The notes beneath the pieces are model-generated. The model ran no database searches. It had not been told where the DNA came from and saw only the letters and a program-made list of their open reading frames with translations. A program made the translations under genes and the position numbers. Below are positions 1 to 64,000 of a stretch of 64,000 nt of DNA, in pieces. This DNA is from Labia minor (Eukaryota; Arthropoda; Insecta; Dermaptera; Spongiphoridae). The stretch is from positions 39,397,787-39,461,786 of the forward strand of contig OY720346.1 in NCBI GenBank assembly GCA_963082975.1, read 5' to 3'. Each line of letters begins with the position of its first letter. The stretch's first letter is position 1.

Positions 1-446
1 TTTTGGAGTATTGTGTAGTGTTGTTTTTTATATATATTTAATTTTAAATTAATTTTCTTTAAAATTAATTCATTCATTTCTGCAAATCCTATTGGTTTGC
101 ATTTTACAACGCGGATGAGAGTATTCGGTGAATTTTCACTTGCCATTTTTCTATGTTTTGATTCGGTTTGCCCCACGTGTAAGTTCTTTTTTCATGTATT
201 ATTACAAGCAATTATTTGCCTTATCATGTTAATTTTTGTTACTTTCATTAATTAAATATATAATTTTTATCTTATATTAAAAGCCGAATTCGAGTGCATT
301 TTTTATTGAAGTGAAACTTCTTTAGCGGCGTCCTGACATTTGGTTGAGAATGGAGAGTGAATTGAAAAATTGAAATTTCGTAACGCGTTACGAAACGCAA
401 GAGAGAAAAAAGATATAGATATAACGAGTGAGAATGAGATAGCCTC
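1..446. other. AT-rich non-coding stretch
   Basis: No gene is visible. The stretch is AT-rich with a slightly GC-richer patch from about 290. Apart from the family F end at 301-330 I see nothing structured. Confidence 0.6.
301..330 (-). repeat. family F repeat end (fragment)
   Basis: The segment reads, on the minus strand, as the same block that ends two longer copies near 5540-5575 and 62845-62880: a GCCGCTAAAGAAG core followed by a TTCACTTC motif. It marks a third end of this dispersed repeat. Its class is unknown. Confidence 0.5.
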
Positions 447-573
447 TATCTCTGTCTCTCTTTTGTGCGGTGTTTCGTTTTTGAGAGAGAGGCTATCTGG
501 GTCTTTCTTTTGTCCGGTCTTTCGTCTTTGAGAAAGAGGCTATCTGCGTCTTCGTTTTATGCTGTCTTTCGTT
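447..573 (+). repeat. 47-bp tandem repeat, about 2.7 units
   Basis: Units start at 447, 494 and 541, an exact 47-bp period. Each begins TATCT and contains a T/C-rich stretch with TTTCG, then ends GAGA..GAGGC. The third unit is partial. The array is pyrimidine-rich and more GC-rich than its surroundings. Confidence 0.8.
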
Positions 574-2991
574 GTAATACCCTGTCGCTAGGTTGAAAGT
601 CCACGGCGCGCATGCGCACTAGTACGTTGACGCGGAATAATATTTCTTAGCCTCTGCTGGGTGAAAGAATAAAAATTAGTATGTGACCTCACAGTTACCG
701 CCTTTTAGATATATATCTATTCTTAAAATAAAATTAAAAATATTTATATTATATTCATATATATGTAAAATAATAATTATATTATTTTAATATTCCTATA
801 AGTTGGTATCACAATTTATTATTATTATGAATTATTTATAAGTAATTAATATTATTAATTGGTATTAATAAATAAATAATATTAATTATATTAACTTAAT
901 ATTTCTAACTTTGTATTACAATAATGAGACGGAATTGTTGTGTGTTAAATTAGATTTAATTAAAGATTGAATTTAGAATAATTAAAAGGGTTATTGAAAC
1001 CGCGTATGCTGATTAGGGAATGACAAGATTGAATAGGTTCAATTAAAAAATGCTTATATAAAATTATAACTAAAAATGATTTATTTAATAAAACTATAAG
1101 AATTTAAATTACAATTTAATTAATTTTTTGTGAATAAATAAACATATATAAAAAACTATATATAAAATTTGAATTTTCATTTATTTATTCATTTAAAATT
1201 ATTTTCCGATTGTTCCTTTAAAATAACCCCTCTTAGGGGGTCGGAAGGGGAGGCAACATAAGGGAATTTTCTTTCACTTTGTTATTGGGAAAAACCAGGG
1301 GGGGGGACAGTCTTACCAGGAAAAACCCAAATTGTCAGCGTCCACTCTGGGGTTTTAAACAGTTTTAAAGGAAATGTTAATTATAAGTTCATTTCTCAAC
1401 GAGTTGTATCTTTAAATTATTTTTATTAATTTAATTAATTTTAATTAATTTATAGCCAATAATAGTTTATTATAGCTAATAATTTTTTAATTTTTAGTGT
1501 AATTTGCATGATCATTATTTATATAAAAAAATAAACACATTTTGCAATTTCCCAGAAAGGCTTATAATGTCAAGCTCCCACATGTGTCCATTACAATTAA
1601 GAATAAGTAAGTTATGTTTGTCACGTTCACACTTCCACATGTGAACATTACAATTGAAATAGTAAGTTTATGATTCGACATAATTTGCAATGTATCAATC
1701 AACCTCTTAAAATTAAGGTTCTTAGCATTTAGCAGGTAAAACACTTGGCGAGAGTCATTCAATTGAAAATTTTTTTTGAGAGAGATTAATAAATATATAT
1801 ATATTTTATTAAAAATAAATATTTTTAATTTTATTTCGAAATTAAATAATGAATTTTAAAATATTTTAAATATAAAAATGTTAATACAATATCATTTAAA
1901 AAAAAAGCGGGATTAATAAATATATATATATATTTTATTAAAAATAAATATTTTTAATTTTTAATATTAAAAAATATTTAATTTGAGATTAATTATATGT
2001 AAAAAGATCAACTATCAAATAGATTCAAACTTTTATTTTCTTTGATTAGATTATAATTAAATATTATTTATATTATTTAAAAATTATTATTTTTCTATTT
2101 ATTAAGGATGTCTATTAAAAAAATTTTATACTGTTATATGTCTTTCGAAATGATCCCTTTATTTTTCTCTATTTCTCTCTCACTCACACTCTCAACTAAA
2201 ATTTATCTTATTCTCTAGATTGTAAGAAGTTTCACTTCCGCCACGTGTACGATGCTGCACATTTTGTTTTTTTTTTACCATCCTTTTTTTTACTAACTTC
2301 TTTCTTTTGGATAAATTTTTAGTAGATTATTTATCGGCCAGGTACCTTACAATCTTCCTTTCCAAGAGTCCGATTAGCCTTATCCAATCCTCATTATACT
2401 TATTTTGCATATTTTCTATAAATATTGCTGGCGACACACACGGTCAACCCCTTTTTATTATATCATTTATTCCGTACCTTTCATTCATTTTTTGGCACTA
2501 TTTTCCATACCATTTAATATACCTTTCTATTTTACCTTTTTAATATTCTTCTTCCATTTGGAAGATTTTTTCCCCATGCCTTTTTTGTTAATTTCATTTA
2601 AATTAATATATATTTTTTTTTCCCCCCGTGCCGCTTCATGGTTACCATGGTTACATTGAAAAATTTACAATAAATAAATAAAAATAATTGGAAATCTTTT
2701 CAACTTATTATTTTGATAAATTTTATTAATATTTTTAATTTTTTTTAAACTTCCAAAAATAACATACCCATAATAATAGTTGTAATAAAAATAAAAATAT
2801 AAATCACAATGTAAGTAAAATATTGAATCGTTTTATTTATATTGTTTCAATTATTGTTTGAATATTTATTAAATTTATATATAGATTAATTTACATGTTT
2901 AAATGTATATTTAATAAATTTATTTATTGATTCTTAATATTAATAATTCCAATTACTTTCTTGAAATTTTTTTTTATTTAAAAGCATATTC
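574..2991. other. AT-rich non-coding stretch
   Basis: No coding region is convincing; open frames here are short and low-complexity. Two small direct repeats are visible. One is a CACATGTG-containing unit at about 1578-1676, two copies about 63 bp apart. The other is an ATTAATAAATATATA-type unit at about 1786 and 1913. Confidence 0.6.
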
Positions 2992-3276
2992 AGCATATCT
3001 CGCAAATTTGAATTGGATTAAATAACATATATTAATTTAAATTAAATTAATTCAATTATAAATTAAAATTAGTAAATAATATTTATTAAACCAGCGAAAA
3101 TTTAGCTCTTTTTTGATGGCACCACGTCACGTGTTGGCGCGTGAGATTTCCAGTGTTAAAAAATTAATTCTGGTACTTTCAGCGATTCTATCAAGCTGAA
3201 ATTCTATATATAGCAGTTTTATACAATTATTAATCATGTGAAAAATTATCAAACATATATCTTTATTTTTACGGTC
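2992..3276 (-). mobile_element. Helentron-like family A, truncated copy
   Basis: On the minus strand this is the 3' half of family A. It contains the TATATATAG block, the CACGTGACGTGGTGCC-like block and the subterminal GCGAGATA. The terminal hairpin has decayed. The 5' half, including the GT/GTCY microsatellite, is replaced by a CA repeat. Confidence 0.65.
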
Positions 3277-3300
3277 ACACACACACACACACACACACAC
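3276..3300. repeat. (CA)n microsatellite
   Basis: Twelve CA units lie exactly at the truncation point of the adjoining family A copy. The CA run may be the remnant of the element's own internal microsatellite. Confidence 0.9.
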
Positions 3301-3417
3301 ATATTTAAAAATTAATTTATTAAAATATATATGATATAATATATTATATATAGTATATAATTTAATATATATATATATATATATATTCTGAAATTAATTT
3401 TAAATTATATAAATATA

Positions 3418-3540
3418 CTAGCTGCTCAGAGCTCCTTCGTCGCTCTTCACATCTAGACGGGGGCTCCGCCCCCTGTACCCCCGAGTGGTACATAGTATTT
3501 GGTTGAAAGTAGTAAAAGGTTTTCATCCATTTTGTTTCAA
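3418..3540 (-). mobile_element. Helitron-like 3' end, copy 1
   Basis: On the minus strand this short GC-rich block has a GGGGGCGGAGCCCCC hairpin, then a decayed second hairpin (GAGCGACGAAGGAGCTC). It ends about 9 nt later in CTAG followed by T. A hairpin shortly before CTRR and insertion next to T are hallmarks of canonical Helitron 3' ends. The copy at 28592-28714 has the intact hairpin. No 5' TC end is clear. Confidence 0.5.
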
Positions 3541-3651
3541 ACAATGTATAACATAAAACATTCATTTCTTATTGTGTGATTATTTAAAATATATTTTAAT
3601 TTATTTAGTAAATTAATTATATATATTATTATTGAATATGTTATATCTATC

Positions 3652-3975
3652 TACTCGAAAGTTCTTGGCAGCTACAACCACATTTCTCCAAGTGTCCCCG
3701 GTGACCTCATCTTTCTTTGGCCAATAAATGCTGGAAAGAATAATCTGAATCTACTCTCATCTCCCAGGGTCATAGACCATGCGTGGCTCAACGGTACTCG
3801 AAAGTTCTTGGCAGCTACAACCACATTTCTCCAAGTGTCCTTATCCTGAGCCTCTGTTCCATCTCTCGTACGTCATTCCCTGATGTACTCATCTTTCTTT
3901 GGCCCATAAATGCTGGGGAGAATCCTATTCTCTGAATCCACTCTCATCTCCAAAGATCATAGACCATGTCTAACA
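3652..3975 (-). pseudogene. two copies of a LINE reverse-transcriptase C-terminal tail
   Basis: Read on the minus strand, each unit (about 3797-3975 and 3652-3796) encodes pieces of the tail that ends many arthropod non-LTR ORF2 proteins. First comes a YGPKKDE-like element, then an AQDKDTWRNVV..AKNFRV element (K/R-rich, Trp, Ala-Lys). Frames are broken. The two units are direct repeats of each other (the start at 3652 recurs at 3797), so this is a local duplication of a decayed 3' end. Similar tails lie at 41250-41440 (minus) and 52970-53320 (plus). I cannot name the clade. Confidence 0.55.
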
Positions 3976-5344
3976 CTCATATAATACAACAGACAAAATA
4001 ATTGTTTTATATATTTTAATTTTCATTCCCTTTTATAATAATTTTGATGAGATAAGCCTCTTTACTGCATGATAACAGGCGTTTTCCGATTGCAACTTCG
4101 ATTTCAATTCTTCTCAAATATTATTATCCTTCGTGATTACATTCAATTTTTCTACATATTCAAATTCTACATTTTGTATGTTAATACTGCTCCTGTTTGT
4201 TTCTAAATATATTTATTTATCATTATTAATTTCAAACCTCATCTCTTTTCCTACCTCGATTAATTTTTCCTCGCTATCTGTAATTGCAATTGCCGAATCT
4301 CCTATTATATTTAAGTCGTCTGGGTCACCTAATATTTTACAATTGATTTCCACATCTTACTCTTTCTTTACTACCTTCAAGATAAATTTTAAGATCAAAA
4401 TTTGAAAAAGTTTATCCGGATCTATTGAGTCATGCGTAGGTTTTACTAAAGTCTACAAATAATTAGTAAACAGAATTATTGAATTCGCGGTTTTTTTAAT
4501 ATCTGTCATAATGAAAATACCTTAATTAATGTTGATCGAATTGGCCTGAACCCGCAATGATATCGTCTAATATTTCCTCCGCCTATAGTTTATAAGTATT
4601 GTATATGTTATAATAGAGTATAATATTTCTTGATCATTTCATTTTGATATTTTAATTTCATTGCTTGATTTTTATTGAATATTTTTAATTATAATAAAAT
4701 TTGAGAAAATGCAAAGTTAGAGACTTGAGACAATTTATAAAAATTAATTTATAAAAATTAACGGTATAAAAGTATTGATAAAACTAAAGATAAATTAACA
4801 ATATATACATTCATTAATAGTATTAATTTAAATTAATGGATTTATTTGATTTTTTATTATTAAGTTCATTTATTAATTTTTTTAGATCATAGTTAATTCC
4901 CTCCCTTAAAATAAAAGAAGTATTCAAATATAGAAAGAATAAATACAAAATAAAATTTAAGTTAAATATGATTTAAATATTTTATTAAATTAATTAAAAT
5001 GAGAACTTTTAGAATAAATTATTTAATTGAAATGATATTTGAATATTAGAATTTAAAATAAAAAGTGAAATATTATAATAATTCTTTGATAGGGAATTTC
5101 TTTTTTGTTTGTTTCTATGACAGCAAAAAAGTAAACAAATTACATACATACATACATACAAACACTCTCCTTTATATATATAGATTAGAAATTAATTTAA
5201 TATAATTTAACATATAATAATATATTAAAATATTTTATTTTATAAATACATGATTTAGTAATACTGATTATTAATGTAAATATAAATAATAATATTTAAT
5301 ATGGCAAATATGTAAAATTTTGTAAAGAATGTATCAGAAGTTTA
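3976..5344. other. AT-rich non-coding stretch with one small repeat
   Basis: There is no gene. A fragment at 4635-4726 (family E) matches 47550-47647 closely. The open frame at 4133-4405 is composed of Ser/Ile/Phe-rich translated AT sequence and has no recognisable domain. Confidence 0.55.
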
Positions 5345-5382
5345 GTGTCTAACATTCTGGCGTATTGCGCATGCGTATATCT

Positions 5383-5490
5383 GTCGGGTCGATCTCACCG
5401 GTCGGGTCGTTTTCGAACGGTCGGGTCGATCTCACCGGTCGGGTCGTTTTACGAACGGTCGGGTCGATCTCACCGGTTGGGTCGTTTTGG
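5383..5490 (+). repeat. GC-rich 37-bp tandem repeat, about 3 units
   Basis: Units start at 5383, 5420 and 5458 with GTCGGGTCGATCTCACCGG, and each carries a second GGTCGGGTCGTTTT half. The array is strikingly CpG-rich inside very AT-rich DNA. It is open in more than one frame on the plus strand, which is expected for such repeats and is not evidence of a gene. Confidence 0.85.
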
Positions 5491-5575
5491 AATCTCACGC
5501 GAGTTCTATACTTTTTCCCCATCCCGCAAAAGTGCTCAACGCCGCTAAAGAAGTTTTCACTTCAAAAATATTCTG
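5491..5575 (+). repeat. family F repeat end
   Basis: From CACGCGAGTTC onward the sequence matches 62805-62880 almost exactly, ending at the GCCGCTAAAGAAG and CACTTC motifs. The tandem array just upstream is probably part of the same element but is absent from the other copy. The element class is unknown. Confidence 0.6.
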
Positions 5576-5922
5576 AAGATTAATTAAAATTAAATTGTTA
5601 ATTAATAAAAAATCTTATTTGGAAGAATCATATATAAAATTATTAGATTCTACTAAATAGATCAAATTTATTTTGAATCTAACTAATACATATCTATACG
5701 TTCCCGCCGATATGTACTACCGGTGGCTCATTCCGCCATATATATGTACACTCACGTGTAAAGTAATGGATTAACTCTCTTTTTATTAAATTAATGATAA
5801 TTTTGAGGTTTCACTACATTATTTATTATTTAAATATATTTTCCAAATAGTATAATGTTAAAATTGAAATATTTAATTAATTTATTTTGTCTAAAAAGTT
5901 ATGATGACATTTTAGTTAATTA
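5576..5922. other. AT-rich non-coding stretch
   Basis: Nothing recognisable lies between the family F end and the retroelement target site. Confidence 0.6.
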
Positions 5923-5926
5923 TAAG
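5923..5926. repeat. target-site duplication (TAAG), left
   Basis: The four bases TAAG directly precede the 5' LTR, and the same four follow the 3' LTR at 15712-15715. A 4-bp duplication is usual for Ty3/gypsy integrases, and its perfection indicates an undisturbed insertion. Confidence 0.9.
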
Positions 5927-6839
5927 TGTAATATAGTGGAGATATATTGTCTTGGTGTGATGGAGATGTATTATATTTGATATATTGAAAATATATTATC
6001 TTAGTGTAATGGAAATATATTATTATGTTATCTTTAGAATGTGTGGGAATAGATTATATAAAATACATTATGTCATAAATTAAGAATGGGTTAGTATAAG
6101 AAGAAGGAAGTTGAGTTTGCATTTCATAAGCCGTGGGAAAAATATAATCGTTGTCCACTGATCAAAGGTGATCGTTATGTAAGAAAAGAAAGATTACTAA
6201 TGGGTGCAACGGAGACAGAGGATGAGAGAAGGAGATGGCGAAAGGGGAAGGAGGGGAGGCTCAAGGTGAGATGAACCAAAAGCGGCAGAGAGTGTGGCAG
6301 TCAGTGAATAATGTACACGAGAGAATAAGTGATTGAATTATCGATAATTATAAGATGTGTGTGTTAATTTTGATCTGTTTAGTGAATCTGTGCTCCTGGC
6401 CAGGAAAGTGTGAGTAAAGCAAATTTAATTATATCAAATGCATTTGAATAAATTCGTATGAAATTGATTAAATAAATGAATTAATTTGGATAAGATATAT
6501 TAAATAAGTTAATGTAAAATTGATTGAATAAATAAAGTAAATAATATGAATTATAATTAACCGAATTAATATAAAATTAATTAAATAAGCAAGTTGAATT
6601 AAATGAGTTATAATTAAAAGAATTAATGTAAAATTGATTGAATAATTAAATTAAATAATATAAATTATAATTAACTGGATTAATATAAATTTAATAATTG
6701 TAACTAAATGAAATAAATTATATTTGAATTAAATTAAATGATGTTTTTAATAAACAATTAACACATTCGTCGTATATAGGTGGCATGATCTCGTACCTTC
6801 TTTCTAGCATTGGTGCAAGTAAGTACGCGGCCCAATACA
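5927..6839 (+). repeat. 5' LTR
   Basis: The LTR starts TGTAATATAG and ends CCCAATACA. It should hold the promoter, polyadenylation signal and R region. TCAGTG at 6301-6306 resembles an arthropod initiator and could be the transcription start, but no matching downstream element is clear. A GTAAGT splice-donor consensus lies at 6819-6824 near its 3' end. The second half is AT-rich with ATTGATTAAATAA-like tandem motifs. Confidence 0.95.
6819..6824 (+). promoter_or_regulatory. candidate splice donor in U5 (GTAAGT)
   Basis: GCAA|GTAAGTAC is a good 5' splice-site match 16 bp before the LTR end. If transcription starts upstream in the LTR, joining this donor to the acceptor at 12923-12924 would give a spliced env mRNA, as in gypsy. 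This is inferred; other GT dinucleotides near the gag start could serve instead. Confidence 0.35.
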
Positions 6840-6841
6840 AC

Positions 6842-6859
6842 TGGTGTCAGGTGTGGGGT
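6842..6859 (+). other. primer-binding site, tRNA-Leu-like
   Basis: Two bases after the LTR the sequence reads TGGTGTCAG, then GTGTGGG. TGGTGTCAG is the complement of a 3' end ..CTGACACCA, which from memory is the tRNA-Leu of the GTCAGGA type. The GTGGG that follows fits its T-stem after two mismatches. Assignment to Leu is therefore likely but not certain. Confidence 0.65.
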
Positions 6860-7101
6860 TGAGGGTTTAGGGGTAGAGAGTAAAATAATTAAGCAAAATT
6901 TTGAGGATTGCATCGATAAAATTTAATTAAAATGGGAATATTTTGTTAATAGTTTAATTCCTTTCAAACCAAAGATAAAGTAAAATTCTGAGAGCAGGGA
7001 TACGGAAATTTGGGAGTATTTAAGTGAGGGAGAGTACGATAAAATTAAACCCTAGACCTGGTGTTTGCTCAACATCGAAGTTGAAAGCACCCCCACGAAA
7101 C

Positions 7102-8025
7102 ATGGAGGAACAGATCCATAATTTGGAACAACAATTAGGACAATTGCAGGCCCAGTTATCAAATCTGACTGGGGCGGCTGGTCCCGTGGAGGTACGCGTC
7201 AATCGAGACCCTAATTGGGGAATAGTGGAGGGGATGTCGCCCTGGACGGGGACAGGACAGATTGACCTATTCCTCAATAAATTTGAGCAATTGGCCAAAA
7301 TGGGTAACATACCCGAGGACCAGAGGAGGGAGGTCTTGGAATGGAAGCTGGAGGGAACGGCGTTGAGAGTCGTCAGAAATTTACCAGGAGATATCACTTG
7401 GGAAGGGGTGAAGGAACAACTGAGAGCGAGGTTCAAGCCGGAAGACACGGCCACCCAAAGGATGAGAATGGTCCTGACTATGGGTCAAACTCCGCAAGAG
7501 AGTGCAGCGGATTATCTGGATCGATTACGAGATGCAATGGCCGGAATAGATTGGGCGGGTACAGGAATTACCCTATTGGCTCGGTTTCTAGAAGGGCTCA
7601 GAGGCGAACCGGGTAGACAAGCCCGAGTAGCAGCCCCCACGACCGAGGAAGGAGCCTTACAGATTGCACAACGGTGGGAAAAAGAGGGAAGGAATGTCCC
7701 GGAAACCCGCTTTACCTACCCATGGAGACGTAGAGACAACACACGGTTCACGAGTAACCCTGCGATTAGGGGCAGGTGTTACAATTGTAATCGGGAGGGA
7801 CACATGGCTCGGATGTGCCCCATAAAGAGGGAACCGAATAGTACCATTGGGGGTACAGAGAAAAGAGGGAACATCAAACCCCGTGAAGGATGCTATAGGT
7901 GCGGGAGTAGGGAGCACTTTATAAGGCAGTGTCCCCGACCTCCCCAGGTAAAGTGTGTGGCCGAAGAAAACATCCATACGCAAGTGGCCCCAAAAGAGTT
8001 CGGACTCCCTCCGCCCCAAGAGTGA
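7102..8025 (+). CDS. gag: Gag polyprotein (capsid and two CCHC zinc knuckles)
   Basis: This is the 307-residue structural protein that assembles the particle and packages RNA. The first ATG of the frame is at 7102; the frame is also open back to a GTG at 7024, which I do not use. The N-terminus is a heptad-like Gln/Leu-rich segment (residues about 5-20, probable coiled coil). The middle (about 45-190) has the Trp-rich retrotransposon gag capsid pattern, with WTGTGQIDLFLNKFEQ and an LPGDITW..VKEQLRARF element. Two CX2CX4HX4C knuckles start at residues 226 and 264. The TGA at 8023-8025 lies inside the frameshift hairpin, so readthrough into pol is in the -1 frame. No matrix or myristoylation signal is obvious. 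Confidence 0.93.
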   Translation: MEEQIHNLEQQLGQLQAQLSNLTGAAGPVEVRVNRDPNWGIVEGMSPWTGTGQIDLFLNKFEQLAKMGNIPEDQRREVLEWKLEGTALRVVRNLPGDITWEGVKEQLRARFKPEDTATQRMRMVLTMGQTPQESAADYLDRLRDAMAGIDWAGTGITLLARFLEGLRGEPGRQARVAAPTTEEGALQIAQRWEKEGRNVPETRFTYPWRRRDNTRFTSNPAIRGRCYNCNREGHMARMCPIKREPNSTIGGTEKRGNIKPREGCYRCGSREHFIRQCPRPPQVKCVAEENIHTQVAPKEFGLPPPQE

Positions 8026-11000
8026 GTCCGAAGAGATTCGGATCTCTCCTGGTAACCGCAATCAACACCAATGCGGATAAGGCTACTAGAGTGAGACTGA
8101 GTATAGGGGGACGGGAATTGGAGATGCTAGTGGACACGGGGTCGGAAGTGTCGATCTTAAAAGCTCCTATTCCAGATATCCCTGTAATGGGATATCCGCG
8201 AAATGCGTGTGGAGTTACGGGAGATCTGTTGCCCATTAGTGGTCAACAAACGCTTCCGATACTGGTGACGAAGAGAAGAATCATGCATCCATTCATTATT
8301 TGCGATGTACGGATAGCGGGAGATGGGCTCCTGGGAATGGATGTGTTGACCGCTTTGGGAGCGGTGATTGATGTGCAGAAAAGGGAGTGCCGTTGGAACG
8401 GCACAGCACGAGGTAACGGGAAGGGGAAAAGGGGCGTTGGGAATGGGAGTAATTTGGAGATTATTCCCCTGGAACGACCTAGAGGAGTAGTCAGCACTGA
8501 AACTGATGACACGGAATTTGGAGCCATTAGTGGCATTCCGCCTGTCACCGGGATAGATGAAGTGCAAGAGGAGGTCGTGAGAGCGCGAGTAATTGGCACT
8601 AGAAAAGATGACACGGAATTTGAAGCCATTAGTGGCATTCCGCCTGTCACCGGGATAGAAGGAGGGCCAGAAGAGGTCGTGAGGGCAAGGGTAATTAGCA
8701 CTGGGAAAGAGGACACGGAATTTGAAGCCATTAGTGGCATTCCGCCTGTCACCGGGGTAGAAGGATTGCCAGAGGAGGTCGTGAGAGCAAAACAGAGGAA
8801 AGTAATTCCGGCGTGGTCCGAGGTAGTGGTCTGGGCTGAGGTAGATAATGCACAAGATGGCTCAGAAATGGTAGTGGAACCGGTTATATTGGCGCAACCA
8901 GTGTTACGGGTAGGGCGGACTTGTGTGAGAGTCGAGAAAGGAAGTGTACCGGTCAGAGTAATAAACTTATCTAGTAGGAAGGCAGTGATAGATCGTCGCC
9001 AACAACTTGCCAAAGCCAGCACGATACCAATATTAGACCAAAGTTGTATTTGCCGAGTGCAGGTGGTTGAACAAGAGACCAAACATCAATGGGTATCTAA
9101 GTTCAAGGAAAAGTTGACCCACCTGCCTGAAAATCACCAACATCAGATGTTCGAGCTATTGAACGAATATGCTTCATTGATGTATGAAGAGGGAACAACG
9201 GGATTGGGTTGTGCACTAGGTGTGAAGCATAAAATTGTCACTGAAGGATCAGCTCCCATCTTTAAACGACCCTATAGAGTGCCGCATGCGATGAGACCCG
9301 AAGTAGAAAAACAGATCGGGAAGATGCTAGAAGAAGGAGTGATTGTAGAATCAGATTCGCCATGGTCAGCACCCGTAGTACTAGTACCCAAAAAGAGTAC
9401 AGACGGGAGGGTTAAATATCGATTTTGTACTGACTACCGAGCTCTGAACAGTGTAACGAAGATTCCGGTGTATCCGATACCTAATATCACGGAGACGCTA
9501 GAATCCTTAGGAAATGCACAATATTTCACTACCCTAGACCTGGCAAGTGGGTACCACCAAATTCAGGTAGCTCCAGAAGATAGAGAGAAAACCGCATTCA
9601 CTACTTTTATGGGGCATTTTGAGTACGCAAGAATGCCGTTCGGTTTAGCCGGGGCTCCAGCTACTTTCCAACGCTTGATGGATCGGGTGTTGGCTGGAAT
9701 TAAGGGAAGCGAATGTTTCGTATATCTAGATGATGTGGTAGTATTTGGTACAACATTTTCGGAACATCAAAGAAGGTTGCGAAACGTATTCGAATGCCTC
9801 CGACAGGCAAGACTGCAAATACAACTAGAGAAATGTCATTTCGCGGTGGGAGAAGTTGGGTACCTGGGGCATCGGGTGGGGAAAGATGGAGTTCGACCCG
9901 ATCCAAAAACAGTGGAAGCGATTAATAACTACCCACAACCGAAAAACGTAAAAGAGATACAACAGTTTCTGGGACTCTCAGGGTGGTACAGGAGGTTTAT
10001 CCCTGAGTATGCTAATATTGCGAAGCCATTGACGGTCCTCACAAAGAAAGACCAGAAGTTCCAATGGGGTAAGGACCAGGAACAAGCGTTTCTTTCTCTC
10101 ACAAAATTCCTGTGTAGTGACACCGTACTCGTTTATCCAGATTTCACACTACCGTTTATCTTGGCCACAGACGCCTCGAACGAGGCTTTAGGCGCAGTGT
10201 TATCACAGCGTCGAGACGGATATGAAAGGCCGATTGCGTACGCCAGTCGAACGTTGAACAAGGCCGAAAGTAACTACACAGTAACGGAGAAAGAACTACT
10301 TGCTGTAGTGTGGGCGACGCAACAATTTCGGTGTTACCTATATGGGAGGAAATTCCAACTGATAACTGACCACGCGGCCTTGAAATGGATGTTAAGTCTG
10401 CATGATCCGTCACAGCGGTTGACACGATGGGCGCTACGACTGGCGGAATATGACTATACAGTAGAACATCGACCGGGGAAGTTACATCGGAATGCGGATG
10501 CTCTCAGCAGGGTGAAAGTTAGTGAGGAAGGCCCTGAGTCGAAGGTGCATACGATTCGAACTTTATTGAGAACCACAGCGACCGAAAAAGAATGGCGCGA
10601 ATCACAAGATCAAGATGAGGACTGTCAGCGGTGGGCACGGAGCGGCAAAGCCCAAGCAAGATCCGATGGGTGTTTGTACGTAGTAGATGATCACCAAACC
10701 CGTCTAATGGTACCCCGAGAAAAGGTGCCCATGATATTGGAAGAGAATCATGATAGACCCACAGCGGGGCATAGAGGGGTACAGGGAACCTTATCACGAA
10801 TCCAGCGACAATATTTTTGGGAGGGAATGGAACGGGACGTAGAGTCCTGGGTGAAACAGTGTAGTATATGTACCCAGATGAAGTCGCCAACTGGACTTCG
10901 AGCTCCCGTTCAACCACATGAGATCCCCAGAAGGCCCTTCCAAATGATAGCACTAGATGTCGTGGAATTCCCGAAGTCCACCCGAGGTAATAGATACCTT

Positions 11001-12899
11001 TTGACGGTACTAGATCACTACTCCCGGTACTTGGAAGCGATACCCATACCAAACCAAACAGCGGCCAGAGTGATCCGTGCGCTCACGGAAGAAGTAATAA
11101 GCCGGCATGGGATCCCAGAAATCATCTTAACCGATCAAGGAAGAAATTTCACCTCTAAACTATTCCTGGGACTATGTCAACGTTTAGGAATAAAAAAGGT
11201 ACAAACAACAGCCTATCATCCAGAATCGAACGGACGAGTGGAAAGGGTACACAAAACAATAAAGGAGATGCTTCGACCGTGGGTGAGAACAGACGGTAAA
11301 GACTGGGATGTTTGGTTGCCATACGCGTTAATGGCTTATCGGAGCGGACCCCATTCCAGCACTGGGTTTTCGCCGAATGTGTTAGCATTCGGCCGGGAAA
11401 CAGACATTAATATCACCGTAAAAAATCAACATCATCAAGAAGAGCCAGATAGATGGTCATATCTAAACGACTTGTGTGACCGGATAGAACATCTACAACA
11501 ACGGTCGATAAATCAGTCGGAAGCCAGGTTACAGGCGAGCAGGAAACAGGCTAATAAACATCGAAAATTCCGAAGGTTCGAGGTAGGGGATGAAGTATAT
11601 GTATACAACCCCGTTCTGAAAGAGTCAGAAGCTCGGAAATTTTATAAGCCTTGGAAGGGCCCCTACACAATAGCGACAAAAAATTCCGAAGTGGTATATG
11701 GAGTGTGGTGGAGCCCCACTAAGATTGTCAACATACATGTGAATCGTTTAAAACCAGCCAATATAGAACGCCGCGGAGTGAACCGTGTATATGAACACAC
11801 GGGAGATATGTTGATGGCACCCAAAAATTACGCCCTAGCTCATTGCGTATCGGCCGACTTACGCATGTCCCAAGGTGTTGCAAAAACTATACGAGACACC
11901 TATCCGAGGCACCCTTGCGAAAAGATCCCAGAACCAACCATCGGAGAGATCCTAGTACAATACCACCCAGATAGAGTAATACTTCACTGTGTCACGAAAA
12001 CAAAAGCGAGTGACAAGCCGCGCCCTGAAAACGTGAAAATGACAATCAAGAACCTTCTACTGAAGGCGACCGAGGTAGGAATCCCAGCATTGGCGGTTCC
12101 GCGCTTAGGATGCGGAATGGACGGCCTCAAATGGGTACAAGTCAAGAAGTGGCTAAAAGAGCTAACCCCCGACTACCCGGTGAGAGTACACGTATACACA
12201 CCAGCGGCCATTGGAACCCCAACGCCAACTGATGATGAAGAGGAGAAAAACCGAATTTGGGAGAGCGATTCGGATGACGATGTGTGGTCAGGGGAAGAGG
12301 ACATTTCATTGAGTCCGTGGCGAGAACAGAATGACTCCCAGCCCAATTGGAATGGAGTAGGACAACTAGATTATTCCGCAAGACCCAGCGAGATAGAGGA
12401 GATCGAGCCAGAAGGGGAGAAAGAAACACCCCCTGTAATTAATTTAGAAAGCCAAGATGAAATAGACATCGCAGAGGCACTAAGGGAAGAGGAATCCCTC
12501 AGAATTGACAGAAGAGATCCAGAGTCTGGGCGACAGGAGACAGAGACCGGTGAGCACGTTACTCAAGGGGAAACAGGACAAACTTCGCAGGATGAAGAAA
12601 GTCAAAGGGAGGAGGGGTGGGAGGATATAGATTCCCCGGCTAGCCCGGAGAAATCACCCAATGCTCGGGACCAGAATGCACACCCTCCTCACACACCACC
12701 CAATAGAGATGTCCCGGTTAGGGGTAGCGTGGAGGCCCAACCCAGTACCAGTAGCCCGGGGACAAGACCTCCCACAACAGCCGGGGCGACAAAGAACCCT
12801 AATACGAGTAAACCACCCGTTGGAGTCCCACCAAAAAAGAGAGGGGTAGGGCGTCCTAAAAAGAGAACCATTTGGAATTTCCATAAAAAAAAGGAGTAA
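7929..12899 (+). CDS. pol: Pol polyprotein: protease, RT, RNase H, integrase, macro domain, acidic/AT-hook tail
   Basis: The frame is open from 7929 (1656 codons). It needs no start of its own, since it is entered by -1 frameshifting near 7995. Residues here count from 7929. The protease has DTGS at 69-72 and a GLLGMD flap-side element. A threefold 34-residue repeat follows. The RT (about 440-650) has catalytic YLDD at 599-602. The RNase H has TDAS (Asp748). The integrase has an HHCC finger from His941 and the triad Asp1010, Asp1069, Glu1105 (D,D35E spacing exact). A GPY-like element begins at Gly1244. Most gypsy Pols end soon after this. Here a TARG1-like macro domain (about 1287-1425) follows, then a Glu/Ser/Pro-rich tail and a GRPKKR AT-hook-like motif at 1641-1646. 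No internal stop or frameshift is seen, so it may be active. The stop is 43 bp before the env ATG. Confidence 0.95.
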   Translation: MSPTSPGKVCGRRKHPYASGPKRVRTPSAPRVSPKRFGSLLVTAINTNADKATRVRLSIGGRELEMLVDTGSEVSILKAPIPDIPVMGYPRNACGVTGDLLPISGQQTLPILVTKRRIMHPFIICDVRIAGDGLLGMDVLTALGAVIDVQKRECRWNGTARGNGKGKRGVGNGSNLEIIPLERPRGVVSTETDDTEFGAISGIPPVTGIDEVQEEVVRARVIGTRKDDTEFEAISGIPPVTGIEGGPEEVVRARVISTGKEDTEFEAISGIPPVTGVEGLPEEVVRAKQRKVIPAWSEVVVWAEVDNAQDGSEMVVEPVILAQPVLRVGRTCVRVEKGSVPVRVINLSSRKAVIDRRQQLAKASTIPILDQSCICRVQVVEQETKHQWVSKFKEKLTHLPENHQHQMFELLNEYASLMYEEGTTGLGCALGVKHKIVTEGSAPIFKRPYRVPHAMRPEVEKQIGKMLEEGVIVESDSPWSAPVVLVPKKSTDGRVKYRFCTDYRALNSVTKIPVYPIPNITETLESLGNAQYFTTLDLASGYHQIQVAPEDREKTAFTTFMGHFEYARMPFGLAGAPATFQRLMDRVLAGIKGSECFVYLDDVVVFGTTFSEHQRRLRNVFECLRQARLQIQLEKCHFAVGEVGYLGHRVGKDGVRPDPKTVEAINNYPQPKNVKEIQQFLGLSGWYRRFIPEYANIAKPLTVLTKKDQKFQWGKDQEQAFLSLTKFLCSDTVLVYPDFTLPFILATDASNEALGAVLSQRRDGYERPIAYASRTLNKAESNYTVTEKELLAVVWATQQFRCYLYGRKFQLITDHAALKWMLSLHDPSQRLTRWALRLAEYDYTVEHRPGKLHRNADALSRVKVSEEGPESKVHTIRTLLRTTATEKEWRESQDQDEDCQRWARSGKAQARSDGCLYVVDDHQTRLMVPREKVPMILEENHDRPTAGHRGVQGTLSRIQRQYFWEGMERDVESWVKQCSICTQMKSPTGLRAPVQPHEIPRRPFQMIALDVVEFPKSTRGNRYLLTVLDHYSRYLEAIPIPNQTAARVIRALTEEVISRHGIPEIILTDQGRNFTSKLFLGLCQRLGIKKVQTTAYHPESNGRVERVHKTIKEMLRPWVRTDGKDWDVWLPYALMAYRSGPHSSTGFSPNVLAFGRETDINITVKNQHHQEEPDRWSYLNDLCDRIEHLQQRSINQSEARLQASRKQANKHRKFRRFEVGDEVYVYNPVLKESEARKFYKPWKGPYTIATKNSEVVYGVWWSPTKIVNIHVNRLKPANIERRGVNRVYEHTGDMLMAPKNYALAHCVSADLRMSQGVAKTIRDTYPRHPCEKIPEPTIGEILVQYHPDRVILHCVTKTKASDKPRPENVKMTIKNLLLKATEVGIPALAVPRLGCGMDGLKWVQVKKWLKELTPDYPVRVHVYTPAAIGTPTPTDDEEEKNRIWESDSDDDVWSGEEDISLSPWREQNDSQPNWNGVGQLDYSARPSEIEEIEPEGEKETPPVINLESQDEIDIAEALREEESLRIDRRDPESGRQETETGEHVTQGETGQTSQDEESQREEGWEDIDSPASPEKSPNARDQNAHPPHTPPNRDVPVRGSVEAQPSTSSPGTRPPTTAGATKNPNTSKPPVGVPPKKRGVGRPKKRTIWNFHKKKE
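7989..8032 (+). promoter_or_regulatory. -1 ribosomal frameshift signal (CCCAAAA plus hairpin)
   Basis: The heptamer CCCAAAA at 7989-7995 is in the correct phase relative to gag (C CCA AAA). Three bases later a perfect 9-bp inverted repeat, TTCGGACTC (7999-8007) and GAGTCCGAA (8024-8032), encloses a 16-nt loop and contains the gag stop. Pol is exactly in the -1 frame and open across this region. The spacer is shorter than the usual 5-9 nt, but the lowest pairs could be open in the ribosome. Confidence 0.75.
8508..8792 (+). repeat. 102-bp (34-codon) tandem repeat inside pol, 2.8 units
   Basis: Units start at 8508, 8610 and 8712 with an exact 102-bp spacing that keeps the frame. Each encodes DTEFxAISGIPPVTG followed by an acidic EEVVRAR element. 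It lies in the linker between protease and RT. The units are so similar at DNA level that the expansion is recent. Its role is unknown; a flexible or protein-binding spacer is a guess. Confidence 0.9.
11787..12203 (+). other. macro domain (TARG1/OARD1-like) at the C-terminus of Pol
   Basis: Residues about 1287-1425 of Pol. It opens with a GDML element, corresponding to the GDLF start of the family. ALAHCVSADLRMSQGVA follows, matching the family's LAHCIS.D.RM..GIA loop, and the GCGMDGLKW motif comes later. Macro domains bind ADP-ribose. TARG1 removes ADP-ribose from acidic residues using Lys84 and Asp125 (from memory). The equivalent residues here, Lys1357 in VTKTKASDKP and Asp1398 in GCGMD, are both present, so hydrolysis is plausible. 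Length (about 139 residues) is close to the 152 of TARG1. No protease cleavage site is evident, so it may stay attached to integrase. Alternatives within the macro superfamily are less likely because of the KASxKP and GCGxD pair. Confidence 0.88.
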
Positions 12900-12924
12900 T
12901 GTTTCTTTGTTTCTTCTCTCACAG
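12900..12924 (+). promoter_or_regulatory. strong splice acceptor before env
   Basis: A pyrimidine tract (TTTCTTTGTTTCTTCTCTC) runs directly into ACAG, with the exon starting at 12925. It lies one base after the pol stop and 17 bases before the env ATG. This is what is expected if env is translated from a spliced subgenomic RNA. Confidence 0.75.
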
Positions 12925-12941
12925 GCCAAACTAACGATGCG

Positions 12942-14738
12942 ATGGGGAAGCAGGCGAGGGAGAGGGAGGAGATAATGCCACTGGGAGTCTATTTTGAACC
13001 AGTCGACGATGTGATAATTACGGGAGATGAGTGGCGGATTGTAACGGAAGTCGACGTGAAAGAGATTCAAGGGAAGGTATCGGTCATCAGGGATTCTCTG
13101 GAGAAATTACAGGATGACCGATACGCTCTCTTAGAAGGAGAACCTTTGAAGACAATAGATTTTAAGGAGGATATGTCCTATATTAAGACCAGTTTCGAGA
13201 TGACGGAGGGGATTATTTCACATTTGAGTGAAATGCTACCCCCGGCGCGAAGTCGACGTGGTCTGGTGGACGCGGGGGGGCACGTTTTAAAATTCATTTT
13301 CGGAACTTTAGATAATGAAGATCTGGTGGAATTGAATACCAGATTACAAAATTTAAATGAAGTTAATGAACAAATGAGTCATTACTTCGATGATCAAATC
13401 ACAGCATTAGACCAACTCGACCATAAAACTAATCAAAATTTCGACTTGATTAAACAACATGCTAGAACATTATTGGAATTAGCCACTTTGATAGACCGAA
13501 ATTTTAATTGGACACTTGGACGGCAAAACGCAGCCGAAAAATTTTTTCAAGAAGCGTTAGAATTAATGACTAAGACACGACGCCTGGGGCAAGCAGTGAC
13601 GTCAGTTCGAAACTGGTTAGAGGATGTCCTCGGGATTGTTCAATCGGCGGCAGCGGGACGCCTCGATGCGCGATTGATCAACCCAAAAATGTTATTAGAA
13701 TTAATGATAGATATAAATAAGAAACTCCCCGAAGGACAGGAATGGCTGACCCCGCTAGAATTACGATTTGTTTATAAGTACTATGACACATCATTAGTGA
13801 AAGTGTATAGTGTCAGGAACGCTATCCGTTTCGTGATCTCACTTCCGTTGAAGACAGTATCCCAGTCAGGAACAATATATTTCGTTCATGTTGTGCCGAC
13901 AGCTCGGGGGGGAGTGAGGACCAAGCTAGTGAAAATTTCCCCGTGGATCCTCGTAACGCATGACCACCAAAAATATACCACGCTAGAACATAGATATGTG
14001 GACAGCTGCCGGGGACGGGAGCCGATGGTGTGTCAACAGCCTATTCCACTCGTAGCCCGATCCCAACTCAGTTGTGTCAGCGCCCTCTTCTTCAAACACG
14101 CGGAGCATCTAGACAGTTACTGCTCATGGGAAGTGTTATTAGGGGCGATTACTGATTTTTGGGAACCATCATATTCTGGTTCCCATTGGTATTATAGTAT
14201 ATCACGACCTCAAGTGGCCCGGCAAAGTTGCCGTACCAATAGCAAACCTAGATTCGATGATATCCAACTACATCAACAAGGCATCGTTACCGTTCCGGAG
14301 GGATGTCAGCTATATACAAATCAACATCTGTTGATGTCTAGGAGCGCGGGTCAATCGAGAGTCACGATAACAACTCCAGTGATATTTACCGGCCATAAAG
14401 AAGAACCCCTAATAACAGAGACATCACGTAAGGAGAACACAATAATGGCGGAGGGACTGAAAAGCTTGGAGTCGATAAGAGCTGAGTTGGGAAGGACCTC
14501 GATGAGTGTTCCATTATCCAGGTTGCGGGAGGAGGCGAGGTTGATACAGAGCAAAAGGAAACAGCATCTTATCGCTGGCGGGACCGGTGGTGGAGCAGTT
14601 TTAGTGAGTCTGTGTGGACTGGTGGGGTATCTTTGGTGGAAGAAGTGTACACGGAGGAAGAGGAAGGCCGGGAAACTGCAGAATCAACTGGGAAGTGATG
14701 TGGACATAGACAAAACAGAGGAGGGGTCGAACTGTTGA
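12942..14738 (+). CDS. env: envelope fusion glycoprotein (errantivirus/baculovirus F-type)
   Basis: This is a 598-residue open frame with the layout of the F-like Env of insect errantiviruses, a membrane-fusion protein. A furin-type RSRR site at residues 103-106 is followed by a glycine-rich fusion-peptide-like segment with the conserved GLVDAGGHVLKFIFGTLD pattern. Amphipathic heptad stretches follow, about 115-200. One clear N-glycosylation site (Asn-Trp-Thr) is seen near 190. A cysteine-containing ectodomain, a single membrane span at about 543-566 and a basic cytoplasmic tail complete it. The N-terminus (MGKQAREREE) is charged and is not a signal peptide. The frame stays open upstream through the splice acceptor to 12900, so an upstream exon could supply one. 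Otherwise the copy would lack secretion. Confidence 0.88.
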   Translation: MGKQAREREEIMPLGVYFEPVDDVIITGDEWRIVTEVDVKEIQGKVSVIRDSLEKLQDDRYALLEGEPLKTIDFKEDMSYIKTSFEMTEGIISHLSEMLPPARSRRGLVDAGGHVLKFIFGTLDNEDLVELNTRLQNLNEVNEQMSHYFDDQITALDQLDHKTNQNFDLIKQHARTLLELATLIDRNFNWTLGRQNAAEKFFQEALELMTKTRRLGQAVTSVRNWLEDVLGIVQSAAAGRLDARLINPKMLLELMIDINKKLPEGQEWLTPLELRFVYKYYDTSLVKVYSVRNAIRFVISLPLKTVSQSGTIYFVHVVPTARGGVRTKLVKISPWILVTHDHQKYTTLEHRYVDSCRGREPMVCQQPIPLVARSQLSCVSALFFKHAEHLDSYCSWEVLLGAITDFWEPSYSGSHWYYSISRPQVARQSCRTNSKPRFDDIQLHQQGIVTVPEGCQLYTNQHLLMSRSAGQSRVTITTPVIFTGHKEEPLITETSRKENTIMAEGLKSLESIRAELGRTSMSVPLSRLREEARLIQSKRKQHLIAGGTGGGAVLVSLCGLVGYLWWKKCTRRKRKAGKLQNQLGSDVDIDKTEEGSNC

Positions 14739-14783
14739 AAAGGATTGTTTCGGGAAAAAACTTTACCCCGAAACAATCTTTTT
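14738..14783 (+). other. stable hairpin between env stop and polypurine tract
   Basis: GATTGTTTCGGG (14743-14754) pairs perfectly with CCCGAAACAATC (14767-14778). The stem extends by a G-U and several A-U pairs to about 17 bp with a 12-nt loop. It starts at the last base of the env stop codon. In the RNA it could be an export, packaging or stability element; this is inference. Confidence 0.75.
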
Positions 14784-14784
14784 T

Positions 14785-14798
14785 AAAGGGTGGGGGAG
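14785..14798 (+). other. polypurine tract
   Basis: AAAGGGTGGGGGAG directly abuts the 3' LTR, with a single T interruption. This is the expected plus-strand primer. Confidence 0.85.
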
Positions 14799-15711
14799 TG
14801 TAATATAGTGGAGATATATTGTCTTGGTGTGATGGAGATGTATTATATTTGATATATTGAAAATATATTATCTTAGTGTAATGGAAATATATTATTATGT
14901 TATCTTTAGAATGTGTGGGAATAGATTATATAAAATACATTATGTCATAAATTAAGAATGGGTTAGTATAAGAAGAAGGAAGTTGAGTTTGCATTTCATA
15001 AGCCGTGGGAAAAATATAATCGTTGTCCACTGATCAAAGGTGATCGTTATGTAAGAAAAGAAAGATTACTAATGGGTGCAACGGAGACAGAGGATGAGAG
15101 AAGGAGATGGCGAAAGGGGAAGGAGGGGAGGCTCAAGGTGAGATGAACCAAAAGCGGCAGAGAGTGTGGCAGTCAGTGAATAATGTACACGAGAGAATAA
15201 GTGATTGAATTATCGATAATTATAAGATGTGTGTGTTAATTTTGATCTGTTTAGTGAATCTGTGCTCCTGGCCAGGAAAGTGTGAGTAAAGCAAATTTAA
15301 TTATATCAAATGCATTTGAATAAATTCGTATGAAATTGATTAAATAAATGAATTAATTTGGATAAGATATATTAAATAAGTTAATGTAAAATTGATTGAA
15401 TAAATAAAGTAAATAATATGAATTATAATTAACCGAATTAATATAAAATTAATTAAATAAGCAAGTTGAATTAAATGAGTTATAATTAAAAGAATTAATG
15501 TAAAATTGATTGAATAATTAAATTAAATAATATAAATTATAATTAACTGGATTAATATAAATTTAATAATTGTAACTAAATGAAATAAATTATATTTGAA
15601 TTAAATTAAATGATGTTTTTAATAAACAATTAACACATTCGTCGTATATAGGTGGCATGATCTCGTACCTTCTTTCTAGCATTGGTGCAAGTAAGTACGC
15701 GGCCCAATACA
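14799..15711 (+). repeat. 3' LTR
   Basis: It has the same length and ends as the 5' LTR, and I see no base difference on reading the two side by side. It supplies the polyadenylation site of the genomic RNA. Confidence 0.95.
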
Positions 15712-15715
15712 TAAG
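15712..15715. repeat. target-site duplication (TAAG), right
   Basis: It matches 5923-5926 exactly. Confidence 0.9.
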
Positions 15716-15816
15716 ACATATTATTTGATTAAATTAATTCAGTTTAAATCGTATCTAGTTTCACTCATTTACAAGAACCTAGTGATAAAATCTTATTATC
15801 TTATAAACTCAAAAAA

Positions 15817-16830
15817 ATGGACATCAGTTTCATTAATCTTGTAAAAATGGTTGCATTTGTGCAACAAGGTGTTAGACAAAGACCAATAACTCAACAATTA
15901 AATGTAAACCAGTCAACCGTTTCAAAGGTTTACAAGAGATTTATAGAGACTGGAGACTATGGAAGAAGACAAGAAACTGGATGTCAACGCTTCACATCTG
16001 AAATGAATGATTTATTCATTATTTCCACACCACTTTGAAATCGACACCTAATAGCCGTACCTATTCAACAGGAACTGAGTCAAGTTCCAGGCGTTGCTCT
16101 TAGTAAAGAAGACTGTTACTAAGAAGAAGTCTCCAGAAAGCAAACCTCAAGCCCAAAAAGGGTTGCCTCAGGTCCAAAACTCATTGCAAATCATTGAGTA
16201 GTTGTGCTAAGTTAGCGAGCATAACATTCTGTTTTTGGATGAGCGCAGAATGGTTTACTTAGCAATGATGGGAGGGACGGGTGTATAGAAGATAAGGAGG
16301 AAGATTTGAAGAATGATGTTACACAGAAACAGTCGTCTATGTGGCTGGTTCTTGTATGATGTGTGTGGGCCGGTATTTCTATTGATGGAAGAACTGATTT
16401 TGTTTTTGTGTCTGATGGGAGTAGAGGAATAGTTTGGCATCCAAAAAATACATCAGAGAAATTCTTCTTGAACATGTCATCTCATATGCAAGCTTTATTG
16501 GAGATAATATTATGCTGACGCAGGATAATGCCTGTTACTACAAAAGAGACCATCCACTTTTTAAATGAAGGTCATATAATATTATTAGTTTTAACAATGA
16601 AGAGCCTCGCAAAGTCCAGACTTAAATCCTTTTGAGCACTTATGGGATCAGCTCAGAAGAGTAAGAACGCGAAATCCAGAACCTAGCAACTTTGATCAAT
16701 TAAAGGCAGCTTTATTAGAGGAATGGGAAGTGATTAATCAAGAGACTATCAAGAATATCATTTTATCATTGAAGGGTTGCCTAATTAGCGTTATTAAACC
16801 TGGGGAGGCAATACTAAATATTAAAATATG
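15817..16830 (+). pseudogene. Tc1-family transposase relic
   Basis: A cut-and-paste DDE transposase, now broken. The first open piece (15817-16038, 73 residues) is the N-terminal DNA-binding helix-turn-helix with QQGVRQRPITQQLNVNQST and an ETGDYGRR linker. Further on, in shifting frames, come the catalytic-core elements ISIDGRTDFVFVSDGS (about 16376-16425), a GDNIMLTQDNA second-Asp motif (about 16500-16530), LNPFEHLWDQLRRVR (about 16625-16670) and ALLEEWEVINQETIKNII near 16710-16760. Several stops and frameshifts and a damaged middle make it inactive. No inverted terminal repeats are convincing. It starts only about 100 bp after the retroelement but is an independent insertion, since the TAAG duplication separates them. 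Confidence 0.85.
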
Positions 16831-19690
16831 ATTAAATAAAATATTTTTTCTTGTTTTCTTGTATTCGAATAATACTCAATCTTCAACATTTTCATTTTTT
16901 CCTAATCTTTCATTTCAAATCAAATAATTATTAATCAATTAGATTAATTTTTATAGATATCATATCATAGATTTAAACTTTAATCTTTATGCTTGTATAA
17001 TTTATATTAATAAAAGTTCATATAATAAAAATTATATTTAACTCGCAGAGAAAGTGATTCCATTTATTTGCTCGCGAGTGTATAAATTTAAATTTATATA
17101 AATATATTATTTTATTTTTGTCATGTAATTTAAAAATATAAAAATTAAATTTTTATAATTTTCAAGTACAAAGATTTTGACACAAAGGATATTACCATAA
17201 ATTTTAAAAATTGATTTAATGTGTAAGATTACAAAAATTAATCGTTTAGAAATATACCCAAATATTTCAAATTTTTTAGAATAACTTTTTAATAAAATAA
17301 ATAAAATAATTAAATGTGTAAGAATAAAAATAAAAAAACAATTAAATATTTAGTGATTTTATGAAATATAGAATCTCATTTTATTGAAGAGAGAGAGAGG
17401 TCATACTTGATTCATTCCATCCTCCCTAATTTACTTAAAGATTTAAAATTAAAATATATGAATATTATCATATATATATGCATATACGAATAATAAAATT
17501 TTTAAATTATTTTCCTTAAGAGTATTTTTTATTAGTTTATTATAATTAAAAAATTAAAATTTATAGAATCGGCTAATTAGAAGATTATAATTTTCTTAAA
17601 TGATAATTTCTTTATTTGATGCGCAAATAAAAAGATTTCATATTAAATTTAATAAACGAATTTATACCCATATTATAATTCATTAAAAAAATTAAAAGAG
17701 AAAATATTTTAACGGTACTATTTATGATTAATAGACTTGCATATAATTATCGAACTTTTTAAAATATATTTCTCTTTCTCTTTACAAATTTCATCCAAGT
17801 CGGTTTATGTCAACGTAGCTTTATTTTTTTTAAAAAGTCATCTGATCTATTAATCAAAATGTAAGAAAACTTTTTCGAAAATAAACAAAACCTTTTAATT
17901 TCCCGAATCTCTATTAAGAAAATAAGCTTTTATAAAACCAACCCTTTTAAAAGGCATAAAACATCAAGTGAACTTTCTTTAAAAGGCAAAAGAAGAAGAG
18001 AATGTATATAATAGAGAGAGAGAAAAAGAGAGAGAAAAGAGATTTCCATTAACGAAATTTAAGCAATTAATAGGTAATATTTCAACTTCAAATTATGGAA
18101 AAGGTTTCAATTATTAAATCAAGATGGTAGAAAAACTTTTAATCTTTTTTTTTAAAGAAATACTAAAAAAAATACTGAATCTTAATTGTAATCTTTTTCA
18201 ATTTCCAAAAAAAAAAAAAATCAATGAAGATTGTCTGTGATATATATATATATCAAAGATAATTCTTATTTGAATTTCTTTTTTAATAATAAAAAAGAGG
18301 AAAGGATTGAAAAAAGTAGGGATTAATGAATGAATCGTATGATTTAAAAAATGTTTTCACTTTCAAAGCGGAAAGTGGGATTCTTTAAGTAATTGCATAA
18401 AAGATCATTTTAATTTAATTCAATTTCTTGCAATTTAAGTGATTCATAAAAACTTTAGAAATTGTAAAAACTATAAATTTCTCAACTAAATATGATCAAT
18501 AGAACCTATTGTTCTTTTTGGATGCCAGATGATTGAGCTAAGAGAGTGGTTTCTTGTCATATTATACTCCTGTTTATTTTTTAAAACCAAATTCTAAGGA
18601 AGATCTTCGGTCTTATTTACGATAATAAAGATGACAGTATATGGTAATAGAGAACTTAAGGATTTATATGTGCCACTCAGAAGCCAAAGCGATTAATTAC
18701 ACATATAAACAAACTGAGAAAATGAAGCACAAAGTTGTAGGAAATTCAGGTTTGGAGATCTTTCGAGATGAAAGTAGTCCTACAGATATATATATAGATA
18801 GATAGATAAAGAGTCATTTTAGATAAAATTTTACTGATAATGAAATTTATTACTCAAAGAAATAAAAAGAATAAATATAAAATTCAGAAGATATATTATA
18901 ATGTATTGATTAATTGGAGAAAATGAAAAAAAAAATTCTCTAATAAAATATTTTTTTTTTCTTTCAATTAAAATCCAAATCAAAAATATTTTATATATTT
19001 GGGTGTTTTATTAAAAGTTCTCTCAATTTATGAATTGTGTTTGTTATGAGGTCATTATTTCGTTAGGATATAAAAAAAAACTTTTTATTTGCTTGGTTAT
19101 TAATTCAATTCCAATTTTCCACAAGAGGGAAAAATTTATCCTTTGGTTGAAAAAAAATATTAACAAGCTAAGGAAAAGCATTCCGGATGTTAATATAGGA
19201 TATATAAATATATAGGAAAATATTTATTAGAAAGAAGAGAAGAAGAAAAAGAATAACTATGTAAGAGTTTGCCACTGTGTGCCTGTCTGTCAGTCTTACT
19301 GTCACGCTTATTCGAAATGACAGAGTCAAAGGGTAAATGGGTGGTGAGAGCTCAGAGGGTGTGTGTGAGAGAGAGAGAGAGTAGTAATTAAAACTTTTTG
19401 GAAAAGTCAACGCAAATCAAATAGAAATGACATTTCAAGATGAAGAGGAGAGAGAGAGAGGAGAGAGATTTTATAGAAGAAGAATAACAAATTTATTCAA
19501 AGATTTTTTTTTCTTTTATTTTTAATGTAAAATGTTTAAAAAAAATTATAATAATAATGAAAAGAAAATTCATCACAAAAGAATGATGAATTAATTAATT
19601 ACTTATATATTTGAAAATGTTTTTGATAATTTGTTTTTTCTTTTAATTTTTAATAAAAAATTAACAATGATAGTATAAAATCTTGTATGT
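16831..19690. other. AT-rich non-coding stretch
   Basis: Nothing gene-like is seen. It holds purine-rich (GA)n patches near 17390, 18015 and 19370-19460 and short AT repeats. The open frames at 19030-19215 and 19168-19410 overlap on opposite strands and look like chance. Confidence 0.55.
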
Positions 19691-19691
19691 A

Positions 19692-19811
19692 CAGTGATGG
19701 AAAAATGTAAACGCCATGGAGGCGTGTAGTTGGGAAATGACAATGGTCTTTCTCAACAGGTTGATTGTCCGACAACATCGCCCCCATGGCGTTTACATTT
19801 TTCCATCACTA
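19692..19811. mobile_element. Tc1-type MITE, 120 bp
   Basis: Near-perfect 28-bp terminal inverted repeats (19692-19719 and 19784-19811) begin CAGTGATGG and reach an inner CCATGG. The only mismatch seen is the outermost base of the right arm. TA flanks both sides (19690-19691, 19812-19813). The CAGTG start and TA duplication are typical of Tc1 elements. There is no coding capacity. Confidence 0.85.
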
Positions 19812-19813
19812 TA

Positions 19814-21749
19814 TCTACCTATATTGTTATATATACCCTAATGTTTTTTGCATATTCTTTTTTACTGATTTAATTTATATTTTTGGTTAGAGGAAATGCC
19901 TATATATAGGAGTTACCTTTATATAATATGTAGGTATACACATTTGTTTGTAAGTAATTAAATAGGAATTTGAATTTGACAAATTAATGTAAATTCTCCA
20001 ATTCATTGCGATAAAATTTTTATTTCATAATTTTCCTATACTTTGATATGAGTTTATGAGTTAATGTATAAGTTTTAAGTTAATAAATATTAATGTTAAT
20101 GAATACAAGTGGTTAATTACATTTTGCTTGTGCTAATATGAAATTAATGGAGTTTGGATTTGAAAGATGAATTAGAAAGGGAAGAGAGAGGAGATAGTTG
20201 GAAGAAAGAAGAAAATGTGTTCATGTAGAAAATGAAATAAATGAGATAAACATGCCAAATAAATAGTCGAATGTTAAATCAAGTGTCTTTTATGGTAAGT
20301 GAAGTTGGTGGAGTGTTGATTTTTGTTTAGGGGAGATTTTGTGGTGACACCATTTCCCCAAAAAAGAATGGGAGGGGGGGAGAGGGAGAATCGATTTGGA
20401 GTTCAGGGGTCAGTAGCGCCAAGTGGGAAACAATAAAGAATAGGGAACAGACGTGCGATGAATCTTAGTCTCATCCTGACAGCTTTGGCTTTCTTTTTCT
20501 TTTTTTTTTTACGTCGTATTCCAAAAAGTCTTTGAATTAACACACTCGAAGGGAGCGAGCGAAAAAAGACAGGAATTTCGAATAAAAAAGTGGTTGGTTT
20601 GGGGGTAGAAAATAGAGGGATGGGATGAGAGGAAATAAAAAAAAGAAGTCCGGATTCGTAGGTTTTCACGCACCATTAAGTTGTCCTCGATGGAATGTTG
20701 ACATCCGTTGCACTAAGTCAAAAAGCCCAAAAACCACCCTTGAAACCAATGTAACATATTGCTTGTACTGATTTGAATCGACATTCAACCCCCCATTCCA
20801 TCCCATTCCCCCATTAAGATAACGTCGAATTAATTATCGGGTTTGGTGATAAACAACCCCCTCCTAGAAATGGGCGTATTGATGTAGGGGTGAGGGAGGG
20901 TGAAGGGGTGGGTCGGTATAGTGAATTATAGTATCTGACACTTCACCCCATCTGTTTCGATGTCAGTTGCCAGGTGAAATTCGCAATGGGTCCACCCCGA
21001 ATGGGGGGCAACAGACTAAGCTATTGAGTTATTTCCAAATAAATTATAAATTATTTAACTTGCGGGTTCATTAACAAAGTGATTTATCAAAAAACTTCAG
21101 CCACTAATTAAAAAAAAAAAATAAAAAAAAGTGGCTGCGTTAGGATTCTCTTTGATATTTAACGAATCAATAAACAAGACAAATAGAAAGTTTGCTAATT
21201 AAATTATTGATTTTTCTATTAATTCGAATGACTGGAGTACTGAGATTTATTAATTATAATATGTATTTTTTATATTAAATATATATATTAAAAATTTGAT
21301 ATATTTTTAATATATATCATTTTTTAACCCAATTTAATAATAAAAATAATGAAGGAAGCTATATTTTTTTCAATTTTAAATATTTCTACTGAATTTTTTA
21401 ATTCATGATAACCATTCATATCCATAACGACCTAACTTGATTATAATTCTAAAGGTTAATTAATTTATTTTAAAATTGTTAAATAAAAATTGAACTTAAA
21501 TTATAATCAAATAGAAACAGTAAAAGGAGTATGTGTATTTGTGTGTGTGTGTGTGTGTATATACAAAGAGAGAAAAAAAAATTTCGAAAATTTTATTTAA
21601 AATAAAATAATAAATTAAGGTTTGTTTTTAAACTCACTTGTATAAGAATTTTCACATAGTTATTTAAAACTATTTCAAATGCCTTCAAAATTTTTGATTT
21701 TCCCACCTTCCAGTTTGATTTAAAAATATACATATAAATAAAAAGATAC

Positions 21750-21788
<39 letters not shown>

Positions 21789-22289
21789 AAAATTTGATAA
21801 TTAAAAAAAAAATAAATAATAGTGAAAAAAATTAAAAAAAAAAACTTACTCAGTAAATTTTCATTCAAAATAATAATAATAAAGACCCTCAAACCACTCT
21901 CTATTTCAAAAGTCTCGAGTGAGTGTCAAAGAGAAGATTAAAATGAACTCCCAATACATCTTTCCTATGTCTTTGAATGAAGGGAGATGATTTCCCTTCA
22001 TTGTACTTTTTTTTTTTTGATTTTTGTTTTTTGCCTGTCATAATTCTCCTTTTTAAATGCGAAAGATATTTTCTCCTTTTTCTCCACCCATAGCACCAAA
22101 ACCATAAAATGCGAGATCGATTTCAATATAGCTATTGTTTTTTACCCTTAGCTTTTCTTTCTTTTTTTAATTTTCCGACTAAATGAAGTTGAAAATTATA
22201 TTTTTTATAGAAATATATGTATAAAATATTTATTTTAAATTTCAACATAAAAATTATAATTTTAAATTGATTCATATTTTCAAGTTATT
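19814..22289. other. non-coding stretch with a relatively GC-rich unique block
   Basis: Most is AT-rich. About 20330-21030 is clearly less AT-rich, with runs of C and G (CCCCATT, GGGAGGGTG) and no match elsewhere in the window. The open frame 20403-20669 (minus) has no recognisable domain. A (GT)n run lies near 21540-21558 and an (AT)n run near 21755-21782. Confidence 0.5.
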
Positions 22290-22890
22290 ACTATCTCGCC
22301 AGAGATACTTAGTATTGCGATTACGAAAATTGTCAATGTCGAGATTTTGATGTTTTTATAATACCTTTTGAATGTCATTTTCACTAATTGAAAGGTTGAG
22401 AAAAATGTCTGTGTGTGTGTGTATGTATGTAGACAAGATGACGCAAAAACTGTTTAAGACTAGAATAATGAAATTTGGTACATGGGTAGAGTGACCAAAC
22501 GTCCCGTTTTTCCTGGATTGTCCCGTTTTTAGGTGCTTTGTCCAGGCGTCCCGAAACAGCTTATTGTCCCGTTATTTAAATACTTAGGATATTTCGTACT
22601 TGTTTTCAAAACTTTTTCAATTTGGTTCTAAAAAAAGGTAAAACGTTTTCTGGACTAAGATCTTGAACATTTCGTACTTTTTTCCAAAATTTTTTCAATT
22701 TGATTCTTTGGTTTGGTGTTTTCGAAATATGGTCACCCTATACATGGGCAATATTCAATCAACAAAGAACCAAACACGCGTTGGTTTAATAAATATTATT
22801 TATTAATATTAATTTATAATTTAATTTAAATATAATATATGTTATTTTATCCAATTTAGATTGCGAGATAGTCAAGCGGAGACACTCCAG
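22290..22890 (+). mobile_element. Helentron-like family A, copy interrupted by a hAT MITE
   Basis: It starts ACTATCTCGCC and ends GCGAGATAGTCAAGCGG..ACTCCAG. The internal TGTCTGTGTGTG microsatellite is near 22408. The hAT MITE at 22487-22740 sits inside it. About 230 bp of the usual middle is deleted after the MITE. Confidence 0.75.
22487..22740. mobile_element. hAT-type MITE, copy 1
   Basis: Ends are TAGAGTGACCA and TGGTCACCCTA. Flanks are a perfect 8-bp duplication, TACATGGG (22479-22486 and 22741-22748), the hAT signature. The inside is rich in TGTCCCG motifs. It has no coding capacity. Confidence 0.88.
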
Positions 22891-24012
22891 ATTTTTTTTG
22901 TTTAATTTAACTTTGGTATAAATTTTAATAATAAATTAAATGAAATAATTGGTTTAAGATTACATAATAAATAAGTCAATCGATTGGTATGTGAATTTCA
23001 TATATAGTTTAGAAAATATATAAATAATTCTCTATATAATTTTGAGTGGAGATTAAGTATAACTTTGGTTAGCAATTCAGAGTGTTATTTTCCGATAATA
23101 CAAATTGTGTTTAGAGTTAGTTAAGTGATGACTTAGCACTTAGGCAGATAAAGCCCCACCCCGAAAGAGAGGCCAAAATCAACAAAGAACAAACCAAGGG
23201 CGGTTCTTATTACATGGAAACCTCCATCTATATGAGTAAGATCAGATATCTCATTTAGTGAGGGTTCTTTTTAAGGGGAAATTTGAGGGGAATGAAAAGT
23301 ACTTTACCATTTTTTTTTACTTTTAAAAGCTTTAATGAATACTAAATAAATAGAATACTACACATTCAGTATAAAGTTTACTAGTAGTTCTGGGATAAAA
23401 AGTCTCTCTTTCCTAAAAGAGTTCAATAGTATATATTACATTTAGAGTTCTCCTAGAAATCTTCCCAAGTACATAAAACGCAAATAGGATACCTTGGTCT
23501 TAATCGTTTTTTGCTTTCCCTTGATATATTTATTTGGTGACATTAAAAAAGAGAGAAATCTAGAATCTATATTATTTCTTTGTTGGACTTGTATAATAAA
23601 AACTAATCTGTTTCCTTCGAGGATGAAACCATTTCGATTTAGTTAAGATTAATGGGAACTTGATAGTTCAACTTCTTTCTCTCTCGCTGTCTATATTTTT
23701 CAGATAAGTTTTGGAGCTAGAAACCAAGCTATAATCAGGGAAAAGATTTTACAAAAAGTACAATTTTTCAACCAAATCAAAATAATTTCAACTAGAATAT
23801 TTTTAATTTTATTTATTATAAAATTATATATTATATTTATTGCCTATATTAACATTTTGATTAAAGTTAATTCACTTTTTGTCGTTTCTCTTAACTTTTG
23901 TTAACCTCGTTACAACCAAATCAAATCAAATTATATTTAATATTAGGAAAATTGTATTCACTTTACTCAGTAAGGGTTTAAATGATAATTTTTCAAAATG
24001 GTTTCCTTTAAA
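22891..24012. other. AT-rich non-coding stretch
   Basis: No gene, RNA or repeat that I recognise. Confidence 0.55.
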
Positions 24013-24196
24013 TAGGGTGACCAAACGTGCCGGTTTTCCGAGATTGTCTTGATTTTAGGTGCTCTGTCCTGGCGTCCCGAAAAATGTCTTCGGGACAATC
24101 TATTGTCCCGTTTTTTAAATATTTAGGTCCGACGAACGTTTTCTTACAATCAGTTTGGCTCTTATTTTCGATTTTTCATTCAATTCATCCACCCTA
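24013..24196. mobile_element. hAT-type MITE, copy 2 (diverged)
   Basis: It starts TAGGGTGACCAAACG and ends in a decayed ..ACCCTA. Flanks CCTTTAAA and CCTATAAA agree at 7 of 8 positions. The interior carries the same TGTCCCG and GGCGTCCCG motifs as copy 1. Confidence 0.75.
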
Positions 24197-24563
24197 CCTA
24201 TAAAGTATAATATTTTAAATTTTGTTATTTTAGATGACTTTTGAAATTAATACAAGTCAAAAAAATATAAAATATGAATGATATTAATATATAATTAACT
24301 TTAGAGGCAAATAGCAAGAGTGAAAATGTAATTTGGAAAAAAAAAATAAATTTATTTTATATATTAAGAAGTTTTAAACACTTCAAAAAGTGGTAAAATG
24401 TAGAAACCGGATGTAAATTTTAATATATTATTTTCAAATTACTTATATTATGAATTATTGTGAATATCATTTAGTTTATTAGATCTTTAATATATGTAGA
24501 AAGTAAATATGAAAATGTAAATTACTAAAAAAAAAATTTAAAAAAGTTGAATAAACTAAAAAT
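24197..24563. other. AT-rich non-coding stretch
   Basis: Nothing recognised. Confidence 0.5.
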
Positions 24564-24690
24564 AAGTTGACCTTTGGCTAGGTCCGAACCGACCGACGGT
24601 TTGAAGTAAATTAATTTCCAGCTACAGAAACAATTTAAAATAATTTTAATATATCTATTAATGTAATAAAAAACAGATATGGATATAACA
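24564..24690 (-). mobile_element. Helentron-like family B, 3'-end fragment
   Basis: It contains GTTGACC, CCGAACCGACCGACGG and the GCTACAGAAACAATTT block of family B's 3' end on the minus strand, then stops. The terminal hairpin has two changes. Confidence 0.7.
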
Positions 24691-27494
24691 AAAATAGGCA
24701 AGTAGAAATGAATTAATATGGAAGAGATAATTTTTAAAGATTTCAAGTGGTATCTAATAAAAAAAAATCCTAGTATTGTAACGTCACCAATGTCCACTAA
24801 AAATATTTATATAAAAATATTAACTATACTTGAAGATTGTCTATTTTACTTTCCATACTATTTAAGATTTTCCTTTAAAAATGATGATGAATTATTATTA
24901 TGTATTATTCTTTATATTTAGTGAATCCAGAAATTCACTCAGGCACACACACAAATGTTTGATTATATTAATCATTTAACATTAAAAAGGATTCATATAA
25001 TATGTTCCTGAAAGAAAATATTTGAGTAAAAAGAAAATAAATATATAAGACACTGTGTAAGAGAGAGCTTGTCAGCATAGATGTAACTACGTAGGTCAAT
25101 TGATATTATCTCAAAATATTATCTCCAAAAAATTGTTAGCAATTTAAAATTGAAAAATATAATATCTTTACTATTTTTTAGAAAAAATTAAAATTTTCTA
25201 TAACATTTTAATATTTTAATATAAATTGAATGGATTATTAATTATAATATATTAAAATAATTTTAAATTATCTGTCTCACTCGAACTTTTATGTTTGTTT
25301 TGATAATACACACAAAAATAATCATTATATTATATATTTTTTTTCCAAAGAGTACATGTTTATTTAAAATACTTACTTATGTGCACAGGAGAATATTTAA
25401 AATTTAAATTACATATAAAACTTGTTATTTAATGTTTAAATCAAGTCTCCCTCTCTGCATTCAAATAAAAAAAAAATTGAAATAAAATAAAATAAAAGTG
25501 AAACTCCTGCAGTCTCTCTTTCCATTTTTGTGATTCACTGTTATCCCGTCAAAAATTGTTATATCCGGGATTTATTCAAAGGCCAAAAATATCTTTCATT
25601 AGTTTATATAAAAATAAACATACATACTTATGTATATAACAAAAAAAATAGGGAAGATTTACATTTATTAAATACACCCTATATTATATTAAGTTGATAA
25701 AATTTATTATTTAAAATTAATCAAAATTTTAGAATCAAGATGATAAAATATAATTATAAATATATTCAAATAAATTTGAGACAGATGAAAAGAATAAATT
25801 TGATTATTTATTCAAAAGAATATCATTCAATATTTAAATTTATTACACAAAATTTGATGTCGCAGGTATGTAAATCTATAAAACATTATTTCATTATTAT
25901 TGTTATTATTATTATTATTATTATTGTAATTAAAGGTATATCTTGTGAAATATATGTATTTATGAGAGAAAGTGGAAATGACTAAATAATTAATATTTGA
26001 TAAAAAAACACATGCATTAAGGATTAATTTTTTTATCATTATCATCCAATTATAATTATAATTTTCAACATCATTTGACCTTATTCAGAAGTATGATAAT
26101 TTAAATTTTCATTGTCTAATAATAATAATAATAATAATAAAAGATTTATTTAAATTTTTCAGATGATGATGAATTATTTTTTAATTCTATCTTTGAATAT
26201 ATTATATAATAATATAAACCCGCATTTTGATATTATATATAGATGTGAATATAGGTAGGCATGTTATTAATTAACGAGTTTTTAAGGGCCTATTAGATAT
26301 GATTTTCAGCATTTCAATTTATGAAAATAAAATATTTTGATGCTTTTGAGGTTTCTGACCACCAATTTAACATGTTTATACGTTTGAATTTTAAATGATA
26401 TAATTGATACTAATGCATAAATAATGACCTTATTATAACTGTATCATCCCGTTAATAAAGATAATATGAAATTAGAAAGACTGAACAAATTTACAAATGT
26501 ATTTATTGCTGTATTTTTTTCCAATGTAATTATATATATATATATATATATATATTTCTAGAACTAATAAATATGCCACATATGTGCTATGTAGTATCAT
26601 ATCTCTGAACTGAATTTAATATTATAAAATAAATCATCCCTTTTCGATTTCACCCTAAAAGTATTTTTATTTATAAATATACCTACTTTCATATCAAACT
26701 CTATAAAAAGAAGAATCTTAATAAATAACTAAATAAATAAAATATATAAGCAACAAAGTAAATAATTAATTTTTTTTTTATCTATTTTACTCTCGAATCG
26801 AAAGAAGTGTTTGAGAAAAAAAAAGAATGCTGAGTGGATTTAGGGTGGGTATATGGGAGTGAGTGGAAACCGCAACCGAAGGGAAGTACCAGACATTCAT
26901 TTTTCTTCCTTTCTCCTTTTCCAACCCTGCGGATGTCTTTTGTTATCCCCAAAACCACCAAGTATCAATTATTTAACCAGTATCGTCTTTCATATCGTGC
27001 CCTTTCATATTTATTTCTTTTCATATATAAAATTATAAAATATTATTAAAAAAAAGAAAAAAGAAAAATCATTTATATACCTATATAAATTAAATTCTAT
27101 TAATTTTTTATCTTTTTATAAAATTTCAGATGTATTCACCGAATTGTATTTCATAAAATTGAAAAGTTTGATTTGTTTTTATTTTTTTATTGAATTTAAT
27201 TTCTTGTAACTATCAGCAATTTTTTTTTTAATTAAAATAAAATTATAACTAACTAATATGTAATTATGTATATTAATTATAAAAATAACAATTTCATGAT
27301 TTTGAAATTACATTTTTAGTTCGGTATAATTTATATTATAAATTCTTTTATTTTTCCTATCTTATGATATTGATTTAATTGGTATTTTTTTTACATATAT
27401 TAATTAATATAAAATATAATTGATAAATATTCTTTGTTTTGAACTTATTTATTATTAAGTGTAAATTATCCAAAATTCAATAGTTATAACTATA
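24691..27494. other. AT-rich non-coding stretch
   Basis: No gene. Simple repeats include ATT/TAT runs near 25893-25925 and 26120-26140 and (AT)n near 26530-26555. The open frames across these runs on both strands are translated microsatellite. Confidence 0.55.
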
Positions 27495-27502
27495 CTTATA
27501 GG

Positions 27503-27691
27503 TAGGGTGACCATATTTCGAAAACACCGAACCGGGACAAACGGTTTACCTTTTGAACCAAATTGAAAAATTTTGAAAAAAAAGTACGAAATGTCCTAAA
27601 TATTTAAAAAAACGGGACAATAGGCTGTCCCGAAGACATTTTTGGGGACGCCGGGACAGAGCACCTAAAAACGGGACGTTTGGTCACCCTA
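27503..27691. mobile_element. hAT-type MITE, copy 3
   Basis: Perfect 11-bp ends TAGGGTGACCA and TGGTCACCCTA. The 8-bp flanks CTTATAGG (27495-27502) and CCTATAGG (27692-27699) agree at 7 of 8 positions. At 189 bp it is inverted relative to copies 1 and 2. Confidence 0.9.
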
Positions 27692-27699
27692 CCTATAGG

Positions 27700-28591
27700 T
27701 AAGTATATATTTATGATGAAAATTCAAGTCATTTTTCTTTATTAGGTATATATTCACATAAAGTATATTGTCTTTTATAAATTTCATTTTTAGTTTAAAT
27801 TTATTTTCAAATTGATTATTATGAATGGATGGTGATTGATGTAATACGTATCGTATGTATCAACTATCTGCAATTCATTTGATAAAATGTTTTCAAGACA
27901 CCTTTCTGGAAATAAATCATTTTATTCTATTTTAATTTTTCTCATTTCATTTTTTTCTCTTTCTCTCTTTGTTTTTCACCAGAATATGAGTGTCTGAACT
28001 TGAAATTGAAATAGATATTTTTTGTATTGGAAAACAATCCATTAAGATATATCAAGAAGGTATTATTTTATACACCCTATGTCATTTCAATTGTTTTGGG
28101 GCAATTTTTCATTTTCTTTTATGTCAATAAAATATTTATTTATTTATAATTTTTAAAATAATTGATATTTTAATTAAAATATCAAAATTATAAGATTTGA
28201 AATTAAAGTTAAACTGAAAATGAAATATTATTATAAAAAAAACACTGATAGCTAACTTTATATTATTTTCTAATATTTAATAAGAAATAGAAAAGATTTT
28301 ATATTTAAAACACAGATAAAATATTTTATTAATAGAAACATATTTTTTTAAATTATAGATTTAACATTGAAAATATTAATGACAGTTTAATTTTAATGAT
28401 TTGTAATTCATTTTAAGAGGCAGAAAGAATTTCAAATAGAATTGAGAGAGGGTGGGAGAGAGATATATATTCATTTGAAAAAGTGCTTTCTTTTTAAATG
28501 TTGATCAAGGTGGTAAGGTTGGAAAATAAAAGTTAGATATTTGAAGAAATTATAAATATTATAAAAGAAAGAAGATTAAATTTAAAAAGTA
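27700..28591. other. AT-rich non-coding stretch
   Basis: Nothing recognised. Confidence 0.5.
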
Positions 28592-28714
28592 CTAGCTGCT
28601 CAGAGCGCCTTCGGCGCTCTCCATACCTAGACGGGGGCTCCGCCCCCTTTACCCCCGAGTGGTACATAGTATTTGATTGAAAGTAGTAAAAGGTTTTCAT
28701 CCATTTTGTTTCAA
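28592..28714 (-). mobile_element. Helitron-like 3' end, copy 2
   Basis: On the minus strand it has a GGGGGCGGAGCCCCC hairpin and a perfect AGAGCGCC/GGCGCTCT hairpin (3-nt loop). CTAG then T follows 8-9 nt later. It is highly similar to 3418-3540 over its whole 123 bp. Confidence 0.55.
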
Positions 28715-29757
28715 TCAGCATATATTTGAATTTAATCAGTAAATTAATTATATATTAGCGGACCAGTGTGAGAGCCCTCACACGCAAAGAAATTGAAACG
28801 CAAAAGATTGAAAAATAATATTTGTGATCAAAACAATTTTTAATAGTAATAAAAAGGCCTAATAATGATCATAATAAGTCAAATAAAAATGATTAATTTA
28901 ATGTAACTAATATAAAACTAAGATTTTTTTTCATTTCATTCCAAAGATCCATCATTATATAAACTGAAAGATTATCAACTGAATGATTAAAAAAATATTT
29001 AAAGAGAAGATTAGCATAATATTCCAAAGAATAGATAGATTATTATTTAATTACCTATATGATAAATAAAAATAACATTGTACTTTAATAAGAATTATTT
29101 TTTAATGAAATTTGAAAATGTTTTTGATTATTTTTTCAGGAAAGTAAAATAAAATTAGTTTTCAATCATAAGCTAAATAATGGCCGAACTGAATTTTTAT
29201 TTTATTAGACAATTAAAAAAATATGGTAAATTTTCTTAACATTGTCATAGAATACTCGTATAAATTTCAATGTATAATTTTTCTAATATATATAAAATTT
29301 AATAATAATAAAATAAAGTTCAAATCATATTATTCAATAATTATTTCTTTTTTTTTATTTTCAGTCTTTCATAAAATAATGAATTTTTATGACTTTTAAT
29401 CTAATTATTTCAAATTAATTTTAATTATATTATAGAAAAATTTGAAGAATTAATAAATAATACCATCAAAAGAGGAAATGTTTTAATTACTCATATAAAA
29501 TACTAAATATAGACATACAAGACAAATAGCTAACATCAACAGCAGATTATAGAAGATTTGTGAATGATATACAAAATATATATTATATATAGATATACAC
29601 CTAGTTAGAAAATAATCCTTCAAAGCAGATGGTTACTAAATTCGTTGTTAATTAGAGAAGCCTCTCAAACTTATTGAATCAAAGCTTCATTGGAAAGCTT
29701 AAAGCATTTCGTAAAAAAGATTAATTAGATTCAAAACCTCATTAAAAGCTAAAATAC

Positions 29758-29796
<39 letters not shown>

Positions 29797-30014
29797 TTAT
29801 ATTAAAAAAAATATGAAATAGAAAGTATAAGATATAAATAAAAAACTCAAAATTAAATAATAATAAAACATTTCTTCTTAAATAAAATCAATTAAATTGA
29901 GTAATTCATTATTATTATTATTATATGTTAATTACATAGTTTATATTGTTTTTGTTATAAAATTAATATCGATCATCAATCTGTAGGTGATTTATATATA
30001 TATATATATATATA
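28715..30014. other. AT-rich non-coding stretch
   Basis: No gene. (AT)n runs lie at about 29761-29792 and 29996-30014, the latter touching the mariner end. Confidence 0.55.
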
Positions 30015-30590
30015 TTAGGTTCCGGAAAAAGTAATTTACGTTTTTGTCTTGTATTAATTTGATAGATATTTATGGTGTTCTTTAGACGTTATCATAAAAG
30101 TGTTTATTTCTTCTGAAAGCTTATTTTTTGCTCTTTCCATCATGTATAGATCTTTGTAATCCAATTTAATTGAAATATTATATTTCAGGTTTAATATGGT
30201 ATACTCCAGCTCTATTATTCGTGCAACTTTGCTTTACGAATTCAAAAATCACCTTAAAGCAGCAGAAGCGGCACGTCGAATTCGCAATGCCTTTGGGGAA
30301 GATTCCGTAAGTGATGAAGTGGCACGGTTTCGGCGCTTTAAAAGCGATAATGAAAGCATTGAAGATGAGCAACGCCAAGGTCGTCCTCAAGGGTGCTCTG
30401 ACGATAAAATCAAACAATTTTTGGACAATAACCCTCGTACAACATGTTCAAAAATCGGTGAAGCATTCAACTGTGATGAATCAACCATCAGAAAAAGATT
30501 ACATGCAATGAATTTTATAAAAAAAGTTAGACAAATGGATTCCGCATAAGTTAAGTGAAGACAACGAAATTATGCGTCTGACTGAAGAAT
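30015..30590 (+). pseudogene. mariner transposase N-terminal relic (mellifera-like)
   Basis: The left end TTAGGTTCCGGAAAAAGTAA follows TA and resembles mellifera-group mariner ends. The open piece 30196-30549 (117 residues) is the paired-type DNA-binding half. It has LLYEFKNHLKAAEAARRI, a DEQRQGRPQG AT-hook-like linker and a second helix-turn-helix around CDESTIRKRLHAM. A frameshift near 30535 is followed by WIPHKLSEDN, the family's linker motif. The catalytic DDD half is missing and is replaced by an unrelated integrase relic. The element is dead. Confidence 0.8.
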
Positions 30591-30619
30591 GTGTACAGAA
30601 AGCAATGGTCCATAACGAT

Positions 30620-31146
30620 GTGCCAGGGCACAAATGCATGTTGGAAGTCTATCTGAGAGTGTGGCAATTTATGTGGACGGACCATTTCCAGAAACGGATC
30701 CTGGCAACAAGTATATTTTTGTGGTAAATGGGCTTCAGCTAATGCCTTGCCAAACTATTATCGTAGTCGACTGGATCTGCAGATTTAGTGTACTATGAAA
30801 CTACACTCTGACCAACGCAGAAATTTTGTGTCAGCACTTTTCCAAAACGTCTGTATGATGTTAAATATCAAGAAAATAAGAAAGACAGCTCTTCATGCGC
30901 ACCACCATCAACGAGGTTGTAGACAAACCTCTGCCTTTGTTTTTGTTTGCATATAGATCGGCAGATCAAGAATCGGCAGAAGAGTCGCCACCTATGATCT
31001 TTATGGGTCTTGAACTGCGTTTAGCATGTGATTTGATGTTTGGATGCCCACCTGAAGTGGGCGGTGCCGGTGAAGATTATGTGAGTGAACTTAGAAAACT
31101 TAGACGACGCCCATTAACAGGTTCATATACAACAAGCAACCAATAA
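30620..31146 (+). pseudogene. Ty3/gypsy integrase relic
   Basis: In shifting frames the segment shows integrase-core pieces in the right order. These are a VDGPFPETDPGNKYIFVV element (about 30676-30725), MKLHSDQRRNFVSALFQNV carrying the second Asp (about 30795-30850) and LPLFLFAYRSADQESAEE with RLACDLMFGCPPE (30895-31146 open piece). The catalytic Glu region is disrupted. It is a different lineage from the complete element at 5927-15711. It follows the mariner head directly, so the mariner was probably deleted and joined here. Confidence 0.75.
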
Positions 31147-32457
31147 AAGAAGCATTGACATCAATTGAGCAAATGTATATATTATATATAATTAATATAT
31201 TTATATTACATAAATACATAAATAAAAATTGATCTTAAATTAAATATAAAAATAAAATAAAATATATTATATTATAGTTTTATTTTAGTTTATTCATTAT
31301 TTAAATAAAATATTTTTTCAACATTGGTTTTGAATACTCTTCTTTTTCTTTTTATTTGGTTTTTATTATTATTATTCATACATTAATTGATAATGTATAA
31401 TATTAATTATTATGGAATTTTCACTTATATAAATTGTTAGTTTTCTGCTGGCCAATATTTCCATAGTCTGTGTTGTTAAATTGTTGTCTTTTACCCTGTT
31501 AGTAACAACCTCCACCTCCCACCTCTCTTTCCCTTTGGGATCCAATTACTAACGAAACAACCTGAGAGAGAGAGAGCTAGAGGGAGATAATTAACATCAA
31601 GGTTGAATTTTAATTCATTCACCAGACAATTATTCCCTCCACTTACATATAATTAAAGGGAAAAATCTTATTTTTTAATTCGATTTATTTTAAATTAATT
31701 CATTCACATCTCCTGTTTTTAAATGACGAATCATCATTAAAACAAGTAGTATAGGAAAATTTTGTTCGCTTTTAAAAGACAACGATATATAAGGTTAAAA
31801 TAAAGGGGATGAGATTAAGAGCGAAGAGATGGAGTATTTAATTAAATAAATTATGGCCGTCTTTCCTGTTTAACCTTACTGCAAAAGAAAATGTGTGAAA
31901 TTAAACCCCATTTAAACAATTTAAGGCAAAACAGCATCAACAGTAACTATTCTTAAGACTTTTCACTGACTAATAAATAAATAAATAAAAAGAAAAAAAC
32001 AGCGAAATAAATAAACGTAATAAATTAACTACATACAATTCGTATACTTTTACTAACAGTTTAACGAGAAGGGAGAAGTTTTTTTTAAAAAAAACACCAT
32101 TTACAGTTTCAATTAAATCTTCCAAGAATAGAAATTTATAAATGTCAGCATTTTAGATGGGATTTCCTTCCTTGCAGAATTTACTTTTATTTTTTATTTT
32201 TTTTGTCCCCTGTGTATGCTCTCTCCTTTGAAATGATAATTTTAAGAGGATAAGTTTCTTTCAAAAGTATATGCATGAAGTATGTTTCTAAACATATTAA
32301 AGATAAGAATAGTAGGCTTAATAAAGCTTGAAAATAAAAAAAATGTTCATTCCTGTTTATGTATGCCTGTAAAAGCAATTTATAAAAAATAAATCTATAA
32401 ATATTTCAAAATTAGTATGAGAAAAATGTTTTTTTTTTAATATATTTACATATGAAT
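31147..32457. other. AT-rich non-coding stretch
   Basis: Nothing recognised apart from simple repeats. Confidence 0.5.
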
Positions 32458-33020
32458 ATGGTAATTATTTAAGTAAACGCATTTTCGTGGATTTGGATAA
32501 TTACCAGTGGGTTCCTGATGCAATTCCAAATAAACTTTACTTATGAAATTTTGTCGGGCCTCTTCTATTTTATGAGATAAAAATTATTAAAATTTGTATA
32601 TAAATCCATTGATATTTAGTTACCATGTTTTATCCGTTTGACTACCAGAGGACGCACTAATTTTCTGTTTTTATAAGTTCGGTTTGGATTTATGAAAATT
32701 AAAAAATATATCCAAACCGAATTTATAGAAACCGAAAACTAGTGAATAAGTCAATAAAACATTACTTAATGGAACATTTCGACGTTCATAACTAATCTGT
32801 CAAACTTAAAAAATCTTTATTTTAATAATTTTTATCTCGTAAACTAGAAGAGGCCCGACAAAATTTCATAATAAAAATTTATTTGGAATTGCAAAAGGTG
32901 AATAGACAATATTAAAGAACAAAAAAAGAATAAGAGAAATGAGAGAGAGAGAGAGTTGGGAGGGTAAAGAATTATCTATATATAAATCCACGAAAATGCG
33001 TTTACTTGAATAATTACCAT
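32458..33020. mobile_element. foldback-type element, 563 bp
   Basis: Outer arms start ATGGTAATTATTTAAGTAAA and end with its complement (about 37 bp). A second matching block near 32525-32600 pairs with 32820-32885 around GGGCCTCTTCT. An inner palindrome TTCGGTTTGGAT/ATCCAAACCGAA lies at about 32679-32723. Nested inverted repeats with no coding are typical of MITEs or foldbacks. The superfamily is undetermined. Confidence 0.7.
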
Positions 33021-33890
33021 GAATATTATTTACTTCTTACTTTTGGGACCTTTCTGGCACTATTTGATATTTCCTCTTCTTGGTACAAGTAAGTAAACAC
33101 CTTCCCCTAGTATCTCTATTCGAACTCCATCCATCACTTATTCTTTCCTAACTCTCTTTCTCATTTCTTTTTTTTTTGTTTTTTAATATTGTCTACCCAC
33201 CGTTTTGGTAAACTGCCATCTGATCACTTCCTAACAAGGAAAATATACTTATTTAATATATATTTTTATACTTGATTAATATTTAATATTTAATAAAAAA
33301 AATCCAATATAAAATCAGGTTAAATAATTAATGGCCCATTTCCTTTCAATCTAAATAAATAAATAAAAACCAGACTTTTGAATTGTTATGCCCCGATAAT
33401 AATAGAATGGGGTTATTTTTTGAAGAAAAAGAGAGAACAACAAAATTGATTTGTGCATATTTTTTAAAGAATTTTTAAATCATTATTTTTAATATATATC
33501 TCACTCTTTTAAATTATCGATATTTATAAATTTATCTCTTGTTAGGAGAGAAAAGAGGATTTGGAACTTATTCACGAGAATGAAAATAGAAAAGAGGCCC
33601 TCTCCAAACGTGGATATATTTTGTAAGTCGCTCGTTCTCTCTTTTCCTCACCTCACCCCATACTCTATCCCGAAATGTACTTGTGTTCGTGTTTGTATGT
33701 GTATACATAGAAACGAGAGAAGAAAAGAGAAAGGGACACAAGGAGATAGTAGTACCTTTTGGGGGAAAACGGCTCCTGAGTTAATAATGCACTGAGTAAG
33801 GCACAAGGGTCCCGATAAATAAGATTTGTAACGGGAGAGATTGCATTTTGGCGTCAAACTCCCCTACCTATATATATATGAGAACAGATG

Positions 33891-33929
<39 letters not shown>

Positions 33930-34250
33930 TCACTAAAGGGTGGAGCTCTCTCCACTGTTCGATTTCTAGGTATGCCAAAGGGTCACTGAATTAAGACCCT
34001 TATGGGCCTAAAGGGCTGCGGTTTGCGGTCACCGAATAAATCTTCTTCGTTCAATAAATAAGATTAAAAAATATAGCGACATGAAATAAATTAATGATCT
34101 ATCTATAACAGCGTTTGGAGATAATAATATTAAAAAGTAATATAGGTAAAAAGTGATATATATACAACGATACAATTTATTTCATTCCAAAATACAAATA
34201 AATACATAATCTTTCTTTTTTATATATAATTAATACTTCTATTTATTTTT
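33021..34250. other. AT-rich non-coding stretch
   Basis: No gene. (AT)n/(GA)n runs lie at about 33891-33929. The open frame 33580-33795 overlaps another on the opposite strand and shows no domain. Confidence 0.5.
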
Positions 34251-34601
34251 ACTATCTCGCCAGTTTTCATTTTTTTTTCCTCTAAACTGACCGTAAAAAT
34301 TTGATATATGTTCGATAGTTTTTCACGTGATTAAAAATTGTATAAAACTGCTATATATAAAATTTCAACTTGATTGAATCGCTGAAAGTACCGGAATTAA
34401 TTTTTTAACACGTTGGCTGTAAATCACGCATCAGCACGTGACGTGTGGCATCAACAAAGAGCCGATGCTGGTTAAATAATTATTATTTATTAATTTTAAT
34501 AATTTTATAATTTATAATTAATTCAATTTAATTTAAATATAATATAAATACAATATATGTCCAATTCAAGTTTGCGTGATTGTCGAGTGGAGACACTCAA
34601 G
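34251..34601 (+). mobile_element. Helentron-like family A, internally deleted copy
   Basis: Both ends are kept (ACTATCTCGCCAG and the GTCGAGTGGAGACACTC hairpin). The 5' third with the microsatellite is missing: CGCCAG joins directly to TTTTCATTTTTTTTTCCTCT. It may be a simple internal deletion derivative. Confidence 0.75.
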
Positions 34602-35579
34602 ATTTTTTTATTTAAAATTAGTTTCATATAGCAGATCATATTATTTAGCTTTAATTAATTTACAAATTCTTTACTAAATACAATTGTAATAACGACATTT
34701 TCTTGCTAATAATAATATAATATTTATTAATATTATTGAAAAAATTTGAATATATGTTTAGTAAAATAAAAACCATTTTACATGAACCATGATATTGAGA
34801 TAATCTTATACTCTTATTGAATTTTCTTTTTAAATACTTATACATTGAATTTAATCGAAGATTTATCTTGAATAGAAAATTTCAACAAAAAGTTCACTTT
34901 TTGGATAATCAGCTGGTCGTTTTGGCAATTTTGTTCCATAATTTATATTCAAATTTGAACCTAATAAATGATAAAATGATATTACTATTAGTATATAAAA
35001 TATGAAAAAGAAAAAAAATGAAATATATTATATTTATGAATATATTCATTTTGGAAAAAAAAATTGTTTGTCTCTTTTTTTCAACCGCAAAAATTGTTAT
35101 AAAAAAACTAATATAAATCCGTTTTGTTTTTCTTCTTAAACATTTTTTTTCACCCACTCCCTCACTCATATTTTGGCAACATCTCAAAACACAAACAGTA
35201 TTGAGTTTGTTTCAACAACATTCTTTTTTATTTCACTCCTTTGTTTTATTTATTATTATTATATATATAGAAAGATTTTATTAAAAAAATTAATAATTTT
35301 TCTCCATAAGATAAAAAAAAAAATAAATTTATAAAATAAAAATTAAATTGAAACTATAAAATAGAAAAGAGAAATATATAGAATTAGATTTAATTATGAT
35401 TTCGGGAAATAAAATATCTATTGTTAGTATTTAATTAAAGATAATTATTTAAAAAATAAAATAAAATATTTTAGAGAATCATCTTAAATAAAATATTTTA
35501 AATTTCGAGTTACTATATATTGGATTATATTTTATAAATTCTATAATAACAATAAAGGTTGATACGAGGGCAAAGGTTG
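34602..35579. other. AT-rich stretch; right part is a dispersed repeat
   Basis: About 35325-35575 matches 43297-43545 closely, and both lead into a mariner terminal repeat. Nothing else is recognised. Confidence 0.55.
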
Positions 35580-36101
35580 ATATGAGGGTAGGATAATAAA
35601 TCCGTGACTTTTGGAATTTCCCGTCTCTTAAATGAAATGGCAATTCTACTATTCTCAACAGGCAACTACCAGCTGTCTCTTGTCAATATTTGGACCAGCT
35701 GGGTCTTTTAGTTTTTGGTTGACATCCATTAATAGCAAATTACCTCGTGATTTGAAAAGAAAATGGAAAAAAGTGAATTTCCATGAAAATCCATGAATTG
35801 GGATACAAATTGTTCCCTCATCCATCCTATTCTCCGGATTTAGCCCCAAATTACTATTTGTTGTTTCCAAACCTGAAGAATTTGCTCTGAGACTTTGACT
35901 CCAAAGATGTAATCATCTCACAAACAAATCTATTTTGATGTCTTCGACAAGTCATATTTTTTGGAAGGGATAAAATAATTGGAGAAAGGTTAGACGAAGT
36001 GTATAGAACTCAAAAGAACGTTGAAAAATAAAATAATTTTTTATCCAAAAATCCTGTATTTCATTCACAAAGTCACGGATATATTGACCTGCCCTCGTAT
36101 T
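35580..36101 (+). pseudogene. internally deleted mariner
   Basis: Terminal repeats of about 30 bp are visible: TATGAGGGTAGGATAATAAA on the left and, on the right, the complement of ATACGAGGGCAGGTCAATAT. They are followed by TCCGTGACTT and its complement. The coding remnant (about 35740-36010) shows mariner C-terminal elements: HPSYSPDLAP around the third Asp and a Y-F-x-x-L-x-KSYFLEGIK-type tail. Frames are broken and the front two thirds of the gene are deleted. Confidence 0.8.
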
Positions 36102-37122
36102 AATCATTAATGAAACAAAAATATGATTAATATCTTACAAAAAAAAATATTTTTTCATGAGTAAATTAATTACTTTATGTATATATATAAATATATAAAT
36201 TTATACAAATATAAAAATAATATTAAAGTTTTTTTTTGTATTTATAAATTCGAGCTCAAAGAAAAATAAAATAAGACGTCGCCAATGAGTTCCCAGATGG
36301 ATGCCCCAATTTGGAAGTGGGGATGAACAGTCGGTCCTTATAAGGGGAAGGAGGAAAGGGAATATAGAAAGAAAGTCTGTTAAGCGCCAGCTAATTTTTC
36401 TAAATTAGCAAAAGGAAGGAAATAAGAAAATAACAGATGAAAAGGAAAGGAAAGAATTAATAATAAATTTATAGGAGAAGAGAAAGAAAGTAAAACAAGG
36501 TCCTCTTAATATCAAAATTCTATTTATAAAAGATATATATATATATATACTAGGAATATAATTATATGAGAAGAGAAATTATAGAAAGATAATTTCAGGA
36601 ACTGAGGAGAAATATAATGGAAATCTAGTTTACTTTCATTTCGCTAAAATATTTCTTAAAATAGGAAATAGTTTAAATTCATATTTTCAGTTTTAAGAAA
36701 GTGTATTTCGATTTAGTAAGAATTCTTAACACTTTGGGAACACCTCTCTCGGGGAGAACTGACCACAGACCATACGATTTTCGGGACTTGTCTTTTTAGG
36801 AGGTGGATGACCCTGTTTCCCATTGATTCTTTCACTTGTTTTTAAAATCAGTCAATAATTTAATAGTTTCCATTGGATTTTTTTTCCGCACTTGAGTACC
36901 CGTTAATATTAGCGACAATATTAGAGAGAAAGACCGGGCGGATATTAAGAAAAAAAAGAGAAGGATTCCCTCTTATAATATTTAAATTTTTATTATAAGA
37001 CAAGTTTAGAGCTATGCCACAGTTATATGAATTGAATGGGTAACTGGGGATAAATGCATGCCTTCCCTTTCTCCACTCGTCAGAGCATTTTAACAAATAC
37101 TATAATAATCAATAATAAAAAT
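36102..37122. other. AT-rich non-coding stretch
   Basis: A purine-rich patch lies at 36270-36500. No gene is recognised. Confidence 0.5.
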
Positions 37123-37712
37123 CTGGAGTGTCTCAAATTTGAATTGAATTAATTAACATATATTATATTAAAATAAAAATGATATAATTAAATTATAAAT
37201 TAAGTATAATTAAATTGAATTAATTAGTTAATTAAAAAAAAATAAATTTACATTAGAGTATTGTTATTAAATTAATTAATTAACATATATTAAATCTAAA
37301 TTTAAAACAATTGCCTTCATTTTTAAGTCAAAAATTAAAAAAATAATTCCGGTACTTTCAAGTTGAAATTTTATATATAGCAGTTTTATACAATTTTTAA
37401 TTACGTGAAAAACTATTGAACATATATCTTTATTTTTACGGTCAGTTTAGAGGAAAAAAAATGAAAACGTGGAAGGTATTTCCGAAAGAGTTACATTTCT
37501 CAAAATTTGATAGAAAACTACGAATTTTGAATAATGCCTGCATACCAAATTTCAAACCGTTTTTGCGTAATCTTGTCTACATACATACACACACACACAC
37601 AGACAGACATTTTTCTCAACCTTAGTGAAAATGACTCGTATAAACGTATAAAAACATAAAAATCTCGACATCGTAAATTTTCATGATAGCAATACTATCT
37701 CTGGCGAAATAG
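37123..37712 (-). mobile_element. Helentron-like family A copy
   Basis: On the minus strand it runs from ACTATTTCGCCAGAGATAGT to CTCCAG. The internal TGTCTGTCTGTGTG microsatellite lies near 37590-37610. The subterminal repeat near 37130 is damaged and an extra AT-rich segment is present near 37200-37330. Family D directly abuts its 5' end. Confidence 0.75.
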
Positions 37713-37716
37713 TAAA

Positions 37717-37837
37717 AACTAACAAAGATGATTTTTCTCGATGATCGATTTTTCTTTATAAAAATTATCTATGGTGTGAATTTTCCAAAATGCAAATATA
37801 TAGATATATATACAATTTTTGCTAGTATAATAAGATA

Positions 37838-37848
<11 letters not shown>
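37717..37848 (-). repeat. family D module next to family A
   Basis: It matches 59140-59270, in the same position and orientation relative to a family A copy, and 63463-63606. A GATCGATTTTTCTTTATAAA block and a GTATAATAAGATAAGA end are shared. It could be a second Helentron-like element or a 5' extension of family A. Confidence 0.6.
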
Positions 37849-37862
<14 letters not shown>

Positions 37863-37875
<13 letters not shown>

Positions 37876-37925
37876 ATCAAAATCTCGACAAAGAAAATTT
37901 TCGTGATCGTTGTCGAGATAGTAAT
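37863..37925 (-). repeat. family A 5'-end fragment
   Basis: The CATCAAAATCTCGACAAAG and CGAGATAGT elements correspond to the first 60 bp of family A on the minus strand. Confidence 0.5.
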
Positions 37926-38354
37926 TAATAATAAATTATTTTATATACAATAATTATGTGGATAGAGATAACATATATTTAACCAATTTAATTTTATTTT
38001 ATTTTGATATCAAGATTATTCCCTCCCGAAAATATTAATTCAGATGTTGCATGTATTAATAATTAACATAATTTTACAAAATATACTTTTATATTTAGTG
38101 ATGTAGTTAATAATAATTACTCTTATAATTTAGATTAATTGTAAAATTTTTGCTAATATAACATTTCGATCAAAGAGAAGATGAAATTAAATTTGTTAGA
38201 TTGGAGTGGATTGGTATCGTTTTGATGACAATTTCACAAATGAAAATGATCTTTCATATTCATATTCATTAGTTGTACGAATAAAAGAACGCAAACTCAC
38301 CTTTTAGCTTATCTCATATAATGTTTTTTTTTATTTTTATTTTATTTTATTTTT
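37926..38354. other. AT-rich non-coding stretch
   Basis: A T-rich (TTTTA)n run lies at 38322-38380. Nothing else is seen. Confidence 0.5.
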
Positions 38355-38379
38355 TTATTTTTTATTTTTTATTTTTATT

Positions 38380-38600
38380 TCCACACGGAGTCTATTCCCG
38401 ACCGCTTTATGAGTTTCCTGGAGTCCATCGCCCTTTAAAACCCGTGGAAAACGTGCCGGGGCCAATGCAGGCAATATAGAAGATCGCAATTTCCAGGGCT
38501 CCTGTCGAGATGGAAGCTTCCACATCCTGAGAGATGACATCGCATTTAACACTTTACTTACCACCCTCTCTATTATTAGTAGAATTAATTTCGTCACGAG
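38380..38600. other. unassigned coding-like patch
   Basis: This is a less AT-rich patch open on both strands (minus frame 38355-38597; plus frame over the same span). The codons are balanced and look like decayed protein sequence (for example LPALAPARFPRVLKGDGL on the minus strand), but I recognise no family. It is probably a transposon relic; it could be an exon fragment. Confidence 0.25.
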
Positions 38601-38640
38601 ATGAAATTGGAAATTTTCAAACTAAATAACCATTTGGGAT

Positions 38641-38984
38641 GGTGAGTGGTTCAAAGATTAGAGAAAATATCTAACGGATCAAATAAACTGTCCTAGGAAT
38701 AGAAATGGGGACGATTTAAATAGAAAGAGTAACTTGAATAAAAAAAAATCAATAATATTAAAAAAAAATATCAAGAGAAAAATAAAGGGAAAATATAAAT
38801 TTAATATACTTTAATCAATGTTATTATTTCTATTTTTATAATTTAAAAACTTTAATCAATTGTCAAATTGATAATTAAAATTATAAAATTTGATCTATCA
38901 AAGATAAAAACGCCTGAAAGTTCTGCAACCGCACTCGTTTTAATGTTTTTTCCCCTATTCATTATTTTAAATTTAAATATTTTT
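38641..38984. other. AT-rich non-coding stretch
   Basis: Nothing recognised. Confidence 0.5.
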
Positions 38985-39570
38985 ACTAACTCGTAAGAGA
39001 TAGTATTGCGATCACGAAAATTTTCGATGTTGAGATTTTGATGTTTTTATACGTTTTGAAGGTTTCTGAATCATTTTCACTAAGGTTGAGAAAAATGTCT
39101 GTGTGTGTGTATGTATGTAACCAAGATTACGCAAAAACGGTTTGAGCTAGAATGATGAAATTTGGTACATGGACATTATTCAAAATTCATAGTTTTCTAT
39201 CAACTTTTGAGAAATGTAGCTCAACCGGAAGAGGGTAATTACCTACAACGTTTTGATTTTTTTTCCTCTAAAGTGACCGTAAAAATAAAGATATATGTTT
39301 GATAATTTTTCACATGATTAATAATTGTATAAAACTGCTATATATAGAATTTCAGCTTAATTGATTCGCTGAAATTACCAGAATTAATTTTTTAACACTG
39401 CAAATCTCACACGCCAACACGTGACGTGGTGCCATCAACAAAAAGCCAAAAATGCGCTGGTTTAATATTTATTATTTATAATTTATAATTAATTAAATTT
39501 AATTTAAATATAATATATTATGTTATTTAATCCTATTCAAATTGCGAGATAGTCGAGTGGAGACACTCCA
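38985..39570 (+). mobile_element. Helentron-like family A, nearly complete copy
   Basis: The start ACTAACTCGTAAGAGATAGT has a damaged 5' hairpin. The TGTCTGTGTGTGTATG core and the AAGAGGGTAATTACC block follow. The 3' GCGAGATAGT plus CGAGTGGAGACACTCCA hairpin is intact. Confidence 0.8.
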
Positions 39571-41249
39571 ACTAATTTTAATATTATATTATATTTTTTA
39601 GAATTAAAATTCAGATTAATAGGAAAGTAAGGTTTTCAATAAAAGTGTTGTGTATTGGATAGTTGTGAGCAACCAGAACTTGAATGTATAAAGAGTGACT
39701 TTTTCATGTTGATTTCGATATTTTGTGTTTAATTGCATTTAATAAATGATGTGCACAATTAAAATATTAAAAAGAATGTATATAAACAAATGTTTCCTGT
39801 TTCGTGAATACAAAAATTCAGCCTATTGATTGACATAAATGATTTGATTATATAAAAACTAGTCTTATATTCCAAAACGTATAAATATTATATAAAATAA
39901 TATAATCCTTATGCTACTACTATTGGCATACTATGAAAATATAATTGTGCTAGATAGAGTTGACAGAAAAATATCTTTAACATAAAAAATATTTACAATT
40001 TGAATGAGTAACAATTTTTTAAGAATATTATGATAAATTTTAATAATATATAAAAGCATTAATTTAAAAAAAAAACATAAAAAATATTTAATAGACTAAA
40101 AGCAATTTCACTTCTCCCCACTATAAAATTATCATATTGAAATATGTTTTTATCTTTTCTAACAATATGATTAAATAAACTCAATATATATCATATATTC
40201 ATATAATTTACAATATTTGAGTTATAATAAAAAATGATGTCGCAATCGTGATTGAACTAAAAATAACAAACTGTTAGCTAAATTGATCATTATATTATCT
40301 AAATAAATATATAGTTAGATAGGTATTTCTCTATTATTATGTATATAATTGTGTAGATGTATGTTTCAGTGGTTGTGTGATGAACTGCTCAATGGCATGG
40401 ATGGATGGTTAGGCTATTACATATATTCTATCCTGAGATGGAACATGCATCATGGAGATTTCGTGTCGGAAGTCAATTTTCACTCTGATGAGGGATGATC
40501 ATGTCCTATTAACTGGAATAATAACTCATCTATAATCAGAGAGAGAGAATGAGAGAGAAAGAGAAGTTTTTTTTTTTAATTCCTTTTTTCTCTACTCAAT
40601 TTATTTAATGGATAGAATAGATAAAATAATTGAAACGAATTAAAAAGAATAAATTAATGAATTATTATATTTTTAAAGTTAACAATAAATAATAACATAA
40701 TTTTTACATCAATTTCTTTGAAAAACTATTCAAACTCAACGAATAAAGTTGAAACATACGAGTATTTAACGATGTATTTGAATTTTTACTGATTTTGGCA
40801 TTATAAAAGAAATTAAATAAAATAATATAAAATTATTAAGATAAAAGCACCAATAGTGGACTATTTAAAAAAAAAAATTACTACTTTTTATCACAAAATT
40901 TCATTTTAAATAAGAAACTATTGTTTGAAGAATTAAATTATTCACTGATAATTTATAAATTAAAAATTTATATTATACTATACCTTGGATATAATTTCAA
41001 ATTTATTTATTTGTTTACCAGTTTAAGTTAACACACCCATTACGGTAATTAATAACACCTACCATCATTAGAAACTTCCAACTAAAATTAAAGTTAAAGT
41101 TTGATGCACACACGCACACACAGTTTTGATTTTATTTTATTTAAATAATTTAAATTTAAAAAAAAAGATTTAAATAGTCAACATTTTTCATTTCATTAAG
41201 AATTTTACATTTATTTTTCTATCTATCTATCTATCTCTGCGGCTCTACA
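39571..41249. other. AT-rich non-coding stretch
   Basis: No gene or known repeat is recognised. A (CTAT)n run lies at 41218-41236. Confidence 0.5.
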
Positions 41250-41440
41250 AAACTTGAAAGTACCTGGCTGGAGCAACCACATTTCTCCAAATGTCCTTAT
41301 CTTGAGTTACATTCATCCAACACCTATTTTCTCCCATCTCTCTTACATTATGCACCCACCGCGTTCTTGATCTTCTAACTGGATCTTTCCCAATATCTGG
41401 AGATGCATAGAGATCATGCAATTCTTCGTTATGTAGTCTC
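41250..41440 (-). pseudogene. LINE reverse-transcriptase C-terminal tail
   Basis: Minus-strand reading gives EELHDLYASPDIGKD, an RRSRTRW element and a TQDKDIWRNVV..AR element, ending at a stop near 41250. The usual middle is partly deleted. It is the same tail family as at 3652-3975 and 52970-53320. Confidence 0.6.
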
Positions 41441-41479
41441 CGATTTTTTACATTTATGAATATTTATTTCATGATATAT

Positions 41480-41957
41480 AAGTCTGTGAATTTTTGAATT
41501 CCCGTTTCTTAAATGAAATGAATGACCACCACTCCTGACGAAATTTGAACCAGCTAGGTTTTTTAGTTTTTGTTTGATATTCAATATTAGCAGACTATCT
41601 CGTAATTTGAAAAAAAAAATGAAAAAAGTGAATTTCTATGAAAATCCATCAATTAAGAACATATTGCTGCCTCATCCGCTCTATTCTCCGGATTTAGCCT
41701 CGAGTGACTATTTTTGGTTTCCAAACCTGAAGAAATGGCAAGGCGGAAAGAGATTGGACTCCAACGATGAAATCATCTCACAAACAAATACCTATTTTGA
41801 TATTCTCTACAAATCTTACTTTTTGGAAGGGATAAAAAATTGGAGAAACTTTGGTCGAAGTGTATAGAGCTCAAAGGAGACTACGATAAAAATAAATTTT
41901 ATTCAAAAACCTGATTCATTCAAAAAGTGACAGGCTTATTGACCTGCCCTATACTAG
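41480..41957 (+). pseudogene. internally deleted mariner, second copy
   Basis: The left end ATAAGTCTGTGAATTTTTGA and the right end TTATTGACCTGCCCTATACT are diverged terminal repeats. The open piece 41574-41867 encodes the C-terminal quarter of a mariner transposase: ENPSIKNILLPHPLYSPDLA with the third Asp, SDYFWFPNLKKW, then SYFLEGIKNWRN. It has the same internal junction as 35580-36101, so both descend from one deleted parent. Confidence 0.85.
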
Positions 41958-42871
41958 TATATACACTACAGCTATATATATCCACATAAATTTATGTAAG
42001 GTAAAAAGAAAAAAAAAAGAAAAAATAAAAATGTATATTTTATTGTTGTTTATTTATGAGAAAATATTTAAAATATATTTTAGATATATTTAATATACCA
42101 GAAGGTGAAGTTAGGGTATGTCTCTATATTATTATAAAATATTTCCAAGCGTAAAAAGAAATTATCAATAAATTGACTGTTACCATGAAAATTTATTTCA
42201 TTCGAAGTTTTTTTTTTTAACGCGTCGTTATCGACATGGCGTATTCATGAACGACAGTCATTCGAATAAAAATGGAATGGCTTGGGACATAATCAGCTAC
42301 ATGCACCCGTATAAAATGTCATAAAATAGGAAATATATATATATACGTATAAATATATCGTAGATTCATGGTTGGTTTGGTTGTTGAAGAGGAGAGGAGA
42401 GAGGTGGGATGGATAAGAAACAGAGCGACAGATTTGTACTCGAGAACGAGATATTACCTAAGCTCATTAAAGGGGAAACAAATACAGTGACGGCGTGTAA
42501 GCATCGAAAAGGTAACGTATATTAAAGCCCCTTTTCACGTCATCTGTGAAAAGTGTCAGGCACATGCTTAAAATTGGGATTTGAAACAAGCCGGATATTA
42601 AAAGGAAGCAATATTTCATAAATCTGGATTAGTTTCTCAGTTTTGAATTGAAACAAAAAAAAACACAGTGAAAGAGAGAAAGAAAAAAAAGATAATCTTG
42701 ATGATTTAAAAGGTCATTAATTATTAGGATCCATTATTTTATTTTATTAAAATTAAAAATAATTTTGTTATAATAAACTTAATCCAAGATAAAGGAGATA
42801 CATTATCAAAATAATATATACGAGTATTTTTACATTAACATCTTATTTTCTATTTATTCTATATAATTTTT
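41958..42871. other. AT-rich non-coding stretch
   Basis: A slightly GC-richer part lies at 42220-42560, with no match and no coding. Confidence 0.5.
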
Positions 42872-43134
42872 ATCTTTTTTCGCCAAAGATAGTATTGAAA
42901 ATTGAAAAATGATGTCGAGATTTTAATGTTTTTTAAGTTTTGAAGGTCCCTGAAAATCACTAAGGTTGAGAAAATATATGTCTATGTGTGTAAGTATATA
43001 TGTATGTAGACAAGATTATGCAAAAACGGTATAGGTTAAAATAATGAAATTTGGTATACGGGCATTATTCAAAATTCGTAGTTTTCTATCAACTTTTGAG
43101 AAATGTAGCTCATCCGGAAGAGGGTCATTACCTA
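42872..43134 (+). mobile_element. Helentron-like family A, 5' half only
   Basis: It runs from a decayed ATCTTTTTTCGCC start through the microsatellite to AAGAGGGTCATTACCTA, where it stops. Confidence 0.65.
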
Positions 43135-43296
43135 ACTCTGCATTATTAAATATTTATAGAATTTAGTTTAAAAAAAATCAAATTAAATAGCACTAAATGA
43201 TAATTTTCATTGTAATTAATCAAAATGAGCCAAAAAATAATGACAAATTATCATTCATTTAAAATACAATTCAATGAAAATATTAAAATAGTATAA

Positions 43297-43577
43297 GTAT
43301 TTATAAAATAAAAAAATTAAATTGAAACTATAAAATTGAAAAAAGAAATATAAGATTAGATTTAATTATGATTTCGAGAAATAAAATTTCTATTCTTAGT
43401 ATTTAATCAAAAATAATTATTTAAAAAATAAAATAAAATATTTTAGGGGAATCATCTTAATTAAAATATTTTAAATTTCGAGCTACTAAAATATTGGATT
43501 ATATTTTCTATAATAACAATGTATATAGATTTATACATACGAGGGAAGGTTAATAAGTCCGTGACTTTTTGAATTAA
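43297..43577. repeat. dispersed repeat ending in a mariner terminal repeat
   Basis: 43297-43545 matches 35325-35575, and 43546-43577 is a solo mariner end (TACGAGGGAAGGTTAATAAG and GTCCGTGACTT). The mariner body is absent here. Confidence 0.6.
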
Positions 43578-43964
43578 AGTAATTGTGAAAATTTCAAAAT
43601 ATTTAAATTAATTTATTTATATATTCTTTCTATATAACCGTACATAGATATATAATATAAATATAAACAAAAAATTTTCTTTGAAAATTATGAGTGAGAA
43701 AAATGTTGAAAATTTTTAGATAAATTGGATAAATTATAGTGTTTCATTTTCTTAATTTTCTCTTCATTCAACCTTTTCCTCTTCTAACTCATCCCCCCCT
43801 TGTTCTAAATGAACAAATTTCGGCCAAAGCTTGGAGGGCATAGGAAGGAAGTGTGGAGGCTGGGCTCACCAGAGTAAAAGGATCTCAAAGGGCCAGATGG
43901 ACCAATCTGGATGCTCACTAATGAAACGTATATATATATATATATATATAATAAAGAGAGAGAG
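43578..43964. other. non-coding stretch, possible SINE body
   Basis: 43800-43920 is less AT-rich (GGGCCAGATGGACC region). It could be the body of the tRNA-like element that follows on the minus strand. Confidence 0.35.
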
Positions 43965-44062
43965 AAAGATAAAACCAGATTCAAATCCAGTTGGCGCAAT
44001 CAACTAATTAGTTTTGCCTAAAGCACACACATGAAATCCATTGTCCAATTGCGCTATAAATA
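43965..44062 (-). repeat. tRNA-like SINE head (candidate)
   Basis: Minus-strand TAGCGCAATTGGA fits an RNA polymerase III A box. GATTTGAATC about 75 bp later fits a decayed B box. No cloverleaf closes properly, so I do not call a tRNA gene. Confidence 0.35.
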
Positions 44063-44369
44063 TACATATATATGTATATCTCACCATGAAATAAAGATAA
44101 AATGGTACTAGAGTTTAAAAATATTATTAATATTATTTTCCTTTATTTTTATTTGAATTTTAACAATTATTACAAGAAATAACTTTTAACTTAAATATAT
44201 ATATTTATATATATGTATAAGTTTTAAATAATAAAAAAAATCTCAGTCTTTTGTACATCGTACGCAAGAACAGCTTCTATTAATTAGGTGTCCTATGATC
44301 ACTAGAAAGGATTCCATCAACTTTTGTCTTGATTTTCTTGAGCAGAGGCGCTACTTTTTTATCAACCAC
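44063..44369. other. AT-rich non-coding stretch
   Basis: Nothing firm is seen. 44280-44369 may belong to the next element. Confidence 0.4.
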
Positions 44370-44485
44370 CTAATTTTGATACTGGAGGCCGGGTAACTCC
44401 ATCCCATGTACCTCAGCTAGAGAGATTCCTTTGCCAGCCCCGACTTGAAACCGGAACCTCGAGAATGTGGATTAACCATTGAATA
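44370..44485 (-). repeat. tRNA-like fragment (candidate SINE)
   Basis: The minus strand contains GGTTTCAAGTC, a B-box-like motif followed by GGGGCTGGC. An A box is not clear. The unusually GC-rich text reaches down to about 44280. Confidence 0.25.
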
Positions 44486-46503
44486 ATATTAATATATATG
44501 TATATATGTATATATGTAAGTAAGTGAAATAAAATCAATTCTTACCTAAAATAATAGAATTGATTAATTGTAGATTTTTTAGTTGATGGTGAAACATAAT
44601 TTATACAATATATAATTTCTATAATCTTAACTCGAGAGTATTGTTGCCAACCTAAAGATCCAGAGCAACAATAAGAACAATCCAAGGCGCTCTAAATTCG
44701 AAATAACATATTTCTGATTTATATATATTTATATATGTAGGATTTTAAAATAGCTAACAATAAGTTGGATTGTTGAGCGGTATCACTATGACGACCAAAA
44801 ATAAAAAGGATAACAAGAGACATGGCTACGAATCCACACGATTTCACCCACGAATTCACGCTCTCAACGATTAATTAATTTTATTCAATGTTATGTTAAT
44901 GTTTTATTTGTGTTTGTGTTCTCAAAAATGTTTTATGTATTGTTTTGTTGTCTTGACGAATAAATAATTTCTTTTCCTGAAATTTCCTTCATCAAGATCC
45001 CATATATATATAAGTTACAGAATTATTTTTATTATAATTTTATTTATAAAAGTACACTTTTATATACAAACCAAAATTTTTCCCGAATCACTAGGATCAC
45101 TTCGGTTTGAGTTAACAAAAGTAGAATTGAATAACTCTTTTTTAAAGTGTGAACAGTAGAATTACTTCCACGTATGTAGTAAAGAGAAACAATGAAATAG
45201 GAAGTATATTAACGTAACGTTAATTAGTTACTCGTAGCACGATTTTGGATATTTAGTTGTGTAGAGAGCCTTCGGCTGAAACGATTATTTTTTTAGACCT
45301 AATAATTGCAATGAGAAACTACTACTTGTAATATAATTACATGTAAGAAGAATAAGAAGAAAAGTAATAAGAAAAATGTGAACGTTACATTTCAGATATC
45401 TTTGTAACAGGAAATGAATCGTTGAGGTTTTTTGCTAAACCGAAATTTATATATAATTAATTAAAGAAAACTGATTACTAGTTTGACTCGAATCAATTGA
45501 GGAACGATCATTGAGTAAATTAATAATATTTATTGTTGGCTAAAATTAACCAAAGTGAGTTCGAGTTCAATTACGTCATAAATATATATTAATTAAAATT
45601 TGCAAAGTAAATAAATAACTTATATTCTTTTATATTTTATAACTTTTAAGACATAAATATATATTAATATATATATATATATATATATGTAGACGAGTTT
45701 TTTTTATATTGATAATAAAAATTAATTTTGAATACAGATGAAAAAATTAATTGGAAAATAACTTAATTATTTATATTTTTTTAACAAATCTGATTAGTAT
45801 AATTGCATTATATGTTGTTTTTTTTTAAATTTCGATCCCATTGAAAAATTATTATTTTATTTAGGCTGTGTTAGGTAATTTTTCTTAATTTTTATTTGGT
45901 CTTTGGTTACGTAATAAAATAAATATTACCGTAGACATATTATTTATATTACATATATAAAACAGAAATTACGAGTATTCACATATTTAAAAAAATAAAA
46001 ATAAAATAAAATACATTTAGGAACAAATTCCCTAAAACATAAGAAACAAAGATAGTTCAAATTAAAAAAATAATGTTGAGTTTAATTTTACTCATTAGTT
46101 TCGGATTTGGGTATTTGTCATTTTTGATGGTATAGAAAATCTATCTCTTTAAATCCACTAAATCGGTTCATTAAAAATAGCAAATTGCCATATTGACAGG
46201 TTGACATGTCATGTCAAGGGACACAATTCCATTTGTCCCTCAATTAGATTGATATTAGAATTTTAATATTAATTTTTAAATTATTATTAAAACCTATTAA
46301 AAAACTGGTAAAGTTGTATCCAAATCCCTGAAGCTTACGTTATTGTAAACAATTGCCGATTATAATACATAAAAATTATAATCAAAATAATAACAATAAT
46401 ATAAATAATAATAATTTTAAGCAAATAATAATATCTTAAACAAACAAGGAATATCTAAAAAATAATAATCATAAATTCTAAATAAAAGCTTAAGTTAAAT
46501 AAG
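44486..46503. other. AT-rich non-coding stretch
   Basis: No gene or repeat is recognised. There are short AT microsatellites at about 45667-45690. Confidence 0.5.
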
Positions 46504-47550
46504 CTGGAGTGTCTCCACTCGACTATCTCGCAATTTGAATTGGATTAAATAACATAATATATTATATTTAAATTAAATTTAATTAATTATAACTTATAAA
46601 TTAAAATTAATCAAAAAATATTTGTTAAACCAGCGCGTGTTTGGCTCTTTGTTGATGACACCATCTCACGTGCTGGCGCGTGTATTCCAGTCAGCGTGTT
46701 AAAAAATTAATTCCGGTACTTTCAGCGATTCATCAAGTTGAAATTCTATATATAGCAGTTTTATTCAATTTTTAATCATGGGAAAAACTATCAAACATAT
46801 CTTTATTTTTACGGTCAGTTTAGAGGAAAATATGTTGACCTGTGGCCAGGTCCGAACCGACCGACGGTTTGAAAAATTAATTTTCAGCTACAGAAACAAT
46901 TTCAAATAATTTTAATATATCTATTAATGTAATAAAAATCAGATATGAATATAACATAAATATTTTTAATTTTATTTTATTTATAATATATATGTAAGAC
47001 CAGGCTGTGACGTCATGAATGGCTGGCTGACGTCATATAATTTTAAATCAAGAAAAAACTAATAAATATGATTTTTCTCGAGGATAAAACCAATACAAAG
47101 TGCATGATTCGTGGTGATATATAAAAAAATCTCCTCATGTGAAATTTGGTGTGAAAATAACCCTTCCCTTCCTATCGTCGATCGCTAATACTACCACTTC
47201 CGGTTCACGGATTTGCACCAAAAGTTGATCAATTCATCCCACTGATGCATTAAGTAAATATACCAAATTTCATCAAAATCGGTTGAGCCGTTCAGGCTGT
47301 ACACATCTATACGGACGGACAGACGGACAGACGGACGGACAGACATCATGCTAAAAATACTTTTTTCTGTTTAGAAAATGCATGATTCGTGGAGATATGT
47401 AAAAATCTCCACATGTGAAATTTGGTGTGAAAACAATACCTCCCTTACTATCGTCGGTCGGTAAAAAATGAAAACGTTCTAGGTAATGACCCTCTTCCGG
47501 ATGAGCTACATTACTCAAAAGTTGATAGAAAACTACGAATTTTGAATAAT
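46504..47550 (-). mobile_element. Helentron-like family A, truncated, carrying a family B insertion
   Basis: The minus-strand 3' end is intact (CTGGAGTGTCTCCACTCG and ACTATCTCGC at 46504-46531 on plus). The element is interrupted after TTTAGAGGAAAA by family B (46834-47462). It resumes at TGAAAACG and breaks off at the GAATTTTGAATAAT block, so the microsatellite and 5' end are missing. Confidence 0.8.
46834..47462 (-). mobile_element. Helentron-like family B, full copy nested in family A
   Basis: Read on the minus strand it starts ACCGACCGACG and ends CGTCGGTCGGT plus the GACCTGGCCACAGGTC hairpin and AAC. A GTCY-type microsatellite lies at about 47312-47343. Two TGACGTCA sites sit 20 bp apart at 47008 and 47028. 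Confidence 0.8.
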
Positions 47551-47736
47551 GATAATAATCATTTTGATATTTTATTTGCATTGCTTGATTTTCATTGAAT
47601 ATTTTTAATTATAATGAAATTTAAGAAAATCTAAAGTTAGAGACTTCTTATCTCTGTGGCGCTAGCGGATTCGAAAATCATTAAATTAGCAGATTTCTCT
47701 AAATTAATTTTATATCCATTGTCGGAAATGAATCGA
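47550..47736 (+). repeat. family E fragment and source of a 120-bp duplication
   Basis: 47550-47647 matches 4635-4726. 47617-47736 is identical, as far as I can see, to 49199-49318. Confidence 0.75.
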
Positions 47737-48882
47737 CTTCTTCACTGAGCCTGTTATCGCTTTGAATGAACAACATGGAGTATTATATAAATATTTAAAA
47801 ATTAATTTCTGGGGTTATTGAATAGATATTGATATAATATTTAGCCGATGTTTAAATAGAGATATTTATTAATATTTTGAAGTAATTTCATAGTATAACG
47901 ACACAATTTTACGGACAGAGATGGAAAATTATAAAGTCACTTTGGATTCTAGAAGTCATGAAACGCAAAGACGAAAAGATAATAGAAAAAATAAGAAAAT
48001 GAGTGTTCACTATATCGTGCTTTTAAAAATATTGAATGTTAAAAATAAAGTATAATAGTTTTTTTTTTTTAATTATTCTACTCATATCCAAAGACAATAT
48101 TATCGATAAATAAATACAATAAAATTATTCTCATTAAGTAAATTTAAATATGTATATAAATAAAAAGAGGAATGAAATAAAAGAGAGATTTTGAGTTTTT
48201 GGTGAAATGGTGAAGGGGAGAAGAAGGGGGGAGTATGAATATAAATATTTTTTTATTTCGATGGTACAAATTGGTAATAACAATAACAATATGTGCGTTG
48301 TACCATCATTCTAAATGTTAGATATTCTTGAAAAGCAGATCCATGGTAATAAAACGCCGAGGCACTTGAAGAAGAAACGAATCGAAACTGACATGAGCTG
48401 ATGACCGATTTCGCCAAGTCAGCAGGAAAATTCGCTCTGATAGATACACACAAGCCAAACGCCTTGTATACAGACCCAATAACTATAGCTCAACATGTTT
48501 GGCATCGGTTTTCCACCCTAGTGAACTTAATAACTTGGGATAGAGTGTACGATATATGGAGATGCTAGGCCACTGGGAGTTAAAAAACAGCCGCATGGGA
48601 GAATGGGAGACATACGCATCCATATAAATATTTTATCCTTAACACACGATATTGATGCTAGAGTTTGTTTTTTTTTGTTTTTTTTTTGTTTTATATATAT
48701 ATAAATATATATATATATATTTACTTTAAGAAAATTATGAATCTAAATTAAATAGAAAATAATACCATCAACATAAAAAAAAAATATATTATATACTATA
48801 ATCTTAGATTCAATTTTTTCGGAAGTGGTTTCTAATTATGTCAGTTTTTTTATTATTATATTATTATAATAGGTACATTTTT
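47737..48882. other. non-coding stretch
   Basis: About 48240-48610 is less AT-rich and may be a decayed element, but I recognise no family. The minus frame 48253-48453 has no domain. Confidence 0.4.
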
Positions 48883-50198
48883 ATTATCTTGTCAGAGATA
48901 GTATTGCGATCACGAATATTTTCGATTTCGAAGTATATGTTTTTAAGGTCCCTGAGTCATTTTCACTAAGGTTGAGAAAAATTTCTCTGGCATATATATG
49001 TGTGTGTATGAAGACAAGATTATGCAAAAACGGTTTGGGTTAGAATAATGAAATTTGGTACAAGGGTATTATTCAAAATTCGTAGTTTTCTATCAACTTT
49101 TGAAAAATGTAGCTCAACCGGAAGAGGGTCATTACCTACCGCGTTTTGATTTTTTCCTCTTAAAATGACCATAAAAATAAAGATAAATAATGTTTGATAA
49201 ATTTAAGAAAATCTAAAGTTAGAGACTTCTTATCTCTGTGGCGCTAGCGGATTCGAAAATCATTAAATTAGCAGATTTCTCTAAATTAATTTTATATCCA
49301 TTGTCGGAAATGAATCGAAATTGTATAAAACTACTTTATAGAGATTTTCAGCTTGATTGAACCTCTGAAAGTACCGGAATTAATTATTTAATACTGCTAA
49401 TCAACAAAGAGCCAAACATGTCCTGGTTTAATAAATATTATTTATTAATTTTAATTTATAATTTAATTAATTAAACTTAATTTTTACCGACCGACGATAG
49501 TAAGGGAGGTATTGTTTTCACACCAAATTTCACATGTGGAGATTTTTACATATCTCCACGAATCATGCATTTTCTTAACAGAAAAAAGTATTTTTAGCAT
49601 GATGTCTGTCTGTCCGTCTGTCCGTCTGTCCGTCCGTATAGATGTGTACAGCCTGAACGGCTTAACGGATTTTGATGAAATTTGGTATATTTACTTAATG
49701 CATCAGTGGGATGAATTGATCAACTTTTGGTGCAAATCCGGAAACCGGAAGTGGTAGTATTAGCGATCGACGATAAGAAGGGAAGGGTTATTTTCGCACC
49801 AAATTTCACATAAGGAGATTTTTTTTACATATCACCACGAATGTATTGGTTTTATCCTCGGGAAAAATCATCTTCATTATGTTTTTCTTAATTTAAAATT
49901 ATATGACGTCACCCAGCCCTTCATGACGTCACAGCCTCGGGTAACGCCGGCAACGCCGGCTACTTCAGCTATATATTATAAATAAAATAAAATTAAAAAT
50001 ATTTATGCTCTATCCATATCTGTTTTTTATTACATTAATAGATATATTAAAATTATTTGAAATTGTTTCTGTAGCTGGAAATTAATTTATTTCAAACCGT
50101 CGGTCGGTTCGGACCTGGCCACAGGTCAACTTATTAAATATAATATATGTTACTTAATCCAATTCGAATTGCGAGATAGTCGAGTGGAGACACTCCAG
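48883..50198 (+). mobile_element. Helentron-like family A, carrying a 120-bp filler and family B
   Basis: The start is ATTATCTTGTCAGAGATAGT and the end is GCGAGATAGT plus the CGAGTGGAGACACTCC hairpin. At 49199-49318 the normal TTTTTCACATGATTAAA part is replaced by the 120-bp segment. At 49486-50130 family B interrupts the AT-rich 3' part. Confidence 0.8.
49486..50130 (+). mobile_element. Helentron-like family B, full copy nested in family A
   Basis: It runs from ACCGACCGACGATAG to CGTCGGTCGGT, the hairpin GACCTGGCCACAGGTC and AAC. The TGTCTGTCTGTCCGTC microsatellite is at about 49604-49637. The paired TGACGTCA sites are at 49904 and 49924. Confidence 0.85.
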
Positions 50199-52969
50199 GT
50201 TTATTTAAATGATATATAAAATATTTATCCCGAATAAATAATCTTTATATTAAAAATTAATTAATTAACTTTATCTTTAAAACTAACCGAGATATTTATT
50301 GTTTAAAAATTATTTGGACAATGAAATAATAGAATAATTTTTGGTGGTTGGAAAAGGAGAGGGAGTAATTCAACTTGGCTTGTTCCCTCATCTTAAAATA
50401 ATAAATTTATTGAAAAATATCAGAAATACACATAAATTTGTAATTTTTTATATTTACAAATAATAAAAATATAAATAGAAGATAAAAAAAAAGTATATTT
50501 AAAAATATTTGTAATTATTAATGAGTAAATCTGAAAAAATAGTATATAGGTAAATTATATAATAGGAGTAAAGCATTTCACTCCTCCCCTCCTATCTTTA
50601 AATCATTTTCTTCTATATGAGAAAAATGTAATAATAAAAAAAAAAAATAAAAATTATAGATATATAAGTAATATATTGTGATATATCAAGAGGTTCGAAT
50701 AAATTAATTTTTATAAGTTTTTTATTAAAAATTAATAATAGGGTCAGTCAAATTTGAGTTTATAGAATTCCAAATTTTCCTGATAGAGAGATACAATTCT
50801 AAATATCTATCTATCTATCTATCTATATATATATATATATATTTATAATAAAGTTAAAACTTGAAATTAAACTTTTAAATTATTAACAATAATCGGTCAA
50901 CATGAATCTAAATGAAGATAAGTGCTTATTTGATGCGCCTAGTATAATGATAACCTCTCAACAATATAGTCATTATGTTTGCCTAAATAGTAGGCGCATA
51001 CTAATATATTCGCACATACGTGCGCGCCTTCAGATGGTAACTATTATAATAAATTGAAGAAACTGTTAAATTAGTTGCATGTTTACAAATACCGATATAA
51101 ATCTAAATACAGAAAAAAATCCTATAAACATAAAAGATAATGTTTTTCTAGTTACTCTTTTTAAGAAACACATAAACAGTTCATTCAATTGAAATTATTT
51201 AATATATAATATTTTTATTTATTCAATATTTTGTTAAAGATTTTTTTTATAAAAAATACTAAATACTTATTGATTAAAAAATGAAATATAATTATGTTTA
51301 GTATTTTTAGAGATTATTTATTTATTATAAAAATTAATATTAATGAAAAAAAATCTACGCCTTGTTTACATGCCATTATCACAAATTGCCAAATAAACAA
51401 ATTAAAGAGAAGCTATGATTTATTTGTCTATCGTTTTTTTTAGCAATTTAATAAATTGAGAAATATTATATAATACTTAAAAGGAAAATAATATTTCCCT
51501 CTTAATCCTTCAATTTACCATTCATTAAACGTAACCAGATTAATCAAATATAGTCTTTTTATTAATAGTTCATTAAATAATATAACAAAAAAACAAAAAA
51601 AAAATGTGTGTATTATTCATGCTTGGATTAATCGAATTAGATCCATAACATACGTAGTTAGTTTGATACGATAGTGATAAATGAACTTGTGTTGTTTAAG
51701 TTCCATCATCTTTAACACAAAATTATAGGAAATTAGTTAACCTTAAACGTTGTATTTTATGTTGTTTATTATTTATCAAAGTCAGATGCGAGTGAGGAGG
51801 TATGGGCGAGGGAGGGGGGTTGGTGGTGATGTAGGATATTCTAGATCAAATTTATAATATAATTTCAACCCGAGTCAACGATGCATAGAATAAATCATCA
51901 ATCATTGACATTGGAATATAGGAAAACATTATATTAATAGAAATAGAGTAACCAAAATCGATATCTTATAAATTTCATATCAAAATATTCAGGCTGTGGT
52001 CATCTGTCATTTTTTCATGTGTTCTTATAGCATCTATCTAAATAAGAGAATAGAACAGTTGAAGGTGATTGTCACAATAGATATATTCATAAACAAGTAA
52101 CAGGGAAAAATATTACCTATCAAATCATTTATTTATCATAAGAGGAAATCAATCATGAATAGAAAAAATACTTGATTTTGGAGAAGTATAATATTTAATT
52201 TAAAAATAGAATTCTATTTTGGATATTGATAAATGAGATCTGTACTTCTTTAATATTGAATAATAAATAGAAAGACAATATATTTTTTTATTTTATAGAT
52301 ATATTTGAGTACAATTTAATATAAAGGAACTTTTTACTTTTATTTAAGTAAATGAAAATTAAAAAATATCATTTTGTGACTTATACATAAATAATATGCT
52401 AAAAAAGATTAAAAAAGCATTTAAAATTTCCGTTTCATGATCTTCATTGTAAGGCCTTAGACACAAAAATGAGAAAGTCGATAATTAAAAAAATACTCGA
52501 TACTATGCTTTTATGTGTATACATTACATGTATACACAGGTATTTATCTGCCTGAATAAACAGCTATTTTAATATTGACAACCAAATATTATTATTATTA
52601 TTATTATTATTCACAATTTTGTCGATTCAAAAAAAAAAAAAAAAAGAAATTAATATTCTAATTACAAATTATAATTAATATATATATATATATATATATA
52701 TTATTTTAATTGCTCAATTATTATTTAATTATTATTATTTATATCTCACAAGTTAAAAATGGTTTAAATTATATATATTAGGTAATTAATTTATAATAAT
52801 TACTCATTAGCTAAAAAATAGATTTCTAATGTATCTGTAAATAATATGAGGTAGAAACTTGAAAATTTGTTAATTTTTATTAAATTTTTTAGAAATTCAT
52901 TTATTGAATATGTGCCATATTATCCCTAATTATGAATTTTAGTTAATGTATTTTTTATTATTGAAGCAT
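50199..52969. other. AT-rich non-coding stretch
   Basis: No gene is recognised. There is a (CTAT)n(AT)n run at about 50806-50840, an (ATT)n run at 52588-52610, and an (AT)n run at 52679-52700. Confidence 0.5.
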
Positions 52970-53320
52970 TTATGGGCCAAAAAAAGATGAGGTCATCGAT
53001 CGGGGAATGGCGGAGACCGTATAACGAGGATTTGCATTACCTCTATGTTTCTCCTCACATAGCGTTATAAAATCGAGACGTCTACGATGAGCAGGGCACG
53101 AGCCTAGAATGGGAGAGGAAAGAATGTCGAAAAATATATTGGTGGGGAGACCGATTGGGAAACGTCCGCTTGGAAGACCAAGCACCTGGTGGTTGGATAA
53201 TGTTGGAAGGAACTTGAGAGAGATGGGAGATGGTAGGGGTTGGATGGTTGTGGCTCAGGATAGGAACACTGGGAGAAATGAGTTTGCTGAGTCAAAGAAC
53301 CTTCGAGTTCCAAAGAGTTA
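52970..53320 (+). pseudogene. LINE reverse-transcriptase C-terminal tail
   Basis: The best preserved of the LINE tails. It begins with a GPKKDE element, then KSRRLRWAGH..RM, GRPIGKRPLGRP with STWWLDNV, and AQDRNTGRNEFAESKNLR just before the stop. The open piece is 53109-53321. The usual Arg-Trp-x-Asp-x-Val and AQDR..WR elements are recognisable, with substitutions. The upstream RT core is absent, so this is a 5'-truncated copy, as is common for LINEs. Confidence 0.7.
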
Positions 53321-53942
53321 GAATTAGAGATTTTTTATAACTTTTTTCTCAACTTCACTTGGCGTGTGTCTCTGTATGTCTGTTCGCTTTTTTGACAAAT
53401 TGAATCGATAATTAATTAATTGTAATTATAATTAGCGATTAATTACTTTTAGTAACTAACTCCTTTTGTATTGCTTCGATTAATTTTTTTCAACGGATTC
53501 TGAAACATAAATATTGATTTCAGGATAGATTTTTATTTTGAACGTATTTAAAAAATTTTTATAGGATTAAAATTAATGATGAATTCTTATTAATCAGTTG
53601 TATCGCCAATGAGGAGAGGTTGTTTCCCCTCAAATGGCATAAAGAAAAGATCCTTTTTTTATATATGTCCCTAAGTGAAAAACAAAGCATTGACCTTTTT
53701 TTTGAAGACAATATGAGTCAGGTGGGGGACAGTCTTATGAGTCTTCTGAAACAGTGTTTTTACACACACACTCACACAAGCACGATTTTGCAGTGTGCAC
53801 ACCGCATTTTTTTATGAAGACAATATATATATATATATATATATTTATAAAATATACAATTATAAAATATAATCTCATATTAATAAAAATTACTTATTTA
53901 TAATATAATAATAATTGTTATTCAATAAATGCATATATATAT
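53321..53942. other. AT-rich non-coding stretch
   Basis: The frame 53620-53817 has no recognisable domain. An (AT)n run lies at about 53825-53845. Confidence 0.5.
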
Positions 53943-54541
53943 AAAAATTTTATAAAATAACGTTTTTCCAATGGACTAAAAAGAATAAAATAATTTTTCT
54001 ATAAGCTTGACAAAGTTTATGGATCAATTGCTTCATATTCAACTAAAAACGTTGGGTGATCTTAGTTTTCATTTGATTTCTATGCAATTAACTTCCTTTA
54101 TAGAGCTATAATTCATAAATATATACTAGGATACATACCACTCTAAGACACTTCATTAACAAGTAACACTATATCTTCTAATATAATCAAGCATTTTGGA
54201 TTTGATTGATAAAATGTAAATAAAATAATAATTCTTTTAAAATGTGTTACATACTTTGATATAAGTATATATTACAGTGAAAAATAATAAAGAATTAATT
54301 TCTTAGCTCTTAATCTATCAATTTTATTGCATAATAAAAAAATTTGTTAGTTTAGGTGTTTAGTAAAATTCTTATTATTACAAAAATTGGACTTGATGTT
54401 TCATATAGATAAATAAAACTAAATGCCTCCAACGTTTTTCGTTGAATATGAAGCAATTCATCCACAAACTTTGTCTTACTTATAGAAAAATTATTTTATT
54501 CTTTTTAGCCCATTGGAAAAACGTTATTTCATAAAAGTTTT
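53943..54541. mobile_element. long inverted-repeat element, about 600 bp
   Basis: Arms of about 140 bp (53943-54086 and 54399-54541) pair over most of their length. Shared blocks are AACGTTTTTCCAATGG, AAAAGAATAAAATAATTTTT, GACAAAGTTT and AATTGCTTCATATTCAAC. About 310 bp of AT-rich DNA separates them, with no coding. Confidence 0.75.
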
Positions 54542-55868
54542 TTATATGTATATTATCTTTATTATTGTTAATGTTTTCTTAAATTTACGAGTATAGTATA
54601 TAAAATATGTTTTTCTCTTTCTTTGTTTTACTTTGTGTTTGGGAAACCACCAATCAATCCTCACTTTACTTTATAGAGAAAGACAAAAATTGTATAAATT
54701 GTATAACGTTAAATGTATCAATATTTATATATATGATTATTATTATTATTATTAATATTATTATGAATAAATATAAATTTTATTATAATTGCTTAATTAT
54801 TATTTATTTATTTTATTACTCACAGGTTAAAAATTGTTAAAATATTATATATGAGGTAATTAATTTAATTTTTTTTTGACAAATTAATAATATTTAGTGG
54901 AATTTAAAGGTCACCAAATAAATTAATGAAAATGTCTTTTATTATTATATTATCATATTTTTATTAAATTCTCTTTTATGATTTTTTTATTGATAATCTA
55001 TTTTGAATTTTTTAGATGAAATGTTGAAATTGAATTGTCAATAATATGGATGATATGGATGATTTCATTGGATTGGAGTAATTGGATTGGGCAATGGCAA
55101 TTAATAATAAGTTTCTTCCAAGTGAGAGGTGGAAATCTATAATCTCTAAATACGTATGTATAACTCAAATTAATTTAAATTAATCTTATTAAATGTTTAT
55201 ATATTAATGTTGTAATTTGAATTTTATAAATGTTAACCACATTATAAAAAAGATATAATTAATCTATTTTCTTTTTTTATTAATTTTTTAATTTTTTCAA
55301 TATTTATTATTTGACAAATGAATTGGAATATCTACTAGTGATAATGGAGTGTAATAATTGCCAATGATTGATTAGTGAATTGTAATATATTATTAATACT
55401 TAATTAATTAGAATGAAAGTTAAATAGGAGGATCTATGAGGATCAATGAAGAAGTCTTTTTGAATACCAAGAGATTGTCTTGCGTTGAATAAAGGTGGCG
55501 TTTAATAAAGACTGTTCGTTATGGAAATCACATTCACCTTTCAGTTTGTTTAGCTTTGAAGTGAAGAATTTCGCTTCAACGTTGATTAACCGTAACACTC
55601 TTTGAACTCTCTCTATGATCAATCACTTTTCTTCTTATTATAAACTATACATATACCTGATAATTATTTTTGCTAAATAAACATACTTATATGATTAAAT
55701 CTTTTCCACAGAAATAAAATAATTATTACAGTGAACGTTCTATATAAGCAACCTCTATACAAGCAACTTTCTTTAGTTCAACTGTTCTGTATAAGAAACT
55801 TATTTTTTTAAAGCTAAATATTTGAGTTGATAGTTGTTCACAACAACATAACCTCAAATTGTAAATAA
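54542..55868. other. AT-rich non-coding stretch
   Basis: No gene. The frame 54607-54840 spans an ATT microsatellite and is not convincing. Confidence 0.5.
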
Positions 55869-56491
55869 GTTGACCTGTGGCCAGGTCCGAACCGACCGAC
55901 TGTTTGAAATAAATTAATTTCCAGCTACAGAAACAATTTCAAATAATTTTAATATATCTATTAATGTAATAAAAAACAGATATGGATACATAAATAATAA
56001 ATATAAACATTTTTAATTTTATTTTATTTATAATATATATGCAAGACCAAGCTGTGACGTCATGAATGGCTGGATGACGTCATATAATTTTAAATCAAGA
56101 AAAAACTAATAAATATGATTTTTCTCGAGGATAACACCAATACAAAGTGCATGATTCGTGGCGATATATAAAAAAATCTCCTTTGGTGTGAAAATAACCC
56201 TTTCCTTCCTATCGTCGATCGCTAATACTACCACTTCCGGTTTTCGGAATTGCACCAAAAGTTGATCAATTCATCCCACTGATGCATTAAGTAAATATAC
56301 CAAATTTCATCAAAATCGGTTGAGCCGTTCAGGCTGTACACATCTATACGGACGGACGGACAGACGGACAGACATCATGCTAAAAATACTTTTTTCTGTT
56401 TAGAAAATGCATGATTCGTGGAGATATGTAAAAATCTCCACATGTGAAATTTGGTGTGAAAACAATACCTCCCTTACTATCGTCGGTCGGT
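55869..56491 (-). mobile_element. Helentron-like family B, solo full copy
   Basis: The same ends as the other copies, here not inside family A. The terminal repeat near the 3' end has one change (CCGACTG). The TGACGTCA pair is at 56055 and 56075. The microsatellite (GGACGGACGGACAGAC on plus) is at about 56350-56373. Confidence 0.85.
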
Positions 56492-57099
56492 AAAAATTCT
56501 GTTATTGAAATATGTTCGTGTTTTGTGGTGCCAGTATTGAAGATACTTTCTGTTAAATAGAATAGTTACTAGAATTTCTGTGAGTTTCTGTTAATTAATT
56601 AATATTTTTGTTGTTTAATTTCAATTTTTCTCTATAAGCAATTTTGTCCAATAAGAAACCTTTTTATTGAAATTGGTTCAAATGAATTGCTTATAAAGTG
56701 CGTTTACTGTATTATTATACTAATTATTTTTAAAAAAATGGTTTCTTATGATTCAGATTTGTGTTTTTGGCATATAAAAACAAGAAAAGTAAAAATTAGA
56801 ATCAACTATATATTACACTATACTACTATACTACTTATAAAATTGGAAATGAAACGCCATTTTTTAATTTATGTGATCTGGATAAATTGGAAAGAAATAT
56901 GTAATATAATTAAACAAAATTGAATCAAGTATTAGGTTATGTGAACGAAATAAATATATAAAGAAACTAGGCAAATCAATCATAAATCACTTCGAAAAAC
57001 GTACAAAACAATTTGATAACTCGTAGGTAATATTGTAAAATATTTAACTTGCTTTAGGTGACAATAATCCTGTAGTAAAAGATCTCCAAGACTAAAATT
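56492..57099. other. AT-rich non-coding stretch
   Basis: Nothing recognised. Confidence 0.5.
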
Positions 57100-57800
57100 T
57101 AAAACAAAGATTGTTGCGTTTGTGCCAATTGGGAAATGACCAGATTAATATTATTATTTGAAGATCGATGCACCTTAGCAACTACGGCCATATGTGCCTT
57201 GAATAAATCATCCATCGTGTATGATTAATCTGATTCTTCTCTAAGTAATCTCTTCAGGGAGAATTTCGTCCTCTTCGCCGGGGCACAGCCAGGCAGCTGA
57301 CCGATTCTATTGTGTCAGACTTGACACTGCTCGGGTAGATAACTTGTAAAGAATGATTTTTTTTTCTTTTAACCAAAAAACTATCTATTCAATAAATAAT
57401 TCAACAAGAAATAGAATATACAATAATTAAATAAATATTTGAGTAAATAATAAAAAATATCACCGCTCAAAATAAGGAACTCCCAATGAACCTGACTAGA
57501 ATTTAATAAATAAATAATCTATAGATTAATGGAATAAATAATAACAAAAACAACAATTCAAATATACAAATAAATAGTTAATAAATAAATAATTTATAAA
57601 CAAATAATTAAATACTCTACCTTGTAGAACAACGATGGTCATTCGACAAGAACATAATCCACTGTGACTCTCCTATCGCATATTGTGCACCAAGGGGCAT
57701 TTTCTTTCAGAATCAAATGTCCATGGGAAAAAAGCATTGACCTATTCTGAGAAAAGACAGAATGGTCTGCTCTCTTCTCGATATTGAATGTTTTTCAAGT
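57100..57800 (-). pseudogene. LINE RNase H/C-terminal relic
   Basis: On the minus strand RREQTILSFLRIGQC (about 57790-57740) is followed, one frame away, by HLILKENAPWCTICDRRVTV and DYVLVE (about 57718-57630). This is the end-of-RNase-H plus Cys-rich motif (C..C....T..H..EC type) of Jockey/I-like LINEs; here the usual His is Tyr and the last Cys is lost. 57100-57340 looks like the rest of the 3' region, with multiple stops. The copy is 5'-truncated and dead. Confidence 0.6.
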
Positions 57801-58719
57801 GGACAAATGATTGGATTGACTCTCTTAAGTAATCCCCCATTCATCTCTCACTCTTGAGTCCAACTATCATATATTTTTCTTTTCATATACATATAAGAGA
57901 GTTATTTAAATAGATTTCAAAAAAGAAAACGACCAGATGATAGATGTTTACATATAAGAGAATAGTGTGTAAATAACTAAATTATATCCACTAAATTATA
58001 ATTAATTAATTATATTAACTAAATTATTTAAAATTTAAAATTATAGATTAAACAACAAATTAAAAATATATTCAAATAAATAAATAACATATGGGGTATA
58101 TTATAAATATATAAACAAAGATAATGATTATTTTATACAAAAAAAATGATTATTTTGCAAATAAAATTTTTCCTCTAATATCTATTTTCTATTTAAAAAG
58201 AAAAACTAATAATAAAGGAAATAAAATTAAAAAAAATATATAAGTATATTCATTCTGGTTAATTTCCATGTTTGTTCATAGAAAACAAAATAAGCAATTG
58301 GTAGGTTTTTCTCTGTGGAATTAATTTTATCTTTATAGAAAAACTAAAAGTAAAACAAATGTTGATATCAGGGGTAATTTAATTTGTCTTTTCTTTAGTG
58401 GGTCAGCTTTTGTCTCGTCTCCGAGTTTGTTTTGCTCAATTTCATCCCCCTCCCACATCGTAAGGATCACCACTTTAATATACTAAGAAGTAAAGAAACA
58501 GCCTTTCGGTTTCTAATCTCATTTCACTTCACAATGGTCGGTAAGAAGTAGGGGAAAGGGGAACCATTCGCCTTAAAGATCCCCACCCATTGAAAATAAA
58601 ATTTATTTAAGTATAAACATACTCTATTTTCACTCTCTCATCAAAATTAAATGACTTTTTAAAAAAAAAACTTTTTAATGGACAATTAGGAAACTCTTTC
58701 TCTGTTTTTTTTCCTACAC
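57801..58719. other. AT-rich non-coding stretch
   Basis: Nothing recognised. Confidence 0.5.
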
Positions 58720-58965
58720 CTCTCTCCATTCCCTCCCAACCCATTCTCCTCGCGATCGCTGAAATCAAACGCATCCAACCTAAACGGGCCTTTAAGCTTG
58801 CGGAAAAGATTCTGTTCAAGTTCGATTTCGAAGGACCAGATAAATGGAAAAAGGGAGAGTTGAAAAAGTACGAAGCAAAAGTGGGGAGGCGGGATGTCAG
58901 TGAATTAGAAGGAGAGAGAATGAGAGGGATAAAGAGAATAAAGAAAAAGAAAAAAACAAAATAAA
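58720..58965. other. unassigned coding-like patch
   Basis: Open on both strands. The plus frame reads IAEIKRIQPKRAFKLAEKIL then FKFDFEGPDKWKKGELKKYE, with normal amino-acid balance, and runs to a stop near 58963. The minus frame 58607-58969 starts with a Phe-rich stretch. Neither matches a family I know. It could be an exon or transposon fragment. Confidence 0.25.
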
Positions 58966-59139
58966 GCATCTAACTTTTTTCACAAGTATTTCAAAACTTA
59001 TATATATATATATATATTCAAGCACACGACTTTGGTCAAGTAATACTGAAGCAGAAAAAGGAAGTTTTTAATCGGATGTTCATTAAAAAAAATCTTTTAA
59101 ACTTTATTATAATTATAAACCAAGATATATAATATATAT

Positions 59140-59270
59140 AGATATATCTTATCTTATTATACTAGCAAAAATTGTATATATACCTATATATTTGTATATT
59201 GGAAAATTCACACCATAGATAATTTTTATAAAGAAAAATCGATCATCGCGAAAAATCATCTTTGTTAGTT
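59140..59270 (+). repeat. family D module next to family A
   Basis: TCTTATCTTATTATACTAGC through AAAAATCATCTTTGTTAG, directly before a family A start, as at 37717-37848 (inverted). Confidence 0.6.
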
Positions 59271-59273
59271 TTT

Positions 59274-59868
59274 ACTATTTCGCCAGAGATAGTATTAGTA
59301 TCATGAAAATTTTCGATGTCAAGATTTTGATGTTTTTATACGTTTATACGAGTCATTTTCACTAAGGTTGAGAAAAATGTCTGTCTGTGTGTGTGTGTGT
59401 ATGTATGTATGTAGACAAGATTACGCAAAAACGGTTTAGGTTAAAATAATGAAATTTGGTATACGAGCATTATTCAAAATTCGTAGTTTTCTATCAACTT
59501 TTGAGAAATGTAGCTTAACTGGAAGAAGGTCATTACCTACGTTTTCATTTTTTTTCCTCTAAAGTGACCGTAAAAATAAAGATATATGTTTGATAATTTT
59601 TCACATGATTAAAAATTGTATAAAACTGCTATATATAGAATTTCAGCTTGTTTGAATCTCTGAAAGTACCGGAATTAAATTTTTAACACTGCAAATCACG
59701 CGCCAGCACGTGTCGTGGTGGCATCAACAAAGAGCCAAACACGCGCTGATTTAATAAATATTATTTATTGATTTTAATTTATAATTTAATTAATTAAATG
59801 TAATTTAGATATAATATATGTTATTTTATCCAATTCAAATGCGAGGTAGTCGAGTGGAGACACTCCAG
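59274..59868 (+). mobile_element. Helentron-like family A, best uninterrupted copy
   Basis: About 595 bp. The 5' end ACTATTTCGCCAGAGATAGT can fold. The TGTCTGTCTGTGTGTGTGTG(TATG)n core is at about 59377-59412. The subterminal GCGAGGTAGT is the imperfect complement of the 5' end, followed by the CGAGTGGAGACACTCCAG hairpin. There is no coding. The layout is that described for Helentron-like non-autonomous elements: an asymmetric terminal inverted repeat, a 3' palindrome and a microsatellite core. Confidence 0.75.
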
Positions 59869-61925
59869 TTTATTTCTTAATTTAAAATAAGAATTTTAAT
59901 AATAAAAAAACATATGGCACCGGTCAACGCCGAACAGCGGCTTTCTTAAATTCAAAATATTATAAATAATTTAATAATATTTTGAAATTAATATTATTAA
60001 TTAAATTACGAAATATATACATATTATGTTATATCCACCGCCCATACTTTTCTGTCTTTCAGTGCATTCATAAGTACGTTTAAGGGCTGTATGTTTTGTG
60101 ACTATTTTTATTAAATTATGTTCTTTTAAATTATTTGAAATTGTTTCATATATTTTGTTGTTTATTTATTTTAAATAATAATATTAATGTTAAATTCGTA
60201 GTTCATAAAGAATATTTTTTTTAAAGTACCGAGCGGCGACTCGGTTAAACAGGTACTATATCTATTATGATAATCAACTTGAAGCACGTGTATATATGTA
60301 TAATTAATTTTTCAATTAAAATTTCTTTTATAGTCGATAATCCTTTTATTTTTTAATGATAAGATATTTTAAATTGATTTTCAAGTCAAATTTAAGGAGA
60401 AAATAAATTGTTTTTATCATTAAAAAAAGGTTTTTAACTTAATTGCTAACATTAGAAAAATAAAAATGTACTATATACATTATACTAAATGATAATATAT
60501 GGAAAAGCAATATATGAACCATTAATTATATTCTACTTTGTATTCCTGTCATTTTTTTTTAAAAACAAAAATCAAAATAAATAAAAAACACTAAAATATT
60601 AAAATACCTGAACCCTTCAATGAAAGGTATATATAAGTTTTAGGATGAGATTCGAAACTTGTGAAAGTAGAGGGGATTCGAAAGTTTTTTCTCTCGGGAG
60701 CTCTATTTTATCAATATATTTATAAATCTCAAAATATTTTAATTAACATAAAAAATATTAACGTCATTTAAAAAAAACAACTAAAATTTAATATCTAATA
60801 TAAATATGAATTTGTCATTAAAAAAAATATTTGCATCCCTCTAAGTGATATTTATATAAATGAATTTTTACATTATAATTATCCAATTTTAATTACACAA
60901 ATATATTTATATAAATATATAAATAATAGATTAAACTATAGAGTAAATATTTTTTGTATCTCTTTTATTTCTTCTATTATTTCTGCTTTTGAAATTTAAT
61001 TACAGTTATTTTTTCATAAAAATATATGAATAGATATATATATATAGATTCATTTATTTATTTTTATTTATTTTTCTTTTTTCTTTTTTAATTTTAATCA
61101 AAATTTATCTATATGTGTATTTACATTTATATATAAAAATATATACGTATCATTTAAAGGTTATATTTTTATTTATTAATATTTCGTTTTTGTTTATCTC
61201 TTTTTATTTTTATTTTATTTTATTTTATTTTTTTTTTTTTTTTTTTGTATTTATTTGTGTTGATATTTTGCTTTTTCGTCGACATATGCCAACTAAAGTT
61301 GCAGGACTGTATTATAGAAAATGTAAAAAACAGGAATTAGGAAAAAGTGAACTTGGCTCACTAATTAACATCCGTTGCATTGCATTGAAATTTTGGGTAA
61401 GTAAATAAAACAACTCAATTAGAACCAGAGAGATGGGAAATGGAAATGTGGATGAATAAATTCTTAATTCTTAACCACATTTCTCTCTCTCACTCTTGCT
61501 CTTTCTATATATAAGTATATATATATATATATAAGTTTTTATTTCTCCAAAAAACACTCATATAACGCTGTTGTGTGTTTGTTTATTCTTTATTTCTTAT
61601 AAAATTTTTTTTAAATTTACTTAAACAAAAAAAAAAAAAAAAAAAAAAAAAAACTGCATACATTGCCTCAAAAATTTGCATTTTGGTTAATTTTAAAAAT
61701 GAGTATAACACAAATAAAATTTATATGAAATCCTTCTATATGATAATGAATAAAAAAAAATAATTTTAAAAATATTTTAGGGTCTTTTTATAGATTGTTT
61801 AATAGATTAATACAAAAAAAAAACTATTAGTATTAATAAAAACTATAAAATGAAATAATATTAAAGACATAAAAATCATATAGTATCATGTTATCATTGT
61901 CAAGGCAAGTCAAACCATATATAGC
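59869..61925. other. AT-rich non-coding stretch
   Basis: No gene. A small GC-rich hairpin-like patch lies at 60225-60258 (TACCGAGCGGCGACTCGGT), and a homopolymer A run at about 61627-61652. The frame 61115-61408 is low complexity. Confidence 0.5.
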
Positions 61926-61953
61926 AATACCTCCCTTACTATCGTCGGTCGGT
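61926..61953 (-). repeat. family B 5'-end fragment
   Basis: ATACCTCCCTTACTATCGTC followed by GGTCGGT is the last 28 bp of family B as read on the minus strand. Confidence 0.6.
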
Positions 61954-62007
61954 AATAAAAATTATTAAACATAATATGGTTCAATTATATGAGAGCTTTT
62001 AAATTGA

Positions 62008-62042
62008 AGTACCGGGACCCCGAGCCTCGGCTCGGTACTTAA
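62008..62042. repeat. short GC-rich hairpin
   Basis: AAGTACCG..GAGCCTCGGCTC..CGGTACTT folds on itself. A related short motif lies at 60225-60258 and a looser one at 62096-62120. Its origin is unknown; it may be the end hairpin of a small element. Confidence 0.45.
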
Positions 62043-62582
62043 GTTAAAAAAAATGATTCATTATTATTGGATTTGGCTGGTAATATTAATACCTGGGACA
62101 CCGAGCTCTCGCTCTACCCTTTAAAAAATATTGATACACAATTCTTTAATTATTTATTACAATTATTAAATGTTACACATTTGCATCAATCTGATTAAAA
62201 TTAATGAACTTGTGCTCCTCAATAATACATAAATATATAATATATAGGTACATATATTTTTTTTCTATAGTGTTTTTTTGAAAAACTGTTTAGCGCCCCA
62301 AGTGGTTATAAAACAAACTAAAGACAAAAAAACGTGCTTTGCAGCTTTTCGGAATTAAAAAAGCAAAATTGGCAGTCGTGGGACTGGCCGACAGAAGTGA
62401 AAACTTCTGCGTAAGAAATTTTAAAACAGACGAAATTCGCGCTATTTCACGAGAAAGATGAATTTCATATGCATGTATATATATATAACTTATATATTAT
62501 TTTAAACATATATTTTAAACAAATTTGTAACTTATATTTATATATATATAAATACACAACTTTGTTTAAAATATTGCAATAC

Positions 62583-62733
62583 GAACTGTTTTATAATTCT
62601 TATCTCTAACATAAAATATATATTTATTATGTGAAGTTCATTTCGTATAATTTTGATTATATATGTATATATGAAATGAACTTTACATAATAAATATATA
62701 TTTATATGTTAGAGATAATTTATAAAACAGTTC
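62583..62733. repeat. 151-bp near-perfect palindrome
   Basis: Arms of about 68 bp start GAACTGTTTTATAA and end with its complement. They meet around a short TTTTGATTATATATG spacer. Shared blocks are TATCTCTAACATA and AAGTTCATTTC. There is no coding. Confidence 0.8.
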
Positions 62734-62880
62734 TAATGACAATTCAAATTTCGCGCTCTGTTATAAGAAATTTGAAAGCAGATGGTTTCATGGTGTTGGT
62801 CACGATCACGCGAGTTCTATACTTTTTCCCCATCCCGCAAAAGTGCTCAACGCCGCTAAAGAAGTTTTCACTTCAAAAAT
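62734..62880 (+). repeat. family F repeat end
   Basis: 62805-62880 matches 5491-5575, ending in the GCCGCTAAAGAAG and CACTTC motifs. The GC-rich tandem array of the other copy is absent. The palindrome just upstream may be part of this element. Confidence 0.6.
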
Positions 62881-63266
62881 TATTTAATATTTGGAAATAT
62901 ATCTGACTTATAGAAAAAATGAATATTAATTAAAGAAAGAAATAGTTTTTAAAATATCCTGAATAATATGTAACAATTTTCAAGATAGAAATTTATTACA
63001 ATATTACAATTATTAACTGTTGCATCATTGCATCAATCTGATTAAAATGAATGGAACTTCGGGTACTCAATAATAATAAATAAAATAATATTAATAAATA
63101 TATTGAATAATATTTTATTGAAAAAATATTAAAACTTATAAAACTATCTAAAACTTTATTAATAAAAGAACAATGAATAAATAAATATAGAATAGTAATT
63201 TATTAAAAAGTAAACAATAGATAAAAAGAAAAAAAAATAACAAAATCATTATTTTCATTTTTAAAT

Positions 63267-63345
63267 AACGATTCACCCGGCGAGTTTCGAACCGACGAAA
63301 TCCACTCGTTAAAACATCAGTCCAACCGCTGGACTATATGTATTT
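63267..63345 (-). repeat. tRNA-like SINE head (candidate)
   Basis: The minus strand has TAGTCCAGCGGTTGGACTG (A-box-like) and GGTTCGAAACTCGCC (B-box-like, only slightly changed) with spacing close to a tRNA. The acceptor and anticodon stems do not pair well, so a SINE or decayed tRNA copy is more likely than a working gene. Confidence 0.45.
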
Positions 63346-63369
63346 AGATAAAAAATTGTCATTTTTTTA

Positions 63370-63606
63370 CTGTCTTAGCAGGCAGTATTAAAAATTTTGA
63401 CGTTTTCCATATATAATTTTCAATTAAGAAATTAATAATGAAGCTGTATGTTTCAAGAGATATCATCAATAAAACTTAATTTTTCTTTATAAATACTATA
63501 TCTAGTGTGAATTTGAAAAAAATCGTTAGAGCGGTTTTTGAGAACCAATATATATAGATAAATACATATATACAATTTTAGCTAGCATAATAAGATAAGA
63601 TTAAAT
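63370..63606 (-). repeat. family D-like repeat
   Basis: 63463-63606 matches the D modules at 37717-37848 and 59140-59270. At 63370 an ACTGTCTTAGCAGGCAGTATT hairpin resembles the start of family A, so a related but distinct element is likely. Confidence 0.5.
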
Positions 63607-64000
63607 GAATATGAATTTTTTCTCTTTAAAATTACACTGACTGAATTTCAAAATAAATAAAATGAATTTAAAAAAAGGCATAAAATAAAAAATAAAAATA
63701 TGTACTTAATTCAACTTAATTATACATAAATATTGAAATAATTCTCTCAGAATAAGGATTAGAAATAATTTTGAATGATTGAATTTTTTATTCAAAATTA
63801 ATCAATCTATTTATTTTGTTTATTTAAAATTTAGTATTTATATTAAAATCAATAAACAAAAGTATATTTAAATATTTTTCATTAAATAATTAATAAGTAA
63901 ATAGGAATAATGAATAAATTATTAAATAACTTCCAAAATAGTTGGGAAAATAATATTAAAAAAATAAAATTCTAGAAGAGAAAAAGAGTTTTTTAAAAGT
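63607..64000. other. AT-rich non-coding stretch
   Basis: Nothing recognised. Confidence 0.5.

Follow-up and report, generated by a model that had tools for sequence, protein, structure and literature searches.

TARG1 (also called OARD1 or C6orf130) removes ADP-ribose from glutamate and aspartate and from thymidine in DNA, and its K84A variant did not rescue cells from DNA ADP-ribosylation, according to the cited study (PMC8501950). A review extends its substrates to the terminal phosphates of DNA and RNA (PMC11088682). Among retroelements, macro-domain ORFs turn up occasionally in the epsilon-like endogenous retroviruses of fish, as stated in a review citing Basta et al. 2009 (PMC4977317), and these were the only macro-bearing retroelements among the matches listed in the open-licence literature; none of the same matches described a macro domain within the Pol or integrase of an LTR retrotransposon. 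The chromodomain is a known accessory domain (PMC6338049), and the coding regions of retrotransposons have gained DNA methyltransferases more than once (PMC5890265). A macro domain in a retroelement is thus not quite unprecedented, and the capture of enzyme domains by retroelements is already known.

Here we describe a Ty3/Gypsy element with a TARG1-type macro domain fused behind its integrase. It resembles the fish epsilon-like retroviruses in being a retroelement with an apparently acquired macro domain, but the review describes additional ORFs in the retroviruses of ray-finned fish (PMC4977317), whereas the domain described here continues the integrase of a Ty3/Gypsy element in a single fused protein. 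As in the retrotransposons that captured methyltransferases, an enzyme of nucleic-acid modification appears to have been taken into a coding region, although the enzyme, the element classes and the hosts differ from those described there (PMC5890265). With the chromoviruses the element shares an extra domain at the integrase C-terminus; unlike them, it has a macro domain of catalytic type and no matched chromodomain.

Structure of the element

The window, a 64,000-nucleotide stretch of the Labia minor genome, contains one intact LTR element at 5927-15711, flanked by the 4-bp target-site duplication TAAG (5923-5926 and 15712-15715). Its 5' LTR (5927-6839, TGTAATA...AATACA) and 3' LTR (14799-15711) are identical over their whole length, which is 913 bases after trimming by the TG...CA ends; the identical run itself spans 915 bases (5925-6839, offset 8872), its first two bases (AG) belonging to the flank at one LTR and to the polypurine tract at the other. 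All coding features lie on the forward strand, as do the LTRs. The gag ORF (7024-8025) matches Retrotrans_gag and CCHC zinc knuckles in Pfam and overlaps the pol ORF (7929-12899). Within this overlap lies a candidate -1 frameshift heptamer, CCCAAAA (7989-7995), at which a -1 shift would join the two frames. In Pol, Pfam recognizes a protease, RT, RNase H, integrase H2C2, rve and Integrase_p58_C, followed by the macro domain (11781-12203) and a low-complexity tail (12204-12899). The region from the integrase core (rve) to the GPY-like Integrase_p58_C, at 10929-11756, corresponds to residues 11-286 of the translated segment 10899-11800; in the window copy p58_C scores under the curated cut-off, and it matches the GPY-like element that the first-pass annotation had noticed after integrase. 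The env ORF (12942-14738) is of the Baculo_F type (Pfam E 6.9e-28).

The LTRs, gag, the order protease-RT-RNase H-integrase and the p58_C/GPY module, the last below cut-off in this copy, place the element in Ty3/Gypsy (Metaviridae), and the Baculovirus-F env of the window copy, a member of what we call family A, is of the errantivirus type. No chromodomain was matched by Pfam in the 3' part of Pol that was scanned (11520-12899 and 12270-12899), as a chromovirus would have. The G+C content is 44% within the element versus 26% outside, which may hint at a recent arrival from elsewhere.

Tandem repeats were seen at several places in the element. A 102-bp unit occurs in three in-frame copies at 8485-8790, in pol between protease and RT, and 57-bp units lie inside the LTRs (6499-6733 and 15371-15605). 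Family A copies differ in length between the macro domain and the LTR end, which suggests that the number of 57-bp units varies among them. Elsewhere in the window, a mariner-type transposase fragment (HTH_48) lies at 30160-30549.

The macro domain and its catalytic residues

Pfam assigns the segment after integrase to Macro with a significant profile match, TARG1 ranks first in PDB sequence and fold searches with the window domain, and the predicted fold is nearest to the TARG1 structure. Chance similarity to TARG1, considered as an alternative, is ruled out by the Pfam assignment together with the sequence and fold matches. The TARG1-like macro domain proposed behind integrase in the first-pass annotation is thereby borne out. 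Besides being its best match in sequence and structure, TARG1 shares with the domain its predicted fold, its length, an HCxSxDxRM-type loop, a TK motif with Lys84 and a GCGxD motif with Asp125. It differs in that the domain here is part of a retroelement Pol, behind integrase, and only about 30% identical. It also differs in a YPRHP/K...LVQY/FH segment (YPRHP...LVQYHP) that is common to families A, B and F, similar in D, and absent from both human TARG1 and the host's own TARG1.

Asp125 has a catalytic role in TARG1. In the alignment to TARG1, Lys1357 (11997-11999) corresponds to the catalytic Lys84 and Asp1398 (12120-12122) to Asp125, exactly the pairing that had been predicted from the sequence. 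The pair (Lys80/Asp121 in the numbering of alignment A1) is kept in all seven A1 rows, which represent families A, B (two rows), C, D and F and one further protein, and in which only 8 columns are invariant. Likewise, Lys76/Asp117 are found in 49/49 rows of alignment A2, comprising the window domain and 48 database proteins. The surrounding loops are more variable: the GCG loop before the aspartate is present in the window, B and D and one residue off in F (GCR), family C retains Lys and Asp without the PRxGCG loop (SKEDLVTD in its place), and family B has ILKE at the position of ITKK in TARG1.

Copies and families in the same genome

Searching the genome from which the window comes (604 Mb, 71 contigs) returned at least 123 matches, all of which were placed in the tally. 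Family A accounts for at least 56 full-length matches at 94-100% identity and 7 fragments; 55 of the 56 are free of stops, and 47 of the 56 are stop-free matches within open frames of at least 1594 aa. At least 31 matches, including a diverged subfamily (L017), form family B, with 38-41% identity to A and long frames (at least 1491 aa) in 20/31. Family C comprises at least 23 matches at 24-25% identity, 12 of them in frames of at least 1490 aa. Families D (L016, 32%) and F (L018, 40%) are single matches. Of two further loci, L020 is a broken copy that bears an integrase, and L019 (36%) is interrupted by seven stops. The remaining two match rows are the exons of a single gene, the TARG1 of the host itself (L021), with an intron with GT...AG ends between them. 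A one-off fusion is ruled out by these many copies and families: other copies carry the macro segment, and the fusion occurs in several copies, which the first-pass annotation had named as a finding that would support it.

By Pfam, all three B copies scanned (L009, L010, L011) have the order RNase H-integrase-p58_C-Macro, and both C copies scanned (L012, L013) have RNase H-integrase-p58_C. Pfam Macro gave no match for the family C domain, nor for P0048, a database protein described below. A four-copy family C profile finds human TARG1 at 8.8e-20 in a PDB search, and hhalign gave 99.8% for family C against a TARG1-type alignment; family B alone finds TARG1 at 2.5e-14. The Macro match is below the Pfam cut-off in D, F and the database protein P0055, and in D and F the assignment comes from the genome search and the alignment. 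In family D, integrase lies in one frame segment and the macro domain in the next. In the two B copies (L009, L010) and two C copies (L012, L013) with located LTRs, env is absent and pol is followed by the 3' LTR within about 200 bases.

A basic motif was seen in several Pol tails. The tail of the window copy ends in GRPKKRTIWNFHKKK (12840-12899), and the similar GRPPKRKIFNFHKRK / RSRKRTYWNFMSRR occur in the tails of families C and D (L012, L013, L016). We take this motif to be AT-hook-like.

Constraint on the macro domain and its proposed function

When five diverged family A copies were each compared with the window, the macro domain had dN/dS values of 0.13-0.22 in all five. The integrase gave 0.14-0.19 and the Pol tail (12261-12896) 0.50-0.86, each in four of the five copies, one copy per comparison being left out since it could not be aligned without gaps; the tail values were computed without gaps, may be inflated by small indels, and include two of four copies with a stop. 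Across all 15 pairs of six family A copies, the macro values ranged from 0.12 to 0.59, the highest on few changes. In family B, ten pairs gave 0.00-0.37, and in family C the value was 0.36-0.54 in the four of six pairs where it was defined, in both families on few changes. At least in family A, the macro domain thus seems to be held as tightly as the integrase.

These values bear on whether the domain is simply a passenger, a chance fusion tolerated as harmless. Such a view would fit the weakly constrained look of family C and the single matches that represent D and F, the D copy having its RT and integrase split over separate frames. It is difficult to reconcile with a macro domain as constrained as integrase when the tail that follows it in that frame is looser (in an ungapped tail comparison), with persistence of the domain across families at only 24-41% identity to A, and with the occurrence of the fusion in what seems to be another lineage (below). 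We regard a passenger as highly improbable.

We instead consider it rather probable that a Ty3/Gypsy lineage acquired a TARG1-type domain behind integrase and uses it as an active ADP-ribosyl hydrolase that clears ADP-ribose for integration or repair. The TARG1/OARD1-type domain would have been fused in frame behind the integrase C-terminal domain and retained by several descendant families. Made as part of Gag-Pol and presumably active as an ADP-ribosyl hydrolase, it would be carried with integrase in the particle and the pre-integration complex, where it could strip ADP-ribose from integrase, from the element cDNA or its ends, or from proteins at the integration site, such that removal of the host-added ADP-ribose would allow integration or repair to finish. 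We infer the hydrolase activity, the travel with integrase and the target. The domain is best read as an eraser acting where integrase acts because of its position on the integrase C-terminus, the presence of both catalytic residues, and the integrase-like constraint; the kept residues and the constraint favour ADP-ribose stripping at least in family A.

A working-looking domain across families suggests that ADP-ribose tagging is something these elements either fight or exploit. An active domain would give LTR retroelements a counter-defence like those of RNA viruses, but located on the enzyme of integration, and would point to ADP-ribosylation as a host defence or as a control of integration against transposons. 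The proposal is directly testable, as the domain is small and the catalytic residue is known.

Fusions elsewhere and origin of the domain

A protein search with the 3' part of Pol gave no match, and a search with the macro domain alone returned one protein. The seven-row profile, run against 5.8 billion proteins, gave 86 matches of 92-279 aa, of which 25 sequences were inspected; the candidates were limited to proteins of about 92-292 aa, and full-length Pol fusions would therefore be missed. Three of the 25 are integrase-macro fusions, namely P0055 (a partial gene model from the beetle Molorchus minor), P0033 and P0048. In PDB searches TARG1 was matched by P0048 at 5e-28 and by P0055 at 1e-28. 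In these three proteins the integrase ends in (V/I)VHFNRL(A/T)P, versus the VNIHVNRLK type in A and similar ends in B and C, and because of this difference the fusion seems to be present in a further, second lineage of Gypsy elements. P0029, a gene model from the snail Nucella lapillus in which a Gypsy RNase H is joined to a TARG1-like domain, may be a fusion or an annotation artefact, and was left out of the count together with P0076, a mixed model.

Among viral contigs, we found no relatives of the integrase-macro junction, P0048 or P0055. Profile A3 detected TARG1-like stretches in one viral contig and 8 bacterial-genome loci. In the fold library, VP8 of Kadipiro virus is close to the window macro domain, with the highest TM score by query length (0.92), and several thrips-associated RNA-virus (virga-like) proteins also have close folds. 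This recurrence of close macro folds in viruses, along with the macro ORFs of fish endogenous retroviruses (PMC4977317), would fit a domain whose main task, as for the macro domains of RNA viruses, is to oppose antiviral PARPs in the cytoplasm or particle, integrase being only a convenient site of carriage. A domain in gag or in a separate ORF would suffice for that purpose, however, and in A, B, C, D, P0033, P0048 and P0055 it lies behind integrase. We think this account somewhat unlikely, noting that it shares the hydrolase step with the eraser proposed above, so that the odds of the two overlap.

Two macro trees were computed, the first from 85 of 95 rows, after exclusion of 10 proteins whose macro match was shorter than 115 residues, and the second from 56 of those 85, 29 having been dropped after the first tree as long-branched, as near-duplicates or for thinning. 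In both, support is weak at most deep forks, and the bootstraps had not converged. An A/B/D/F clade is supported in the first (100/98) and second (98/97) tree, and the three foreign fusions form a clade of their own (99/97 and 95/97). Family C is isolated on a very long branch, with about 4 changes per column, and the host TARG1 does not group with element rows in either tree. AU tests did not reject joining A/B/D/F to host TARG1 (p 0.33), to C (0.30) or to the foreign fusions (0.19), nor C to the foreign fusions (0.52), nor uniting every fused row in a single clade (0.29). Since none of these groupings is rejected, independent capture is not established by the trees. The macro domain itself was probably captured by the element.

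It seems unlikely to us that the integrase-tethered TARG1 is a dedicated repair tool, clearing ADP-ribose from new element DNA or from the integration complex. If it were, invertebrate hosts would restrict LTR retroelements by ADP-ribosylation, and Gypsy lineages would have captured an eraser independently at least twice.

Family C and the sites of insertion

In chromoviruses, the chromodomain sits at the integrase C-terminus. The macro domain lies directly behind the integrase C-terminal domain, the position of a chromodomain, and could be a reader: by binding to chromatin or repair factors that carry ADP-ribose, it would steer integrase in place of a chromodomain. Family C lacks the GCG loop, yet 12/23 of its copies lie in frames of at least 1490 aa; judged from the lost loop and the looser constraint, the family C domain may only bind or may be decaying. 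A reader function is possible, most of all in family C. Overall, however, we judge it improbable, given that all of A, B, C, D and F retain the catalytic Lys and Asp, and that the one sequence target examined, a 161-bp satellite, is not a general target, in a comparison of sequence flanks rather than of chromatin.

The satellite forms an array at L041 1-2534, and some B copies are inserted in it (also L010, L061 and L067). Flanks were examined for 29 of the 31 B copies, 15 C copies and 21 A copies, and the LTR end was found in 29, 13 and 19 of them, respectively. The satellite covers the whole downstream flank in 3/29 B, 0/13 C and 0/19 A copies, and part of it in two B and two A copies; L047 and L048 share their initial flank bases, so that one of them is probably a duplicate. 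After the first two B copies were found in tandem arrays, a preference of family B for the satellite was considered, but it was rejected with the whole flank covered in only 3 of 29 copies. In another B locus, L011, hAT and copia pieces (3484-7001) directly follow a truncated B copy.
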